This document shows, in pieces, positions 1-64,000 of a DNA stretch of 64,000 bases (positions within the stretch are counted from its first letter, which is position 1; every line of letters begins with the position of its first letter). Origin of the DNA: Leucobacter tenebrionis (GTDB lineage: Bacteria > Actinomycetota > Actinomycetes > Actinomycetales > Microbacteriaceae); assembly GCF_019884725.1 (NCBI RefSeq), contig NZ_CP082322.1, positions 2,046,001-2,110,000 on the forward strand. The letters are read 5' to 3'. Under the pieces are notes generated by a model. The model saw only the letters and a list, made by a program, of their open reading frames with translations. It was not told where the DNA came from and made no database searches. The position numbers were made by a program, and so were the translations under genes.

Positions 1-1276
<1,276 letters not shown>

Positions 1277-1278
1277 GT

Positions 1279-1845
1279 TCAGGGCCTCAGCTCGAAGGTG
1301 GTCGTGCCGATGGTGACGGGCGTGAAGAGGGGCACGCTCACCGGCTGGGTGATGCGGGCGCCGTCGAGGCGGGTGCCGTTCGTGGAGTCGAGGTCGGTGA
1401 GGATCCACTCGTCGCCGTTGCGGGCGAGACGGGCGTGGTAGGTCGAGGTGTACTCGTCGACGATGACGAGGGTGGAGTCGCTGCTGCGCCCGATCGTGAG
1501 GATGTCGTCTTCGAGAGGGATCGAGGTGCCCGCGGCGACGCCCGAGGTGATGACGAGGAGGCGAGCGGGGCCTGTGCCGCCGGCCGACGGGATCGGCCCG
1601 GGTACAGGCGGAGCGGCCGGCGCCGCAGGGGCGGCGGGTGCCGGAGCCGCTGGTGCTGCAGGCGCCGTGACCTGCAGTGCGGGCTGCGGTACGGGGTTGC
1701 CGTCGCCGTCGTTGCGCAGACGCCGCACCGGAGCGCCGAAGAGGTCGCTGCGCAGCGCGTAGACGATTGCGAATATGAAGAACCAGAGCAGCAGCAGGAA
1801 GCCGATGCGCAGGATGAGCAGGGTGAGCTCACTCATTTCACTCAT
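1279..1845 (-). CDS. fhaB: FHA-domain membrane protein FhaB (FipA)
   Basis: Phosphothreonine-binding adaptor of the PknA/PknB cell-division network. The 188-residue protein has one N-terminal membrane helix (about residues 8-28), a Pro/Ala-rich linker (about 50-88) and a C-terminal FHA domain with TIGRSSDSTLVI and LTDLDSTNGTRLDG. The usual SxRH phospho-binding stretch reads STYHARL here. The first ATG overlaps the fhaA stop as ATGA and has GGAGGGG just upstream, so it is preferred over the second ATG at 1836. Order fhaA-fhaB-pstP matches the conserved actinobacterial operon. Confidence 0.93.
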   Translation of the reverse strand: MSEMSELTLLILRIGFLLLLWFFIFAIVYALRSDLFGAPVRRLRNDGDGNPVPQPALQVTAPAAPAAPAPAAPAAPAAPPVPGPIPSAGGTGPARLLVITSGVAAGTSIPLEDDILTIGRSSDSTLVIVDEYTSTYHARLARNGDEWILTDLDSTNGTRLDGARITQPVSVPLFTPVTIGTTTFELRP

Positions 1846-2678
1846 AGACCCCTCCAGAAATCCTCGTCGATGCCGGGGGTGCCGCCCGCTGAGGGCGGCG
1901 GCTCGGGAGCGGCGCTGGGCGGAGTGGCCCGGGGAGGCGCGCTCGCCGCAGGTGGCGGTGCGGGCTGCGGGTGTGCAGGTCGCGCGGGTCGTGCCGGCTG
2001 CGCCGGCCGGTGCGCTCTGCCTGGCACCAACTGGAACTGCAGCGCCGTCTGGCCGATCGTGATCACGATGCCGGGGGAGAGGGCGGCCTCGCGGAAGCGC
2101 TGCCCGTTGATCTTGGATCCGTTGGTCGAGCCGAGGTCACGGGCCAGGCCGGCCGCGCCGTCCCAGATGATCTCGAGGTGTTTGCGCGAGGCGGCCGTGT
2201 CGCCGATCCGGATGCCGCAGTCGCTGCCGCGCCCGACCGTGGTCGTGCCGCGGGGCAGCTCGTGACGCTTACCGTCGACGTCGATCGCGGCGACCCAGTC
2301 GACCGCGCCCTCGACGCGGGACGCATCGATCTCGAGCACACCCGTGGTGAGCGACTCGTCGGCGCGGATCTCGACGTCGGGCTCGCCGAGCAGCTGGTAG
2401 TTCTGCTGCTTCGCGTGCTTCACCACGACGCCGCGCAGCTCCTGCTCGAGAGTGTCGCCCAGGCCGCGAAGGCGATCCGCGTCCTTCTGCGAGACGCGCG
2501 CGACGAAGCGGTTGGGAGCGAGCACGCGATCGCGATCCACGATCACGGCGCTGATGTCGAGCTCGCGCTTCAGGGCGGAGGCGATCTCGACGGGTTGCAC
2601 GCCGGAGCGGAAGGTGCGGGCGAAGGCGCCGTTGACGGCTCGCTCGAGCCCGCGCTCGACGCTATCCAGAATGCCCAC
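1842..2678 (-). CDS. fhaA: FHA-domain protein FhaA with N-terminal DUF3662
   Basis: Cytosolic phosphothreonine-binding regulator linked to PknB and peptidoglycan synthesis in relatives. The GTG start at 2678 gives VGILDSVERGLERAVNGAF, the normal N-terminus of the FhaA family; a longer open frame upstream would run through the tRNA gene and is rejected. Residues 1 to about 113 are the DUF3662 domain and about 140-215 the FHA domain (TVGRGSDCGI, SRKHLEI, LGSTNGSKING). A roughly 55-residue Pro/Ala tail ends in DEDFWRGL. It is the first gene of the fhaA-fhaB-pstP unit. Confidence 0.93.
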   Translation of the reverse strand: MGILDSVERGLERAVNGAFARTFRSGVQPVEIASALKRELDISAVIVDRDRVLAPNRFVARVSQKDADRLRGLGDTLEQELRGVVVKHAKQQNYQLLGEPDVEIRADESLTTGVLEIDASRVEGAVDWVAAIDVDGKRHELPRGTTTVGRGSDCGIRIGDTAASRKHLEIIWDGAAGLARDLGSTNGSKINGQRFREAALSPGIVITIGQTALQFQLVPGRAHRPAQPARPARPAHPQPAPPPAASAPPRATPPSAAPEPPPSAGGTPGIDEDFWRGL

Positions 2679-2834
2679 GTGCCGCGCTCGCCCTTTCCGC
2701 TCGGTCGGATCGCACGCCGATCGGCTGCGACTGTCAGGCTTAGTGTATCCCGGAGCCCGCCCGCTTTGGTGTGAGGGCCCTGGTGCTGCTAAGCTTGCAG
2801 AGTTGTCCGGGCCGGAAGGCTCAGAGAACGTCTC

Positions 2835-2917
2835 GCGCGAGTGGCGGAATGGCAGACGCGCTGGCTTCAGGTGCCAGTGCCCGCAAGGGCGTGGGGGTTC
2901 AAGTCCCCCCTCGCGCA
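2835..2917 (+). tRNA. tRNA-Leu (anticodon CAG)
   Basis: An 83-nt class II tRNA. The acceptor stem is GCGCGAG with CTCGCGC, the anticodon stem CTGGC/GCCAG encloses loop TTCAGGT with anticodon CAG at 2868-2870. A long variable arm (TGCCCGCAAGGGCG) follows, then a T arm GGGGG-TTCAAGT-CCCCC. The discriminator is A at 2917 and CCA is not encoded. It is divergent from fhaA. Its 3' flank is the left boundary of the accessory island. Confidence 0.96.
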
Positions 2918-2985
2918 CGAATGAAAATGGCCCCTGACCTGGGATTCGGTTCCCAAGGTCAGGGGTCTTTTTCGTTGGAAGTGCT
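2916..2985. repeat. Left direct repeat of the island (att-like)
   Basis: Starts at the last base pair of tRNA-Leu and runs through the terminator to GAAGTGCT. It matches 9038-9108 with only a few differences, including a 34-nt identical core (2934-2967 against 9057-9090). The core is the terminator hairpin itself. Confidence 0.8.
2931..2972 (+). terminator. Rho-independent terminator of tRNA-Leu
   Basis: Arms CCCCTGACCT and AGGTCAGGGG, extended by GGGA/TCCC around the loop, are followed by TCTTTTTC. It sits 13 nt after the tRNA. A near copy lies at 9053-9090 at the far end of the island, where the T-tract reads TCATTTTC. Confidence 0.85.
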
Positions 2986-3058
2986 TGGTGCGGTGCTGTG
3001 CCCCGTGCTGCGGACTCCGGCCCCCTGCGCCGCTCGGCATCATTCTGCGCGTCCGGCG

Positions 3059-4141
3059 TCATTCTCTCCAGTTCGGGGTGGGCTGGCGCTCAACTGCTGT
3101 CGCCCGGCGGCGACGCGGCCTCGGTTGCGGCGAGATCGCGTTCGTAGGTCGCTTCAATGGTGGGCCGCTGCTGTCTCTGCAGCGCCGCGCCCTGGTTCTC
3201 TGCCCAGCAGCTTCGGTGATGGTGTTCTTGATCCCGATGATGATGCGCTGGATGTTCGTCGCGACGACTGCGAGGGCGGTGACGAGGTAGGTGTAGGCAT
3301 AGCCGCGTCCAGGGCGGCTCTTCTTATCACCCAGGTTCGTAGCCCAGGCGTCTTTCAGGGTCTTGTTGCTGGTCTCGACCTGGTTGCGCTGCCCGTAGGC
3401 GCGGTACCAGTCCTCGGACTTCCAAGGGTAGCGCTGCAGGTGCCGGATGACATCGGAGTCGAGGCCGACCTGGATCGTGCCGGTGGGGCTTGTCCTTCGT
3501 CGGCTTCCCCGTCACGGGATCAAACGCCAAGTAGCCAGTGGGGTCGGGGTAAGAGAAGCGCTGGTAGCCGTCGGCGTCGACGCGGCTGTGGCGCTTCATA
3601 AGGTTCTTCTCGCGGGCGCGCATGATCTTGTCACGGTCTTCGAGCGTGTAGGGGACACCGGTGTCAGGGTTGGTCTTCTTTCTGCGACCCAGCGGCTGAT
3701 CTCTCGATAGTTCCTCGGCATGCGGTCCACGTAGAGTGCTCCGTCGACGACGATCACGGGATGTCCGGGGACCTTGCCTTGCTGTCCGAGTTGGTTCGCG
3801 CGGTAGTCGTAGACGGTCTCGAACTGGGTGCGACGTACGGGTTCTTGGAAGTATTGCGGTTGCAGGTTATTGAACGCACGATCGACGACGACCAGGCCCC
3901 GCTGCTCGGTGAACGCGACATGCTGCTCGATGGTCGAGCGAGGGCCGTGCTTGATCTTGCCGGGATGGTGGAGATTGATGCCCGTGATGAGCGGGAACTC
4001 GAATGACCCGTTCCGGGTATCAATGAGCACGGTGGTGTCGAGTTCGTAGGCGGCTTTCGACCTGGCGACTTTGGTGCCGTCGTGGTCGTCGTGCCGGGTG
4101 TACCAGCCGCACCGGTAGTCGCCGTTGAGTCGGTCTCGTGA
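3059..4141 (-). pseudogene. DDE-type transposase remnant, 5'-truncated and frameshifted
   Basis: Three consecutive minus-strand reading segments join into one transposase-like protein. It reads KVARSKAAYELDTT..RNGSFEFPLITG, then GRRKKTNPDTGVPYTLEDRD..RFSYPDPTGYLAFDPVTGKP, then TIQVGLDSDVIRHLQRYPWK..WYRAYGQRNQVETSNKTLKD, ending at TGA 3059-3061. The YGQRNQVE stretch resembles the catalytic-glutamate region of IS4-like DDE transposases. Frame changes lie near 3690 and near 3480; the second restores the original frame. Homology stops at about 4141 with a stop codon just upstream, so the N-terminal catalytic aspartate region is gone. No terminal inverted repeats are evident. The IS family is not certain. 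Confidence 0.65.
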
Positions 4142-4208
4142 AGTGCTGCGCCCTTACTGAATCCTCCATTCGAATCCGTCTTGCGGAGTCTATGGGAGGC
4201 GGCGATCT

Positions 4209-4245
4209 ACTGACACTGTCAGTGGTGCCCGGTAATCTAAGTCTT
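4209..4245 (+). promoter_or_regulatory. Promoter with palindromic operator for a leaderless dprA-like transcript
   Basis: CTGACA (4210-4215), a 17-nt spacer and TAATCT (4233-4238) fit an actinobacterial sigma-70 promoter. The expected start point, about 7 nt after the -10, coincides with ATG 4246, and no ribosome binding site is visible, so the mRNA is probably leaderless. A perfect 15-nt palindrome ACTGACACTGTCAGT (4209-4223) covers the -35 box, a good position for a repressor. Confidence 0.6.
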
Positions 4246-5160
4246 ATGAACCAGTCACTCGCCGAGACCGCCGCGCTCTTCGCGCTGCTGCGCTCGAAGC
4301 GGCGTGGCGAAACGTACGCCTCGATAGCTGCGGAGGCAGCATTCGAAGGTAGTGCGCAGCGTGTGTACGACAGTCGCTTCGACGGTGCTCTTATCCCTCC
4401 GCCAGAAGCTACGGCGTACCTCGACGAGGCGCGCGTACTCGTCGAGGGATGGGCTCAGGATGGCCTGAACGTCGTCACCGTGCTCGATGAGACCTACCCG
4501 GCACGGCTGCGTGACATTCGCGAAATGCCGCCGTTCCTCTTCTATGCGGGTGCGCTCCTCCCTCAGGACGATGGCATATCGGTCGTCGGCTCCCGCAACG
4601 CCTCCGAGCGCTCCCGTGAACTCGCGGGTGAGATCGCGCGCTTCCTCGTGAGTGAGCAACTCACCGTCATCAGCGGCCTGGCAGAGGGCATCGACACCGC
4701 TGCGCACCGAGCAGCCCTCGACGCTGGCGGTAGGACAGTGGCATTCATCGGGACGGGAATCACGAAGTTCTATCCGGCCCGCAACGCTGATCTGCAGCGT
4801 GAAATCGCTGAGTACGGCCTCGTGCTGTCGCAGTTCTACCCCGAGGCTCCGCCCACGAAGCAGAGCTTCCCGATCCGTAATGCTGCGATGTCCGGGTATG
4901 GCCTCGCTACGATCATCGTCGAAGCGTCGAATCATTCTGGCACCAGGATTCAGGCCCGAGTCGCAGGGCAGCACGGGCGCCCCGTAATCCTGACTTCCAA
5001 AGTGGTCGATGACACTGAGTGGGGGAAGGCTCTAGTGGGCACCCCGAACGTGCAGGTCGTGTCGAATCTCGGGGAGCTGAAAGACGCGGTGCGCGCCGTC
5101 CGCCGCGCCCCGTCGGACCTTGATCGCGCCCTCCAAGCGCTCCTGAGCAGTGCCGCGTAA
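4246..5160 (+). CDS. DprA/Smf-like Rossmann-fold protein (divergent, island-encoded)
   Basis: A 304-residue protein with the DprA Rossmann core: ISVVGSRNASERS, VISGLAEGIDTAAHRAAL, GGRTVAFIGTGITKFYPARN, FPIRNAAMSGYGLATIIVEA and SGTRIQARVAGQHGRPVIL. True DprA loads RecA on ssDNA during transformation; related Smf/LOG folds handle nucleotides. It departs from housekeeping DprA: RNAAMSGYG replaces the usual RNRIIAGLS, there is an N-terminal helical region of about 90 residues, and no C-terminal winged helix is obvious. The start at 4246 is chosen because upstream codons precede the promoter. It overlaps the next gene by 11 nt, implying translational coupling. A role in defence or DNA uptake is inference. 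Confidence 0.8.
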   Translation: MNQSLAETAALFALLRSKRRGETYASIAAEAAFEGSAQRVYDSRFDGALIPPPEATAYLDEARVLVEGWAQDGLNVVTVLDETYPARLRDIREMPPFLFYAGALLPQDDGISVVGSRNASERSRELAGEIARFLVSEQLTVISGLAEGIDTAAHRAALDAGGRTVAFIGTGITKFYPARNADLQREIAEYGLVLSQFYPEAPPTKQSFPIRNAAMSGYGLATIIVEASNHSGTRIQARVAGQHGRPVILTSKVVDDTEWGKALVGTPNVQVVSNLGELKDAVRAVRRAPSDLDRALQALLSSAA

Positions 5161-5902
5161 CTTCAGTGACGAGATCGTCGCGGTCGGTCACCAGCTGGAG
5201 CTGATGGCAGGTTCGTACCTGCGGAATACGATCCGAGATGCGACGACCTGCACGGTCTGCTCGTGTCCCAGAGATCAGTCCGCTCATATTTGCGGGACGT
5301 GCAGTTCCCATGTCGCGCGAGGCCTGCCTTTGGCTGATCGTGTTGCTTCTTTGGTGTACGCACCGAAGGGAGGACAAGCGTATGAGTTCTTGCGGCAGTA
5401 CAAGTCTCCGTTTGTCGGCCCCACGCATATATCCACGATGCAGTCGCTGCTCGCGGTCGGGCTGCGAGCACACACACCCTGCGCGATTGCGCTCGCGCCA
5501 TCGTGTTCGCAAACCGACTGGGCGGTCGTTCCGTCGACACGGGGACGGTCGCAGTTCTCCGATATGGTCACGCGGCTGGCGAAGAACCCGCGCAGCCGCG
5601 TGCCGGTCGAATATGTAGGCAGTCCTGGGGTGCGAGCGCTGGATCCGAGCGCGTGGGCGGTCCCGGCCAGCGTGCCGCCGCACCGCCAGCTGCTCCTCAT
5701 TGACGATTCCTGGGTGAGTGGGGCCCACGCGCAGTCGGTCGCATCCGCCATGAAGATGGCAGGGTACGACGAGGTGTCTATTCTGACGGCGGGTCGCGTG
5801 CTCGAGCCGAGTTACGGTGCGAACAAGACTTTCATTGACGGCCTGGGCGCACCGTTCGACTGGCGATGCTGCCCGTGGACCGGAGGCGACTGCCCTGGCT
5901 GA
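5150..5902 (+). CDS. ComF-like phosphoribosyltransferase-fold protein
   Basis: 250 residues. The N-terminal half carries a probable zinc-binding pair, CTVCSCPRDQSAHICGTC at about residues 34-51, as in ComF. The C-terminal half has LLLIDDSWVSGAHAQSVASA, a degenerate PRPP-binding loop (canonical form D-D-x-x-T-T/S-G). The protein ends with more cysteines (RCCPWTGGDCPG). The GTG start overlaps the 3' end of the dprA-like gene, so the two are one operon. ComF acts with DprA in natural transformation elsewhere; finding a diverged pair on an island is unusual. Substrate and function are unknown. Confidence 0.75.
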   Translation: MPRNFSDEIVAVGHQLELMAGSYLRNTIRDATTCTVCSCPRDQSAHICGTCSSHVARGLPLADRVASLVYAPKGGQAYEFLRQYKSPFVGPTHISTMQSLLAVGLRAHTPCAIALAPSCSQTDWAVVPSTRGRSQFSDMVTRLAKNPRSRVPVEYVGSPGVRALDPSAWAVPASVPPHRQLLLIDDSWVSGAHAQSVASAMKMAGYDEVSILTAGRVLEPSYGANKTFIDGLGAPFDWRCCPWTGGDCPG

Positions 5903-6007
5903 AAGAACGAAATCGCGGTTATCCACAGTTTGCTGGTACGTTCTTGAATAGGTAATCCCTTGGTGCGAAATGCACATCTGCGATGAGGATGATGAGAGGG
6001 AACAACG

Positions 6008-6862
6008 GTGAGTCCTGCAAGCTCGAGTCTTCCGCGCGACGTGTGCGATGCATTGCACGCAACAGACGCATCCTTGCTTGGAGTTGGTAGTTTTGGGGAA
6101 ACCTGGCGCGTATCCGATCCGCTGTCATACTCAGGTGTCTTTGCGGTCAAGCTGTTGAAAGCCGAGCAGTTTGACCCGAGGTTATTGAAGCGGGAAACTG
6201 AGGGGCTCTCCGCTTCCTCGCATCAAGGAATCTTAAAGCTTCACGACACGGGGAGAGTTGATCTTGCTGGTGAACCTCGTCATGTACTGATTTGTGAGTT
6301 CATTGATGGGAAGTCAGTTTCTGCTGCAGCGAGTGAGGGCTTACCGACGACTGACGAGGTAAGAGGATTCGCGCTTAGCTTGCTCAGCGCTCTGGTAGAA
6401 CTGCACAGTGCGGACCGCATCCACCGTGATTTGAAGCCAGACAACATTATGCTTCGGAACGGTGATTGGGCGGAAGCCGTCATCATTGACTTCGGTCTTT
6501 CGCGGCCGGTTGATGGGGGCACAATGACCTTGTATCCGCAACGTGTCGGCAGTATTCCTTGGATGTCGCCGGAGCAATTGCGGGGCAGTAGAGCTAGAAA
6601 AGCCGCGGATGTTTGGGCGTGTGGGGTGATTCTCTACCAACTTCTCACTGGACGGCACCCCTTCTTTCACGGTTTGGATCTTCGCGAGATCTTGAATGAT
6701 GAGGACGAGATTCTCGATCTCGTTTCTGGTCCTTCTCCTTCCCTGCCATTTTCAGTGCCTGAAGACTTGGCGCGGACAGTGAGCCGAATGCTAACGGCTG
6801 AACCACTTGGCGCGAGAGGTAGTGCTCGTCGTGCTTACTTGGATCTAGAAGGGAAGAACTAG
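6008..6862 (+). CDS. Soluble Hanks-type Ser/Thr protein kinase
   Basis: 284 residues, essentially a bare kinase domain with no membrane helix, PASTA or sensor domain. Visible motifs are the glycine loop GVGSFGETW (about 25-33), lysine in FAVKLLKAE, catalytic loop IHRDLKPDN, DFG in IIDFGLSR, the activation segment MSPEQLRG, and DVWACGVILYQLLTGRHPFF. All catalytic residues are present, so it should be active. GTG start with GAGAGGGA upstream. The stop overlaps the next start by 1 nt (TAGTG). Codon use and lower G+C differ from the chromosomal genes, consistent with transfer. The likely substrate is its operon partner or a host protein (inference). Confidence 0.88.
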   Translation: MSPASSSLPRDVCDALHATDASLLGVGSFGETWRVSDPLSYSGVFAVKLLKAEQFDPRLLKRETEGLSASSHQGILKLHDTGRVDLAGEPRHVLICEFIDGKSVSAAASEGLPTTDEVRGFALSLLSALVELHSADRIHRDLKPDNIMLRNGDWAEAVIIDFGLSRPVDGGTMTLYPQRVGSIPWMSPEQLRGSRARKAADVWACGVILYQLLTGRHPFFHGLDLREILNDEDEILDLVSGPSPSLPFSVPEDLARTVSRMLTAEPLGARGSARRAYLDLEGKN

Positions 6863-8058
6863 TGGTGAACGGTTCTTGGGCAGGTGCAGATATCCAGCGC
6901 TCCTTGTCTGGTGATGTTCCGTTGTATTTGATTCACCGCAGCGTGCAGCAAAATCAGCGCGTACCTGAGGTCATGTCTGAGATCGCTAAGGCCAATGGAG
7001 ATCGTCTTGGGCTAGGGGTTATTGCACGCTTGCCAGCAATGACAAGGAAGACTGCGGAGTCGTTTGCTGTAGAGACCTCAAACATTCCAGTACGGATTCT
7101 TGATCCTGACCTATACTTGCATCGAGCGTGGGGCTGGCACGACGCGCCCGAAGCAAAGTCGCGTTGGCGGGACTGGAAGTACTTTGATTCGCGTCCTGAG
7201 CGTGTGAGCTCTTCTTGGGTAAAGACCGTACTAGATGAGCAGCGTGGCTTAAACGCTTCGGTACTTCTGAGTGCATCGGGGTGGGTGCCTGAAGCAAATG
7301 GTCAGCGCGCGTTGCAGGACACGTTGAATTGGGTCCGTGAAAGCCGGCAGCAGGCGGGAGACAGCCGTCTGTGGGTAAACCTTACTTTTGACTCCGCTTG
7401 GCTTTCGAATAGGACGCTTCGAAACTTTCTTATCGAAGAGATAGTGGAGAGTAACGAGCCCGACTGGTATCTGCGATTTTGGTGGCCTGAAGTCAGCCCT
7501 AGGTACGGGCAGCTGACCGACGAGAGTATCGTCCGAGGCTATCTGGAGCTTGCCTATGAATGCGACAATGAGGGCAAGCGGCTCTATCTTCCTAATTCAG
7601 GACTTACTGGATGGTTGCTCTCGGCCAAGGGTTCGGCCGGTTTTTCTACGGGAACTGCTTGGGGTGAACAAGCATTTGCACGCCAACGGAAGATGGGTCG
7701 CCAACCGGGATCACAGACCCCGCCGCGAATCCCACGCTTATTTGACCCCCGGGTTCTACACACGCTTCAGTACTTGGAATACGAAAGGCTTGACGAGCTG
7801 GCTCGTCATAGCGAGCCAGACTCCGTATACCTTCAAGAGGTTCGAGAATCGGGCCACACGCCAGAACTGGCGGGACTGCACTACTTAGCTGTCGTAGGTG
7901 ATCTCACTGCGAAGCTCAACGCCCGAAATCCTCAGAACGCCGCAGCGCGGCTCGTCCGGCAAGGGTTGGACTTTATGGGGAGCCTAAACACGGTTGACAC
8001 GCTGCAAGGACCTAACATGCCAGTGCATCTCGGGCTTTGGGATGAAGTGCTTCGCTAG
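6862..8058 (+). CDS. Uncharacterised 398-residue protein coupled to the kinase
   Basis: I do not recognise a family. No signal peptide or membrane helix. The N-terminal part alternates predicted strand and helix (DVPLYLIHRSV, LGLGVIARLPAM, IPVRILDPDLYLH, ASVLLSASGWV, RLWVNLTFDS, WYLRFWWPEV), which could be a TIM-barrel-like fold. A later stretch RLYLPNSGLTGWLLSAKGSA precedes a basic segment (FARQRKMGRQPG). It is tryptophan-rich. A GTG start overlaps the kinase stop by 1 nt (a second GTG follows directly), so the pair is almost certainly co-translated. The 3' end overlaps the convergent gene by 47 nt. Low G+C compared with the flanks. Confidence 0.7.
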   Translation: MVNGSWAGADIQRSLSGDVPLYLIHRSVQQNQRVPEVMSEIAKANGDRLGLGVIARLPAMTRKTAESFAVETSNIPVRILDPDLYLHRAWGWHDAPEAKSRWRDWKYFDSRPERVSSSWVKTVLDEQRGLNASVLLSASGWVPEANGQRALQDTLNWVRESRQQAGDSRLWVNLTFDSAWLSNRTLRNFLIEEIVESNEPDWYLRFWWPEVSPRYGQLTDESIVRGYLELAYECDNEGKRLYLPNSGLTGWLLSAKGSAGFSTGTAWGEQAFARQRKMGRQPGSQTPPRIPRLFDPRVLHTLQYLEYERLDELARHSEPDSVYLQEVRESGHTPELAGLHYLAVVGDLTAKLNARNPQNAAARLVRQGLDFMGSLNTVDTLQGPNMPVHLGLWDEVLR

Positions 8059-8821
8059 GAACTTGTGACCGTCCAAAAACTGGATAGATCTGACCTTCGC
8101 GAGTTCCCCGTTGCACCATGTCGAGGCATCGTTCTGCGAGGAGCTGTTTCCCGACTTGTGTGGCGGTTGCAGGCCGTCGGCGTGGGCGGGCAGCTACCTC
8201 AGTTCTGCCGCTTGTGCGGTCTACGAGGAGTACGCCAACTCCACCATTGCTGATTTGGGGCAAGTAGGAATTGAATGCGCCAAAAGCTGACCTCTCGAGG
8301 GCCATATAAGCTGCGTCAGCGGATCGCGATTGGGTACGAGCCTGGCTGAGCGCGGCACGCCAATCACGTAGTTTGGCTTCCACGGTTACGACGCGTTTGC
8401 CTACCCAGCGGGCTTCTGGCTTCCGCCGGACTTCGCCGCCTCCATAGTGAAGCCAACCTAGTTCTACAAGCATCGGAACGACGGCACGCCTCATGTAATT
8501 ACTTGAAGTGCCAACGAGTCTTGCAAGCTCGTCGACGCGGAGACTGCTGCGTCCGATTGCAAAAACCGCTCGAACCTCTAAGTCTGTCGTTAAAGGTCGT
8601 ACTCCGAACTCCCTACGAATAGTGATGGCTTCCGGTGCAAAACGCACCGCTGCCAGATCCGGTACGCCTTGTGCAGCGGGTACCTCGGTGAACACTTCAA
8701 CTGGAGTTTCACGTTCATGCCGAAAGGCTAGGCGCGGTAACGCGTTCCGGATTTGGGGCACCATGTCGGCTTCGAAACGGAACTTGAGGCTTGGGAGGCT
8801 CCGACTTTGAGTTCTTGCCAT
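8012..8821 (-). CDS. Winged-helix protein with PD-(D/E)xK-nuclease-like motifs
   Basis: 269 residues. Residues about 50-65 read VPAAQGVPDLAAVRF and residues about 143-165 read VVTVEAKLRDWRAALSQART. An aspartate followed by an ExK element and an RALxQA helix is the pattern of PD-(D/E)xK nucleases with an inserted domain. Between them lies a helix-turn-helix region (SSLRVDELARLVGTSSNYMR and WLHYGGGEVRRKP). ATG start preceded by AAGGG. Convergent with, and overlapping, the 398-residue gene. DNA binding or cleavage is inferred from motif pattern only; it could equally be a regulator. Confidence 0.6.
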   Translation of the reverse strand: MARTQSRSLPSLKFRFEADMVPQIRNALPRLAFRHERETPVEVFTEVPAAQGVPDLAAVRFAPEAITIRREFGVRPLTTDLEVRAVFAIGRSSLRVDELARLVGTSSNYMRRAVVPMLVELGWLHYGGGEVRRKPEARWVGKRVVTVEAKLRDWRAALSQARTQSRSADAAYMALERSAFGAFNSYLPQISNGGVGVLLVDRTSGRTEVAARPRRRPATATQVGKQLLAERCLDMVQRGTREGQIYPVFGRSQVPSEALHPKARDALAC

Positions 8822-9037
8822 ACCATGCCCTTTTCAAAGATTCTTGTTCCGCCTACGTCAGTCACCTGAGTTTCGTTCGATCCATCAATCATAGTTTCGG
8901 ACCCAAGGAACGGCATCATGCCAGCCGCATCGGTGCTGAGGTCTGTGTGATTCTGTACCGCTTAACCTGTGACTGTGTACTTCGAGCTCTCCGCGATCCC
9001 TTGCGGCACAAGGCCTTCCGGATTTCGTGAAACACCC
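8822..9037. other. Non-coding right arm of the island
   Basis: Between the start of the winged-helix gene and the right repeat. I see no convincing gene, tRNA, integrase fragment or terminator; it probably contains the promoter of the minus-strand gene ending at 8012. Confidence 0.4.
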
Positions 9038-9108
9038 CACGAATGGAAAATGGCCTCTGACCTGGGATTCGGTTCCCAAGGTCAGGGGTCATTTTCGTTG
9101 GAAGTGCT
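9038..9108. repeat. Right direct repeat of the island (att-like)
   Basis: Near-identical to 2916-2985, with the same terminator hairpin but no tRNA gene in front of it. The T-tract is interrupted (TCATTTTC). It lies about 20 nt beyond the 3' end of the minus-strand MBL-fold gene and marks the junction back to chromosomal sequence. Confidence 0.8.
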
Positions 9109-9129
9109 GGATGCGGGCGACGCCTCGCA

Positions 9130-9942
9130 TCAGGAGCGCCGAGCTACTCGCTCGACGTTGCCCTCGTGGATGTATGCGACCCATTCCCAGCCGGGTTTCG
9201 GCTGTGCGACACGGGGATCGGAGATGGGTCGTCCGTCGCGCAGGGCCTCGATGTATGCCCGGTCGAGGGCGATCCGCGCCCGCAGATCTTCGGAGTCTCC
9301 CACTGAGCCGTGGCCCGGCACGACGACGTCTGCTCCGGCCGATGCGTCTTCGAGGAGTTGCAGGCCGTGGAGATAGTCTCGCAGCGGATCGGGGGCGTCG
9401 CCGTAGAGATTCGGCATCGGCACGAGCACGTCGGAGAGCATGTCGCCCGCCACGAGTACGCGGTGCTCTTCGATGAGCAGGGCCGCGTGGCCTTCGGCAT
9501 GACCTCGGTGCTCGAGGATGCGGATGCTCGGGCCGGTCCACGGGATCCTGGTCGCGTCTCGGGGCAGCGCGGTCAGCAGCCCGAACAACTCCAGCGGAAC
9601 GTCGTCGGCGATCTCCGGCGGCAGCCCCTCGGCGATCCGGGTCTGCCAATCGGGCTGCGCCAGCAGCTCGGCCAGTACGGCAGCGGCCCGCGCCGTTCCG
9701 TAGCGCGGCACCTCGCCGAGGCTCGGGTGCCAGAGCGCATGATCCCAGTCGGGGTGGGTTGCGAAGCCCGCGACGACCTCGAGGCCGAGCGAGCGCACAC
9801 CGGCCGCGAGGTCGGTCAGCTCCTCACTCGTGAGCCCGGGATCGATGACCAGCGCCTCCGATCCGTCATCGACGATGATGGAGTTCGTCGCTATGCATTC
9901 GCTGGTGTGCACGTGCACGCCCGGGGCGATTCGGGTCAGCAT
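9130..9942 (-). CDS. Metallo-beta-lactamase-fold hydrolase
   Basis: 270 residues with the MBL metal motifs: THPDWDHALWHP (HxxxDH form), EHRGHAEGHAALL, VAGDMLSD and VVPGHGSVGD. Such proteins hydrolyse diverse esters, thioesters or lactones; the substrate cannot be assigned. Its ATG overlaps the stop of the upstream reductase gene by one base (TGATG), so the two form an operon running toward the island. No signal peptide, so cytosolic. Confidence 0.85.
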   Translation of the reverse strand: MLTRIAPGVHVHTSECIATNSIIVDDGSEALVIDPGLTSEELTDLAAGVRSLGLEVVAGFATHPDWDHALWHPSLGEVPRYGTARAAAVLAELLAQPDWQTRIAEGLPPEIADDVPLELFGLLTALPRDATRIPWTGPSIRILEHRGHAEGHAALLIEEHRVLVAGDMLSDVLVPMPNLYGDAPDPLRDYLHGLQLLEDASAGADVVVPGHGSVGDSEDLRARIALDRAYIEALRDGRPISDPRVAQPKPGWEWVAYIHEGNVERVARRS

Positions 9943-10529
9943 CAGCGCACCCCGCCCTCGAGCAGGATCGAATAGTGCCTCATGGTCACGCCGGAGGCGA
10001 ATCTCGCCTCATCGAGCAGTTCCAGGTCGAACGGCCGATCGTAGTCGTCGAACAGTGTGCGTCCGAAGCCGAGATAGGCGGGATGCGTCCACAGCAGCAG
10101 TTCGTCGAGCAGCCCGGCGCGCAGCAGCTGCGTCGCGAGGCTCGCACCGCCGACGCCGATCCGGCCGTCGGTAGCGGCGCGGAACTCGGCGAGCCGCTGG
10201 ATGGCGTCGTCGCCGATGATCCGCGTGCTGTACTCCGCGCTGGTGCGGGTTCGGGAGACCAGGATCTTCGGCTTCTCCTTCCATATCTCGCCGTACTCGC
10301 GGAGGAAGTCGGGCAGAGAGGGGTCGGAGGCGGAGTGCGGCCAGAACTCCTCCATGGTCTCGTAGAACACCCTGCCGTGAACGATGGCGGACACGTCGCG
10401 GGCGAATTCATTGGCGGCGCGGTGGAGCTCCTCGTCGATGCGGAGCCACTCGCCGGCGCCGTTGTCGCCCGGCACCTGTTCGATGCGCAGATCGATCGAT
10501 ACGTTCATCGAGTACACGAATCGGCCCAT
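9942..10529 (-). CDS. Dihydrofolate-reductase-like (RibD C-terminal family) protein
   Basis: Reductase-fold protein of the RibD_C/DHFR-like family, 195 residues. Begins MGRFVYSMNVSID, contains GRVFYETM, KILVSRT and the nucleotide-binding GRIGVGGASLATQLL, and ends with the family-typical LELLDEARFASGVTMRHY. The ATG at 10529 is chosen because GGGAGG lies 7 nt upstream; a longer frame exists but would cross the operator. Divergent from an HxlR regulator, which probably controls it together with the MBL gene. Confidence 0.85.
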   Translation of the reverse strand: MGRFVYSMNVSIDLRIEQVPGDNGAGEWLRIDEELHRAANEFARDVSAIVHGRVFYETMEEFWPHSASDPSLPDFLREYGEIWKEKPKILVSRTRTSAEYSTRIIGDDAIQRLAEFRAATDGRIGVGGASLATQLLRAGLLDELLLWTHPAYLGFGRTLFDDYDRPFDLELLDEARFASGVTMRHYSILLEGGVR

Positions 10530-10542
10530 GGCGAGACCTCCC

Positions 10543-10571
10543 GATAGTGATTGCAATTTACAACCACTATC
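10543..10571. promoter_or_regulatory. HxlR operator candidate
   Basis: A 29-nt dyad in the divergent intergenic region: outer arms GATAGTG and CACTATC, inner arms TTG and CAA, symmetric around CAATTTA. Position between the reductase and hxlR-type starts suits autoregulation plus control of the reductase operon. Confidence 0.55.
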
Positions 10572-10603
10572 ATCGATGCCAGGATGTCTGTCAAGGAGGA
10601 GAC

Positions 10604-10993
10604 ATGGAACCGATCAGCGCGGCGGCCGATGTGCTCGGCGACCGCTGGACACTGCTCATCCTGCGCGACATCGTGTTCGAGGATCGGCGCTACTTCCGCG
10701 CACTGCTGACCGGGTCGGCCGAGGGGATCGCGACGAACATCCTCGCGGATCGACTCGCGCGGCTTCTGGATGCCGGGATCCTCACTCGCGGCGCCGCCGG
10801 ACGCGGCCAGCGCGCGCGCTACAGTCTCACCGAGGCGGGGGTGCAGACCGTCCCGGTGCTGCTCGCGTTCGCCGACTGGGGGCGGGACTGGAGGCCGACC
10901 GATACGGAAGCCGAAACAGAACGACGGCTCCCTGTGGACGAGCTCATGCGCGACCTCCGCGCCCGGCATGCGCCGGATGCGGAGACCTCGTGA
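10604..10993 (+). CDS. HxlR-family winged-helix transcriptional regulator
   Basis: 129 residues from ATG 10604, which has AAGGAGGA upstream. Reads MEPISAAADVLGDRWTLLIL then RYFRALLTG, ATNILADRLARLLDAGILTR and RYSLTEAG, the HxlR winged helix. The usual N-terminal cysteine redox sensor is absent, so the signal may not be thiol-based. Divergent from the DHFR-like/MBL operon with a dyad between them. Confidence 0.9.
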   Translation: MEPISAAADVLGDRWTLLILRDIVFEDRRYFRALLTGSAEGIATNILADRLARLLDAGILTRGAAGRGQRARYSLTEAGVQTVPVLLAFADWGRDWRPTDTEAETERRLPVDELMRDLRARHAPDAETS

Positions 10994-11173
10994 GATCCGA
11001 TCCCGCTGGGTAGGCTGGTCGCGTCAGCCTCGATGAGAGGAGGGGCCGCATGCTCGGCGAATCACTTCAGCGGCACGCGACCGCGCGCAGTGCGGAGCGG
11101 CAGGGCGTGGCTCCGGAACGCCCGTTCGGGCAGGGCGCGAAGGGGCGGGCCTGACGGGGCAGGGGACGAACCG

Positions 11174-12505
11174 ATGAGTCAGGATCCGCTTTCGCTGTTC
11201 GAGCCCGACGACTCTGCGCGCCCGCTCGCGGACCGGCTGCGTCCGGGCACCCTGGAGGAGGTCGTCGGGCAGGAGCATCTGCTCGGCGAAGACGGGCCGA
11301 TCAGGCGTATGGTCGCCGAGCAGCGACTCGTGTCGATGATCCTGTGGGGGCCTCCTGGGTGCGGAAAGACCACGATCGCGAGACTCCTCGCCGAGCGCAC
11401 GAACCTCGTCTTCGAGTCGGTTTCTGCGACGTTCTCCGGCGTCGCCGATCTGCGTAAGGTGTTCGGCGCAGCGCAGAAGCGCCGCGAGATCGGGCAGGGC
11501 ACGCTGCTGTTCGTCGACGAGATCCACCGCTTCAACCGCGCGCAGCAGGACTCATTCCTGCCGTATGTCGAGGACGGCACGATCGTGCTCGTGGGCGCCA
11601 CGACCGAGAACCCCAGCTTCGAACTCAACGGGGCGCTGCTCTCACGCTGTCAGGTGTTCGTGCTGAGGCGACTCGACGATGAAGCTCTCGACACGCTCAT
11701 CGAGCGGGCGGAACGCGCGATAGGGCGACCCCTGCCGCTCGAGGCGGAAGCGCGGCAGGCGCTGTTGGCGATGGCCGACGGCGACGGACGCTACCTGCTC
11801 AACCTCGTAGAGCAGTTGCAGACGGTGCACGAAACGCTCGACGTAGCGGGCCTCGCTCGGCTGGTGCAGCAGCGCGCCCCGCTCTACGACAAATCGCAGG
11901 AGGGGCACTACAACCTCATCTCGGCGCTGCACAAGTCGATGCGGGGCTCGGATCCCGATGCCGCTCTGTACTGGCTGGCGCGCATGCTCGATGGAGGTGA
12001 GGATCCGCTCTACATCGCTCGCCGCCTCGTCAGATTCGCGAACGAGGACATCGCCATCGCGGATCCCCAGGCCGTGCACCAGGCTCTTGCCGCCTGGGAT
12101 GTGTATGAGCGCCTCGGTTCACCCGAAGGGGAACTCGCGATCGCGCAAGCCGTCGTCTATCTCGCGACCGCGCCCAAATCGATCAGCGTGTACCGGGGCT
12201 TCAACGCGGCGCGGAAGCTTGCGAAGCGGACCGGATCCCTCATGCCCCCGCCGCACATCTTGAACGCTCCCACGAAGCTCATGAAGAACCTCGGCTACGG
12301 GGAGGGTTACCAGTACGACCCCGACACCGAAGACGGCTTCTCCGGCGCCGATTACTTCCCCGAGGGCATGGAGCGGGAACGCCTCTACCGCCCGACGGGC
12401 AACGGCTACGAGCGGTGGGTCGGTGAGCAGGTCGCCGAGTGGGACCGGCTGCGGAGGCGGAAGCGGGCCCGAGGAGAGCGCGAGAGCGCCGAGGGTGGAG
12501 AATGA
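11174..12505 (+). CDS. rarA: Replication-associated recombination protein A (MgsA/RarA AAA+ ATPase)
   Basis: AAA+ ATPase acting at stalled replication forks. 443 residues from ATG 11174 (MSQDPLSLFEPDDSARPLAD). Walker A WGPPGCGKTT (about 60), Walker B TLLFVDEIHRFN, sensor 1 VGATTENPSFELN, arginine finger LLSRCQVF, and the C-terminal tetramerisation region with YNLISALHKSMRGSDPDAAL, ARRLVRFANEDI and PPHILNAPTKLMKNLGYG. Upstream in-frame codons lack a ribosome binding site and homology. Length is normal for the family. Confidence 0.96.
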   Translation: MSQDPLSLFEPDDSARPLADRLRPGTLEEVVGQEHLLGEDGPIRRMVAEQRLVSMILWGPPGCGKTTIARLLAERTNLVFESVSATFSGVADLRKVFGAAQKRREIGQGTLLFVDEIHRFNRAQQDSFLPYVEDGTIVLVGATTENPSFELNGALLSRCQVFVLRRLDDEALDTLIERAERAIGRPLPLEAEARQALLAMADGDGRYLLNLVEQLQTVHETLDVAGLARLVQQRAPLYDKSQEGHYNLISALHKSMRGSDPDAALYWLARMLDGGEDPLYIARRLVRFANEDIAIADPQAVHQALAAWDVYERLGSPEGELAIAQAVVYLATAPKSISVYRGFNAARKLAKRTGSLMPPPHILNAPTKLMKNLGYGEGYQYDPDTEDGFSGADYFPEGMERERLYRPTGNGYERWVGEQVAEWDRLRRRKRARGERESAEGGE

Positions 12506-12566
12506 CGAACCCACCGTGCCGGCCCGGAGTAGAAACCGCGGTTCTGATTTCTGAGAGAGGTTGATG

Positions 12567-13235
12567 ATGCAGGCTTTGTTCACCGAGATCGTGAAGGGCG
12601 ATATCCAGAAGGTTCGCGCTCGTATCGAGAAGGATCCTTCGGTTCTGAATATGGTTGCGTCGGGCAGTCCGAAGAAGTATGCGGGGCAGTCGCCCCTGCA
12701 GGTGGCGATCCGTTCCGAGCAGTTGGAGATCGCCGCCCTGCTGCTGCAGCGGGGCGCGGATCCGAACTTTATCGAGGAGTATGATGCGAATTCGCCGGGG
12801 GGATCGTGGGCGGCGCCCGTGCTGCACGACGCGGTGATGCTGGCGGTGCGGCGATCGCGGTGGCTGCGGCCCGTGACATTCGGCCGTCCGGTGACGGAGT
12901 GGAAGATGGTCGGTTCCCAGGCGGGTGCTGACGAGTCGTTCGCGATCATGGAGGCGCTTCTGGATGCGGGCGCGGATCCGAATGCCCTCGACTCGTACGG
13001 CAATTCCGTGCTCGGTCGAGCCGCTCTCGACGCTCGTCAGATCCTGCCGAAGCGAGAAAACGCGGAGGGCAGGCCGGTGAACAGCGAACTGCATCGCGAC
13101 CTCTCGCGCATCTTCGAGGCGCTGCGCTCGCGCGGCGCTGACGTGGGACGCGTCGAGCCGAATCTCGGGATGTCCCTGCCCGATTATTACGCGCAGGAGC
13201 CAGTGGTCGCGTTCATCACGGGGGAGGCGGCCTGA
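12567..13235 (+). CDS. Ankyrin-repeat protein
   Basis: 222 residues, soluble, with ankyrin units: QSPLQVAIRSEQLEIAALLL-QRGADPN, a central unit around VLHDAVMLAV, and FAIMEALLDAGADPNALDSY. A protein-interaction scaffold; partner unknown. GAGAGAGG lies 6 nt before ATG 12567; ATG 12564 is also possible. It lies about 60 nt after rarA and is convergent with the MFS gene at 13388. Confidence 0.85.
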   Translation: MQALFTEIVKGDIQKVRARIEKDPSVLNMVASGSPKKYAGQSPLQVAIRSEQLEIAALLLQRGADPNFIEEYDANSPGGSWAAPVLHDAVMLAVRRSRWLRPVTFGRPVTEWKMVGSQAGADESFAIMEALLDAGADPNALDSYGNSVLGRAALDARQILPKRENAEGRPVNSELHRDLSRIFEALRSRGADVGRVEPNLGMSLPDYYAQEPVVAFITGEAA

Positions 13236-13387
13236 CGCCTTTCCCGGGGAACTCGAGACCGGCACATGGCTGCCGCGCCTTCGCCCGAGCGGACTTTCGC
13301 CGTGGGTTCGGCGCGCTACCGTTCGACAGCGCGACGCGAAGCCGCAGGGTAGTGAGGCGTGATAGCACGGGGTTGTCCCTCGCTGGA

Positions 13388-14635
13388 TCACCCCCGTGCC
13401 GGCACCTCTCGCTCGGTCGAACGGCTCGCCATGCCAGCCCTGCCTCGCCACGCCAGGAGCGCGAGCGCGGTGCCGATGACGCCGATGGCGACGAGCACGA
13501 GCGCGACGGCGGGCAGGCCGATCGCGGCGGCCAGCACTCCGGCGAGCGGGTAGGTGAGCAGGAAGCAGGCGTGGGAGAGGGAGAACTGCGCGGCGAACAC
13601 CGCGGGCCGGTTCTGCTCGGTGCTGCCCCGGCGCAGCAGTCGCGCCGACGGCGTGAGAATCGTCGAGGTGGCCGCGCCGAGCAGCATCCAGACGAGCAGC
13701 AGCGTCGCCCACTGCGCGGTGCCGTGCATGAGCGCGATCGCCCCGGCCGCGGCGAGGAGCAGGAGCGGAAGGGCGATCCCGCCCGCGAGCATGACGCGCC
13801 GGTCGGGCAGCGTGTCCAGGAGCTTCGGCATGCCGAGCGCGACGACCATCGATCCAGCGCCGTATGCGCCGAGCAGGAGCGCGACGTCCGGTTGCGGGCG
13901 CCCGAGGTCGCCCTGCACGAGCACGACGGTGTTGACGATCACCATCGCGGTGGTCGTCGCGACGACGAGGTTGAGACCCATCAGGCCGCGCAGCTCGCGG
14001 CTGGCCCAGAACACCCGCACCCCGCGTGTGAGACGGTCGAAGAAGGGTGCCGGCGGTGGCACCTCGATGTGCGGGAATCGAGTGGCGATCACGAGGGCCG
14101 CAGATCCGATGAACCCGATGACGGTGCCCACGAACAGTGTGTGGAAGCTGATCACGGTGAGGAGTGCGGCGGCGAGCATCGGGCTCACCAGCGATTCGAG
14201 ATCGTAGGCCAGTCGCGACAGCGACAGGGCGCGCGTGTACTCCCGCTCATCGGGCAGTACGGAGGGGATGACGGCCTGGAACGCGGGTGTGAACGTCGCC
14301 GAGGCCGACTGCAGCAGGAAGATCAGGATGTAGATCTGCCAGGCCTCGGTCACGAACGGCAGGGACACCGCTACTCCGGCGCGGATCAGGTCGGCACCGA
14401 TGAGGACGGGCTTGCGCGGCAGGCGCGCCGTGAGTGCGGTGGTGACCGGCGAGACGGCGACATAGGCGACCATCTTGATGGTCATCGCCACCCCCATCAC
14501 GATGCCTGCCTCGCCGCCGGCGATCTCGAAGGCGAGCAGACCGAGCGCGACGGTGAGCAGCCCCGTGCCGAGCAGGGCGATGATCTGCGCGCCGAACAGC
14601 TTCGCGTAGCCCGGGTTGCGGAGAACGGAGATCAT
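13388..14635 (-). CDS. MFS efflux transporter in an ArsR operon
   Basis: 415 residues, about 12 hydrophobic segments. The loop between helices 2 and 3 carries ALTARLPRKPVLIGADL, the MFS motif A region (shortened), and helix-rich segments such as VSPMLAAALLTVISFHTLFV follow. Related to multidrug or metal efflux MFS. Starts 40 nt after the ArsR-type repressor stop, so likely repressed by it; the pair may give metal or drug resistance (inference). Confidence 0.85.
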   Translation of the reverse strand: MISVLRNPGYAKLFGAQIIALLGTGLLTVALGLLAFEIAGGEAGIVMGVAMTIKMVAYVAVSPVTTALTARLPRKPVLIGADLIRAGVAVSLPFVTEAWQIYILIFLLQSASATFTPAFQAVIPSVLPDEREYTRALSLSRLAYDLESLVSPMLAAALLTVISFHTLFVGTVIGFIGSAALVIATRFPHIEVPPPAPFFDRLTRGVRVFWASRELRGLMGLNLVVATTTAMVIVNTVVLVQGDLGRPQPDVALLLGAYGAGSMVVALGMPKLLDTLPDRRVMLAGGIALPLLLLAAAGAIALMHGTAQWATLLLVWMLLGAATSTILTPSARLLRRGSTEQNRPAVFAAQFSLSHACFLLTYPLAGVLAAAIGLPAVALVLVAIGVIGTALALLAWRGRAGMASRSTEREVPARG

Positions 14636-14675
14636 GGACGAGGCCTTACGGTCAGGGGTGGAGAGGAGCGAGGGA

Positions 14676-15041
14676 TCACTGCGCTGGCGCGTGGTGATGG
14701 GGAGGGATCTGCCCGTTCGCGACCGCGTGCTCGGCCTGCTTGATCGCCTCGACCACCAGCGCCACGGCGTGCTCGTCGGTGAGGCGGTAGAGCACGCTCG
14801 TTCCCTCCTGCCGGGTGGTGACCATGCGCGCCATCCGCAGTCTGGCGAGGTGCTGCGATACGCCGGACGGCTTCTTCCCGACGAGCTCGGCCAGCGCGTT
14901 CACCGGCAGCTCGCCCTCCCGTCGCAGCGCGAGTACGATCCTGATCCTCGTCGGATCGGACAGCAGGCTCAGCACCTCGGCCGCGAGGTCGACATACTCC
15001 GAGGAAGGATTCAATCCGCAAACCTGCTTATCCGCATCCAT
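14676..15041 (-). CDS. ArsR/SmtB-family metalloregulator
   Basis: 121 residues. Winged helix LSLLSDPTRIRIVLALRR, LVGKKPSGVSQHLARLRMA, EGTSVLYRLTDEHAVALV. The N-terminus carries a Cys (QVCGLNPSS) and the C-terminus is His-rich (AEHAVANGQIPPHHHAPAQ), resembling Ni/Co/Zn sensors of the NmtR/KmtR type rather than CxC arsenic sensors. First gene of an operon with the MFS transporter at 13388-14635. The dyad over its start codon suggests autorepression. Confidence 0.88.
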   Translation of the reverse strand: MDADKQVCGLNPSSEYVDLAAEVLSLLSDPTRIRIVLALRREGELPVNALAELVGKKPSGVSQHLARLRMARMVTTRQEGTSVLYRLTDEHAVALVVEAIKQAEHAVANGQIPPHHHAPAQ

Positions 15042-15050
15042 ACGCAGATA
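15029..15050. promoter_or_regulatory. Imperfect dyad overlapping the arsR-like start codon
   Basis: On the minus strand, half-sites TATCTGCGTAT and GGATGCGGATA form a 22-nt imperfect palindrome (about 7 of 11 pairs) spanning ATG 15041. ArsR operators often overlap promoter or start. The match is modest. Confidence 0.35.
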
Positions 15051-15078
15051 TTAACACTCCGCGCACTAAGCTGGCCGA

Positions 15079-15570
15079 ATGGCAGAGCAGACCCCGAGCG
15101 AGCGGATCCTCATTCAGCTCATCCTCGACAAGCTCGACCAGCTCATCGCCTCGGTCGGATCTCTGGACGATGAGCTGGCGAACTCGGCGCTGCAGGTGCC
15201 GGGGAGCAACTCTCCGATGCAGATACTGGTGCACTGCTGCGGGATGCTGCGCTGGTGGTCGTCGAGTGTGAACCTCGGTCTCCCGCGAATGCGTGACCGT
15301 GACGCGGAGTTCGAGACCCGGCTGACCGTCGACGAGGGGTTGGAGCTCGCAAGTCAGGCGCGGAAGGCCTTCTTGAGCGATGCAGCAGCCACGGAGTTGC
15401 AGCGACCTCCGAAGGCTATGCCCGGGGGTGGGGATGACGATCATCATTGGCTGGCCACGGCCGAGGGCGTGCTGCTGCACGTGCTGGAGGAGCTGTCCCA
15501 GCACCTCGGTCAGCTCGAGATCACGATCGACGTGCTGCGCGGGTCATCCTCGTTCGACGAGCGTTCATAG
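15079..15570 (+). CDS. DinB-like / DUF664 family protein
   Basis: 163 residues, four-helix DinB/DUF664 type common in Actinobacteria and linked to mycothiol-dependent S-transferases. Visible: SPMQILVHCCGMLRWWSSSV (first metal-binding His region), DHHWLATAEGVLLHVLEELSQHLGQLEITIDVL (paired His in the last helix: the sequence is in two halves, EGVLLHVLEEL and SQHLGQLE). Divergent from the arsR-like gene with only 37 nt between, so the two may share regulatory DNA. Enzymatic role not assigned. Confidence 0.82.
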   Translation: MAEQTPSERILIQLILDKLDQLIASVGSLDDELANSALQVPGSNSPMQILVHCCGMLRWWSSSVNLGLPRMRDRDAEFETRLTVDEGLELASQARKAFLSDAAATELQRPPKAMPGGGDDDHHWLATAEGVLLHVLEELSQHLGQLEITIDVLRGSSSFDERS

Positions 15571-15638
15571 CCTTCGCCCTCGGCTTCACCTTAGCCTTAG
15601 CCCTCGCCTTCGCTCAGGAGGCGTCCGCGGCTCAGTGC

Positions 15639-16004
15639 TCAGTCGACCGGTGCGACTCGGATGCGGTTGCCGTCGGGATCGGCGATGACGAACGTGCGAC
15701 CGAAGATGTCGTCGCGGATCTCCTCGACCACTGTGACGCCTCTGGCGCGCCACTCTGCGTAGACCTCGTCGACCTTCTCGCCCGATCCCGGCACCATCAG
15801 TCCCACCTCGGACAAGCGCGGGGTCTCGGAGGTGATGGTTTCGCCGTGGCGGCTCCAGAGCGCGAACAGCACTCCCGGGGCGATCTCGAACGCGACGTAG
15901 GCGGGGGCGACGAAGACCGGCTCCATGTCGAACAGTTCGGAGTAGAAGCGGGTCGAGCGCTCGGTGTCGGTGACGTAGATCAGGAACTGGTTGGGTGCAC
16001 TCAC
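15639..16004 (-). CDS. VOC-family (glyoxalase/bleomycin-resistance fold) protein
   Basis: 121 residues from a GTG at 16004 with AAGGAGG upstream. Two beta-alpha-beta-beta-beta units: FLIYVTDTERSTRFYSELF and GLMVPGSGEKVDEVYAEWRA, with C-terminal FVIADPDGNRIRVAPVD. Metal ligands seem partly absent, so it may bind rather than turn over its ligand. Divergent from a WYL-domain regulator, which likely controls it. Confidence 0.85.
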   Translation of the reverse strand: MSAPNQFLIYVTDTERSTRFYSELFDMEPVFVAPAYVAFEIAPGVLFALWSRHGETITSETPRLSEVGLMVPGSGEKVDEVYAEWRARGVTVVEEIRDDIFGRTFVIADPDGNRIRVAPVD

Positions 16005-16094
16005 GGCAGGCCTCCTTGCGAGCTGGGTAACGGTACATGACCTACACTGACACGGATAGAAGACAGTCCATGTCACCTTTAGGGAGAAAACTTC

Positions 16095-17093
16095 GTGGAA
16101 CGTCCGCAACGGCTCCTCGCGCTCCTCGTCGCGCTGCAGGCGAACCGGCAGATGACCGCCGCGGAGCTGGCCGAGCAGTTCGGCGTGTCCAGGCGCACGA
16201 TCCTGCGCGACGTCGAGGCGCTTGCCGAAGCCGAGATCCCCATCATCGCCGAGCGCGGCCGGTATGGTGGCGTTGCGCTGCTGCCCGGCGCTGAAGTGGA
16301 CGTGAATCGTCTCAGCGGGAATGAAGCAGAGGTGCTCGAGCTCATCGGAGTGGATCTCACCCGCGCCAAGCAGCTCGGGATCGAGGCCGCCGCGCGCACC
16401 GCCGCGCAGAAGCTCGCCTCGCGCAGGCCTTGGCCCCACGGCGACCCCGCCGGCCTGCTCCCGCTGAGCGAAGTCGTCGCGATCGATAATGCCGCCTGGT
16501 TCACCCCTGGCGATTCCGCCGATGTGGCTGCCGTGATCCGTGATGTCAGGCGCGGCAAACGGCTGCGGATCAACTACCGCGCAAGCGGGCGGCCCGACTC
16601 CCGGGAGCGCGTTGTCGATCCGTACGGGGTGTTCTCCCGTGGCGGGCGCTGGTACCTCATCGCAGACGCCGGCGGGGAGCCTCGCATGTTCGCGCTGAGC
16701 CGGCTCCAGGCCTGGGCTGTGCTCGACGAAGACCGGCGGATCCGCACCGATCTCGCGCTCGCAGACATCGCAGCGAGCCTCGTCTCGGGTTTGGAGGAGC
16801 GTCACAGCATCCGCGTGACCGCCTTGCTCGACGCGAAGACCGAGGATATGGCCCGCCGCATCCTCGGCACCAGGCTGCTCTCGGTCGAGCCGACCGAGCA
16901 CCCCGCCGAGGTGCGGATCACCGTCGGCTATGACCAACTCGCCGCCGTGCGCCAGCTCCTCCAGTTCGCCGACCACGTCGAGATCACGGACCCGCCCGAG
17001 GCACGTGCCCTCATCGCGGACCTCGCCACGACCCTCGCCTCCCGCCACCGCGATGCCGGGGTCGCGGGCTCTGGTGAGACCGCGGATGGATAG
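16095..17093 (+). CDS. WYL-domain transcriptional regulator
   Basis: 332 residues. N-terminal winged helix (ERPQRLLALLVALQ, MTAAELAEQFGVSRRTILRD, PIIAERGRYGGVAL), a WYL domain at about 160-215 (LRINYRASG, VVDPYGVFSRGGRWYLIA) and a C-terminal extension (WCX-like, RVTALLDAKTEDMARRILG). WYL domains sense ligands including nucleic acids. GTG start with AGGGAG upstream. Divergent from the VOC gene across a 90-nt gap. Confidence 0.88.
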   Translation: MERPQRLLALLVALQANRQMTAAELAEQFGVSRRTILRDVEALAEAEIPIIAERGRYGGVALLPGAEVDVNRLSGNEAEVLELIGVDLTRAKQLGIEAAARTAAQKLASRRPWPHGDPAGLLPLSEVVAIDNAAWFTPGDSADVAAVIRDVRRGKRLRINYRASGRPDSRERVVDPYGVFSRGGRWYLIADAGGEPRMFALSRLQAWAVLDEDRRIRTDLALADIAASLVSGLEERHSIRVTALLDAKTEDMARRILGTRLLSVEPTEHPAEVRITVGYDQLAAVRQLLQFADHVEITDPPEARALIADLATTLASRHRDAGVAGSGETADG

Positions 17094-17180
17094 TTTCGTG
17101 TTCTCACCATCCCGACGCGGGCCTCTGCGCAGCGCGCCTTCGGGCCCCGACTCCGTTGTTCCGACCGCCGGCTCCCAGCG

Positions 17181-18539
17181 CTATTCGAGCGCTGCTCCGG
17201 GTTCGGTTCCGGAAGCGGTCGAGATCGCGTCCTCATCGATCTGCGGTTTCGGCAGAGCGAGGCAGATGAAGCCCACGAGCGCGGCGACGATCACCATGTA
17301 GAAAGCAGGCGCGAGCAGACTGCCCGTCGTGCCGACGAGCCACGTGCTGACGTAGGGGGCGGTGCCTCCGAACACCACGTACGCGATGTTGTATCCGAAG
17401 CCCGCACCGCTGAACCGGTTCTTCACCGGGAACAGCTCGACGAATGCGACGCCGAACGGGCCGAAATAGACGGCGAGCGCGAGGCCCAGCAGGGTTTGTC
17501 CCACGATAGCTCCCACCGCTGTGCCATTGCTGGCGAGCATGTACGCAGGGAGTGCGATGACCGCACTCAGCAGAGCCCCGACCACTAGCACCGGCTTGCG
17601 GCCGACCCTGTCCGAGATTGCTCCGGTGATCGGCATGGCGACGAACGCGAGCAGGAGGGCTATCGCGTTCGAGAGGAAGGCGACGGATGAATCGACCTGA
17701 ACCGATTCCTGGAGGTAGGTCGTGAAGTACCCGGTCAGGGTGTAGAAGCCGAGACTCGAGAGGGCCGCGAGCACAAAGGCGAACACGACCGCACGGGGAT
17801 TCTCGCGGATCGCCGAGAAGAGGGGGATACTGCGCTTCGCCGCAACAGGAGCAGCGTGGCGTTGCGCCTCGAATTCAGGCGACTCGTTGACGCGCCTTCG
17901 GATGTAGAGGCCGACGAGAGCGATGACGCCGCCGAGCAGGAACGGGATGCGCCAGCCCCAGGCGTTGTATGTTTCGTCCCCCATGAGGGAGGTGAGCGAG
18001 AGGACCAGTAGCGACGCGAACACCGCGGGCAGATTTGCGAACGCATAGGTGAACGCCACGAACATGCCGCGGCGCCGTCGCGGCGAGTGCTCGGCGACCA
18101 ATGCGTTCGCCCCGGTCGTTTCGGCACCCGCGGACATGCCCTGCAGCAGTCGGCAGAGGAGGAGCAGGAACGCGGCGGTGACGCCGATCTGCTCGTATGT
18201 GGGCAGGATGCCGATGCCGAAGGTTGCGGTGCCCATGAGCAGGATGACCGCCGCAAGCACGTTGCGGCGCCCGATCCGATCGCCCAGGTGCCCGAAGACT
18301 ATCGCTCCGACCGGCCGCATCACGAAGCCCACCGCGTAGACGGCGAAGGTCGCGAGCAGGGAGGCGATGCGGTCCTCGTTCGGGAAGAAGAGGGAGGCGA
18401 TGACGGTCGCCGAGTATGCGTAGATGACGAAGTCGTACCACTCGACGAACTGTCCGATCGCCGCGGACGAGAGTACGCGGCGGATACGTCGTCGATCGAG
18501 ATGTGCAGCGCCCTCGCTGCGTGAGCCGTTACTGGCCAT
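17181..18539 (-). CDS. MFS metabolite:H+ symporter (MHS/ProP-like)
   Basis: 452 residues, 12 membrane segments. Starts RRVLSSAAIGQFVEWYDFVI then GHLGDRIGRRNVLAAVILLM, the signatures of the metabolite:H+ symporter family that imports organic acids, betaines or related solutes. RVGRKPVLVVG occurs in the second half. ATG with GGAGG 7 nt upstream. It lies 21 nt after the nitrilase-like gene; both are divergent from a LacI regulator, suggesting uptake and hydrolysis of the same amide or nitrile-like compound (inference). Confidence 0.88.
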   Translation of the reverse strand: MASNGSRSEGAAHLDRRRIRRVLSSAAIGQFVEWYDFVIYAYSATVIASLFFPNEDRIASLLATFAVYAVGFVMRPVGAIVFGHLGDRIGRRNVLAAVILLMGTATFGIGILPTYEQIGVTAAFLLLLCRLLQGMSAGAETTGANALVAEHSPRRRRGMFVAFTYAFANLPAVFASLLVLSLTSLMGDETYNAWGWRIPFLLGGVIALVGLYIRRRVNESPEFEAQRHAAPVAAKRSIPLFSAIRENPRAVVFAFVLAALSSLGFYTLTGYFTTYLQESVQVDSSVAFLSNAIALLLAFVAMPITGAISDRVGRKPVLVVGALLSAVIALPAYMLASNGTAVGAIVGQTLLGLALAVYFGPFGVAFVELFPVKNRFSGAGFGYNIAYVVFGGTAPYVSTWLVGTTGSLLAPAFYMVIVAALVGFICLALPKPQIDEDAISTASGTEPGAALE

Positions 18540-18560
18540 GTCGTATACCTCCTTGTATGG

Positions 18561-19418
18561 TCAACGAGCGGTCGGAGACCAGCTGTAGCGTCGGTTCTCC
18601 AGGACGGGGAGGAGCCTTCGGGCCTCCGAGAGCACTTCGTCCCGCATCTTCGCGGTAATCAGATCGCGGTCCAGTTCAGCGGACGCGAGCGTGTCGCCCA
18701 GTGGCCCGTAGAGGGCGCTGCCGCCGATCGAGAATTCTCCGTGCTGGGTCGCGGCGGCGAGGAAGACCGTGTTCTCGATCGCTCTCGCCCGCGCGAGCGT
18801 CTTGAAGTGGAACTCCTTGCGATGGCCTACTACCCAGGCCGAACCGATCGCGAGGATGTCGGCTCCGCCGTCGACGAGCGCTCTCGACATCTCAGGGAAC
18901 CGGATGTCGTAGCAGTTGAGCATGCCGATCCGCCACCCCTCGATGTCGAAGAGTCCGAACTCGGAGCCGTCGTCTCCGGCCTGGCCTGGCCGGACCGTGT
19001 TCGACTCGAGATATGAGTATGCATCGTAGAGGTGCACCTTGTCGTAGACCGCGACCGGCGTGCCGCCGCTGTCGAAGGCGACCATGCGGTTCCACGGTCG
19101 GCCGTCGTCGCTCGGCGCGTAGCCGGGGGCGATGATCGCCAGGTTCTCCTCTCGCGCGATCCTGGCGACGGTATCGAAGAATCGGATGCTGTGTCGACGG
19201 GCGGCCTCGGCCAGGTCCTCGACGGGCGAATTCCATGAGTACATCGACGCCTCGGGGAGGACGAGCAGGTGGCTTCCGCGTTCCGATGCTCGACGGGCCA
19301 TGGAGCTGATCGTCTCGAGATTCTTGTCGACGTCGGTGCCGGCCCAGAACTGAGCGGCGCTGACGATGAGATCCGGACGCATTCGCCCTTCTCCGCCGTG
19401 GGGTGCGTTCGGTGACAT
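18561..19418 (-). CDS. Carbon-nitrogen hydrolase (nitrilase superfamily)
   Basis: About 285 residues with the Glu-Lys-Cys triad: LLVLPEASMYSW, AVYDKVHLYDAYS and GMLNCYDIRFPEMSRAL. Substrate is probably an amide (Nit/omega-amidase-like branch), not predictable further. ATG 19418 is preferred because GAGAGG lies just upstream; earlier in-frame ATGs at 19439 and 19436 touch the operator. A later ATG at 19382 is also possible. First gene of an operon with the MHS transporter, regulated by the divergent LacI protein. Confidence 0.88.
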   Translation of the reverse strand: MSPNAPHGGEGRMRPDLIVSAAQFWAGTDVDKNLETISSMARRASERGSHLLVLPEASMYSWNSPVEDLAEAARRHSIRFFDTVARIAREENLAIIAPGYAPSDDGRPWNRMVAFDSGGTPVAVYDKVHLYDAYSYLESNTVRPGQAGDDGSEFGLFDIEGWRIGMLNCYDIRFPEMSRALVDGGADILAIGSAWVVGHRKEFHFKTLARARAIENTVFLAAATQHGEFSIGGSALYGPLGDTLASAELDRDLITAKMRDEVLSEARRLLPVLENRRYSWSPTAR

Positions 19419-19437
19419 GGGCGCCTCTCGATTCATC

Positions 19438-19453
19438 ATCAAAACGATTTGAT
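19438..19453. promoter_or_regulatory. LacI-type operator between nitrilase and lacI genes
   Basis: ATCAAAACGATTTGAT is a 16-nt palindrome with the central CG typical of LacI operators and a single mismatched pair. A second partial site TCAAACGGTTTT lies at 19484-19495, overlapping the lacI start. Confidence 0.6.
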
Positions 19454-19480
19454 TACCGACTGTACGGCTAGCATGATCTT

Positions 19481-20503
19481 GTGTCAAACGGTTTTCCGGA
19501 AGGGCGGCAGCGAGCGGCTCCGACGATACGGGACGTCGCGGCCAAGGCCGGGGTTTCGATCAGCACTGTCTCGCACACACTGTCGGGCAAGCGCCCGATC
19601 TCGGAGGCCACTCGGCTCAGGGTTCTCGAGGCGATCGACGCGCTGAACTACTCGACCAACGCGCTCGCCGCTTCGATGAGGCGAGGTCGTAGCGGCCTGA
19701 TCGGAATGATCATCCGGCCGCGCGACGCGATCCGGGGATCGCTCGGCGGCACCGACAACTTCCTCCGTCTGATCGGGGCGGCGGCAGTACGCGCGCTCGA
19801 GCAGGGGCTGGGACTCGTGCACGTCCCCAATACCTCTGACGGGTTCGACGCGACGCTACCCGTTGAGGGGTACATTGTCGCGAGTCCTTACTTCGAGGAT
19901 GCGGTGCTCGTGCAAGCGCTCCGCACTGGCCTGCCCGTCGTCACGATCGATGGAGTGCCTGAGGACCCGAACGTCGATCCGGGGTGGAACGTGCGTGTTG
20001 ACTACGAGAGCGGCGTAGCCCAGGCGCTCTCGCAGCTAACGGACCTTGAGCGGACCCCGGCCGCGCTCATCATCGGAACCGAGGAGAATCAGTGGCGTCG
20101 CGCCATTCGCTCTACTGTCGCGGAGGTGTACCGCGACCATCTGGAGCTCCTCACCGAGATCGAGCTCTACGAGGGCGAGGGCGTCGCGGGCGCGGCCGTC
20201 ACCGCGGAGTCACTGCTCGATCATGGTTTCCGCCGATTTCTGGTGGCAGCGAGCCGCTTTGGCGTCGGCGTCTCGCAGGCGGCCCAGGCCCGGGGGCTAT
20301 CGGTGCCGAAGGATGTCGAGATCGTATCGTTCACGGACAGTCGGATGGCCGAGGTGAACCATCCTCCGTTGACCGCGGTGGACCTCATGCTCGATGAGGC
20401 CGGTCATCGAGGCGTGGAGCTCCTGATCGCGCGGCTCGAGGGTCGCACCGTCGAGCCGCGCACGGTCGCAACTGAGGTGCATCGGCGCGGTTCCACGCGG
20501 TGA
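19481..20503 (+). CDS. LacI-family transcriptional regulator
   Basis: 340 residues. N-terminal LacI HTH with PTIRDVAAKAGVSISTVSHT and hinge NYSTNALAASMRRGRSGLIG; periplasmic-binding-type sensor domain after residue 60, ending IVSFTDSRMAEVNHPPLTAV. GTG start. Divergent from the nitrilase/MHS operon with an operator between them, so it is its likely local repressor. The sensor lacks the usual VVGFDD form (IVSFTD). Confidence 0.92.
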   Translation: MSNGFPEGRQRAAPTIRDVAAKAGVSISTVSHTLSGKRPISEATRLRVLEAIDALNYSTNALAASMRRGRSGLIGMIIRPRDAIRGSLGGTDNFLRLIGAAAVRALEQGLGLVHVPNTSDGFDATLPVEGYIVASPYFEDAVLVQALRTGLPVVTIDGVPEDPNVDPGWNVRVDYESGVAQALSQLTDLERTPAALIIGTEENQWRRAIRSTVAEVYRDHLELLTEIELYEGEGVAGAAVTAESLLDHGFRRFLVAASRFGVGVSQAAQARGLSVPKDVEIVSFTDSRMAEVNHPPLTAVDLMLDEAGHRGVELLIARLEGRTVEPRTVATEVHRRGSTR

Positions 20504-20532
20504 CAACGGCGGCGCCGGCTTCGTCTCCGCGA

Positions 20533-21189
20533 TCAGGGCACGGGTGCGAGCGGGGCCACCCGCTCGGTGTGCACGTCGTTGATGTGCCTCCGCAGCGTCT
20601 CGGCGAATCGCGCGGGGTCGGCGGCCTGCAGGGCCTCGACGAGCTCCCGGTGCTCGTCGAGGATGAGTTGGCACTGCTCGAGCAGCTTCGGGCCCAGCTT
20701 GAACAGCATGTAGCGCTGCCGGTCGGCAAGCCGGTCGCTGAGCTCGAGCAGCACCTGGTTGCCGCACACCTCCACGAACGAGCGGTGGAATGCCGTGGTC
20801 AGGTCGACGAAGCCGCGCACGTCCCGCGCCTCGAGCGCGGCCTGCTGCTCGGTGATCTGCTGGGCGAGCTTCTCAGCGAGGGCCTCGATCTGGGAGCTGT
20901 CCGCCCGCTGCACCGCTGCTGATTCCAGGATGTAGCGGGTGTCGGAGAGGTCAGAGATCGCGCGATCGCCGAGCCCCTTCACGAGGGCGCCGCGCTTCGG
21001 GTAGATCGTGATCCACTGCTCGTCCTGAAGCCGGACCAGCGCCGAGCGGATGGGGGTGCGGCTCATCGAGAGCTCGGAGGCCAGGCCGGACTCGCCGAGC
21101 ATCTCCCCGGTTTCGTAGCGCCCCTCGATGATCCCGTCGCGGATGTGCTCGTAGGCGCGGGCGGCGGCGGATCCCGGTTCTTGCATCAT
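20533..21189 (-). CDS. GntR-family regulator (FCD type)
   Basis: 218 residues from ATG 21189 (MMQEPGSAAARAYEHIRDGI). wHTH EGRYETGEMLGESGLASELS, MSRTPIRSALVRLQDE, then an all-helical FCD effector domain with LVDLTTAFHRSFVEVCGNQV and RHINDVHTERV. FCD members usually sense organic acids and carry metal-binding His. No obvious target next door; convergent with the LacI gene. Confidence 0.9.
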   Translation of the reverse strand: MMQEPGSAAARAYEHIRDGIIEGRYETGEMLGESGLASELSMSRTPIRSALVRLQDEQWITIYPKRGALVKGLGDRAISDLSDTRYILESAAVQRADSSQIEALAEKLAQQITEQQAALEARDVRGFVDLTTAFHRSFVEVCGNQVLLELSDRLADRQRYMLFKLGPKLLEQCQLILDEHRELVEALQAADPARFAETLRRHINDVHTERVAPLAPVP

Positions 21190-21310
21190 GCTGCGGGCAC
21201 CTCGTTCGGGTCGGGGCAGGCGTGGGTACAACTAGTATCCATGTTGAATCGGCTGGAGCTTGCTGAGCGCTTACCCATCATCTGTAGGATTCCGCTTGTA
21301 TCCTAGATGG

Positions 21311-22063
21311 ATGGCCGCTCCCTCCCCGTCCTCGACCGTCCCTCTGCAGAAGTACCGCCGACTGAGGGTCGTCACCCTCCTGCTCCTGGCGGTATGCGTG
21401 TTCCTGGGCATCGCTCTGTTCGCCCAGTCGACCGAGCAGGGCACGGAGACGTCGGGCGCTCCCGCCGAGACCTCGGCGCCGTCGGCGGAGCAGAGCGGGC
21501 CGGACGAGGCGAGCTACGTGCGCGCCGATCCTGAGGATCCGATGGCGATCGGCGATCCCGATGCGCCGGTCGTGCTCAGCGAGTGGACGGATATGCGCTG
21601 CCCCTTCTGCGCCGTGTTCAATCGGGACACCCTGCCGGCGATCATCGAGGAGTACGTCGAAGCAGGGAAGGTGCGCATCGAGATCAACGATGTCGCCTAC
21701 TTCGGCGACGAGTCGGCAGATGCCGCGATCGCTGCCCGCGCCGCCGGCAATCAGGGCGGGTACGCAGAGTATCTGGAGGCGCTCTACGCTGCTGCACCGG
21801 AGGAGGGCCACCCGGACATGCCGCGTGAGAAGCTAATCGGCTTCGCGAAGACGGCGGGGATCGCGGATCTCGCGCAGTTCGAGAGGGATCTCGACGATCC
21901 CGAACTGCGGCGTGCCGTCGAGGCGAGCACGGCGCAGGCGCAGCAGCTCGGCGTGAGCGGAGTGCCGTTCTTCGTCGCCGATGGGCAGGCCTTGTCGGGA
22001 GCGCAGCCGGTCGAGGCCTTCCGCGAGTTCCTCGACGGGGTGCTCGCCGACGCGCAGAAGTAG
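21311..22063 (+). CDS. Membrane-anchored DsbA-like thioredoxin-fold protein
   Basis: 250 residues. One N-terminal membrane anchor (VVTLLLLAVCVFLGIALFA), an acidic Ser/Ala linker, then a DsbA/DSBA-like domain with active site MRCPFC and the cis-Pro loop GVSGVPFFVADG. Acts outside the membrane as a thiol oxidoreductase. ATG 21311 has no clear ribosome site, but TATCCT at 21299-21304 would place transcription start at about the ATG, so it may be leaderless. The CcdA-like gene follows after 9 nt and probably supplies electrons. Confidence 0.88.
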   Translation: MAAPSPSSTVPLQKYRRLRVVTLLLLAVCVFLGIALFAQSTEQGTETSGAPAETSAPSAEQSGPDEASYVRADPEDPMAIGDPDAPVVLSEWTDMRCPFCAVFNRDTLPAIIEEYVEAGKVRIEINDVAYFGDESADAAIAARAAGNQGGYAEYLEALYAAAPEEGHPDMPREKLIGFAKTAGIADLAQFERDLDDPELRRAVEASTAQAQQLGVSGVPFFVADGQALSGAQPVEAFREFLDGVLADAQK

Positions 22064-22072
22064 CGAGAACTC

Positions 22073-22906
22073 GTGAACATCGGTCTGCTCGGTGCGCTGC
22101 TCGGCGGCGTGCTCACGCTGCTGAGCCCCTGCTCGGTCATGCTGCTTCCGGCGTTCTTCTCGTACGCGTTCACCGCGCCCCGGCAGGTCGTATCACGCAC
22201 CGGCGTCTTCTACCTCGGCCTCATCACCACCCTGGTGCCGCTCGGCATGCTCGCGGGCACGCTCGGCGCGTTCATCAACGCGCACCGCTTCGTGTTCGTC
22301 ACGGTCGCTTCGATCGTGGTGATCGTGCTCGGCGCGATCATGCTGCTGAACCTGCCGTTCCTCCGCCTGCGCGGTGCATCCGGGCTCGACGGCACCTCCG
22401 GATTGTCGGTGTATGCGCTCGGCACGGTCTACGGGCTCGCCGGCGTCTGCGCGGGGCCGCTGCTCGGCGCCGTGCTCACCTACGCGGCGATGGGCGGCAA
22501 CGCGGTCTACGGCGGGCTCGTACTGCTGGTCTTTGCTGCGGGAATGGCGCTGCCACTGCTGTTCCTCGCGCTGCTCTGGGGCAGGATCCCGGCGGTGAAG
22601 AAGCTGGTGCGGCCGCGGGAGATCCGGATCGGGCCGTGGCGCAACACGTGGACCGGGGTGATCGGCGGTGCGCTGACCATCGCGATCGGCGTCTTCCTGC
22701 TGGTCACCAGAGGTACCACCTCGCTCGGCGGGGTGCTCGGAGCCACCGACCAGGCGCGACTCGAGGGATCGGTGCTCGGGGCGACGGGGAGTATCTCGGA
22801 CCTGTGGGTGCTGCTCGGGGCTGTCGTCATCAGCGGGGCGGCATTGATCCTCGTCCGCTTCCGCAAGCGGCGCGCGCAGCGAGCGGCGCGGGATCCGGTT
22901 CAATAG
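22073..22906 (+). CDS. CcdA/DsbD-type membrane thiol:disulfide transporter
   Basis: 277 residues, about six membrane helices. Conserved cysteines lie in TLLSPCSVMLLPAFFSYAFT (helix 1) and YGLAGVCAGPLLGAVLTYAA (helix 4), as in CcdA, which passes reducing equivalents from thioredoxin to extracytoplasmic partners. GTG start. In operon with the DsbA-like protein upstream. Confidence 0.9.
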   Translation: MNIGLLGALLGGVLTLLSPCSVMLLPAFFSYAFTAPRQVVSRTGVFYLGLITTLVPLGMLAGTLGAFINAHRFVFVTVASIVVIVLGAIMLLNLPFLRLRGASGLDGTSGLSVYALGTVYGLAGVCAGPLLGAVLTYAAMGGNAVYGGLVLLVFAAGMALPLLFLALLWGRIPAVKKLVRPREIRIGPWRNTWTGVIGGALTIAIGVFLLVTRGTTSLGGVLGATDQARLEGSVLGATGSISDLWVLLGAVVISGAALILVRFRKRRAQRAARDPVQ

Positions 22907-22910
22907 ATCT

Positions 22911-23417
22911 ATGCCCGCATCTCTCGTCCTGCTCGCGGATACCCACCTGCCGAAGCGCGCGAAGGCGCTGCCCGACCCCGTGTGGGACGCGGTCGAAGCG
23001 GCCGATGTCGTCATCCATGCGGGCGACTGGGTGGACGAGGTCACCCTCGACGCGCTCGAGCAGCGCTCGCGCCGACTGATCGCCGTCTTCGGAAACAATG
23101 ACGGGCCCGGGCTGCGGGTGCGGCTGCCCGAGATCGCCACCGCGGAGATCGAGGGGATCCGCCTCGCCGTCGTGCACGAGACCGGTGCCGCGCAGGGGCG
23201 CGAGAAGCGCATGGACGAGCGCTTCGCGGGGTTCGACGTGCTCGTGTTCGGGCACAGCCACATCCCGTGGGACACGACGACGCCGAGCGGGCTGCGGCTG
23301 CTCAACCCGGGCTCCCCGACTGATCGGCGCCGGCAGCCGGTCTGCACCTTCATGACCGCCGTCGCCGATGCGGGAGCGCTCCGAGACGTCGAACTCGTGC
23401 CGGTCGTCCGAACCTGA
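22911..23417 (+). CDS. YfcE/MJ0936-type metallophosphoesterase
   Basis: 168 residues. Dimetal motifs LLADTHLP, IHAGDWVDE, VFGNNDG, AVVHETG and VFGHSHIPW match the small calcineurin-like phosphoesterases. Cleaves phosphodiesters; physiological substrate unknown. Starts 4 nt after the ccdA-like stop, so co-transcribed, without an evident functional link. Confidence 0.9.
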   Translation: MPASLVLLADTHLPKRAKALPDPVWDAVEAADVVIHAGDWVDEVTLDALEQRSRRLIAVFGNNDGPGLRVRLPEIATAEIEGIRLAVVHETGAAQGREKRMDERFAGFDVLVFGHSHIPWDTTTPSGLRLLNPGSPTDRRRQPVCTFMTAVADAGALRDVELVPVVRT

Positions 23418-23501
23418 GGGCAGTAGCCGACGGGTTCGCGCGAGTTATCCACAGATTCCCGGAATCCGTCTCACGACCCCGCCGCCCTGCCTACACTGAG
23501 T

Positions 23502-23551
23502 GCATCGCGTCGGATCGCATCGCATCGCATCCGATCCGATCGCATCGCGCC
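23502..23551. repeat. Pentanucleotide tandem array
   Basis: Ten consecutive 5-nt units of form GCATC (variants GCGTC, GGATC, CGATC, GCGCC) directly upstream of the coiled-coil gene. TACACT at 23491-23496 just before it could be a -10 box, which would put the array in the 5' leader. Confidence 0.7.
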
Positions 23552-23573
23552 AATCGTCGAGAGGGGTTCCATC

Positions 23574-23948
23574 GTGGTCGCAGTCATCACCACCGTCGTC
23601 AGCGCCGCCACGCTGCTCGTAGCCCTCGCGGCGGGGTTCGGTTGGATGATCACGCACTTCGACCGGCGACTCGATCGGGTGGAGACGGGGCTCGGGGATC
23701 GGATCGATCGAGTCGAGGAGGATTTGTCGTCTCGGATCAACGAGGTCGATGTGAGATTGACGGCGCGGATCGATCAGGTCGATGAGAAGTTGACGGCGCG
23801 GATCGATCAGGTCGATGAGAAGTTGACGGGGCGTATCGACGAGATGGGTGAGCGTATCGGCGGCCTCGCGGCAGAGGTGACCGATCTGAAGGTCGCCGTC
23901 GCCCGCTTGGAGGGCCCCTCGCGGCCGCCTTTGCAGCTGACGCGCTAG
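23574..23948 (+). CDS. Small membrane-anchored coiled-coil protein
   Basis: 124 residues. One N-terminal helix (VVSAATLLVALAAGFGWMI) followed by a long charged coiled coil built from 11-residue repeats around RIDQVDEKLTA, then GLAAEVTDLKVAVARLEG. Function unknown; such proteins often oligomerise at the membrane. GTG start with GAGAGGGG 8 nt upstream. Two of the 11-residue repeats are identical at DNA level. Confidence 0.75.
   Translation: MVAVITTVVSAATLLVALAAGFGWMITHFDRRLDRVETGLGDRIDRVEEDLSSRINEVDVRLTARIDQVDEKLTARIDQVDEKLTGRIDEMGERIGGLAAEVTDLKVAVARLEGPSRPPLQLTR
23757..23822 (+). repeat. Two identical 33-bp in-frame tandem repeats
   Basis: Copies at 23757-23789 and 23790-23822 encode the same 11 residues; a third diverged copy starts at 23823. 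Gain or loss of units would keep frame and change coiled-coil length. Confidence 0.85.
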
Positions 23949-23988
23949 CCGCATCCCTGAAGAGGCTCGTGCGGGAGGGGAGCGATAC

Positions 23989-24450
23989 ATGCAGGCGATA
24001 CAGGATTCGTACCCCGAGCGGTTCGCGCACTGCCACGGCTGCGGCCCCGCCAATCCACACGGCATGCGATTCAGGAGCTATCTCGAGGGCGATGAGGCCG
24101 TGCTCAGGTTCACACCTTCTCCGGAGTACACGGGCGGAGTGCCCGGGCATGTCTACGGAGGACTGCTCGCCTCGCTGTTGGATTGCCACGGTGCGGCGGC
24201 GGCCTCCGGCTTCGCGCATCGCGCGCGGGGGCGCGAGGTGGGCGACGGGGGCGAACCGCTGCGCTTCGTCACGGGCACTCTCACGGTGGTCTATCGGAGG
24301 CCGACGCCGATGGGCGTCGAACTGACGGTGCGGGGACGGCTCGACAGCATCAGCGGACGCAAGGTCGTAGTCGCGCTCGAACTCTCCGCGGAGGGCGAGG
24401 TGTGCGTCACCGGGGAGATGGTCGCGATCCAGATTCCGCCCGAGCTCTAG
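23989..24450 (+). CDS. PaaI/hotdog-family thioesterase
   Basis: 153 residues with hotdog-fold features: FAHCHGCGPANPHGMRFRSY, then PGHVYGGLLASLLDCHGAAA in which HVYGG...D matches the thioesterase active site, and LTVVYRRPTPMGVELTV. Acts on acyl-CoA; chain specificity unknown. ATG preceded by GGGAGGGG. Confidence 0.85.
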   Translation: MQAIQDSYPERFAHCHGCGPANPHGMRFRSYLEGDEAVLRFTPSPEYTGGVPGHVYGGLLASLLDCHGAAAASGFAHRARGREVGDGGEPLRFVTGTLTVVYRRPTPMGVELTVRGRLDSISGRKVVVALELSAEGEVCVTGEMVAIQIPPEL

Positions 24451-24705
24451 GAGCCGTGATCGGGATCCCGTCAGTCCATGTCCGGGGCAGTGAGAGCCGT
24501 CACATCCCACTGGCGCTGTCCGCTCTGAGCCTGCCCCGTCAGAACTCCGGGGATCCGCACGAGACCGGCAAGCATCAGTGTCCAGCCCCCGCTCTCCCGC
24601 GAATCGCCGGAGTTATGACGACGACCCTCGCGCAGGGCCACGCCAACAGGGGGACGCGTCTGGGGTTCGTGTGTTCCCGTCGGTCCCGCCGATGCAGACC
24701 TCCCG

Positions 24706-24785
24706 CACCGTTGTAGACCTCTCGTACGGTGCTGGAGGTCTACAACGGTGCAATAGGTCTACAGTGGCGCAGGTTTACAGTGGGG
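24706..24785. repeat. Inverted repeat plus three iteron-like copies
   Basis: CACCGTTGTAGACCT (24706-24720) and its exact complement (24736-24750) are 15 nt apart. The right arm begins a series AGGTCTACAACGG (24736), AGGTCTACAGTGG (24755) and AGGTTTACAGTGG (24771). It lies in the 460-nt gene-free stretch 24451-24910 between convergent genes; I see nothing else there. Could be a bidirectional terminator or a protein-binding cluster. Confidence 0.6.
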
Positions 24786-24910
24786 AGCGGGATCTGACGA
24801 CAGCGCAGCCGGCCGCTCGACATCCGAAAATCGACGCATCTGGGAGACAAGAAGAATCCCCGGGGAGAAGAGCACTGTGTCCCGTGCGAGATGCGGCCAT
24901 CTCCGCCCGC

Positions 24911-25750
24911 TCAGCGGGGCTTCGGCACCAGCATCTCTGCCAGCTGCGGGTCGTCGTCGCCCCAGGGGGCGATCCCGAGGCGTCGGGCCGCTTCCGGGGG
25001 AGCGCCGTGCAGGGCCGCATATGCGGCGAGCGACTCGGGGCTGTCGTGCGTCACTCGCAGATACTTGCCCGACCAGCTGTCGAGCTCGCCGCGGTGGATC
25101 GCGAGCACCAACTCGGTCGTGCGCTCGACCGGGGTGAACTCGGTGCGGTTCGCGTGCAGCTGCATCGACGTGCTCATCGCGGTCTTCACCGTGCCGGGTG
25201 AAACCGCGAAGCTGCGCAGACCGAGTGCGAAGCCGGCCTCATGCAGGTGGCCGACGTTGCGGATCATGGCGGCCTTGCTCGAGGTGTAGGCCGAGGCTTT
25301 CGCCCAGTCCCGGGCGCCGGCGCCGGAGACCAGTTCGACCACCCGGCCTCCGCCCTGCTCGAGCATCAGAGGGATGGTCGCCCGGGAAACATGGAATGAG
25401 CCGATGAGGTTCGTCTCGATCACCTCTCGCCACTCGTGCGCGTCGGCCTGCCACAGCGGTACCTCGGTGTCGATGCGCCCGGCATTGTTCACGAGCAGGC
25501 TGATCGGTGCGTTCAGCTCGGCGGTCAGCTCCGCGACCGCGGCCTGCACGGCCGCATCGTCGGTCACGTCGACCGGGCGGTGCGCCGCGCGGCCTCCTGC
25601 CTCGACGATCTCGCCCGCGACCCGTGCGAGGCCCTCACTGCCTCGGGCGATCAACCCGACCGCGACGCCGCTCGCAGCGAGCGTTCGCGCGATCGCCTCG
25701 CCGATTCCACGGGAGGCGCCGGTGATGATTGCCGCAGTCGTTCGGGTCAT
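24911..25750 (-). CDS. Short-chain dehydrogenase/reductase
   Basis: 279 residues. Rossmann motif ITGASRGIGEAIA (TGxxxGIG), LLVNNAGRID, active site YTSSK with Ser in VVELVSGAGA, and PGTVKTAMS. NAD(P)-dependent oxidoreductase of unknown substrate. Monocistronic as far as can be seen. Confidence 0.88.
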   Translation of the reverse strand: MTRTTAAIITGASRGIGEAIARTLAASGVAVGLIARGSEGLARVAGEIVEAGGRAAHRPVDVTDDAAVQAAVAELTAELNAPISLLVNNAGRIDTEVPLWQADAHEWREVIETNLIGSFHVSRATIPLMLEQGGGRVVELVSGAGARDWAKASAYTSSKAAMIRNVGHLHEAGFALGLRSFAVSPGTVKTAMSTSMQLHANRTEFTPVERTTELVLAIHRGELDSWSGKYLRVTHDSPESLAAYAALHGAPPEAARRLGIAPWGDDDPQLAEMLVPKPR

Positions 25751-25955
25751 GCTGCCAGCCTAGCGACGGCGCTGACGGGGGTGAGGAGTATCGGGGGTCC
25801 TGATGCCCGCCCGGTGTCGACGGTGCCGCTTACCTGCACGGAACCGGCTGAATCGGGATAGTGTTCTCTCACGGTCTGCCTCCACATGCCCTCGCCGACG
25901 GCGGGGAGTGCCCGAGAGCGGCCGCCTGACGAGCGCGATCCTGCCGGGAGGTGCG

Positions 25956-27326
25956 ATGCCTGAGCGGCACGAGCGTCGGCGACGCCGGCACCGCATTCGC
26001 GCCGCGCTCGCCGCAGCGACGTGCGCGCTCGTGTCGCTCACGGGGTGCATGACGGGCGACGGCGTTGCGAGCGCGTTCAGGCAGGAATTCTCCGCCGATC
26101 CTGCGATCGAGAGCCTCGACCTCTCCAGCGCCGACAACATGCCGTTCACCGGTGGTGTCGGCGGCACGGTGATCCTGCGCGACGGGTCGAGCGACGAGCA
26201 AGTGCGCGACGTCTCGGAGCGCATCGTCGAGTTCGCCGCACGAGAGGCCGACCGCGGCGGGGAGGCGCGGGTCAGTATCGATATCGAGGCCGATGAGTGG
26301 CGGATCCCGGTGCTCACCGACACTGAGACGAACGAGGCGGTCCTCGATCTCGCACTCGCGCAGCGAGCCGAGGCCGTATCGGTCTCGGGGGCCATCGGAT
26401 CTCAGGATCACCGCAGTGACATCACCCACGTCGCGCTGCAGGCGGTGGACGCGCCGAGCGCCTTCGCCCTCTTCGAAGAGACCGCGGGTCGCTTCTCGGA
26501 GAGGGGGCTGGAGCCCGCCATCACGGTCGCAGCCGAGTCAGCGTCGGAGGGGTCGGTGGAGTTGTCGGGTCGGCCGGGTCCGTGGCTGGAGCGGGCGCAG
26601 CACGCCTATGACGCGCTGCGAGCGGAGGTCGCTCTGACGTCGTTCCGCGCGGAGCAGGACGCGTTCACCGTGACGGTCGGCAGCGAGCGGGACGCTTCGG
26701 AGGCGGCATCGATCGCGCGCGCGGCGCCGGGGGTGTCGGGCATCGAGGTGTTCGTGGAAAGCAACCTCGTCACGCTCTTCCCGGGTGCGAACGGCGACAC
26801 CGTGAGGTCGATCCTCGCCGACATGGGCGACGAGCGCATCGACACCATCGATACCGTGTGGACCGACGATCGCACGGCGGCATTCCACCTGAAATCGGTG
26901 GTCGATGCCGAGGAGCTCGTGGGGGTGTTGGCCGAGGATCCGCGCGCCGCGATGATCGAGACGATCACCGTGTCGAGCGGTCGGCCCGATGAGCCGACGC
27001 TCGAACTGGAGGAGACGCCCTCGCGCCTGGCCGACTCGATCCGTCCGATGGCGGATCTGCTCGCCCGGGATGGAGTGGAGGCCGTGCGCCGGTCAGCCGG
27101 ATACTCGATCGAACTCGTGATAGCCGACGATGTCGCCGATGCCGATCTCGGGGAGTACGCGCCAGGGGTGAAGGATCTCGCGGAGCCCGGTGAACGGCTC
27201 TGCGTCGAACAGGGCGATGGCGCCTTCTGTCTGATCGCAGCGCCAAGGATCGACCCCGACGATGCCGGACCTCGAGCCGCGAAGCAGGGACGGGCCTTCA
27301 TCGAGAGCTGGAACAACGCCCCCTGA
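25956..27326 (+). CDS. Secreted lipoprotein of unknown function
   Basis: 456 residues from ATG 25956, with GGGAGG 5 nt upstream. Basic N-terminus RHERRRRRHR, hydrophobic core and lipobox SLTGC, so membrane-anchored outside. The mature part is acidic alpha/beta sequence with repeated segments such as GVSGIEVFVESNLVTLFPGA and ERIDTIDTVWTDDRTAAFHL. The end has two Cys (LCVEQGDGAFCLIA). No family recognised. Confidence 0.75.
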   Translation: MPERHERRRRRHRIRAALAAATCALVSLTGCMTGDGVASAFRQEFSADPAIESLDLSSADNMPFTGGVGGTVILRDGSSDEQVRDVSERIVEFAAREADRGGEARVSIDIEADEWRIPVLTDTETNEAVLDLALAQRAEAVSVSGAIGSQDHRSDITHVALQAVDAPSAFALFEETAGRFSERGLEPAITVAAESASEGSVELSGRPGPWLERAQHAYDALRAEVALTSFRAEQDAFTVTVGSERDASEAASIARAAPGVSGIEVFVESNLVTLFPGANGDTVRSILADMGDERIDTIDTVWTDDRTAAFHLKSVVDAEELVGVLAEDPRAAMIETITVSSGRPDEPTLELEETPSRLADSIRPMADLLARDGVEAVRRSAGYSIELVIADDVADADLGEYAPGVKDLAEPGERLCVEQGDGAFCLIAAPRIDPDDAGPRAAKQGRAFIESWNNAP

Positions 27327-27447
27327 GCGAGGCGGAACGTCGGGACGGGTGAGAACTCACTCACGGCGGCCTCTTGCTGCGTGGCGAGGGGGCCGCCCGG
27401 ATCGGCGTTGCGGGACCGGCCCCGGCCCGGGGCTCACCGCGAACGCC

Positions 27448-27538
27448 GATCCGGTCGGCCGATCCGGTCAGCCGAGTCGCTCAGCCGGGTTGCTCAGCGG
27501 ATCCGCTCAGCCGGGTTATTCAGCGGAGCCGGTCAGCC
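27448..27538. repeat. 13-bp tandem array (7 units)
   Basis: Seven contiguous 13-nt units of form GATCCGCTCAGCC (variants at several positions) between convergent genes. A related array on the opposite strand sits at 37451-37528. The rest of 27327-27579 holds only the adjoining hairpin. Confidence 0.8.
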
Positions 27539-27574
27539 GCGAATGCTCGCTCAGCAGCCGTGCGAGCATTCGCG
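27538..27574 (-). terminator. Hairpin at the 3' end of the DUF11 gene
   Basis: CGCGAATGCTCG and CGAGCATTCGCG form a perfect 12-bp stem with a 13-nt loop, 5 nt past the stop of the minus-strand gene. No T-tract is seen, as is common for actinobacterial terminators; it may serve both convergent genes. Confidence 0.55.
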
Positions 27575-27579
27575 GCCGC

Positions 27580-29730
27580 TCACCGCTCGGCTCCTTCGGC
27601 CGCGGCGCGCTTCCGCTTCCAAGCCATGAACGCGAGCAGACCCCCGGCTGCTCCGAAAAGCGACGCCACGGTACCGGCGAGGGGCAGCAGACCCTCCCCG
27701 CCGGTCATTGCGAGCGGAGTCTCGTGCTGCGCCCGCTGCTTCGAGCCCTCCTTCGGAGCGTCCTCCTTTGTGGTCTCCGTCGGTTGCTCCGCGGCGGGCT
27801 CGGGGGTCGGCGTGGTCTTCTCGGTCACCTCGCCGGGAACGGGATCGATCCCCGGTACTTGCAGGGTCGCGATGTTGTGCACCTCACCGGCCTTCTCATC
27901 GGCCTCGGTGATGACGTGCTCGAAGTCGCCGATGCATGAGACCTGTTCTCCTGCCGGAAGCGGTTCGGCGAGGCACTCCTGCCCCTCGAGTCCGAGGAGC
28001 TCGTCGGTGAGCATGATGGACTCCTCGGTCGTGTTACCGGTGTTCTTCGCGGTGATGTCGTAGACGATCGTGTCGCCGGCGTTGCCGCGCGCGCCGTCCT
28101 GGTTGGTGTCCTGCACCTCGGCGACCGTCTTGATCGTCTCGAGGCCGGGCTTCACCACCGGCACCGAGGCGTCTGCGGCGCACACCGAGCCCGTCGTATC
28201 GCTGGCGAAGCAGGTGTTCACGCCCGTGTTGGTGGCCTCATTCCTCAGGAGATCCGCGCTCTTCTCCGTGACCTTCACCTCCACCGTGCGGGTGGATGTC
28301 TCGCCGCCGGCGAGGTCGACCGCGGGCCACACGATCCGGCGTCCATCGGCTCGTGCCAGGTCGGAGACCGACACTACCTCCACGCCATCGGGCAGCGTGT
28401 CGGTCGTCACGACGCCGACCGCCGCCCGTGAGGTCTCCTCGTTCGTCGTCACGATCTCGTAGCTGACCGTATCGCCGGCCATGAGGCGCGACGCGTCCGA
28501 GGTCACCTCCTTGGTGATGGCCGTGCGCGCGGGGCGGAGCACTCCATCGGCGGCCCCGTCGAGCTTCGCCGACCGGATCGTCGATCGATACACGCTGTCG
28601 CGATTCGCATCGGTGTTCTCGGGGATGTTGTTGAAGGTGTCGACGGGCGTATCGCCCATCGCTTCCACCCTGTAGGCGAAGTGATACTGAGCCGAGGGCT
28701 TGCCCACGATGTAGCCGGCGGAGAGACGAACACCGACGGCGCCCTCGGGCACTTGCACCCCGGTAGGGAGTGTGAGCACGACCCGCTTGTTGCTCACCCG
28801 CTTCGCGACCGCGGTGCCGGTCACGCCCGGGGCAGCGGTGCTCATGAGGAGACCGGCGGAGTCGATGAAGCGGTAGCTCCACCGATAGTCGGCGTTCACC
28901 ACGGCATCGCGCTCACGCGATTCGACCGTGAACTTCACGGTCCCCGGGTCGAGCGGTCCCTTGGCCCTGCCCTGCGGGGAGTACTGCACCATCGCCGTCA
29001 CGCCGATCTCATTGCCCGAGGCGATTCCGGTGCTCAGGAGCATCCCGGTCGCGTTCGGGAGTTGCTGCTGCATCGTGTGCGAGCTGCCCGGGCCGAGCAG
29101 CTGCCCGTTCGGGGCGATGAGGTTCAGCACCTGCGAGTTCGCGGCTTCGAAGAGGTGCTCGCCGCGCACGGTCACGGTGAAGGTACCCGTCACGTTCTGC
29201 AGACGATCCACACCGTCCGCGAACGAGATCGTCAAGCGCGTGGCGGTCGCCGACGCGGTGGCGATCAGCGTGCCGTCGGGTGTGCGGATCTCGAGATCCT
29301 TGAAGCTGCGGAACGCGAATCCGTTGTCGAGACCGAGCTCGATCATCTCTCCCGCTCTTGCGGCCGCGGGAACCCTCAGCGCGCCGCCGACGATGATGAC
29401 GCCCTCGGTGACGTGCAGCTCGCCATCCGGGGTGAGGTTCTGCTCGGAGGCGGTGATATCGGTGAAGATCCGCGCGAAATCTCTCACTACGGGCGCCGCT
29501 TCGGGTGCGGAGTCGGGCACCGCTGGGAGCGCCGCTTCGGGCGGCGCTGAGGATGCCGCGGGCGGGTCGGTAATCGAGCTGTCGGGTGCTGCCGGAGCGT
29601 CCGCGACGGCGTGCGCGGTCGTGGGGGCGAGCCACACGACCGCGAGTACTGAGAGCGTGCCCGCAGCGGCCTGCCGCCCGAACGCTCTGCGCTTCATCTG
29701 CTGGTCGAAGGTATTCATGAAGAGGGTCAT
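27580..29730 (-). CDS. Cell-surface DUF11-repeat protein with LAxTG sorting signal
   Basis: 716 residues. Signal peptide with twin arginine-like MKRRAFGRQ and a core ending THAVA. A large N-terminal region of about 330 residues, then DUF11 modules (ITKEVTSDASRLMAGDTVSY; KTVAEVQDTNQDGARGNAGD; VYDITAKNTGNT). The C-terminus has LAMTG, a hydrophobic helix and a KRKR tail. LAxTG is the motif of class E sortases, so wall anchoring is likely. Start uncertain: ATG at 29730, 29718 or 29697. Function probably adhesive or structural. Confidence 0.82.
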   Translation of the reverse strand: MTLFMNTFDQQMKRRAFGRQAAAGTLSVLAVVWLAPTTAHAVADAPAAPDSSITDPPAASSAPPEAALPAVPDSAPEAAPVVRDFARIFTDITASEQNLTPDGELHVTEGVIIVGGALRVPAAARAGEMIELGLDNGFAFRSFKDLEIRTPDGTLIATASATATRLTISFADGVDRLQNVTGTFTVTVRGEHLFEAANSQVLNLIAPNGQLLGPGSSHTMQQQLPNATGMLLSTGIASGNEIGVTAMVQYSPQGRAKGPLDPGTVKFTVESRERDAVVNADYRWSYRFIDSAGLLMSTAAPGVTGTAVAKRVSNKRVVLTLPTGVQVPEGAVGVRLSAGYIVGKPSAQYHFAYRVEAMGDTPVDTFNNIPENTDANRDSVYRSTIRSAKLDGAADGVLRPARTAITKEVTSDASRLMAGDTVSYEIVTTNEETSRAAVGVVTTDTLPDGVEVVSVSDLARADGRRIVWPAVDLAGGETSTRTVEVKVTEKSADLLRNEATNTGVNTCFASDTTGSVCAADASVPVVKPGLETIKTVAEVQDTNQDGARGNAGDTIVYDITAKNTGNTTEESIMLTDELLGLEGQECLAEPLPAGEQVSCIGDFEHVITEADEKAGEVHNIATLQVPGIDPVPGEVTEKTTPTPEPAAEQPTETTKEDAPKEGSKQRAQHETPLAMTGGEGLLPLAGTVASLFGAAGGLLAFMAWKRKRAAAEGAER

Positions 29731-29919
29731 CCCTTGGTCGTTGATCGGCCCGGCGGTCGCCGGTCACACCATCCTGAGGGGGTGGATGACCCGAGAATCG
29801 GCGAAAAAGTAGATCAGTGGATAAGTCGCGCGGGGTCACGAAAAGCCCGTGATTGTGAGCGAAGTTCGAGGAGCGATGCCTCCCCCCGCGCCCGCACATC
29901 GAGTCGGCCTGAAAGCGTC

Positions 29920-29957
29920 GAGACCGCCTACAATTCGCGCGAATTGTAGGCGGTCTC
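29920..29957. repeat. 38-bp perfect palindrome
   Basis: GAGACCGCCTACAATTCG followed by CG and its exact reverse complement. It lies in the 497-nt gap between divergent genes (29731-30227). It may be an extruding hairpin or a high-affinity operator. It is followed immediately by the 19-bp array. Confidence 0.85.
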
Positions 29958-30128
29958 GGCAGGAAGGGGCGGTCTCGGTGGGAAGAGGCGGTCTCGGCAG
30001 GAAGGGGCCGTCCCGGCAGGGAGGGACCGCCTCGGCAGGGAGGGGGCTGCCTCGGTAGGAAGGGGCTGCCTCGGTAGGAGGGGCTGCCTCGCCAGAAAGG
30101 CGTCGAGTCGCCAGAAAGGGGCCGACTC
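29958..30128. repeat. 19-bp degenerate tandem array (9 units)
   Basis: Units of form GGCAGGAAGGGGCGGTCTC, lengths 18-20 nt, diverging toward the right. The unit end GGCGGTCTC equals the right end of the preceding palindrome. Three copies of CGCGACCGGCGCCC follow at about 30132-30194. No gene is seen in this gap. Confidence 0.75.
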
Positions 30129-30227
30129 GACCGCGACCGGCGCCCTTACCGCCCCGCGACCGGCGCCCCTCCCGCCCCCGCGACCGGCGCCCTACCGCGC
30201 AGGCGCTCCGAAGCGTACCGTGGAGGT

Positions 30228-30884
30228 ATGGTCGCGAAGCCGAGATCGGGAATCGCCGCCGTGATCCTCCGGGCCTCGCTGGCCCTCGGGATCCCGCTGG
30301 TGCTGATGGGCTGCGCTGCTCCGGCTGAGGGGCCGACCGAGGATCCCGCCCCCACAGGCTCCTCCGAGACGACGGAACCGTCTGAGAGCACACCGCCGAA
30401 GACGACAGCACCGCAGCCCGACCCCACCGAGTCCCCGGTCGCGATCCCGAGCTGCGAGGAGCTGGTGCCCCTCGAGACGGTCCGCGAGCAGTTTCCGGGC
30501 GCGCCCGATATCGAGACGTTCCACGACTCGCAGGAGATCCAGGACAAGGCGAGGGAGCTCGCCTTGGGTCCCGCTGCGATCGCAGCGCTCGACGGGGCCG
30601 AGCAGATGCGGCACTGCGCGTGGGGTATCCCCGCGAGCGACGGCATCAGCCGCCTGTACGTCGCCGAGCTGAACGCCGACGCTCGGGACGCCCTGATCGC
30701 GGAGCTCGACGGCTCGGTATTCGTGCGGTCGGAGGAGGAGGGCTGGATCCGCTACTCCGACTTCTCCGAGGGCGGGGTCGCCCCGATGCACCGCAGCTAC
30801 TTCTTCAAGGATCGCATCTGGATCGTCGAGATATCGAGTGCTCCCGAGCCCACGCTCGCGCGCGAGGCGCTACGGCACTTCTGA
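30228..30884 (+). CDS. Small secreted lipoprotein of unknown function
   Basis: 218 residues. Signal peptide with lipobox LVLMGC, a Thr/Pro/Ser-rich spacer (about residues 30-68), then a compact domain with Cys pair (PSCEELVPLETVREQFPGAP and MRHCAWGIPASDG). Resembles DUF3558-like actinobacterial lipoproteins but I cannot assign a family. GTG/ATG choice: ATG 30228 with GTGGAGG upstream. Confidence 0.72.
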   Translation: MVAKPRSGIAAVILRASLALGIPLVLMGCAAPAEGPTEDPAPTGSSETTEPSESTPPKTTAPQPDPTESPVAIPSCEELVPLETVREQFPGAPDIETFHDSQEIQDKARELALGPAAIAALDGAEQMRHCAWGIPASDGISRLYVAELNADARDALIAELDGSVFVRSEEEGWIRYSDFSEGGVAPMHRSYFFKDRIWIVEISSAPEPTLAREALRHF

Positions 30885-30945
30885 CGACGCGGCGCACCCC
30901 GTTCAGCGCGCCCTCCCGCAGTGCACCCGCCCGCCACACACCCGC

Positions 30946-33537
30946 TCAGCGCAGGATCGCGCTCGCCGCAGCCCTGGCCGCCCCGGTGTCGCGGGCTTCG
31001 ATGACCGCCGACGCGGCCTCCCGGCACTGCTCGAGGCTCACCGCCCTCAGCTGCGCGGCGACCGCGGGGATCGCACGCGCCGACATCGACAGGCTCGTCG
31101 CGCCGGCACCGACGAGCACGGCCGCGAGCAGAGGGTCGGCCGCCGCCTCGCCGCACACGCCCACGCTGCCGCCGACCGCGGCCCCTGCGGCTCCGGCCCG
31201 CGCGATGAGCTCGATCACGGCCGGCTGCCACGGGTCGCCCAGCGCGGCGAGCGAGCCCAGCAGCCGGTCCGCGGCCATCGTGTACTGGGTGAGATCGTTG
31301 GTGCCGAGGCTCACGAAGTCGATCACCTCGAAGAGGCGGTCGGCGAGCAGCGCGGCCGAGGGGGTCTCGATCATCACGCCGACGCGCTCGAGGCCTCGTG
31401 CGCGCGCCCGCTCGGCGAAGTCCGCCGCCTCCGCGACGGTGGCGACCATGGGCGCCATCACCGCGACCTCGGCTCGCTCCTGCGCGGCGGCGGCCGCGAT
31501 CGCCTCGAGCTGCCGATCGAGCAGCTCGGGAACGATCCACGAGGTGCGCAGGCCGCGCACGCCGAGCGCGGGATTCTCCTCCTCGCCGGTCGGCACGAAC
31601 GCGAGCGGTTTGTCGGATCCGGCGTCGAGCGTGCGCACCACGACCCGCTTGCCGGGGAACGCCGCGAAAACGCCGCGGTAGGCCGCGATCTGCTCGTCGA
31701 CGCTCGGCTCCTCGGTGCGGCCCAGGAAGCAGAACTCGGTGCGGAAGAGGCCCACGCCCTCCGCGTTCGCCCGGGCGCCCTCCTCGGCGTCGGCGGCCTT
31801 GCCGACGTTCGCGAGCAGGGGCACGCGGTGGCCGTCGGAGGTGCGGCCCTCCCCGTCGAACGGAGCGATCTCGGCGCGCTCGGCGAGGGAGGCGGTGAGT
31901 TCGGGCGAGGGATCCCACACGAGTTCTCCCGTCGAACCGTCGACGAGCAGGGTGTCGCCCTGGGGGTCGCTCCAGGCGCCGCGGGCCGCGACGACCGCGG
32001 GGATGCCGTGCCCGCGCGCGAGGATCGCGGTGTGCGAGGTGGGGCCGCCCTCCTCGGTGACGAGCGCGAGGCAGAGTTCGGGATCGAGCACCGCCGTGTC
32101 GGCGGGGGCGAGGTCGTGGGCGACGAGCACGTAGGGATCGTCGGTGTCGGGGAGCCCCGGCTGCTGCTGGCCGGTGAGCGCGGCCACGATGCGGGCGCGC
32201 ACGTCGGAGATGTCGGCGGCGCGCTCGGCCGTGCGTCCGCCGACGGCGCGGAGGGCTTCGGCGGCGGCGCCGAAGGCGTCCCAGACGGCTCGTGCGGCCG
32301 GGGATCCGGATCGGATCCGCTCGCGGGCCGCCTCCCTGAGATCCTCGTCCGCGGCGATCGCGGCCCCCGCCTCGAGGATCGCGCGCCCCTCCTCGCCCGC
32401 GCGCTCGGCGCGCTTTCGCAGTGCGGCCGCGACGGCGTCGGCTGCCTCCGCGACTCGCGCGGCTTCGCGCTCTCGGTCCGCGTCGGCGATCGCCGGACCC
32501 TCGGGCGGCTCGGCCACCGGCCCGGGCATGAGCACCACGCGCCCCGCGACGCGACCGGCGCTCACGCCGATCGGTGCTCCGCCGGGAGCTGACCCGCCTG
32601 CGGTGCGGCTTGTGGTGCGACCGTCGGTACGGCCTGCGGGCTGCGGGGGAGCGGCAGTGGCGGGGGCATCCGGGGCGGCGGGCGGCGCGGGATCGGGCGT
32701 GGCCGCACCGCCTGATCCGGGATCGCCTATTCCGGCATCACCAGGGGCGGGATCCGTCGGCTCGCCGAATCCGTCGGCGAAGAGCGCGACGAGCTCGTCG
32801 AGCAGTGCCCGCGCGTCTGCGCCCTCGGCGGTGAGCCGCAGGGTCTCGCCCTGGCCGACGCCGAGCGCGAGAAGTGCGGTCGGCCCGCTCACGCGCACGG
32901 GATCTGATCCCGGTCGGGCGACCCGCAGCACCGCGTCGCGGCCCGCGAGCGCGCCGATCACGAGCGCTGCGGGGCGCGCGTGCAGGCCGTCGCGGTTCAG
33001 CACCTCGACCTCCGCTTCGACCCCGACCTCGGCCCTCGTCTCCTCGGCTCCCGCGGAGGTCTCCGTCTCGCCCGCTCCGTCGGCCGGGGCGGAACCGGAT
33101 CCCGAACCCGGATCCGCGTCCTCCTCGACCAGGTGCGAGCTCTTCGCCGCGAGGGCGCCCCGCGCCTCGGCCTCGACGTCGTCGAGCGAGGCCCCCGAGG
33201 CGGCGGTCACGACCGCCGCGAGCAGTCCCTCCACGATCGGCGCGCTCGTGAGGCGCACGGGGGTCTCGCCGACGTCGGCGAACTCGAGCGCCATCTCGGC
33301 GCTGAGCACGGCCGATCCGAGGTCCATGAGCACGAGCACACCCCCGCCCTCGGCAGCGGCCTCGCCGATCGCCTCGGCCACGCGCATCGCGTCGGTGCCG
33401 GTACCGCCGTCGGCGGTGCCGGCCGCGAGCACGACCCGCGGAGGATCCGACGGGGTCATCTCGAGGGCCAGCGCGACCGCCGCCTCCGCGAGCGGCGCGC
33501 TGTGCGAGACGACGACGATTCCGACGCGATTCGTCAT
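30946..33537 (-). CDS. dhaM: DhaM: EIIA(Dha)-HPr-enzyme I fusion of the PTS-dependent dihydroxyacetone kinase
   Basis: 863 residues from ATG 33537 (GGAGGT upstream). Order: EIIA-Dha (VGIVVVSHSAPLAEA, His 9; LMDLGSAVLSAEMALEF), HPr (LNRDGLHARPAALV), a Pro/Gly/Ala linker, then enzyme I with GGPTSHTAILARG phospho-His and the full PEP-binding domain (VVRTLDAGSDKPLAF, NPALGVRG, VCGEAAADP). It transfers phosphate from PEP to the ADP held by DhaL. E. coli DhaM lacks the complete enzyme I; here it is full length, so the relay may be self-contained. Last gene of dhaK-dhaL-dhaM. Confidence 0.92.
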   Translation of the reverse strand: MTNRVGIVVVSHSAPLAEAAVALALEMTPSDPPRVVLAAGTADGGTGTDAMRVAEAIGEAAAEGGGVLVLMDLGSAVLSAEMALEFADVGETPVRLTSAPIVEGLLAAVVTAASGASLDDVEAEARGALAAKSSHLVEEDADPGSGSGSAPADGAGETETSAGAEETRAEVGVEAEVEVLNRDGLHARPAALVIGALAGRDAVLRVARPGSDPVRVSGPTALLALGVGQGETLRLTAEGADARALLDELVALFADGFGEPTDPAPGDAGIGDPGSGGAATPDPAPPAAPDAPATAAPPQPAGRTDGRTTSRTAGGSAPGGAPIGVSAGRVAGRVVLMPGPVAEPPEGPAIADADREREAARVAEAADAVAAALRKRAERAGEEGRAILEAGAAIAADEDLREAARERIRSGSPAARAVWDAFGAAAEALRAVGGRTAERAADISDVRARIVAALTGQQQPGLPDTDDPYVLVAHDLAPADTAVLDPELCLALVTEEGGPTSHTAILARGHGIPAVVAARGAWSDPQGDTLLVDGSTGELVWDPSPELTASLAERAEIAPFDGEGRTSDGHRVPLLANVGKAADAEEGARANAEGVGLFRTEFCFLGRTEEPSVDEQIAAYRGVFAAFPGKRVVVRTLDAGSDKPLAFVPTGEEENPALGVRGLRTSWIVPELLDRQLEAIAAAAAQERAEVAVMAPMVATVAEAADFAERARARGLERVGVMIETPSAALLADRLFEVIDFVSLGTNDLTQYTMAADRLLGSLAALGDPWQPAVIELIARAGAAGAAVGGSVGVCGEAAADPLLAAVLVGAGATSLSMSARAIPAVAAQLRAVSLEQCREAASAVIEARDTGAARAAASAILR

Positions 33538-33570
33538 GCTGAGACCTCCGATGGGTGTTCCGATGGTGGC

Positions 33571-33626
33571 CGAGATACGGATCTCGCACGCGGATAGCTG
33601 CGACGGCCTGCGAAATTCGTATCTCG
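33571..33626. repeat. 56-nt palindromic element, copy 1
   Basis: Left arm CGAGATACGGATCTCGCA, 20-nt spacer, right arm TGCGAAATTCGTATCTCG (two mismatched pairs). Lies between dhaL and dhaM, 34 nt before the dhaM start. Same architecture as 49967-50022. Confidence 0.7.
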
Positions 33627-33771
33627 GCGATGGATGACGCGCGGGCAACCCGGCGCGGGGTGGGAGCGCGGGCAATGAGGCGCGGCCCGAAGCGCGGGCA
33701 ACGAGGCGCGGGTGACGGCGGGGTGGCGAGGCAGGTACCGCGGCCCGCCGGCGGGATCCCCGACGGGCCGC

Positions 33772-34401
33772 TCAGGCCGCCGCAGCCAGCGCCTCGAAGA
33801 GCAGCGCGGTCGACGCACTGCCCGGATCGATGTGCCCCGCTGACCGGTCGCCGAGGTAGCTCGCCCTGCCCTTGCGCGCGACGAGCGGCTCCGTGGCGTC
33901 GCGCCCCTCGGCCGCCGCCGCGCTCGCCGCGGTCAGCGCGTCCGCGAGCGATCCCGATCCCGCCGCCGCGTCGTACGCGTCGAGCGCCGGGAGCATGGCG
34001 TCGATCATGGTCTTGTCGCCCGGCTCGGCCTTGCCGCGCTGCAGGATCCCCTCGTAGCCCGCCCGCAGCGCCGCCCCCAGGCCCGCGGCGTCGAGCTCGG
34101 CGACCGCCCCGGCCTTCGCTCCCATGCGCAGGAAGAAGGTGCCGTAGAGGGGTCCGCTCGCGCCGCCGACCGACGAGACGAGCGTCATGCCCGTCGTCTT
34201 GAGCAGGGCGTCGACGGTGGCCGCGGGATCCTGCCCGATCTTCTCGACCACGGCTCCCATGCCGCGGGCCATGTTGGCGCCGTGATCGGCATCGCCGATC
34301 GCGGAGTCGAGTTCGGTGAGGTACTCGCGCTGCTCGGCGACCCGCTCGGCGAAGCCGGTGAGCCAGCGGGTGAGGGCGTCGATGGTGATGGTGTCGGTCA
34401 T
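33772..34401 (-). CDS. dhaL: DhaL: ADP-binding subunit of dihydroxyacetone kinase
   Basis: 209 residues. AIGDADHGANMARGM is the Mg-ADP-binding loop (conserved D residues), with SSVGGASGPLYGTFFL and KGRASYLGDRSAGHIDPGS. Receives phosphate from DhaM and passes it to dihydroxyacetone bound to DhaK. 120 nt after dhaK and 234 nt before dhaM, looser spacing than usual. Confidence 0.95.
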   Translation of the reverse strand: MTDTITIDALTRWLTGFAERVAEQREYLTELDSAIGDADHGANMARGMGAVVEKIGQDPAATVDALLKTTGMTLVSSVGGASGPLYGTFFLRMGAKAGAVAELDAAGLGAALRAGYEGILQRGKAEPGDKTMIDAMLPALDAYDAAAGSGSLADALTAASAAAAEGRDATEPLVARKGRASYLGDRSAGHIDPGSASTALLFEALAAAA

Positions 34402-34521
34402 GATGCCTTTCGGTGGTGCGAGCGGTCGGAGAACGGAAGTAGCGGGGCGCGGGCCGCGAACGGCGGTCGCGATCAGGATCGGGATCGGGGCCCGTGTCGA
34501 GACGAGGCCCCGCGGCCGGCT

Positions 34522-35520
34522 CTACGCCAGCCAGCGCAGCCCGGGGGTGCGCACCGGCGCGTCCCAGAGACGCAGGATCTCATCGTCGGCCGAGAGCAGC
34601 GTGACCGAGCAGCCGGCCATGTCGAGCGAGGTGATGTAGTCGCCCACGAGGGTGCGGGCCACGGTCACGCCGGCACGGTCGAGCAGCTCGGCCACCTCGC
34701 CGTACATGAGGTGCAGCTCGCTGAGCGGGGTGCCGCCCATGCCGTTGAGCATCACGATGACGGGTTCGCCGGTGAAGTCGCGGTCGGCGAGGATCGGCTC
34801 GACCAGCTGCGCGGCGATCTCGGAGGCGGGGGCGAGCGGCACGCGCTTGCGCCCGGGCTCGCCGTGGATGCCGACGCCCATCTCGATCTCGTTCTCGGGG
34901 AGGTCGAAGGTCGGCTTGCCCGCCGCGGGCACGGTGCAGCTGGTGAGCGCCATGCCCATCGACCGTCCCCGCTCGTTGAGCTTCTCGGCGAGAGCGGTCA
35001 CCGCCGCGAGATCCTGCCCCTCCTCGGCTGCGGCCCCCACGATCTTCTCCATGAGCACGGTCAGCCCCACGCCGCGGCGACCGGCGGTGTACAGCGAATC
35101 CTGCACCGCGACGTCGTCGGCGACGACCACTGTCGCGACCTCCACCCCGGTCTCGGCGGCGGCGATCTCGGCGGCCATCTCGAAGTTCATCACGTCGCCC
35201 GTGTAGTTCTTCACGATGTGCAGCACTCCCGCGCCGCGGTCCGCGCCCTTCGTCGCCGCGACCACCTGGTCGGGGGTGGGGGAGGTGAACATCTCGCCCG
35301 CGCAGGCCGCGTCGAGCATGCCGAGGCCGACGAAGCCGCCGTGCAGGGGCTCGTGGCCCGATCCGCCGCCCGAGAGCAGTGCGACCTTGCCCTGCTCCTT
35401 CGGCTCGCTGCGGTAGATCACGCGGTTCTCGTGGTCGACGGTGAGCTCCGGGTGAGCCCGATCCAGGCCCTTGAGCGCGTCGGCGAGCACATCCGCCGGA
35501 TCATTGATGAGCTTCTTCAT
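34522..35520 (-). CDS. dhaK: DhaK: dihydroxyacetone-binding subunit of dihydroxyacetone kinase
   Basis: 332 residues. ALLSGGGSGHEPLHGGFVG, IVKNYTGDVMNFEMA, and GVGIHGEPGRKR with the His that binds dihydroxyacetone covalently. Feeds DHAP into glycolysis. First gene of the dha operon, divergent from an amidohydrolase. No glycerol dehydrogenase or DhaS/DhaR regulator is adjacent. Confidence 0.95.
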   Translation of the reverse strand: MKKLINDPADVLADALKGLDRAHPELTVDHENRVIYRSEPKEQGKVALLSGGGSGHEPLHGGFVGLGMLDAACAGEMFTSPTPDQVVAATKGADRGAGVLHIVKNYTGDVMNFEMAAEIAAAETGVEVATVVVADDVAVQDSLYTAGRRGVGLTVLMEKIVGAAAEEGQDLAAVTALAEKLNERGRSMGMALTSCTVPAAGKPTFDLPENEIEMGVGIHGEPGRKRVPLAPASEIAAQLVEPILADRDFTGEPVIVMLNGMGGTPLSELHLMYGEVAELLDRAGVTVARTLVGDYITSLDMAGCSVTLLSADDEILRLWDAPVRTPGLRWLA

Positions 35521-35775
35521 GACTGCGACCTCCACGTCGGGTTCGAGCTGATCGCGGCGGATGCTGCGAGCGTCCGTGAACGTCTCGCGTGCGGGGTTCC
35601 GTCGACACTGCCGATACTCGTGGATCCGGCGGGGCCTGTCAATGGCGGGGCCGACCGGCGCTCCCGCCGCGAGCCGGGTGAAATCGGGCGCGAAGCCGCC
35701 GGTTCGTCTTCCGCGAGATGCCGCGAACCGATACAAATGTCGAAGGGCCGTGCGGCCCGATGAGAGGACACGAAC

Positions 35776-37410
35776 ATGGCCGGATCCGGCGCTCTGCACA
35801 TCACCGGGCGCTTCGTGCGCACCGACCTCGCCTGCATCGCGGAGGAGCCGGGAGCCGCGGCCGATCCCGCATCCGCCCCCGAGGCCATGCTCGTCGAGAA
35901 CGGCCGCATCACGGCGATCGGATCGCGCGACGAAGTCCCGGCCCCTCCCGGAGCCCGGCGCATCGACCTCGGCGAGGGGTGGGCGATCCCGGGCCTCATC
36001 GAACCCCACGGCCACCCCTCGGAGGCCGCGCAGCTGCTGGGCGAGGGCGTCATCGACATCCGCCCCGTCACTCTCAGCTCCGCTGACGAGGTCTGGAGCA
36101 GCATCAGGGCCGCGCTCGCCGCCGGGCCCGCGCGGGTGCTCGCCAACGGCTGGGATCCGCTGCTGCAGCGCGGCCTCACCCCGCCCGATCGCGCAGAGCT
36201 CGACGCGGTCGCGGGCGACACCCCGCTCGTCATCGTGCACAACTCGCTGCACTCCGCCTACTTCAACACGGCGGCGGCGCGGGAGGCGGGCATCGACCGC
36301 GACACCCCCGACCCGGCGGGTGCTTCGTTCGGCCGCGATGCGTCGGGCGAGCTGAGCGGCGTCGCCTACGAGGCCGCTGCGGTGATGAGGATCGCCGGGC
36401 CCGTCATGGCCGCCGCTCGGGCGCGGCTTCCGCAGCGCATGGCCGAGCACCTCGCGGACGTGCGTCGGCGCGGCATCACCACCGTCGCAGACCTCACCTG
36501 GACATCCGAGCTCGGCCCGCTCTACGAGGGGCTGCGCGAGGCCGGCAGCCTGCCCGTGCGGGTGCGCGGCTACGAGATGTCGCGGCCCGGTGCGACCGCG
36601 ACCGTTCCGCTCGAGAACGGCGACGCCTGGGTGCGGCAGACCGGCATCAAGGTGTGGAGCGACGGATCGCCGTGGGTCGGCAACATCGCCACCTCCTTCC
36701 CGTACCTCGACAACGCCGTCACCCGCGGCATCGGCCTCGAGCCCGGCCACATCGGGCGGGCGAACTACACGACCGAGCAGCTCATCGACATCGGATCGCA
36801 GTACGCGGGCGACGGGTGGCAGCTCGCCTGCCACTCGCACGGCGACGTCGCCGTCGACAGCACGCTCGACGCCTACGAGGAGCTGATCCGCCGGTTCGAA
36901 CTGCGCGACCACCGCTTCCGCGTGGAGCACTGCGGACTCATGACCCCGGCTCAGTTCCGCCGCGCGGCCTCGCTGGGCGTGACGGTCAGCCTCTTCGTCG
37001 ACCACATCACCTACTGGGGCGACGTGCTGGTCGACGACCTGTTCGGGGAGCGCGGATCGGCCTGGGCCGATGCGGGGGCGGCGTTCGCGGCGGGGCACCG
37101 CGCCACCTTCCACAACGACGGCACGGTGACGCCGTACGAGCCGCTGCGCAACATGGCCGTGGCCGAGACCCGCACCTCGCGCACGGGCAGGCACCTCGGC
37201 GGGGGCGCGGGCGTCACCCGCCTCGACGCCCTGCGCGCCCACACCTCGAACGCCGCCTGGCAGCTGCGCAGCGAGCACGAGGTCGGAGCGCTCGCGCCCG
37301 GGCTGCACGCCGACTTCGCGGTGCTCGACGTGGATCCGCGCACGGCCGATCCCGAAGCGCTCGCCGAAGCCCGAGTGCTCGCGACGGCGGTCGACGGCGA
37401 GCTGGGGTAG
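35776..37410 (+). CDS. YtcJ-type amidohydrolase (Amidohydro_3)
   Basis: 544 residues. Metal site WAIPGLIEPHGHPSEA, KVWSDGSPW (Lys usually carbamylated in family), CHSHGDVAVDSTLDAYEE, RVEHCGLMTP and FHNDGTVTPYEPLRN, with C-terminal LAPGLHADFAVLDVDP. Cytosolic hydrolase of unknown substrate. ATG with GAGAGGA upstream. Divergent from dhaK over a 255-nt gap in which I see no further feature. Confidence 0.87.
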   Translation: MAGSGALHITGRFVRTDLACIAEEPGAAADPASAPEAMLVENGRITAIGSRDEVPAPPGARRIDLGEGWAIPGLIEPHGHPSEAAQLLGEGVIDIRPVTLSSADEVWSSIRAALAAGPARVLANGWDPLLQRGLTPPDRAELDAVAGDTPLVIVHNSLHSAYFNTAAAREAGIDRDTPDPAGASFGRDASGELSGVAYEAAAVMRIAGPVMAAARARLPQRMAEHLADVRRRGITTVADLTWTSELGPLYEGLREAGSLPVRVRGYEMSRPGATATVPLENGDAWVRQTGIKVWSDGSPWVGNIATSFPYLDNAVTRGIGLEPGHIGRANYTTEQLIDIGSQYAGDGWQLACHSHGDVAVDSTLDAYEELIRRFELRDHRFRVEHCGLMTPAQFRRAASLGVTVSLFVDHITYWGDVLVDDLFGERGSAWADAGAAFAAGHRATFHNDGTVTPYEPLRNMAVAETRTSRTGRHLGGGAGVTRLDALRAHTSNAAWQLRSEHEVGALAPGLHADFAVLDVDPRTADPEALAEARVLATAVDGELG

Positions 37411-37450
37411 CGGCTGGGCGGGGCCCGGCCGGGACTTGTTCGGCCCCGGG

Positions 37451-37528
37451 CTGCTGAGCCGGGCTGCTGAGCCGGGCTGCTGAGCCGGGTTGCTGAGCCG
37501 GGCTGCTGAGCCGGGCTGCTGAGCCGGG
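37451..37528. repeat. 13-bp tandem array (6 units)
   Basis: Six near-perfect units CTGCTGAGCCGGG (unit 4 begins TTG) between the convergent amidohydrolase and LuxR genes. Shares the GCTGAGC core, in reverse orientation, with 27448-27538. Confidence 0.85.
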
Positions 37529-37567
37529 CCGCTTCCGGGGGCGCCGCGCACCGCCGGCGCCGGATCG

Positions 37568-40126
37568 CTAGAGCAGGCCGATCTGCCGCGCCCGCCCCAG
37601 CGCGTCGGCGCGGGACGACACCCGCAGCTTGCGGTAGATGCTGCGCGTCTGCGACTTGATCGTGTTCACGGAGACGTGGAGGGCGTTCGCGATCTCCTCG
37701 TTCGACGCCTGGGTCGCCAATTCGAGGAGCACCAACGTCTCCCGCTTGGAGAGCTTCTCGAAGGTCTCCGCCTCGGTCTCGAACGGCGTGCCGACGGGAT
37801 CGATCCAGATCCCCTCGGGCACGAGTGCGCGCAGCACTCGCAGATCCACCGCGGGCACCCACGAGAGCGGCAGCCGGTTGCGGGTGCGATCGAGGGAGTA
37901 CAGGGCCTGCTCCAGGAGCGTGCCCGCGTACCCGGTCTCGCCGAGCCGGGCGTGCGCCGCAGCGCTCAGCAGCAGGTGCTGCGCCTGATGCGAGGGGATC
38001 AGATCGTGGGTGCGGATCCTGTCGAGCAGAGCGGCGGACTCCTGCGGCTGACCCGAGAGCAGCGCGAGCCTCGCCCGCGCGAGCATGGTGACGGGAGCCT
38101 CGCCGCGATGCGTCAGCACGGCGCGGGCGCGGGGCAGATCCCCGACCGCCATCAGCAGGTCGGCGTGCAGCGTGCGCAGCTCCTCGGCCCAGCCCGAGCT
38201 CAGCGGGAACGAACTCAGGGAATCGCGGGTCGCCTCCAGCTCTTCGAGGCCCCGCGCGGCCTCGCCGCTGAGGAGCCGCACGACCCCTCGCGTCCAGGCG
38301 ATCGTCGACCACTGCTCGAACTCCTCGAGCCGCTTCGCGACCGGCTGCAGAGCCTCGAGCGCCGTGCCGCCGTCTCCGCGGTTCAGAGCGGTGAGCGCGC
38401 TCGAGAGGTGCCATCCGACGGCGTAGAGCGATCCCTCCCAGCCCTTCCAGGGTGAGGTGCCGACCATCGCGATCTCGCGCTCGGCCCCCACCATGTCGCC
38501 GGTGTAGGCGCGGGTGAACGAGAGCACAGAGTGCGTGTGGAACGGGCGGCCGGGGTGCGGGTCGCCCTCCATCCCCTGAGCGAGTTCGAGCACGCGCGGG
38601 ATCCGGTGGGCGAGCAGCGCCGTGATCACCAGCTGCAGGGTGCCGGCGTAGAGCCAGGGCTCGGCCGAGAGATCCTTCGCCCTTGCGACGAGCCGCACGA
38701 ACTCCTCGCCGGCGCGCGCGGCCTCGTCGTAGTTGCGGCTCACCCGCATGCCCCCGAACCTGGCCAGCGCTGCGAACAGCTCTTCGGCGCTGCCCGCGGG
38801 GATCGGCCGCCGTGAGAGTTCGGTGAGGCCGATGCGCAGGAGCTGCCGGATGCGCTGAGTGGGAATGATCGCGCTCTCGCTGAGCGCGATCGAGAGCGCG
38901 ATCGGCAGCTCGCCCTTGCGCTGGAGGCGCTCGGTGGGGAGCGGGTTCAGCAGCGCGATCACCTCGGCCGAGCGGAACTGGCTGAGCTCTGAGAAGTAGC
39001 GCGCGAAGTGGGGAAAGACCAGGCCGTCCATCCCCCCTTCGATGAGCATCCCGAGCGTCTCGACGGGGTCCGCGAGGTCGCGCAGCTGCTCGTAGGCGAT
39101 GCGGCGCACCTCGGTGACGCGTTCGGCACCGAGCTCGTGCACCGCCCGCTGCCTGAGGGCCGAGGTGATGAGGGCGTGCATGAGGAAGACGGGGCGGCCG
39201 CGGCGGATCGCGATGCGCCCGAGCCCGCGCTCCTCCAGCGCCTCCACCAGTCTCCAACCCTGGCCCGAGTGCTCCAGACGCCGCGCGAGCGGCTCATCGA
39301 CCTCGGGGCACAGGGAGACGGCGAGTGCGAGCGCCTCCTTCGCCGGGTCGTCGAATCGCGGCGTGAAATCGGTGAGCACCGATGCGATGCCGCGCTCGAC
39401 CTCGTCGAGCTCGGGCCTGCGGGAGCCGTCGGCCGAGAGCCCCTCCATCACGGAGAGCGAGAGCCGCACGGCGAGGGAGTGGCCGCGGGTCATGCGCTCG
39501 AGCACCGCGAGCTCGCTCTTCGTGACCGGATACGGCAGCGCGGAGGCGAGCTGCGCGAGTTCCCCGCTCGTGAACGCGAGCTCTGCGGAATCGATGACGG
39601 TGGTCTCGATGGCCGTCGATGTCAGCGGCGCCTCGAACCGGGTGCGACGCCTGCTCGAGGCGATGATGCGCAGCGGTGATGCGATGCGCATGAGGGAGAC
39701 GAGCTGATCCTGCAGGGCATCCTCGGCCAGGTGGAGGTCGTCGAGCACGAGCACCACACGGGATTCGGCGCGCAGCACTGTCGACGCCAGCAGGGCGGGA
39801 GCGTCATCGGGTGAGATGAAGCCGCTGAGGTAGCCGTCGAAGATGCGCTGGAACACCTCCGGAGCCGCGGTTCTGAGTGCTGCGAAGGTGCGCAGCCAGA
39901 AGCTGCGGGCGTCGATGATGCCCTCGTCGAGCGTCACCCAGGCGACCGCGGTATCGCGGTGCTCTCGAGCCCACCGCGCGATGAGCGCCGTCTTGCCCGC
40001 GCCTCCCTCGGCGCGCACCACCACGACGCGGCCGCCGTTCTCGATCTGCGAGAGCAGTCGCTCCCGTCGCAGTTGGCCCGGTGCATCGATCGGTACTGCA
40101 GCATCGGGTCGGGGGTCGCCAAGCAC
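37568..40126 (-). CDS. MalT-like large LuxR-family regulator (STAND ATPase)
   Basis: 852 residues from GTG 40126, which has AAAGGGA upstream; a longer frame exists but lacks a site. N-terminal P-loop VVVRAEGGAGKTALIARW, Walker B VVLVLDDLHLAED, a long TPR-like helical middle and the C-terminal LuxR HTH (LSKRETLVLLELATQASNEE, VSVNTIKSQTRSIYRKL). ATP- and ligand-dependent activator. Divergent from the amino-acid ABC operon across 286 nt (nothing but a possible -10 TACACT near 40351), which may be its target. Confidence 0.9.
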   Translation of the reverse strand: MLGDPRPDAAVPIDAPGQLRRERLLSQIENGGRVVVVRAEGGAGKTALIARWAREHRDTAVAWVTLDEGIIDARSFWLRTFAALRTAAPEVFQRIFDGYLSGFISPDDAPALLASTVLRAESRVVLVLDDLHLAEDALQDQLVSLMRIASPLRIIASSRRRTRFEAPLTSTAIETTVIDSAELAFTSGELAQLASALPYPVTKSELAVLERMTRGHSLAVRLSLSVMEGLSADGSRRPELDEVERGIASVLTDFTPRFDDPAKEALALAVSLCPEVDEPLARRLEHSGQGWRLVEALEERGLGRIAIRRGRPVFLMHALITSALRQRAVHELGAERVTEVRRIAYEQLRDLADPVETLGMLIEGGMDGLVFPHFARYFSELSQFRSAEVIALLNPLPTERLQRKGELPIALSIALSESAIIPTQRIRQLLRIGLTELSRRPIPAGSAEELFAALARFGGMRVSRNYDEAARAGEEFVRLVARAKDLSAEPWLYAGTLQLVITALLAHRIPRVLELAQGMEGDPHPGRPFHTHSVLSFTRAYTGDMVGAEREIAMVGTSPWKGWEGSLYAVGWHLSSALTALNRGDGGTALEALQPVAKRLEEFEQWSTIAWTRGVVRLLSGEAARGLEELEATRDSLSSFPLSSGWAEELRTLHADLLMAVGDLPRARAVLTHRGEAPVTMLARARLALLSGQPQESAALLDRIRTHDLIPSHQAQHLLLSAAAHARLGETGYAGTLLEQALYSLDRTRNRLPLSWVPAVDLRVLRALVPEGIWIDPVGTPFETEAETFEKLSKRETLVLLELATQASNEEIANALHVSVNTIKSQTRSIYRKLRVSSRADALGRARQIGLL

Positions 40127-40412
40127 AGCGTGATTCCCTTTCGCGCCAGGGTATCTGAGGCGAAGCGCCCCCGCGCTTCGGCCCCTGGACACCGCCCACT
40201 TCTGTCGGCTCCCCCGATAGACAGCTTAACCCGAATGTTACATCAGTGTTTTATCGTCGGGCCCCGCGGAAAGACGCGGCGGAGACGAGCGCTCCAGTCC
40301 GGCTCTGGAGCCGCATAGAGACCCTGTGATCCGCTCGATACATCGGGGCAGTACACTCGGAGCGAGTTCGAACGCCGGGCACCCCTCGGCCATCCGTCAT
40401 TTGGAGGAATCG

Positions 40413-41315
40413 ATGAAGATTCGCTATGCAGTTCCCGCCATCGCCGCGGCTGCTCTGCTCACGCTCACGGGCTGCGTCAACAACGCCGAGTCCGAGGGCG
40501 GTGGTCAAGGCGGGGGAAGCACCTCGGCCCCTGCAGATATCGCCCCCGACCAGGCGGCCGTCGATCTGCTGCCCGACGAGCTCAAGGACTCCGGCGTGCT
40601 GCGCATCGGCACCGACGCCGAGTACCCGCCGAACGAGTACAAGGACGCCGACGGCAACCCCACCGGATGGGGCGTCGAGCTCGCGGAGGCCGTCTCGGCC
40701 AAGCTCGGCCTCGATCCCGAGTGGGAGATCCTCGGCTTCGACAGCATCATCCCGCGTATCCAGGAGGGGGCCCTCGACATGGGCTCGTCGTCCTTCACCG
40801 ACACCCTCGAGCGCCAGAAGTCCGTCGACTTCGTCAACTTCCTGAACGCGGGCACGCAGTGGGCGGCGCCCGTCGGGTCGGACGTGAACCCCGATGATGC
40901 CTGCGGTCTGACGATCGCGGTGCAGGCCACGACCGTGCAGGACACCGAGGAGCTGCCGGCGAAGTCGAAGGCGTGCACCGACGCGGGCAAGGACGCGATC
41001 GAGATTCTGCGCTTCGACGGCCAGCCCGAGGCGACGCAGGCCGTGGTCGACGGCCGCGCCGACGCCTTCTCGGCCGACCTGCCGGTGACCGGCGACGCGG
41101 TGGCCAAGCTCTCGGACCAGCTCGAGACCGTCGGCGACGTCTTCGACGCGGCGCCCTACGGCTTCGCGACGCAGAAGGACAGCGACACCACGAAGGCGGT
41201 GCAGGCCGCGCTGCAGTCGCTCATCGACGACGGCACGTACCTCGAGATCCTGACCGACGCGGGCATCGAGGCGGGCGCGCTCACCGAGGCCACGATCAAC
41301 GCCGGCTCCGCCTGA
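40413..41315 (+). CDS. Amino-acid ABC transporter substrate-binding lipoprotein
   Basis: 300 residues, family 3 solute-binding protein. Lipobox LTLTGC, then GVLRIGTDAEYPPNEYKDAD, GWGVELAEAVSAKLGL and IIPRIQEGALDMGSSSFTDT. Binds a polar amino acid or opine-like compound outside the membrane. ATG with TTGGAGGA upstream. First gene of the three-gene importer. Confidence 0.92.
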   Translation: MKIRYAVPAIAAAALLTLTGCVNNAESEGGGQGGGSTSAPADIAPDQAAVDLLPDELKDSGVLRIGTDAEYPPNEYKDADGNPTGWGVELAEAVSAKLGLDPEWEILGFDSIIPRIQEGALDMGSSSFTDTLERQKSVDFVNFLNAGTQWAAPVGSDVNPDDACGLTIAVQATTVQDTEELPAKSKACTDAGKDAIEILRFDGQPEATQAVVDGRADAFSADLPVTGDAVAKLSDQLETVGDVFDAAPYGFATQKDSDTTKAVQAALQSLIDDGTYLEILTDAGIEAGALTEATINAGSA

Positions 41316-41323
41316 TCCTCGTC

Positions 41324-42363
41324 ATGAACATGCAGAATTCCGACGGTTCCGTCTCCGGGGCGACCCGCGAGACGGAACCCGAGCAGATCCAGGCGATACG
41401 TCTGAGGCATCCGTGGCGCAGCGTGTTCGCGGTGGTGCTCGTGCTGATCGCGGCGCTGTTCCTGTACGACACCGCGTTCAACCGACCCGTCTACAACTGG
41501 GCCGAGGTCGGCAAGTACCTCTTCGACGAGCGCATCGTCATCGGCGCCGGGTACACGCTGCAGCTCACCGTCTACTCGATGATCATCGCCATCGTGCTCG
41601 GCGTCGCGATGGCGGTCATGCGCCAGTCGCCGAATCCCGTCGTGCGATCGGTCGCGTGGGTGTATCTGTGGCTGTTCCGCGGCACCCCGGTGTACGTGCA
41701 GCTCACGTTCTGGGGTCTCATGCCGGTCATCTACAAGACGATCGAGCTCGGGATCCCCTTCACCGAGGCGGTCACCTCGTTCACGACGAAGGACCTGCTG
41801 AACTACTTCACGCTCGCCGTGATCGGCCTTGCGCTCAATGAGGCGGCGTACATGGCCGAGATCGTGCGCGCCGGGCTGCTCTCCGTCGACAAGGGGCAGG
41901 ACGAGGCCGCAACCGCGCTCGGCCTCGGCTGGTGGCACACCATGAGCCGCGTCGTGCTGCCGCAGGCGATGCGCGTGATCATCCCGCCGACCGGCAACGA
42001 GGTGATCTCGATGCTGAAGACGACCTCGCTCGTCACGGCCGTGCCCTTCACGCTCGACCTGTACGGCCGCGCCAAGGACATCTCGGCCGTGACCTACCAG
42101 CCGGTGCCCATGCTCATCGTGGCGTCCATCTGGTACCTCGCGGTGACGTCGATCCTCATGGTGGGCCAGTACTACCTCGAGCGGCACTTCGCGAAGGGTG
42201 TCGCCCAGCGGCCCGACGTGATGAAGCCGACGGTCGAGACCGCGGCGATCGGTGTCGTGGGCGAGGCCGCGGGCCGGGGCGGCGCCGATGCGAACCCCAC
42301 GTACCCGAGTGCGGGCGGCGGCGAGAACATCGTGCCCCCGCACAATCGTCCAGGAGGTGGCGC

Positions 42364-42367
<4 letters not shown>
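41324..42367 (+). CDS. Polar amino-acid ABC transporter permease
   Basis: 347 residues, His/Glu/Gln-type permease ([85 protein letters not shown]). It has an extra N-terminal cytoplasmic part and a Gly-rich C-tail ([18 protein letters not shown]). Only one permease is encoded, so it should homodimerise. Stop overlaps the ATPase start (ATGA). Confidence 0.92.
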
Positions 42368-43143
<776 letters not shown>

Positions 43144-43171
43144 TCGGAGCGCCGGCCTTCGTCGCTCCACT

Positions 43172-43254
43172 GAGACCGACGCTTTCAGCGAGACCGACGA
43201 TTTCAGAGGCCCTGAAACCGTCGGTCTCGCTGAAAGCGTCGTGTTCGGCGCGGG
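43172..43254. repeat. 83-bp palindromic repeat, copy 1
   Basis: Contains a hairpin 43178-43240: 22-bp perfect stem, one mismatch, 6 bp, 5-nt loop. Followed by TCGTGTTCGGCGCGGG, also shared with copy 2. Lies between the convergent ABC ATPase and AbiEi-like genes, so may also end transcription. Confidence 0.85.
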
Positions 43255-43277
43255 AAGCGGGGCGAGCGAAGGCGCGC

Positions 43278-44300
43278 TCAGAACCCGGGGATATGCAGCC
43301 CGAAGGCGCTCAGCCGGGCCCCGAGTCTGCGTGCGGTGCCGATGCTGCTCCATCCCCAGCGCGCCACGGACTTGCGATGGATGCCCCGCACCTCGTCTTC
43401 GCGCTCCTTCTCGTCGAGCAGTACCTGTTCGAGCGTGCGCCCGTTCCGGTAGTCGGGATCGGTGTACTTGATCCGGCCGTCCATCTCCCCGAAGCAGGCC
43501 TGTCCGACGAACTCGAAGTCCATCCGGTGGACGGCTCCGTTCAGCCCTGAGACCGCAACCTGAAACTCGAACGGCACCCTGAGCCGCACCAGCTGCAGAC
43601 GGCTCACGCTCTCGGCGAGCGAGTCTGCTCGCGGGTCGGCGAGCTCAAGGATCCGGCTGCCCCGGCGGACTCCTCGCACACCCGGTCGCTCACGCAGGAT
43701 CCGGAGCTGGGACTCGCGCCACTGCTCGACCGGCGCCGGTGCCGCGTAGTGCGGGTCGCCGAGGATGCGGCGTAGCGCACTGTCGGCGCAGCCGAGGGCG
43801 AGTTCGGGCGTTGCGAGCCGAGCGAGATCGCGGACCGTGCGGTCGAGGGTGGTGACCCGCGGCCCCGCGACCGTGGTGACGTCGTCCTCTCCATAGGGCT
43901 CGGAGTGGCGGATCACCGCTCCCCGGCTCCGTCCCGGCCTCTCCGGCGGGGTGAGCAGATGGACCCGCTGAGGCGAGCTCCGCTTGAGGCCGTAAAGCGG
44001 GAGACCCCAGAGCACGGCGGCGGAGAGATGCGAGAAGATGGGTGGCTCGTCGATGAGCCCGGCACTGCCGGGCTTGGCACTGCCGAGCCTGGCGACGGCG
44101 AGCGTGCGCGCGAGCAGACGCTGTTCTTCGTAGAGCCCGTCCCAGAGGCTCCGGTCGAGATAACAGCCGCGGATCACTCTGACGAGGAGCCCCGCCTCCG
44201 TCCTCGCGCGCAACTCGTGATCGCTGAGCTCCCCGTCCAGCAAATGCCGTCGAACGATGAGCGCAGCGTCGAGCTGTGCGAGATGTTGCGTGTAGTCCAC
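43278..44300 (-). CDS. AbiEi-like / PD-(D/E)xK-type hypothetical protein
   Basis: 340 residues from GTG 44300. N-terminal HTH-like part (LLDGELSDHELRARTEAGLL, VRVIRGCYLD) as in AbiEi-type antitoxin-like proteins; middle FSHLSAAVLWGLPLYG and VTTLDRTVRDLAR; C-terminal RMDFEFVGQACFGEMDGRIK, resembling a DUF559/Vsr-like nuclease core. Common as singletons in Actinobacteria; no toxin partner is adjacent. A longer frame would run through the palindromic repeat and is rejected. Confidence 0.72.
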   Translation of the reverse strand: MDYTQHLAQLDAALIVRRHLLDGELSDHELRARTEAGLLVRVIRGCYLDRSLWDGLYEEQRLLARTLAVARLGSAKPGSAGLIDEPPIFSHLSAAVLWGLPLYGLKRSSPQRVHLLTPPERPGRSRGAVIRHSEPYGEDDVTTVAGPRVTTLDRTVRDLARLATPELALGCADSALRRILGDPHYAAPAPVEQWRESQLRILRERPGVRGVRRGSRILELADPRADSLAESVSRLQLVRLRVPFEFQVAVSGLNGAVHRMDFEFVGQACFGEMDGRIKYTDPDYRNGRTLEQVLLDEKEREDEVRGIHRKSVARWGWSSIGTARRLGARLSAFGLHIPGF

Positions 44301-44469
44301 GACGCCATGGTCGCAGCGGTGCGCGTCGCGAGCGGGCCTCTGACGAAGAATGTGGACAAGTACGTCGACCCCAAGCATTGCCCGAGGTTGTGAGCGAAGC
44401 AGGAGCGGCTCTCGAAGTGGGCTCTCGAAGTGGGCTCTCGAGACGCCCTGCTTCGTTGCTCTCTCCGGC

Positions 44470-44552
44470 GAGACCGACGCTTTCAGTGAGACCGACTGTT
44501 CCAGCGCCCCTGAAACCGTCGGTCTCAATGAAACCGTCGTGTTCGGAGCGGG
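44470..44552. repeat. 83-bp palindromic repeat, copy 2
   Basis: Same length and orientation as 43172-43254, with several substitutions that weaken the stem (44476-44538). Lies between tagD-like and AbiEi-like genes, so the two copies bracket the AbiEi-like gene as direct repeats. Confidence 0.85.
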
Positions 44553-44571
44553 TGGCCGAGGGCCCCGGGCC

Positions 44572-44970
44572 TTACGAGTTGACGCCGAGATCCCGCTTGA
44601 TCTTGGTGGTCGAGACGCCCTCGGTGCGGTCGAGGTAGACGACCTCGCAGTAGGGGCGCAGGATCTCGAAGCGCTCGTCGCCCTCCCAGTCGCCGCCCAT
44701 CACGACCGCGTCGATCTCGTACTTCTGCACGTCGCGAATCTTCTGGTCCCACGACTCCTCGGGAATGACGAGGTCGACGTAGCGCACCGCCTCGAGCATG
44801 TTCTTGCGGGTCTCGAAGTCGTGGTAGGTCTTCTTGCCCTTGCCCGCGTTGAACTCCTCGGTCGAGGCCGCCACGACGAGGTAGTCGCCGAGATCGCGCG
44901 CCCGCTTGAGGAGTCGGATGTGCCCCCAGTGCAGGAGGTCGAAGGTGCCGTAGGTCAGGATACGCTTCAT
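44572..44970 (-). CDS. tagD: Glycerol-3-phosphate cytidylyltransferase-like protein
   Basis: 132 residues, complete nucleotidyltransferase: YGTFDLLHWGHIRLLKRA (HxGH), VVAASTEEFNAGKGKK, and RTEGVSTTKIKRDLG (ISTT-type). Forms CDP-glycerol (or a CDP-ribitol-like product) for wall teichoic-acid-type polymers. Single gene; other polymer genes are not nearby, so the exact product is open. Confidence 0.9.
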   Translation of the reverse strand: MKRILTYGTFDLLHWGHIRLLKRARDLGDYLVVAASTEEFNAGKGKKTYHDFETRKNMLEAVRYVDLVIPEESWDQKIRDVQKYEIDAVVMGGDWEGDERFEILRPYCEVVYLDRTEGVSTTKIKRDLGVNS

Positions 44971-45052
44971 TTTTCTATCCTAAGCCGCATCGCCCGCGTA
45001 CCCTGGAGGAAAGGGCGGCCCACCGGGCGGCCCGGAGACGAGGGAGGTCACG

Positions 45053-45211
45053 ATGCAGAACGACAAGGATCGACGCGTTCCGGATCACGAGTCGGATCCC
45101 GCCCGCAACGATGAGCTCGGCCATGAGTGGACCGACGAGGGCGGCGCCTCGCATCTCGGCCCGGCCACCCACCTCGAGTCGGGTCACGCGCACGCAGACG
45201 AAGAGGAGTGA
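45053..45211 (+). CDS. Small acidic hypothetical protein (52 residues)
   Basis: ATG 45053 preceded by GGGAGG at 5-7 nt. Reads MQNDKDRRVPDHESDPARND, then ELGHEWTDEGGASHLGP and a His/Glu-rich end HAHADEEE. Highly charged, no hydrophobic segment, probably disordered. Good ribosome site and coding-like third-position G+C support it. Divergent from tagD-like. Function unknown. Confidence 0.6.
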   Translation: MQNDKDRRVPDHESDPARNDELGHEWTDEGGASHLGPATHLESGHAHADEEE

Positions 45212-45338
45212 CGGTCGCCGCCGGCACCCCGCGATGACGAGGAGCCTCGCGCCCGTGCGCGCGGCGTGACCTCGTCGACGCCGGGAGCCGACGCAGGCCT
45301 GCGTCATTCGCACCGTGCGAGAACGGAGGCGCCGCGGC

Positions 45339-46559
45339 TTACCCGCGCGCCGACGCCCTCGACGCCGTCACTCCGAACACGAGTTCGCACGCGGCCGCCA
45401 GTATGAGCAGCGCGAGGATCGCCGACCACTCGAGTCCCGCCTGCGAGAGCAGGCCGAGCAGCAGGGGGCCGGCGGCGGCGAACGCGTAGCCGATGCCCTG
45501 GCTGACGGCCGAGAAACTCGCGGTCTCCGCGGCACTCGGGGCCGTGAACACGATGAGCGCGATCCCGAGCCCGAATGCCGCGCTCTGCGCGATCCCGAGC
45601 ACCGCGACCATCACCGGCGCGAGCGGGAGCGGCCCGAACGCGAGCCCGGCGAGGCCGATCGCCGAGAGGATCGCGACCCCGACGATCAGTCCGCTGCGCA
45701 GGCGTGGGCGTGCGGCGAGCGTCGGTGCGAGGAGCGACGCCGGGAGGCCGGCCACGCTCATCCAGGCGAGCAGCAGACCAGCCTGGGCGGGAGGCATGCC
45801 GCGATCCGCCGCGATCGTCGGCAGCCACGCGGTGAGCGAGAAGTAGATGAGCGCCTGCGAGCCGAAGAAGCCCGTGACTGACCAGATGCCATGCGCGCGG
45901 AAGACCGATGCCCGCCGGTCGGCGGCGGCGCGGGACACGACGGGCCCGGCTGCGGCGAGTCTCGGGCCGAATCCGATGGCGAGGCCGAGGGCGACGAGCA
46001 GCGGGATCGCCCAGGTCATGAGAGCCGGCGCGACGCGCTCGCCGAGCAGGTGCAGCACGGGTACGGAGAGCGCGGCACCCGCCGCCGCGCTCACGCCGAA
46101 GGAGGTCGTGTACACGCCGGTCCAGAAGCCGCCGCGGTGCGGCAGCGCGTGCCGGATGATCTGCGGGGCGAGGATCCCGAGCAGCGCGATCGCCGCCCCC
46201 ACGAGCACCGTGCCCGCGAACAGCAGGGGCGGAGCGAGCGGGCGCAGAAGCGTCGCGATCGCGAGCACCGCGAGCAGCACCGTGAGCGCGCGTGTGAGAC
46301 CCAGCCGTGCGACGAGCAGCGGGGCGAGCGGCGATGCCAGGCCGAAGAGCAGCACCGGGATCGCGCTCAGCACCGCGAGTCCGCCTGGCGAGAGCGCGTA
46401 GGCGTCGCCGATGTCGCCGAGCAGCGGCGAGACGGAGGTGATGGGGAAGCGCACGCTCAGGCCGACGGCGAGGATCAGGATCCCGGCCGCGACCCCCTGA
46501 CGACGGTCAGGGGAGGTGCGGCGGTCGGCCGAAGCGGACTGTTCGAGTCGTCGAGTCAT
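45339..46559 (-). CDS. MFS transporter, CynX/NimT-like
   Basis: 406 residues, about 12 helices. Begins with a charged cytosolic stretch then GILILAVGLSVRFPITSVSP and PLAPLLVARLGLTRALTVLL, typical of the cyanate/2-nitroimidazole (CynX) branch. Overlaps the upstream amidohydrolase by ATGA, so last gene of the permease-hydrolase-MFS operon. May export a product or import a related substrate. Confidence 0.85.
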   Translation of the reverse strand: MTRRLEQSASADRRTSPDRRQGVAAGILILAVGLSVRFPITSVSPLLGDIGDAYALSPGGLAVLSAIPVLLFGLASPLAPLLVARLGLTRALTVLLAVLAIATLLRPLAPPLLFAGTVLVGAAIALLGILAPQIIRHALPHRGGFWTGVYTTSFGVSAAAGAALSVPVLHLLGERVAPALMTWAIPLLVALGLAIGFGPRLAAAGPVVSRAAADRRASVFRAHGIWSVTGFFGSQALIYFSLTAWLPTIAADRGMPPAQAGLLLAWMSVAGLPASLLAPTLAARPRLRSGLIVGVAILSAIGLAGLAFGPLPLAPVMVAVLGIAQSAAFGLGIALIVFTAPSAAETASFSAVSQGIGYAFAAAGPLLLGLLSQAGLEWSAILALLILAAACELVFGVTASRASARG

Positions 46560-47611
46560 CGGGAGGCGACCGGGCGGCCGTCGCGGAGGACCCGCAGGGG
46601 CGCGGGCCGATCCGCGACGAGTTGCGCCACGCTCTCGGCCGCGAACTCGAGGCGGGTGCCGCTCTCCCGGGTCCACTCGGCGATCTCGGGCAGCCCCAGC
46701 ATCTCCCCGCCGTCGATCGAGGCGATGCGGAAGGCCCGCTCGAGCTCGGCATCGATCAGCGCTCCGGTGCGGTAGGCGAGCAGGTGCGCTCGGTCGACCA
46801 TGCTCCCGGTGCCGAAGGGGCTCCAGGCGTCGCGCACGCCGTCGGATCCGGCGACGACGCGCACCCCGTGCCGCTCCAGCAGGTCGAGGTCGGGTACCGG
46901 GTCTGGGCCGAGAGCGCAGGTCGCGATCCAGATGCCCGCCTCTGCGACGAGGTCGAGCGTCTCCTGGAGGGAGGGGAGCGTCGTGTCGCACAGGGCGAAG
47001 GCGTGCCCGATGGTCACGCGGCCCTGCCTGCCGCCCGCGAGGGTGCGGCGGGCGATCTCGCGGATCTGCGCCAGCCCGTCCTCTCCGCCGTCGTGCAGGT
47101 GGATGTCGAGGTCGCGCCCCGCACGGTCAGCGAGGCCGAAGACGGCGTCGAGGTGACCGTGCAGGTCTCCTTCGATCCCGCCCGGGTCGATCCCGCCCAC
47201 GAGATCCGCCCCCGAATCGAGCGCCGCGGCCATCGCCTCGAGCGTGCCCGGGTTCGTGAGGAGCCCGAACTGCGGGAAGGCCACGATCTGCACCGTCAGG
47301 TCGGGCAGCCGCTCGGCGGCGGCCCGCACCCCCTCGACATTCCCCGTGCCGAGCTCCGACGACACGTCGACGTGCGCGCGCATGGCGAGCGTGCCGTGCT
47401 CGAGCGCGCGCGAGAGCAGCGCGTGGGCGCGATCCTCGACGCTCGTCTCGTACCCGGCCTGCGTCGCGCGATCGTTCTCGATCAGTGCGGAGAGCGTCGC
47501 GGCCGGTCGCCGTGAGATCCACGGGAGACCCCAGGAGGTCTTGTCGGGGTGGATGTGCCCGTCGACGAGTCCGGGGGTGCGCAGCACCGGCGAGGAGGGG
47601 AGCGCGGTCAT
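46556..47611 (-). CDS. Amidohydrolase, cytosine-deaminase-like
   Basis: 351 residues. LVDGHIHPDKTSWGLPW (metal-binding HxH plus K), AMRAHVDVSSELG, DIHLHDGGEDG, RVTIGHAFALCD and VVAGSDGVRDAWSPFG give the CodA-like amidohydrolase metal site. Deaminates or hydrolyses a cyclic N-compound (nucleobase or similar) in the cytosol. ATG with AAAGGA upstream, 18 nt after the APC permease stop. Confidence 0.87.
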   Translation of the reverse strand: MTALPSSPVLRTPGLVDGHIHPDKTSWGLPWISRRPAATLSALIENDRATQAGYETSVEDRAHALLSRALEHGTLAMRAHVDVSSELGTGNVEGVRAAAERLPDLTVQIVAFPQFGLLTNPGTLEAMAAALDSGADLVGGIDPGGIEGDLHGHLDAVFGLADRAGRDLDIHLHDGGEDGLAQIREIARRTLAGGRQGRVTIGHAFALCDTTLPSLQETLDLVAEAGIWIATCALGPDPVPDLDLLERHGVRVVAGSDGVRDAWSPFGTGSMVDRAHLLAYRTGALIDAELERAFRIASIDGGEMLGLPEIAEWTRESGTRLEFAAESVAQLVADRPAPLRVLRDGRPVASR

Positions 47612-47629
47612 GCGATTCCTTTCGAAGGA

Positions 47630-49024
47630 TCAGGATTGATAGGGGAGGGTGGGCATCGCCTCGGTGCTCACGCCGTCGAGCTGCAGGGCGAGCGGGCCGC
47701 CGTGCCGTTTGCGGCGCGCGATGTAGATCGCAGCGCCGATGACCAGCCACACCCCGCCGAGCACGTAGGTGAACGGTGCGAGCGAGGTCCAGAGCCACGC
47801 GATCGACACGAACCCGACGACCGGCATGATGAGGTGTCGCAGCAGGCCCCACCCGGTTCGCAGGCGCATGTCGAAGAACAGTACCTTGATCGTCGCGAGG
47901 TTCACCATCGCGAAAGCGGCCAGCGCGCCGAAGTTGATCATGTAGACGGCCTGGTCGAGAGTGATGAAGAGCGCGACGAGGGCGACGACCGAGACGAGCA
48001 GCGCGGCGACGTACGGCGTGCGGAAGCGGCGGTGCAGGCGCGAGAGCACGGGCGGAAGGATGCCGTCGCGGCCCATCGCGAAGAGCACGCGACTGACGCT
48101 CATCTGCGCGGCCGTGCCGCAGAGCACGATCCCGACCGTGTTCACGATCACGAAGATCACCATGAGCACATCACCGCCCGCGCTCTGCATGAGCTCGGTG
48201 CCTGCGGCGTCGAGGTTCTCGAGCTGCGTCCAGTCGGGCGCGATGAGGCTGCCCGCGATCGAGAAGGCCAGGTAGCCGAGGCCCGCGCACAGCGTCGCGA
48301 GAACGATGCCCTTCGGGACCCTGCGGCGCGGATCCTTCGTCTCCTCCGCGAGCGTCGAGACGCCGTCGAAACCGAGGAACGCGAACGCGACGATCGCCGC
48401 CGCGGCCAGGATCGGGGCGATCCCGCCCTCGCCGATCGAGAGCGGAGTCATGACGGCCTCGAGGCTCAGGTCGGGTGCGTTCAGCGCGGCCAGCACGAGG
48501 AACGCGAGGATCACCAGCACCGAGGCGATGATCACGACGGAGTTCATCCGTTTGATCCAGTTCACCCCGATGATGCTGAGCACCGCGACGAGGGCGATGC
48601 AGATGAGCGTGCCCACCCACGAGGGGACGCCGGTGAAGAGGCTGTTGAAGTAGAGGCCGAAGAGCAGGAAGTTCACCATCGGCAGGAAGAGGTAGTCGAG
48701 CAGCATCACCCAGCCGGTGAGGAAGCCGGTCGCGGAGCCGAAACCGCGCGTGACGTAGGCGTAGGCGCCTCCGGTGATCGGCACGTGCGCGGCCATGCGC
48801 CCGTAGCTGTGGGCCGTGAACAGCATGATGACGATCGCGGCGACGTAGGCGGCGGGCAGGTGCCCGTCGCTGATCGCGGTCGCCGGCCCGTAGACGGAGA
48901 CGACCGAGAGCACATCCATCGACGTGAGGCCGTAGGCGATGAGTGCGGGGAGCCCGAGTTCGCGCTTGAGCGTGCGCGGTCGGGCGGCCTCCGGTGCTGC
49001 TGGGGCTTGTGCGGGTGCGGTCAT
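47630..49024 (-). CDS. APC-superfamily permease
   Basis: 464 residues, 12 helices. LGLPALIAYGLTSMDVLSVV, PITGGAYAYVTRGFGSATGF, AFLGFDGVSTLAEETKDPRR and a YIARRKR tail are APC (amino acid/amine) features. ATG 49024 with AAAGGAG upstream. First gene of an operon with a cytosine-deaminase-like hydrolase, so the substrate may be a nitrogenous compound (inference). Divergent from a GntR regulator. Confidence 0.88.
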   Translation of the reverse strand: MTAPAQAPAAPEAARPRTLKRELGLPALIAYGLTSMDVLSVVSVYGPATAISDGHLPAAYVAAIVIMLFTAHSYGRMAAHVPITGGAYAYVTRGFGSATGFLTGWVMLLDYLFLPMVNFLLFGLYFNSLFTGVPSWVGTLICIALVAVLSIIGVNWIKRMNSVVIIASVLVILAFLVLAALNAPDLSLEAVMTPLSIGEGGIAPILAAAAIVAFAFLGFDGVSTLAEETKDPRRRVPKGIVLATLCAGLGYLAFSIAGSLIAPDWTQLENLDAAGTELMQSAGGDVLMVIFVIVNTVGIVLCGTAAQMSVSRVLFAMGRDGILPPVLSRLHRRFRTPYVAALLVSVVALVALFITLDQAVYMINFGALAAFAMVNLATIKVLFFDMRLRTGWGLLRHLIMPVVGFVSIAWLWTSLAPFTYVLGGVWLVIGAAIYIARRKRHGGPLALQLDGVSTEAMPTLPYQS

Positions 49025-49155
49025 GCGCAGACTCCTTTGCTCTGGTGAATGACCTGTGGGTTCGAGCTCGAACCACGAGAGATTGTATGCCAGAATGTGA
49101 GCGAGTGCGAACTGTGAATGCGAGAAATCGCGGTATTGGCTCAGTGCTCGGTCTT

Positions 49156-49169
49156 TTTGGAATACCAAA
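49156..49169. promoter_or_regulatory. GntR operator candidate
   Basis: TTTGGAATACCAAA, 5-bp arms around AATA, in the 228-nt gap between the APC permease and gntR-type genes. TACACT at 49192-49197 could be the -10 of the regulator gene, putting the site near its -35. Confidence 0.45.
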
Positions 49170-49252
49170 GTCAATCAAGGTGCTGCTGCCTTACACTGTC
49201 GATCGGGGGTGCGGGCCGCACACGAGCGGCCCGGGACACGAGGAGCGGATCG

Positions 49253-49930
49253 GTGCAGATGTCGATGACGGTGGCGGGAGCGGAGCACGCGGCGGAGCCC
49301 GGACTCCCCCAGGGGGAGCGCGTCTACGAGTGGGTGCGCGACCGGATCATCGACGGTCGGCTGCCGACGGGCAGCCGCGTGCGTGAGCGAGAGGTCGCCG
49401 AGCAGCTCGGGGTCTCGCGGATCCCGATCCGCGAAGCCTTCCCCCGCCTCGAGGCTGAGGGATACATCCGCACGCTGCCCCGACGGGGGGCGGTGGTGGC
49501 GCCGATGGCGCTCGACGATGTGATCGAGCTCTTCGATGTGCGGGCATCGCTCGAGGTGCTCGCGGCGAGGCTCGCCGCGGCCCGCTGCGCCGCAGGCGCG
49601 TCGGGCGAGAGCCTGATCGCGGCGCTCGCCGCAGCGGAGCGCGCGGTCGCCTCGGGGCGCGGCGCGGAGATCGCCGACGCGACCTCCGACTTCCACGACA
49701 CGGTCGTGGAGCTCGCGGGCAGCCGGTTGCTGCAGGATCTCATGCTGCCGGTGCGCGGGCGGGTGAAGCGCCTGTTCCACATCGCGAACGGCCGGGACGA
49801 CCGCGACGTGCACCACGAGCACCGTGATCTGTGCGACGCGATCGTGCGGGGCCAGACCGAGCGCGCCGCCGCGCTGGCGCTCGCCCACGTCGAGCACAGT
49901 CGGGCGGACACGTTACCGCTGCTCACGTGA
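49253..49930 (+). CDS. GntR-family regulator (FCD type)
   Basis: 225 residues. wHTH GRLPTGSRVREREVAEQLGV, SRIPIREAFPRLEAEGYI, PRRGAVVAPM, then FCD domain with ATSDFHDTVVELAGSRLLQD and HHEHRDLCDAIVRGQ. GTG 49253 is preferred because AGGAG lies 7 nt upstream; ATG 49259 is also possible. Likely repressor of the divergent APC/amidohydrolase/MFS operon. Confidence 0.9.
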   Translation: MQMSMTVAGAEHAAEPGLPQGERVYEWVRDRIIDGRLPTGSRVREREVAEQLGVSRIPIREAFPRLEAEGYIRTLPRRGAVVAPMALDDVIELFDVRASLEVLAARLAAARCAAGASGESLIAALAAAERAVASGRGAEIADATSDFHDTVVELAGSRLLQDLMLPVRGRVKRLFHIANGRDDRDVHHEHRDLCDAIVRGQTERAAALALAHVEHSRADTLPLLT

Positions 49931-49966
49931 GGCGCGGGCGCAGTGGCGAGCAGGCAACAGCGGCAT

Positions 49967-50022
49967 CGAAAGACGGAAAACGCAGGTTCTGGGCGGGGTG
50001 GGCGTGCGTTTTCCGTATCTCG
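49967..50022. repeat. 56-nt palindromic element, copy 2
   Basis: Left arm CGAAAGACGGAAAACGCA, 20-nt spacer, right arm TGCGTTTTCCGTATCTCG, with an 11-bp perfect inner stem. Same arm and spacer length as 33571-33626. Follows the gntR-type stop, so may act as a terminator. Confidence 0.7.
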
Positions 50023-50097
50023 ACGGGGTGGTTGAGGGCGGGCCGAGGGCCGGGCTCGGGCCGCGCCGCGGGTCGGCGAGCGCCGTATGCTGAGGGC

Positions 50098-50508
50098 ATG
50101 AGCGAGTACCGGCACGTGGTGCGCAAGTGGGTCAAGCCCGAGGATCTCAACCAGCACGGGGCGCTGTTCGGCGGACGCCTGCTGCAGTGGGTCGACGAGG
50201 AGGCCGCGATCGTCGCCGTGACGCAGCTCGGCACCATCGACGTCGTGACCCGCCACATGTCGGCCATCGACTTCGCCGCGCGCGCCGACCGCGGCGACCT
50301 GCTCGAGCTCGAGTACCGCGTCGAGGCCTTCGGGCGCACATCGATCACGCTGAGCTGCCGGGTCGAGAACGCGGTGACGGGCCAGGAGGTGCTGACGCTG
50401 GATCGCATCGTGTTCGTCGCGGTCGACGCCGACGGGCGCGCGGTCGCGCACGGACGCACCGAGACGACCGAGGGCACGGAGCGGTTGCGGGAGCCGGTCG
50501 ATCACTGA
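50098..50508 (+). CDS. YciA-type acyl-CoA thioesterase
   Basis: 136 residues, hotdog fold. VKPEDLNQHGALFGGRLLQW and VDEEAAIVA hold the conserved H-G-A-L-F-G-G and D of acyl-CoA hydrolases; VTRHMSAIDFAARADRGDLL follows. Cytosolic. ATG 50098; longer frame upstream is out of context. Confidence 0.9.
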   Translation: MSEYRHVVRKWVKPEDLNQHGALFGGRLLQWVDEEAAIVAVTQLGTIDVVTRHMSAIDFAARADRGDLLELEYRVEAFGRTSITLSCRVENAVTGQEVLTLDRIVFVAVDADGRAVAHGRTETTEGTERLREPVDH

Positions 50509-50581
50509 ATCGGCAGGGGAGTCTCTGCCCGGGGTTCGGGAGGAGGCTCGCGTCGGAATGAAATCAGGCTACCGCCATAGT

Positions 50582-50610
50582 TTGACAGAAAACGTTTTCT
50601 CACTTAACTT
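50582..50610 (+). promoter_or_regulatory. Promoter with LacI-type operator for the catabolic operon
   Basis: TTGACA (50582-50587), 17-nt spacer, TAACTT (50605-50610). The spacer contains most of a perfect palindrome AGAAAACGTTTTCT (50587-50600), so bound repressor would block RNA polymerase. Same motif class as 58534 and 59831. Confidence 0.8.
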
Positions 50611-50668
50611 CGAAGCAGTGTGACGCAGCCTTCCGGCGTCGCTTGATTTCAAATCGATGGAGAGTGAA

Positions 50669-52012
50669 ATGACAGAAGCAGCCGAGGAATTCGATCTCGT
50701 TGTTGTCGGTGCGGGTGCTGGAGGGCTGGCGACGGCCAATCGGGCAGTGGATCTGGGCGCGAAGGTCCTAGTACTCGAGAAATCGCAGGCAGTGGGCGGC
50801 TCTGCCCTGCTTTCTGCCGGCATCCTATGGACTGCGCCGAACCTCGAGGTGTTGCGGAGGATCCAGCCGGATCACGACCCCGTGATCGGCCCGTTGATCG
50901 TGAACAACTACGATGTCGTGAAGCAGGACGTGCTTAACGCCGGCGTGGAGGTCTCCGAGGAGTGGCACGACCATCTGGAGTGGGGTCGCGCCTGCAAGAT
51001 CGATATTCCCGGAGTCTTTGCGAGGTGGTCCGAAAAGGTCTCTTCTTCGGGAAAACTGAAGCTCGGAGTCACTGATGTCGAACTCGTGAAAGAGGGAGAT
51101 GCGGTCGTCGGTGTTGTTTACCGCCACGAGGGCCGAAAGCAGCGTTCCCTTGCGAAGGGCGTCGTATTGGCAACCGGTGGCTTCCAGGGCGATGCCGAGT
51201 TGCGGCAGCTGTTCATCGGCAATGGGGCGGATGATATCGCGGTGCGCTCGAATCCGAATTCGGTCGGTGACGGTTTCCGCCTAGGCGCCAGTGTGGGGGC
51301 CGCGGCTTCGCGGCACCTCTCGGGGTTCTACGGCCATACACTGCCGAGTCCGGTGGAGGTGACCTCGGAGGTATTTCTGCGACTGACTCTCTATTTCTCG
51401 GCTTACGGCGTGGTGGTGAATCGAGAGGGCCGCCGCTTCAGCGACGAGTCCCTCGGCGACGAGGTGACGAATCAGCGTCTGGTGAAGCAGACCGGCCGTC
51501 GCGGTGTGCTGATCTGGGATGATCGGGTGCAGCGCGAGCGCTCACTCGCCGCACCCTACCCCTCGGGCCTCACCCTCGACCGTCACGCGGAGGCTCGTGA
51601 AATCGGTGCGCGTACCGCGGAGACCGAGACGCTTGAGGAGCTCATCGAGGTGGTACGTGATTGGGGGGTCGACGGCGCGGCTCTTGCGAAAACGCTTGCT
51701 GACTACCGCGCAGCTGCCGCAGGCGAGAAGCGCGCGCTCGACGCGCCGTTGCCGGAGCGTCCTTCACCTCTCGCAGAGGGGCCGTTCCGCGCGGTAGAGA
51801 TTCAGCCTTGCATGACCATCCCCTACGGCGGTCTGCGTATTGACGGCGACGCCCGCGTGCTCGACCGCGACGGCCGTGCTATCCAGGGACTCTTCGCGGT
51901 GGGGGCTGACGCTGGTGGGGCTCAGGATCTGCGCTATATCGGCGGCATCATCTTCGGCTTTGTGCTCGGTCGCCGAGCAGCTGAGACGGCGTTGGACGGA
52001 GCAGGCGAGTGA
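50669..52012 (+). CDS. FAD-dependent dehydrogenase (fumarate-reductase/ketosteroid-dehydrogenase flavoprotein family)
   Basis: About 447 residues. FAD-binding DLVVVGAGAGGLATANRAV and LEKSQAVGGSALLSAG; VVLATGGFQGD; C-terminal GLFAVGADAGGAQDLRYIGG. Oxidises or reduces a C-C bond next to a carbonyl in relatives; substrate here unknown. ATG 50669 preferred because GGAGAG lies just upstream; ATG 50657 would include that site. First gene of a four-gene operon under the LacI-type operator. Confidence 0.85.
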   Translation: MTEAAEEFDLVVVGAGAGGLATANRAVDLGAKVLVLEKSQAVGGSALLSAGILWTAPNLEVLRRIQPDHDPVIGPLIVNNYDVVKQDVLNAGVEVSEEWHDHLEWGRACKIDIPGVFARWSEKVSSSGKLKLGVTDVELVKEGDAVVGVVYRHEGRKQRSLAKGVVLATGGFQGDAELRQLFIGNGADDIAVRSNPNSVGDGFRLGASVGAAASRHLSGFYGHTLPSPVEVTSEVFLRLTLYFSAYGVVVNREGRRFSDESLGDEVTNQRLVKQTGRRGVLIWDDRVQRERSLAAPYPSGLTLDRHAEAREIGARTAETETLEELIEVVRDWGVDGAALAKTLADYRAAAAGEKRALDAPLPERPSPLAEGPFRAVEIQPCMTIPYGGLRIDGDARVLDRDGRAIQGLFAVGADAGGAQDLRYIGGIIFGFVLGRRAAETALDGAGE

Positions 52013-53190
52013 GCAGACACCAGGCACCGACGGCGACGCCGCAGACCGGCCCCGAGCGATCGAATCGTTCGCTGCGTATCGGGATCATCGGTTGCGGCAA
52101 TATTGCGGACAATCACGTGCGCGCCTACGAGTCGTTTGACGCGGTCGAAGTGGTGGCGGTCTGCGACGTGGACCTCGCACGCGCCGAAGCCTTCGCGTCC
52201 GAGCGCGGCATCGAGCGCGCAGTCGACTCGGTGCAAAAGCTGGTCGACCTCGGCGTCGACGCGGTGAGCGTGTGCACCCCGCACCCCACGCACGAGCAAG
52301 TCGTCACGGAGGCTGTACGCCGCGGTGTGCACGTGCTCTGCGAGAAGCCGATATCGGTCGACGCCGGAGCCGCACGCCGCATGATCGCAACGGCCGAGGA
52401 GAACGATGTGTTGTTGGGCGTGGTCTACCAGCGCCGGTTCTGGCCGGCTGCCCAACGCATCCGCACCGCTATCGATAGCGGTGCCCTCGGAACGCCTATG
52501 CTCGGACGCTGCGATGCGCTGCTTCACCGCGGTGACGATTATTACCGGTCCGCGCCCTGGCGCGGTACCTGGGCCGCCGACGGCGGCGGGGTGCTCATGA
52601 CGCAGGCCGTGCATTACCTGGATCTGCTGCAGTGGTACATGGGCGCGCCCGTAGAGGTCTATGCGAGGGCGGGCAACTTCACCCATCAGGCTTCGATCGA
52701 GGTCGAGGACACGGTCTCAGCCGTGGTGACGTTCGAATCGGGTGCGATCGCCACGATCAACGCCACCGTCTCCGCCGCACCGAGTTTGGGGGCGAGCATT
52801 GCGGTGACGGGTAGCTCGGGAGCCACCGTAGAGATCGCCGAGTATCCGGAGGGATCTGATGCCACCGTTGAGGTTTGGACGGTGCCCGGAGAAGAGGAGG
52901 CCGGCTCGATGCTCGTGACTGCAGGGTTCCAGCCGAGCAAAACGGTGAACGAAGTCAATGCGTCGCTCGAGGGCTTCCACCGTCTGCAATTGCAGGACTT
53001 CGTAGAAGCGATCCGGGAGGGCCGCGAACCGACAGTGACCGGCAAAGACGCGTTGCACTCGCTGGCGATGATCGAGGCTGTTTATGAGTCTGCTCGCACG
53101 GGGGTGCCGGTAAAGCTCGGTGAACGCGCCGAGCCTGCGATCTTCGCGCACCTCGACAGGCAACCTGTTGCAGCGAACGTCATTGAGTGA
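52009..53190 (+). CDS. Gfo/Idh/MocA-family oxidoreductase
   Basis: 393 residues. Rossmann IGIIGCGNIADNHVRAY, VAVCDVDLARAEAFA, and the EKP motif in VHVLCEKPISVDAG, with LMTQAVHYLDLLQWYMGAPV. NAD(P)-dependent sugar or cyclitol dehydrogenase. GTG start overlaps the flavoprotein stop by 4 nt. Likely oxidises a sugar hydroxyl in the pathway. Confidence 0.92.
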   Translation: MSRHQAPTATPQTGPERSNRSLRIGIIGCGNIADNHVRAYESFDAVEVVAVCDVDLARAEAFASERGIERAVDSVQKLVDLGVDAVSVCTPHPTHEQVVTEAVRRGVHVLCEKPISVDAGAARRMIATAEENDVLLGVVYQRRFWPAAQRIRTAIDSGALGTPMLGRCDALLHRGDDYYRSAPWRGTWAADGGGVLMTQAVHYLDLLQWYMGAPVEVYARAGNFTHQASIEVEDTVSAVVTFESGAIATINATVSAAPSLGASIAVTGSSGATVEIAEYPEGSDATVEVWTVPGEEEAGSMLVTAGFQPSKTVNEVNASLEGFHRLQLQDFVEAIREGREPTVTGKDALHSLAMIEAVYESARTGVPVKLGERAEPAIFAHLDRQPVAANVIE

Positions 53191-53199
53191 GGAGCACCG

Positions 53200-54042
53200 G
53201 TGAAACTGAGTTTGAATCAAGCGACCACACGTCCGTACGGGCTCCCCGAGACTGCGGCTGCGGCCGCGGCTGCGGGAATCGAGCACATTGGTCTTTGGCT
53301 CGAGCCCGTGCAGCAGATCGGCACGGCCGCCACCCGCGCCCTTCTGCGTGACACGGGCCTTACACCCACGTCGATGTGTCGCGTCGGCTTCGTGGCTGAC
53401 AAGCAGGGAACTGCGCTGAGAGAGGCATTGGACGCCACGCGCCATGCTCTCGATGTCTGCGCCGAGGTGGGGGCGCCTTACCTCACCTTCATCGCGGGCG
53501 GCTTGACGGCCAATGATAGATCCATCTCGAACGCTGAACTTCGCATCGCAGACGCGCTCGGCGAGCTGGTACCGCACGCGCAGCAGACCGGCGTGAAGCT
53601 CGCGCTGGAACCGATCCACCCGCTCTTCGTGCACGATCGTTCCGTGGTGACGACGGTGCGCCAAGGGCTACGTGTCGTCGAGGAGCTGGCCGTCGAGCAT
53701 GTCGGGCTGTTGATCGACGCCTGGGCGACCTTCTGGGATCCCGAACTGGAGTCCTCCCTAGCTGACGCGGGATCTGCGGGCCGTCTCTTCGGCTACCAGA
53801 TCAACGATTTCACCTTGCCGCTGCCGCTGCCCGAGAACATGAATGGACGGGTGATGCCGGGGGAGGGGACTATAGATCTCCCGGGACTCACCCACTCGAT
53901 GATCGAAGCGGGGTACCGGGATCCGATCGAGGTTGAGGTCTTCAACGAGGAACTGTGGCGGCTGCCGCTCGAGGTCATCGTCGCCAGAACTGTTGAATCG
54001 TTCGGCTATGCCATCCCCGGGCAGACCCGGCAGGAGGGCTGA
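53200..54042 (+). CDS. Sugar phosphate isomerase/epimerase (xylose-isomerase-like TIM barrel)
   Basis: 280 residues, AP_endonuc_2/IolE-type barrel. Metal-ligand regions LALEPIHPLF, GLLIDAWATFWD, GYQINDFTLPLP and GYRDPIEVEVFNEEL. Isomerises or epimerises a keto-sugar intermediate. GTG with GAGGAG upstream, 9 nt after the Gfo/Idh gene. Confidence 0.9.
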   Translation: MKLSLNQATTRPYGLPETAAAAAAAGIEHIGLWLEPVQQIGTAATRALLRDTGLTPTSMCRVGFVADKQGTALREALDATRHALDVCAEVGAPYLTFIAGGLTANDRSISNAELRIADALGELVPHAQQTGVKLALEPIHPLFVHDRSVVTTVRQGLRVVEELAVEHVGLLIDAWATFWDPELESSLADAGSAGRLFGYQINDFTLPLPLPENMNGRVMPGEGTIDLPGLTHSMIEAGYRDPIEVEVFNEELWRLPLEVIVARTVESFGYAIPGQTRQEG

Positions 54043-54046
54043 ACCC

Positions 54047-55213
54047 ATGTCAGAGCGAACGTTTCTCTCCGTGCCGGCTGTTGACGGCGGCCTGCGCACC
54101 ATCGAGCTGCGGGAACCCGCGGATCTCATCGTGTCACGCATGCCTCCAACAGCCCGGGAAGTGTACTCGGCGGCCCATGTGGTGGCGGACCCCCGGCTGG
54201 CTGCGAAGGGGGCTACCGACTGCATCGACTGGCAGGCGACGATGCGCGTACGGCACCGACTGTGGGACCTCGGACTCGGCATCGCCGAGTCGATGGATAC
54301 GGCGCAGCGAGGTATGGGACTCTCATCCCGTGTGGCTATGGAGCTCGGCCGGCGCACCGTTGCGGAAGGGCGAGATCGGGGTGGCAAGGTCGTAGTCGGC
54401 ATCGCGACCGACACGCTCGCCGCCGATGAGCGCGACCTCATCGCGATCGAGGACGCCTACATCGCCCAACTCGAAGAGATCGAAGGGGTAGGCGGCCGGA
54501 CGGTAATGATGGCGAGCAGACAGCTGGCTGCCGCGGCGACGAGCGCCGACGACTACGTGCGCGTCTACGACCGGGTTCTTTCCGCTTCGAAGAACGGAGT
54601 CGTGCTGCACTGGCTGGGCTCGATGTTCGATCCTGCCCTGCGAGGTTATTGGGGCAGTGAGGACATCGCGGTGGCATCGCAGACCGTGCGGTCGATCATC
54701 GAGCAGAACGCGGTACGAGTGAGCGGGATCAAGATCTCGTTGCTCGATGAGACGTTCGAAGCCGGTTTCCGTCGTTCTCTTCCCGAGGGGGTACGGGTAT
54801 ATACGGGTGACGATTTCAACTACGTGAATCTCATCGCGGGGGACAACGAGGAGCACAGCGACGCCCTTCTCGGCGCGTTTGCCGCTGTACCGCAGTTCGC
54901 GAGCGCCGCGTTCGCTGCACTCGACAGAGGAGATGTGGCGGAGTTCCGCCGCATCCTCGAACCGACGCAGGAGGTCTCGCGACTGGTTTTCGAGGCTCCG
55001 ACGCAGTACTACAAGGTCGGCGTGGCTTGGCTGAGTTTCTTGAACGGTTGGCAGCAGAGTTTCAAGATGCTGGACGGCTTCGAAACGGGACGGTCGGTGC
55101 AGCATCTGGTTGAGCTGCTCGAGGCGGGGGACCGCATCGGTCTCTTTCCAGATCCCGAATTCACCGCGCGCCGGGCTCAGGCCTATTTCTCAGGGCTCGG
55201 CTTCCCGTCGTAA
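54047..55213 (+). CDS. DUF993 family protein (dihydrodipicolinate-synthase-like barrel)
   Basis: 388 residues. Contains IDWQATMRVRHRLWDLGLGI, GKVVVGIATDTLAAD, LHWLGSMFDPALRGYWGS, SGIKISLLDETFEAGFRR and VYTGDDFNYVNLIAGD. I recognise the DUF993 family, an aldolase-like barrel found with Gfo/Idh and sugar isomerase genes; the KISLLD lysine may be the Schiff-base residue (inference). Function unproven. Last gene of the operon; terminator at 55228. Confidence 0.82.
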   Translation: MSERTFLSVPAVDGGLRTIELREPADLIVSRMPPTAREVYSAAHVVADPRLAAKGATDCIDWQATMRVRHRLWDLGLGIAESMDTAQRGMGLSSRVAMELGRRTVAEGRDRGGKVVVGIATDTLAADERDLIAIEDAYIAQLEEIEGVGGRTVMMASRQLAAAATSADDYVRVYDRVLSASKNGVVLHWLGSMFDPALRGYWGSEDIAVASQTVRSIIEQNAVRVSGIKISLLDETFEAGFRRSLPEGVRVYTGDDFNYVNLIAGDNEEHSDALLGAFAAVPQFASAAFAALDRGDVAEFRRILEPTQEVSRLVFEAPTQYYKVGVAWLSFLNGWQQSFKMLDGFETGRSVQHLVELLEAGDRIGLFPDPEFTARRAQAYFSGLGFPS

Positions 55214-55227
55214 ACCAGCTCCGAAAG

Positions 55228-55262
55228 AAGGGCCTCCCCGGTGTTTCATCGGGGAGGCCCTT
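55228..55262 (+). terminator. Terminator of the DUF993 operon
   Basis: AAGGGCCTCCCCG and its exact complement, 9-nt loop, 15 nt after the stop codon. Confidence 0.8.
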
Positions 55263-55299
55263 CCGCATGGTGTTTGAGAATGGATATCCGCGCATCGAA

Positions 55300-55336
55300 A
55301 AGGGCTCCCAGCGTCGTATCGATGCTGGGAGCCCTT
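55300..55336 (-). terminator. Terminator of the GMC/ALDH operon
   Basis: AAGGGCTCCCAGC and its exact complement, 11-nt loop, 17 nt past the GMC stop on the minus strand, with a short T-run (TTTTCG) on that strand. Confidence 0.8.
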
Positions 55337-55352
55337 CGCCCGTCTGGCGGGT

Positions 55353-56975
55353 TTAACGACCGGCCTGGATCATGTCTGCCGCCTTCTCAGCGATGGCGAC
55401 TGTCGGTGCCTGGGTGTTCGAGGAGTTCACAGAGGGCATGACCGATGCGTCGACTACGCGCAAACCGGCCATGCCGTGCACGCGCAGGCTCGCATCCACT
55501 ACTGCTTCCTCGGAATCGCCCATCTGGCAGGTGCCGACCGGGTGATACGACGTGCGCCCGAAATCGGTAACGAAGCGACGGTAGTCGTCTTGGGTCTTCA
55601 GTCGGTAGCTGTCGTCGATGATCTCGCGCTTGATATGCTTCGCCATCTCCGGTTGCGACATCATCGCGCGGGTCTGGCGCACGCCCTCGATGCTCATCTC
55701 CATGTCGAACTCGTCGCTCAGGAAGTTGGGGTCGATGAGGGGCTGTCGTCTGGGATCGCTCGAGGCAATCCTCACAGTGCCCCGGCTACGGGGGCGGAGG
55801 AAGTACGAGTTGATGGTCACGCCGCGTCCCACCGGGGCCGAAGCGATTCCCGCCTCCGATCCCGAAGCTGGGAGGAAGTGGAACTGCAGTGAAACCTTGT
55901 CGTCGTTGGGGTCGGCTAGTGAGAAGGCACCCGCTTCGACTCCGGTCGAAGTGAGGGGCCCCGACCTGAACGCGAGGTACTGCACCCCTGCCGAGATCAT
56001 TGCCGGGCTCACCCGCTGCAGCCGGTCGAGTGAGCCGTATTCGTTGAGTTCGTAGATGATATCGAGGTCGCAGTGATCGTGAAGGTTCTTGCCCACGCCG
56101 ACCAGCGCGTGCTTCACTTCTACGCCGGCCTCTTTGAGGTCGGCCGGATCGCCGATGCCCGAGAGCTGCAGCAACCGTGGCGAGCCGAAGGGACCCGATG
56201 ACACGATGACCTCGCGCTTCGCCTCGAAAGTGATACTCGAGTCTCCGATGCGCGCCTTCACGCCGGCCGCGCGGCCGTCACGCAGGTCGATCAGATGCGC
56301 GTATGCCTCGGTGACGACGGTGAGGTTGCTCCGACGCATGACCTCTTTCGTGAGGTAGCCGGTGGCGGCCGAGCAGCGCAGCCCGTCGGGTGTCGTGGTG
56401 CGCTGATAGAAGCCGACGCCGAGCGGATCGCCGTCATTGAAATCGCTCGTGAACGGCAGACCGTACTGCTGCGCTCCCTTCACGAACGCTTGGGAGAGCG
56501 GGTGCGGATCCATGAGATCGGAGACCTTGAGCGGGCCGTCGCCGCTGTGACGCGCGCCCGAGAGGCGCTCGTTCCCCTCCGACTTCTTGAAGTAGTGGAG
56601 CATGCTCTCGGCGTTCCACTCGTCGTAGCCGGTGAGTTCGGCCCAGCCGTCGTAGTCGGAATCGATGCCGCGCGTGTACACCTGCGCGTTGATGGACCCG
56701 CCGCCGCCGAGCACCTTGCCCTGGGCGAGGCCCATGACACGGTCCCCTGCGTGCTTCTGAGGAGTGGACCGGTAGCCCCAGTCGAAGGTGCTTCCCGTGA
56801 GCTTCGCGAATCCGAGAGGGAGGTGGATGAAGGGATGGCGGTCCCTTCGGCCTGCCTCGAGCAGCAGTACCGTGACCGAGGGATCCTCAGAGAGCCGACT
56901 GGCGAGCACGCAGCCCGCGGTACCGCCGCCCGCGATGACGTAGTCGAAACTGGTGGTTGTCGGGAGACGCGACAT
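55353..56975 (-). CDS. GMC-family FAD-dependent alcohol/choline-type oxidoreductase
   Basis: 540 residues. DYVIAGGGTAGCVLASRLSE, LEAGRRD, GKVLGGGGSINAQVYTRG, SSGPFGSPRLLQLSGIG and C-terminal SYHPVGTCQMG and NSSNTQAPTVAIAEKAAD with the catalytic His region. Oxidises a primary alcohol to an aldehyde. ATG with AGGAGA-type site upstream. Lies 47 nt after the ALDH gene; together they could convert alcohol to acid. Confidence 0.92.
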   Translation of the reverse strand: MSRLPTTTSFDYVIAGGGTAGCVLASRLSEDPSVTVLLLEAGRRDRHPFIHLPLGFAKLTGSTFDWGYRSTPQKHAGDRVMGLAQGKVLGGGGSINAQVYTRGIDSDYDGWAELTGYDEWNAESMLHYFKKSEGNERLSGARHSGDGPLKVSDLMDPHPLSQAFVKGAQQYGLPFTSDFNDGDPLGVGFYQRTTTPDGLRCSAATGYLTKEVMRRSNLTVVTEAYAHLIDLRDGRAAGVKARIGDSSITFEAKREVIVSSGPFGSPRLLQLSGIGDPADLKEAGVEVKHALVGVGKNLHDHCDLDIIYELNEYGSLDRLQRVSPAMISAGVQYLAFRSGPLTSTGVEAGAFSLADPNDDKVSLQFHFLPASGSEAGIASAPVGRGVTINSYFLRPRSRGTVRIASSDPRRQPLIDPNFLSDEFDMEMSIEGVRQTRAMMSQPEMAKHIKREIIDDSYRLKTQDDYRRFVTDFGRTSYHPVGTCQMGDSEEAVVDASLRVHGMAGLRVVDASVMPSVNSSNTQAPTVAIAEKAADMIQAGR

Positions 56976-57022
56976 TGATTCTCCTAGTGTGCTTGATATG
57001 TGTGGTGAAGCGAGCGGAACGT

Positions 57023-58519
57023 TCAGATGCCGAAGAACGGTTCGGCAGCCTTGAGTCGCAGAGTGATGGTCTTGGGCTCGGTGAACTCCTCGTACCCCGC
57101 AGTGCCCATCTCGCGCCCGTAGCCGGATCGCTTGAGGCCGCCAGTCGGCATCTGAGGTGCGTTCTCAAGCGTGGTGTTGACCCACACCGAACCCGAACGC
57201 AGGCGTTTGGCGAGCGGAATCGCGGTCTGGATCCCTGCAGACCAGATGGTGTTCGCAAGACCGTAGTCCACTGCGTTGACGAGCTCCGCAGCCTCCTCGA
57301 CGGTAGCGAAACGAGTGACTGCGAGCACCGGACCGAAGATCTCCTCCTGGAAGATAGTGTCGCCGCGTTTCACGCCGTCGATGATGGTGGGCTCGACGTA
57401 GAACCCGCTCGCGTGAGCGCCGTCGATGAGTCGGTTGCCACCTAAGAGGATGGTGCCGCCCTCGGCCACGCCCTTCTCGATGTAGCCGAGCACTGACTCG
57501 AGGTGGGCCTCGTGAATCATGGCGCCGACCTCTGAGTCGTCGTCGAGAGGTGGTCCGACGCGGACGCGTCCCATGATTTCGATGACGCGCGAGATGAGCT
57601 CGTCTGCAATGCTCTCGTGCACGATCAGACGAGTTGTTGCGACGCAGCACTCTCCCGAATTGAAGATCGCACCGAACACCACACCGTTCGCTGCTTGCTC
57701 GAGATCGGCGTCGGGAAGCACGACCGCGGCGGCCTTACCGCCGAGCTCCATCGAGAGACGCTTCGTCGTAGCCGCCGAAACCTCGGTGATACGTGCCCCC
57801 ACTTCTGTGCTGCCGGTGAACGAGAGCACGTCGACATCAGGAGAGGCGGCGATGGTATTGCCGACGACGGAGCCGCGCCCCGTCACCACGTTTACGACAC
57901 CGTCGGGCACTCCCGCCTGCTTGCAGAAACGAGCCATCTCTACGGTGCTGCCCGCGGTAATCTCGGCGGGCTTGATCACCGCGGTGCAGCCGGCTGCGAG
58001 GGCGTAGGGCAGTTTCTGGGAAAGTTGCAGGAGGGGGAAGTTCCAGGGAGTGATCATGCCGATGACGCCGGCAGGTTCTCGAACCACAAGTGATACGACA
58101 TCAGGATTCACGTTATCGACAGCCTCGCCGGAAGCGGTCTGGGCAAGCGCCGCGGCGTGCTCCACCATCGCGATCGAGGCCGCGACATCGCCCCGGGCGA
58201 GTTTGACAGGCTTGCCCACCTCCTCTGCCTCGATGCGTGCGAGGTACTCGGCGTTCTCGCGCATGAGCTCAGCCAGACGCAGCAGTACATGCGAGCGCTG
58301 CGGACCGTTCTTGCGTGACCACACTCGCTCTTCGAAGGTCCGCCTCGCTACGGCGATGGCGTCTAGGGCATCCCCTGCCGTGCCTGATGCGAACGTCGCG
58401 ACGTGCTCGCCCGTACCTGGACAGAACCGCTGCGACACGGCTTCGGTTTCAGTTTCCGTGCCGTTGATGAACAGGCCATAGTTCCGTGCGTGCTGCAGGG
58501 AATTCGCCGAACCGGTCAT
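57023..58519 (-). CDS. NAD(P)-dependent aldehyde dehydrogenase
   Basis: 498 residues. TPWNFPLLQLSQKLPYALAA, GSTEVGARI, catalytic Glu in SMELGGKAA and Cys in IFNSGECCVATTRL. Oxidises the aldehyde from the GMC enzyme (inference). ATG 58519 with AAAGGAGAG upstream; a TTG further upstream would read through the operator. Its operator is at 58534-58551. Confidence 0.94.
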   Translation of the reverse strand: MTGSANSLQHARNYGLFINGTETETEAVSQRFCPGTGEHVATFASGTAGDALDAIAVARRTFEERVWSRKNGPQRSHVLLRLAELMRENAEYLARIEAEEVGKPVKLARGDVAASIAMVEHAAALAQTASGEAVDNVNPDVVSLVVREPAGVIGMITPWNFPLLQLSQKLPYALAAGCTAVIKPAEITAGSTVEMARFCKQAGVPDGVVNVVTGRGSVVGNTIAASPDVDVLSFTGSTEVGARITEVSAATTKRLSMELGGKAAAVVLPDADLEQAANGVVFGAIFNSGECCVATTRLIVHESIADELISRVIEIMGRVRVGPPLDDDSEVGAMIHEAHLESVLGYIEKGVAEGGTILLGGNRLIDGAHASGFYVEPTIIDGVKRGDTIFQEEIFGPVLAVTRFATVEEAAELVNAVDYGLANTIWSAGIQTAIPLAKRLRSGSVWVNTTLENAPQMPTGGLKRSGYGREMGTAGYEEFTEPKTITLRLKAAEPFFGI

Positions 58520-58533
58520 GCTCCACTCTCCTT

Positions 58534-58551
58534 TGAGAAAACGCTTACTCA
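58534..58551 (-). promoter_or_regulatory. LacI-type operator before the ALDH/GMC operon
   Basis: TGAGAAAACGCTTACTCA, 18-nt palindrome with central CG and two imperfect pairs; identical to the 59831 site except at one position. Confidence 0.8.
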
Positions 58552-58719
58552 ACTGATAGTAAGGGATTCCAGTGCAAAATACGAGAACCAGGCCCGGCCG
58601 AGACGATGAAATCGTGCAGCGCCTTCACTGTGTCAGGGGCTCACAAGGGATAATGAACCACTACGACATCGTTCCAGTGACGCAGAGCCGATAGAGAGGC
58701 TTGTGTCGGGAGGTTGGGA

Positions 58720-59757
58720 ATGGCGGCCAGGAATCGAGCCACGATCCGAGACGTGGCGCGGGAGGCGTCGGTATCTATCGCGACCGTCTCCCGTGTGCTC
58801 TCGGGTGAGAAAACGGTAAACCCAGAGATGGCGGTGCGTGTGCGTGAGGCGGCCGAGAAGGTGGGGTACCGCCCGAACTCCGCCGCAAGGGGCCTGGTCA
58901 GCGGTACATTCCGCACGATAGGTGTCACCGTTCCCGATCTCGGCAATCAGTATTTCCAGGAGGTGCTGCGGGCGGCTGTGCTTGCAGCCAAGGGCGACGG
59001 TTATCGCATCGTGGTGATGGACTCGATGGGTGACGCCGATGAGGAGCATGAAGCCTGTCTGCAGCAGGTGCCGAACGTCGACGGCCTCATCCTGATATCG
59101 CCCCGGATGACGGTGTCGCAACTCGAGGGGCTTGTGGAGACGGGAGTTCCACTCGTCATGGTGAATCGCGTGGAGCCGGGTTTCGACATCCCCACGGTGA
59201 CTTCCGACAATCACACTGCGATCGGCGAGCTCTGCCGCCACCTCTTCTCGTACGGACACAGGAATATGGTGTTCATCAACAACTCATATCCCTCTTGGCA
59301 GGCGCGTGCTCGCGAGGCGGCGATGGTCGAGAACGCGGCTCGGCTCGGGTTCTCGCTTGAGATACTGCGAGCTGAGCCGAGCATCGAGGGGGGGTATCTG
59401 GCTGCTGACGAGGCCGTGTATCTGTCCCCGACAGCAGTGCTCGCCTTCAATGATCTCATGGCCTACGGAGTGCTCACGCGATTCAGCGAGTTGGGGGTGG
59501 GTGTCCCGGAAAGAGTGTCGGTGACCGGATTCGACGATATCGAGATCGCGCGGCACTCGGTGCCACCGCTGACAACGGTGCTGAGCCCGAAGGCCCAACT
59601 CGGTCGGCTCGCGTGGAGAGCGATGCGTGCCTCGCTCTCCGATAAGGGGAACGCCGAGGTCGCTCCCGTCGCAGCCCCTGTCATTCTGCGGCGCTCGACC
59701 GGGCCGGCGCCGGATGCCGACGAGGGGAATGCTGAACTCGGTGTTCGGGCTCGCTGA
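58720..59757 (+). CDS. LacI-family regulator of the catabolic locus
   Basis: 345 residues. HTH ATIRDVAREASVSIATVSRV, hinge GYRPNSAARGLVSG, ligand domain IGVTVPDLGNQYFQEVLRAA to VSVTGFDDIEIARHSVPPLT. Central position between the two operons and the importer, plus three matching operators, make it the probable local repressor released by the imported sugar or its product. ATG 58720 with GGGAGG upstream; TTG 58714 less likely. Confidence 0.93.
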   Translation: MAARNRATIRDVAREASVSIATVSRVLSGEKTVNPEMAVRVREAAEKVGYRPNSAARGLVSGTFRTIGVTVPDLGNQYFQEVLRAAVLAAKGDGYRIVVMDSMGDADEEHEACLQQVPNVDGLILISPRMTVSQLEGLVETGVPLVMVNRVEPGFDIPTVTSDNHTAIGELCRHLFSYGHRNMVFINNSYPSWQARAREAAMVENAARLGFSLEILRAEPSIEGGYLAADEAVYLSPTAVLAFNDLMAYGVLTRFSELGVGVPERVSVTGFDDIEIARHSVPPLTTVLSPKAQLGRLAWRAMRASLSDKGNAEVAPVAAPVILRRSTGPAPDADEGNAELGVRAR

Positions 59758-59830
59758 AGACGGCGCCGGTCTGCCGTTGAACTAAATTTCCTTCGCGAGA
59801 GCTTGCTGGATCCGCTTTCCCGTGGCACTA

Positions 59831-59848
59831 TGAGAAAACGCTTTCTCA
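59831..59848 (+). promoter_or_regulatory. LacI-type operator before the importer operon
   Basis: TGAGAAAACGCTTTCTCA, 18-nt palindrome with a single mismatched pair, 21 nt upstream of the binding-protein start codon. Confidence 0.85.
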
Positions 59849-59869
59849 AGCCTCAAAGGAGAGGATCCC

Positions 59870-60994
59870 ATGAAATCTGCACTGACTGCCTCCAACCGCA
59901 CGCGCCTGGCCGTAGCACGTAGGCGCGTAGCCGCTGTCGCAGCCATCTCGGTGACGCTGCCCGTGTTCGTCGGCTGTGCGGGCGGGGTCTCGACCGGCAC
60001 GGGGAGTTCAGGTGAGGCCTGCGCTCCCGAGGACATCACGATCGTTCAGTCGGGTCGTGGCCTCGAGAACGAGTACTACGTGGCGGTCGATGCCGGCGCG
60101 CGGGCCTTTGCCGAGTCGAAAGGACTCCTCGACAATTACCAGTGGATCTCAAGCGATGGCGATTCGTCGAAGCAGCTCTCGCAGATCAAGTCGGTCCTTG
60201 CGAAGTCTGGGGAGTGCACTGTGCTCAACATCGACGCTAACGAGTCATCGATCGTTCCCGCGATCGTCAGCGAGGTCGAGAAGAGCGGTGCTTGGCTTGT
60301 CACCCAGTGGAATAAGCCCGACGATGCCTCGCCGCTGGACGGCAGCAAGCACTGGGTAGCGCATATGTCTGTCGACGGCGTGCCGCAGGGGTACGGGATC
60401 GCCAAGGCGCTCTTCGAGAAGATGGGTGGTAAGGGCAAGATCGTCGCCCTTCAGGGGATCCTCGACAACCCTCCTGCGAAGGAACGGTTCGCGGGGTTGC
60501 AGCAGGCACTCGAAGAGTACCCGGAGATCGAGCTAATCGAGGATCAGACTGCCGGCTGGGATCGCACCAAAGCGCAGGACATCACCCAGACCTGGCTCAC
60601 GGCGCACGGTGATGAGATCGGCGGAGTCTGGGCAGCGGGCGATGAGATGGCTCTCGGGGCTCGAGAAGCACTTCTCAATGCCGGTCGTGCCGACGTTCCG
60701 GTAGCGGGTGTCGATGGTTTGGAACAGGCGATCAAGCTCGTCGCTGCCGGGGACGGCTATGCGGCTACTACCCAGTCCACTGGCAAGCTGCAGGGCGGGT
60801 ATGGGCTTGCGATCGGATTCGCCGCAGCTACGGGAGAAATCGATCCCGACGAGCTGCCCGCTGAGAAGCGCGAGTTCTATCTCGAGGATCTACCCATCGT
60901 GACGCAGGAGAACGCCGCTGACACTCCCGCGGCAACCGATGTCTCCGAACTCGACTTTTCCGACGTCTGGGCGGTCAACGGACGCGGAATGTGA
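59870..60994 (+). CDS. Sugar ABC transporter substrate-binding lipoprotein (ribose type)
   Basis: 374 residues. Basic N-terminus, hydrophobic core and lipobox FVGC, then a type 1 periplasmic binding fold: ITIVQSGRGLENEYYVAVDA, VLNIDANESSIVPAIVSEVE, GKGKIVALQGILDNPPAKER, VWAAGDEMALGAREAL and VAGVDGLEQAI. Binds a sugar or polyol. GGAGAGGAT upstream of ATG. Confidence 0.92.
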   Translation: MKSALTASNRTRLAVARRRVAAVAAISVTLPVFVGCAGGVSTGTGSSGEACAPEDITIVQSGRGLENEYYVAVDAGARAFAESKGLLDNYQWISSDGDSSKQLSQIKSVLAKSGECTVLNIDANESSIVPAIVSEVEKSGAWLVTQWNKPDDASPLDGSKHWVAHMSVDGVPQGYGIAKALFEKMGGKGKIVALQGILDNPPAKERFAGLQQALEEYPEIELIEDQTAGWDRTKAQDITQTWLTAHGDEIGGVWAAGDEMALGAREALLNAGRADVPVAGVDGLEQAIKLVAAGDGYAATTQSTGKLQGGYGLAIGFAAATGEIDPDELPAEKREFYLEDLPIVTQENAADTPAATDVSELDFSDVWAVNGRGM

Positions 60995-61081
60995 TGTACA
61001 CGGGCTGACGGCCGCGAATGCCCACTCCGGTCGTCAGTCCGTGTGCCTGATTTCTGGAACCGAGAGCGGAAGAAGGAGCAG

Positions 61082-62119
61082 ATGACCTCCGCAATACAGG
61101 AAGAGGAGACGCGGCAGCGTCTCGACGCGACATCGAAGGGCAGCGAGTCGGTGTTCCGCCGGCTGCTCCGCGGTGATAAGTATCCGATCCCCGCGCTCGG
61201 GATCCTCGTGGTGATCGCTCTCGTGATGCTGGTGATCAACCCCCAGTTCCTTTCACCGGGAAACCTCTCGGCGATCGCGCAGCAGGCCGCGGTACCGGTC
61301 GTCGTCGCAATCGGTCTCACGTTCGTGGTGCTCATGGGAGGCATCGATCTCTCTGTCGAGGGTGTCATGGCGGCGGCCTCGCTCGCCGTGGCGCTTTTGG
61401 TGGCCAACTCTCAGAGCTCCTTCGACCTAGGTCTGCTCGGTGTGCTCCTGGCTATCGCGCTCGGTGCGGGCCTCGGCTTGATCGCTGGTGCCTCGGTGGC
61501 CTGGTTGCGCATACCCTCGTTCATCGTGACGATCGGCACCTGGCAGATCGGCCTCGGGCTCGGACAGATGATGTTCGGCAGCGCCCCGCCTCAAGTCGAG
61601 GATCAATTCCTGCGCGACCTCATCAGGGTCCCGGTGCTCGGTGTTCCCGGTCTCGTCTGGATCGCGATCGCGATCGTGGTGATCGGACTGCTGCTGCAGA
61701 GGATGACGCGGTTCGGCAGATACGCCTATGTGATCGGGGACAGTGAGGAGATCGCGATGCAGTCGGGGGTCAATGTGCGTTTGTTCCGCATGATGGCGTT
61801 CGTGCTCGCCGGAGGATGTGCCGCACTGGCCGCTGTCATGGCAACCGGCCGTGGCGGAGTCGGCGATGTCAGCATTGGCAGCGGTTTGCTATTCACGACC
61901 ATTGCAGGCGTTGTGCTCGGCGGCACATACCTGACGGGCGGTCGCGGTGGCGTGCTCCACTCCGTCGCGGGAGTGCTGGTGATTGTGTCCATTTCTAACG
62001 CGATGGTGCTCGGTGGTGTGAACCCTTACGTGCAGCAGGCCGTCCAAGGCATCGTAGTGGTCGGCGCCGCGGTCGCGACACTCTGGCACTCGCGTGCACG
62101 GCTGAGGGTGGTGAAGTGA
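61082..62119 (+). CDS. Sugar ABC transporter permease (RbsC-like)
   Basis: 345 residues, about 8-10 helices. FVVLMGGIDLSVEGVMAAAS is the RbsC family signature; FGRYAYVIGDSEEIAMQSGV and GGTYLTGGRGGVLHSVAGVL follow. ATG 61082 with AAGGAG upstream. Pairs with the second permease at 63648 rather than acting alone (inference). Confidence 0.92.
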   Translation: MTSAIQEEETRQRLDATSKGSESVFRRLLRGDKYPIPALGILVVIALVMLVINPQFLSPGNLSAIAQQAAVPVVVAIGLTFVVLMGGIDLSVEGVMAAASLAVALLVANSQSSFDLGLLGVLLAIALGAGLGLIAGASVAWLRIPSFIVTIGTWQIGLGLGQMMFGSAPPQVEDQFLRDLIRVPVLGVPGLVWIAIAIVVIGLLLQRMTRFGRYAYVIGDSEEIAMQSGVNVRLFRMMAFVLAGGCAALAAVMATGRGGVGDVSIGSGLLFTTIAGVVLGGTYLTGGRGGVLHSVAGVLVIVSISNAMVLGGVNPYVQQAVQGIVVVGAAVATLWHSRARLRVVK

Positions 62120-62122
62120 CGA

Positions 62123-63646
62123 ATGTCTGAGAAGAACGAAGTCGTCTTCGCGATCGACAACGTGACCAAGCGCTTCCGCGGCACGGTCGCCCTCAAGAAT
62201 GTCTCGCTCGAGTTGCGTCGGCACGAGGTGCTCGGCCTCATCGGTGAGAACGGCGCAGGCAAGTCGACGTTGCTGAAGATCCTCACCGGTCTCGAGCAGC
62301 CGAGCGAAGGCGAGATCTCGCTGCGAGGCGAAGCGGTCACCCTGAACGGTATCCGCGGAGCGAATGAGCACGGCATCGCCATGGTCTTTCAAGAGCAGTC
62401 GCTGATCAGCAATATCAGCGTCGGTGAGAACGTGCTGCTCGGTCACGAGGGAGCAACCGTCACGGCGGGCGTGTACCGGTGGGGAGCTCTGAGGCGAGAG
62501 GCGCAGAAATACATCGACATGGTTGGTGCCGACATCAGCGCCGATCAGCCCACCAGTGCCCTGCCCTTCGCGAAACGGCAAATGGTCGAGGTCGCGAAGG
62601 CCATTGCCAGTGCCGATGGCTCCGATCATGAGCCGGTGATCCTGCTCGACGAACCGACCTCGGTGCTCGAGGCGCAGGAGATCGAGAAACTGTTCGAGAT
62701 CATCGACGGACTGCGACAGCGCGCCTCGGTGATCTTCGTGAGCCACCGCATGGAGGAGGTGCTGCGCGTCTGCGACCGTGTGTACGTGCTGCGGGACGGT
62801 GAGGTCGCGGGCGAGCGGATCCCCGGCCGGGTCGAGGAGGAGGAGCTCTACGAACTGCTGGTCGGTGAGGACCTCTCCCAGGGCTACTACCATGAGGACC
62901 TGCGGGTCGAACCTCGGGATGATGTGCGGCTGAAGCTTTCCGGGCTCTCGGGCGCGGGCTTCAGCGATATCGATCTTGAGATGCGTTCCGGCGAGGTCGT
63001 CGCCCTCATGGGAGTGCAGGATTCGGGCCGCGAAGAGATCGGAAAGGCGCTGTTCGGGGGTCTGCCGACTTCTCGCGGCACTGTCGAGGTCGACGGCGTG
63101 CGTGTGAGCCTCCGCTCGCCGGCGGATCTGGTGGGTAAGGGAATCGGCTACATCCCCTCCGACCGCAAGACCGACGGCTGCGTGCTGCCCATGTCGGTGC
63201 AGGACAACATGGTGCTGGCGCACCCGGAGCGCGTCGCGCGGGCGGGTGTCTTCGATCCGCTGCTCGGATCGAAGACAGTACAGCAATGGATCGACAAGTT
63301 GCGCATTAAGACACCCTCGGGTTTCACTCCTATGCGCAACCTGTCGGGTGGTAACCAGCAGAAGGTAGTGCTCGCCAAATGGCTGCTCGATCCGAAACTG
63401 AGGGTGCTCATTCTCGATACACCGACCCGCGGCCTTGATGTCGGAGCCAAATCGGATGTCTACAAACTGATCCGCGAGCTCGCGGAGAACGGGCTCTCGG
63501 TGATACTCATCGCCGACACTCTCGAGGAGGGAATGCACATGGCGCATCGGGTTGTCACTCTGAAAGATGGGCGTACAAGCGGGGAGTTCCTCTGCTCCGC
63601 TGGCTCGATGCCCGAGCGCACCGAGATTCTGGAGAGGATGATCTAG
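62123..63646 (+). CDS. Sugar ABC transporter ATP-binding protein (RbsA-like, two ATPase domains)
   Basis: 507 residues. Domain 1: GLIGENGAGKSTLLKILTGL, Q-loop MVFQEQSLIS, Walker B VILLDEPTSVLEAQE, switch IFVSHRMEEVLRV. Domain 2: degenerate Walker A (ALMGVQDSGREEIGKALFGG), MRNLSGGNQQKVVLAKWLL, LILDTPTRGLDVGAK. Starts 3 nt after the permease stop. The altered second P-loop is common in this family. Confidence 0.94.
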   Translation: MSEKNEVVFAIDNVTKRFRGTVALKNVSLELRRHEVLGLIGENGAGKSTLLKILTGLEQPSEGEISLRGEAVTLNGIRGANEHGIAMVFQEQSLISNISVGENVLLGHEGATVTAGVYRWGALRREAQKYIDMVGADISADQPTSALPFAKRQMVEVAKAIASADGSDHEPVILLDEPTSVLEAQEIEKLFEIIDGLRQRASVIFVSHRMEEVLRVCDRVYVLRDGEVAGERIPGRVEEEELYELLVGEDLSQGYYHEDLRVEPRDDVRLKLSGLSGAGFSDIDLEMRSGEVVALMGVQDSGREEIGKALFGGLPTSRGTVEVDGVRVSLRSPADLVGKGIGYIPSDRKTDGCVLPMSVQDNMVLAHPERVARAGVFDPLLGSKTVQQWIDKLRIKTPSGFTPMRNLSGGNQQKVVLAKWLLDPKLRVLILDTPTRGLDVGAKSDVYKLIRELAENGLSVILIADTLEEGMHMAHRVVTLKDGRTSGEFLCSAGSMPERTEILERMI

Positions 63647-63647
63647 G

Positions 63648-64000
63648 GTGACCCGGTTGAATGAAGAACAGGCCCCGAGCACCTCGGCGCAACTGATAGC
63701 AGCGCGGCAGAAACGCGACTTCCAATGGTTCCACGAGCGGGGCCTTACACCATTCGTGGCCTTGATCGTGGTGGTCGGCGTGGTTGCGATCTACGATCCT
63801 GGTTTCCTATCGCCGCGGGCGCTGACCTCGCTGCTCGATCAGACAGCGGTGCTCGGCCTTCTCGCGCTCGCCCAAGCCGTGGTCGTGCTCACCGGCAGGA
63901 TCACACTGGCCAACGCGGCACTCGCGTCGCTCGGAGGTGTATGCCTCGCTCTGCTATTGCCCGATTACGGCTGGTTCGGCGTCATAGCCGTGGTGCTGGG
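63648..64000 (+). CDS. Second RbsC-like sugar ABC permease (cut by window edge)
   Basis: GTG 63648 directly after the ATPase stop, with GGAGAGG upstream. Reads MTRLNEEQAPSTSAQLIAAR, then FHERGLTPFVALIVVVGVVA, DPGFLSPRALTSLLDQTAVL and AQAVVVLTGRITLANAALAS. The usual GGIDLS is replaced by GRITLA. 117 codons visible; the rest lies beyond 64000. A two-permease importer would explain the split. Confidence 0.85.
   Translation, partial: MTRLNEEQAPSTSAQLIAARQKRDFQWFHERGLTPFVALIVVVGVVAIYDPGFLSPRALTSLLDQTAVLGLLALAQAVVVLTGRITLANAALASLGGVCLALLLPDYGWFGVIAVVL

Follow-up and report, generated by a model that had tools for sequence, protein, structure and literature searches.

A mobile, compact DprA–PRTase gene pair in Leucobacter tenebrionis, probably a ShosTA-like toxin–antitoxin module

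Why does Leucobacter tenebrionis carry relatives of two competence proteins side by side on an island, and what might they do there? We analysed a window of 64,000 nucleotides (positions 2046001–2110000 of the 3.38-Mb genome, a single contig). The first gene of the pair, P0001 (4246..5160, plus strand), encodes a DprA-like protein of 304 aa (Pfam DNA_processg_A, 2.1e-56), the proposed antitoxin and sensor. The second, P0002 (5150..5902, plus strand, GTG start), encodes a compact protein of 250 aa, predicted to combine a zinc ribbon with a type I PRTase and proposed as toxin and effector. The overlap of 11 nt between the two reading frames, already noted in the first-pass annotation, was confirmed. 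Adjacent co-directional genes for a DprA-like protein and a PRTase, a feature of ShosTA, are present in the window and recur elsewhere.

The island and its second passenger

The pair lies in an insertion of 6.1 kb at a tRNA-Leu(CAG) gene (2835..2918, plus strand, ARAGORN). A 71-bp direct repeat with a hairpin behind the tRNA (2923..2993) forms the left border and a second copy of 94 percent identity (9046..9116) the right one. Between the copies the GC content was about 0.54–0.64, compared with 0.64–0.72 across the rest of the first 16 kb. Enclosed are the pair, a kinase gene starting 105 nt past the P0002 stop, a gene for a 398-aa protein and a convergent gene; the earlier placement of the pair on an island beside a kinase was borne out. 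In about 9 kb around the tRNA-Leu gene in 16 of the 54 same-genus genomes, no match to P0001, P0002, P0004, P0005 or the right-hand neighbour P0008 was found, and P0003 matched only other kinases (27–29 percent). A neighbour that we take, from the translations, to be fhaA-like was present in all 16 same-genus loci fetched; as this gene is constant while the island genes are missing, the site is variable. No integrase ORF was seen among the translations of the island, which were read by eye. Two overlapping ORFs (3327..4030, minus strand), which have no family match, read like a transposase remnant. One of them, P0006, has a 67 percent homologue in a second species of the genus (L140:7520-7870), again close to this tRNA-Leu gene, at a distance of about 0.8 kb, and the site may therefore serve for insertion repeatedly.

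Downstream of the pair follow the Ser/Thr kinase gene P0003 (6008..6862, plus strand), P0004 (6862..8058, plus strand; 398 aa, no family match) and the convergent P0005 (8012..8821, minus strand). The enclosure of all five genes in the same insertion would suit a single five-gene defence system; however, the order P0003-P0004-P0005 was repeated without the pair at two other loci (L306 with 40, 38, and 33 percent; L307 with 37, 33, and 31 percent), and neither P0004 nor P0005 had a match at 1e-4 among 206 other loci searched. One system of pair and kinase was rejected on these grounds, and a five-gene system is highly improbable. The trio is instead separate cargo, a second passenger distinct from P0001-P0002, and a candidate defence module. 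Across the 396 genomes searched in the order, P0004 occurred in 3, the own one counted. P0005 carries a PD...VEAK pattern and may, from its translation, be a PD-(D/E)xK nuclease.

Recurrence, carriers, and relation to the competence genes

The DprA subfamily alignment was scanned against genome contigs (best 80 loci) and viral contigs (75 loci). At 19 of the best 80 genome loci the DprA scored at least 240 bits; a PRTase lay directly downstream in 18 of them and was missing in one. The remaining 61 loci had a PRTase downstream once and upstream once, and none in 59 cases. On the viral contigs it was downstream at 42 loci, upstream at 4, on the other strand at 3, and without a match at 26. Nine of ten chosen phage and plasmid records had the PRTase downstream and one showed another arrangement, while 25 whole-genome regions seeded on the PRTase yielded 18 downstream pairs and 7 regions without DprA. 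The neighbourhood of P0001 and P0002 is beyond chance, as the pair recurs as neighbours. The nearest relative of P0001 among the best 80 loci, from Microbacterium sp. Gd 4-13 (DprA 73 percent), is flanked by different ORFs.

For comparison we used 74 pairs, leaving out six in which over 120 nt separate the dprA stop from the start of the PRTase frame (L151, L155, L263, L266, L270, L273), one in which the frame begins far upstream (L162), as well as L024-L026, L031, L080, L083, L094, L099, and L101. In 73 pairs the spacing fell within the accepted range of –60 to 120 nt; the genes overlap in 49 of these and are no more than 35 nt apart in 69. Tree distances of DprA and PRTase were correlated (Mantel r 0.805 for 66 of the 74 pairs, 0 of 2000 permutations as high).

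Phages and plasmids carry the pair. In Gordonia phage Bosnia (gp41, gp40) it lies between the repressor region and the integrase, in phage Vasanti (gp30, gp29) between integrase and tail genes, and further copies were found on plasmids of Mycobacterium, Rhodococcus, and Pseudonocardia. Pseudomonas phage PfAC02a has annotated ShosT and ShosA genes in reversed order beside Kiwa, as reported in PMC11878078. A scan of viral contigs with the PRTase alignment confirmed no relative. The gene pair, its conserved active-site motifs and fold, its co-inheritance, its mobility, and its separateness from the competence genes are established; it is a mobile, compact DprA-PRTase module and probably defensive cargo.

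The copy in L086 has a ThsA-like SIR2 gene in its vicinity, and SIR2-like ORFs (from their translations) lie near those in L020 and L085; in the latter, the ORF stands alongside a PRTase of the same broad family without DprA (L085:9338-10159). PRTases without DprA also occur in a different setting in L091 and L092. In three Streptomyces loci the downstream PRTase is accompanied by another PRTase-matching ORF, a longer one, which immediately precedes DprA (L162:4388-5659, L164:4003-5676, L190:3862-5676).

An intact DprA was seen with a PRTase that was broken, truncated, or absent in L080, L083, L094, L099, L151, L152, and L157; both were shortened in L101, and L085 has a PRTase but no DprA. A broken DprA beside an intact PRTase was not seen among bacterial, plasmid, and named phage loci, while some viral contigs have short DprA frames. 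This pattern, from a small count partly seeded on DprA and covering bacterial, plasmid, and named-phage loci, would lend weak support to a toxic PRTase and an antitoxin DprA.

Neighbouring genes were scanned for 120 of 251 ORFs near the pair and 109 of 368 near canonical DprA (120 drawn, 11 dropped at a residue limit). Each listing covers 25 families in order of number; among them no third gene family recurred beside the pair, where none exceeded 2 of 120 in Pfam or 3 of 120 in PADLOC. PADLOC families numbered 135 near the pair and 8 near canonical DprA, a contrast in families rather than proteins that is inflated because a handful of type I restriction proteins hit numerous models apiece. DNA topoisomerase was matched by 19 of the 109 ORFs near canonical DprA; near the pair it was absent among the families listed, so that no more than 1 of the 120 ORFs there can match it. 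The PADLOC model DpdF PDLC02865 also matched 19 of the 109; since this equals the number for DNA topoisomerase, these matches are probably false.

The own genome contains three DprA matches, namely a 438-aa protein (L012) adjoining an ORF that reads as comM-like, P0001, and a 218-aa fragment. The fragment (L013:4846-5502, at 2.64 Mb) lies near IS21-like and TraA-like ORFs, likewise named from their translations. A comF match at 1.24 Mb reached 54 bits, under the curated cut-off. The PRTase was found in 5 of 100 genomes searched including the own one, while the 53 further genomes of the genus gave no match; the DprA subfamily (1e-60) occurred in 1 of 54 genomes of the genus. Across the order, 15 of 396 genomes matched the PRTase profile, and a phylum search gave 40 of 396 at 1e-8, which is unusable as a frequency because the weak rows inspected (L096-L098) look like ordinary ComF. 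The first-pass annotation had allowed for the genome's sole dprA and comF, kept here in relatives; instead, a second dprA and a comF-like gene exist elsewhere and the pair is sporadic. A competence locus was rejected on this evidence. Ordinary competence or housekeeping paralogues that chanced onto the island would explain the homology to DprA and ComF, but the other dprA and comF-like gene, the single occurrence in the genus, and the scarcity of topoisomerase among the sampled neighbours (at most 1 of 120) already contradict this explanation, which is scarcely credible.

The two proteins and known systems

Searches of P0002 against Pfam, NCBIfam, and PADLOC gave nothing significant; DpdE in PADLOC came closest (0.042). 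Its structure model folds as a zinc ribbon and a PRTase and matches H. pylori ComF and ShosT, which tied in the fold comparison. The description as ComF-like thus holds for the modelled fold, which resembles ShosT as well, and finds no counterpart among the family models. The codons of four cysteines (C34, C37, C48, C51; 5249..5302, plus strand) mark a putative zinc ribbon by analogy with ComFC. All four are kept in 8 of 8 sequences of alignment A1, which omits L019 (interrupted), L021 (fragment), L027 (start unclear), and L031 (near copy of L028), and in 18 of 18 of alignment A4; in the wider set of 74 paired PRTases, C34, C37, and C51 occur in only 41–42.

The PRPP loop LLLIDDSWVSGAH (5690..5728, plus strand) includes D185, D186, and G191 and reads LLLIDDSWVSG. 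D186 and G191 are present in 74 of 74 paired PRTases; at the position of D185, 69 have D and 5 have E. A degenerate loop, as previously described, was rejected on this conservation; the loop is complete. Neither a HAD match (Pfam) nor a HAD-like N-terminal half was found in the 250 aa, and the protein, with no Pfam match and a modelled zinc ribbon and PRTase fold, has no RecQ-like helicase. The PADLOC ShosT models did not match P0002. At 0.001, ShosT PDLC03962 matched 65 of the 74 paired PRTases; P0002 and the Microbacterium sp. Gd 4-13 protein are among the 9 missed.

P0001 scored 155.7 bits with the NCBIfam model of true DprA, under the cut-off of 191.15, and matched the SLOG family LDcluster4 (1.3e-06). 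It was compared with 31 canonical DprA proteins (every second unpaired locus from L165 on in the DprA profile scan and the genome's own). The RNxxxSG motif, here RNAAMSG (residues 211–217; 4876..4896, plus strand), had been called altered. R211, N212, S216, and G217 are all retained and the DprA fold residues are intact; what differs is the third residue, A instead of the R found in 31 of 31 canonical DprA, together with M215 and Q236 at positions of I/V and T. The tail past residue 256 measures 48 aa, compared with 98–164 in the canonical proteins, whose C-terminus is a winged helix. Both features of competence DprA, the C-terminal extension after the Rossmann fold and the RNR motif, are absent in P0001.

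The best solved match of P0001 was an ordinary DprA (3uqz, 2.5e-32), which scored better than ShosA 9vzo (5.1e-21). PADLOC ShosA PDLC03961 gave 206 bits, but five canonical DprA reached 172–229 bits on the same model. It cannot separate PRTase partners from housekeeping DprA, and the match was dropped as proof. In a midpoint-rooted tree, the 74 paired DprA including P0001 group together (support 0.845) in a clade that excludes all 31 canonical DprA; the two annotated long-type ShosA proteins (L025, L026) also fall outside.

The first-pass annotation knew of no characterised system of exactly this pair, yet related ones have been studied and solved. A DprA-like protein and a PRTase from a P2-phage hotspot are reported to protect E. 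coli against T7 and lambda; in the model suggested there, the PRTase is switched on by DprA upon sensing of phage DNA (PMC9122126). A review describes ShosT as a PRTase and pyrophosphatase acting on the purine pool, ShosA as binding DNA, and T7 Gp0.7 as a trigger (PMC12593503, citing Pu et al. 2025). ShosTA is also listed among systems activated by phage SSB (PMC10732053) and reported from actinobacterial prophages (PMC10023795), and structures are available for ShosT chains (8zvb-8zvd) and ShosA (9vzo), with further entries 9w2p and 9w2q. No paper on the compact actinobacterial form was among the matches listed in a search of non-subscription literature.

While the modelled P0002 folds like solved ShosT, it has 250 aa compared with 432 aa and is missed by the ShosT models. 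It also lacks a HAD match; that solved ShosT has a HAD-like half is deduced from two relatives, L025 (match below the cut-off) and L026 (match found). P0001 carries RNAAMSG, whereas L025 and L026 have RNRIQAA/RDRIQAA, and it belongs to a separate DprA clade. The P2-hotspot system shares the two gene kinds, the anti-phage role, and phage carriage as reported (PMC9122126), but one P2-like phage, P24C9, possibly with another copy than the tested one, encodes a PRTase of 424 aa that belongs to the long ShosT model and whose HAD match stays below threshold. In RqlHI and PsyrTA a DprA-like antitoxin likewise opposes a toxic PRTase domain (PMC4670107), there fused to a RecQ-type helicase that P0002 lacks. 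Canonical ComFC, described as a four-cysteine zinc finger and PRT domain touching DprA (PMC9005727), and canonical DprA have the same folds as our pair, which differs in location, copy number, missing DprA extension, changed motif, and sporadic presence. As P0002 misses the ShosT models and the HAD-like half, and the ShosA match is non-specific, the pair is a ShosTA-like compact variant and not ShosTA as the models define it.

Proposed function and wider meaning

Our analysis makes it likely that the pair is a horizontally acquired two-gene toxin-antitoxin or abortive-infection module working in a ShosTA-like manner; an anti-phage toxin-antitoxin is its most likely role, with the PRTase probably the toxin and DprA probably the antitoxin and sensor. 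For toxicity, neutralisation, trigger, chemistry, and defence we infer the following scheme. P0001, encoded first and coupled to P0002 through the overlapping stop and start, would restrain it via a contact of the DprA-ComFC type. It would release P0002, or be pulled off it, once the DNA under its surveillance is disturbed by phage replication, ssDNA-protein complexes, or takeover of the host. Free P0002, with its zinc ribbon and complete PRPP loop, would then consume PRPP and, by disturbing nucleotide pools or a nucleic-acid target, halt growth of the infected cell. The pyrophosphatase activity of ShosT may be inapplicable to P0002, which has no HAD-like half; which half is responsible for it is a guess.

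We counted against the toxin-antitoxin reading that P0002 has no ShosT match and ties ShosT with ComF in fold, that P0001 is nearer to 3uqz than to ShosA and its PADLOC ShosA match non-specific, and that long-type ShosA (L025, L026) lies outside the clade. The PRTase without DprA in L085, the clade DprA without PRTase in L152, and the 26 of 75 viral DprA loci without a PRTase match also count against it. An alternative role would be that of non-toxic helpers of a mobile element, which would coat the ssDNA of entering phages, plasmids, or islands, shield it, and pass it to RecA. ComFC is reported to bind ssDNA and to interact with DprA in two species (PMC9005727), phages and plasmids carry the pair, and P0001 has intact fold residues and an ordinary DprA as best solved match. 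However, P0001 lacks the C-terminal extension and has a changed signature, the pair in Bosnia and Vasanti sits away from annotated replication genes, and the modelled P0002 is as close to ShosT as to ComF; we consider such helpers unlikely.

The first-pass annotation had proposed that the proteins may sense or make a nucleotide signal. In such a scheme the PRTase would be the producer and the SLOG-fold DprA the sensor. The LDcluster4 match would agree with this, as would the reported activation of SIR2-SLOG ThsA effectors by cADPR isomers (PMC11204291). Yet no third gene family recurs among the sampled neighbours of the pair, so no separate effector was seen; nothing in support of the proposal itself was found, and it is very improbable.

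DprA-PRTase anti-phage pairs were known already, and what is added with the toxin-antitoxin candidate described here is a compact form without the HAD-like half. Q196, M215, Q236, the short tail, and the adjoining PRTase are simple marks that separate PRTase partners from housekeeping DprA, which the PADLOC ShosA model does not distinguish, while the ShosT model misses 9 of the 74 paired PRTases. A PRTase without the HAD-like half offers a way to ask which half of ShosT poisons. The compact pair also raises the question whether immunity has taken over the contact that DprA and ComFC make in competence. Tentatively, the compact clade might be another branch of DprA-PRTase immunity, the second, working independently of the first, in which an extension-less DprA (signature RN-[AV]-x-M, SG-x-x-x-Q-A) would directly clamp a zinc-ribbon PRTase of the ComFC type, a contact from DNA uptake having turned into a toxin-antitoxin switch in which the PRTase would poison the cell by a different chemistry from the larger ShosT.
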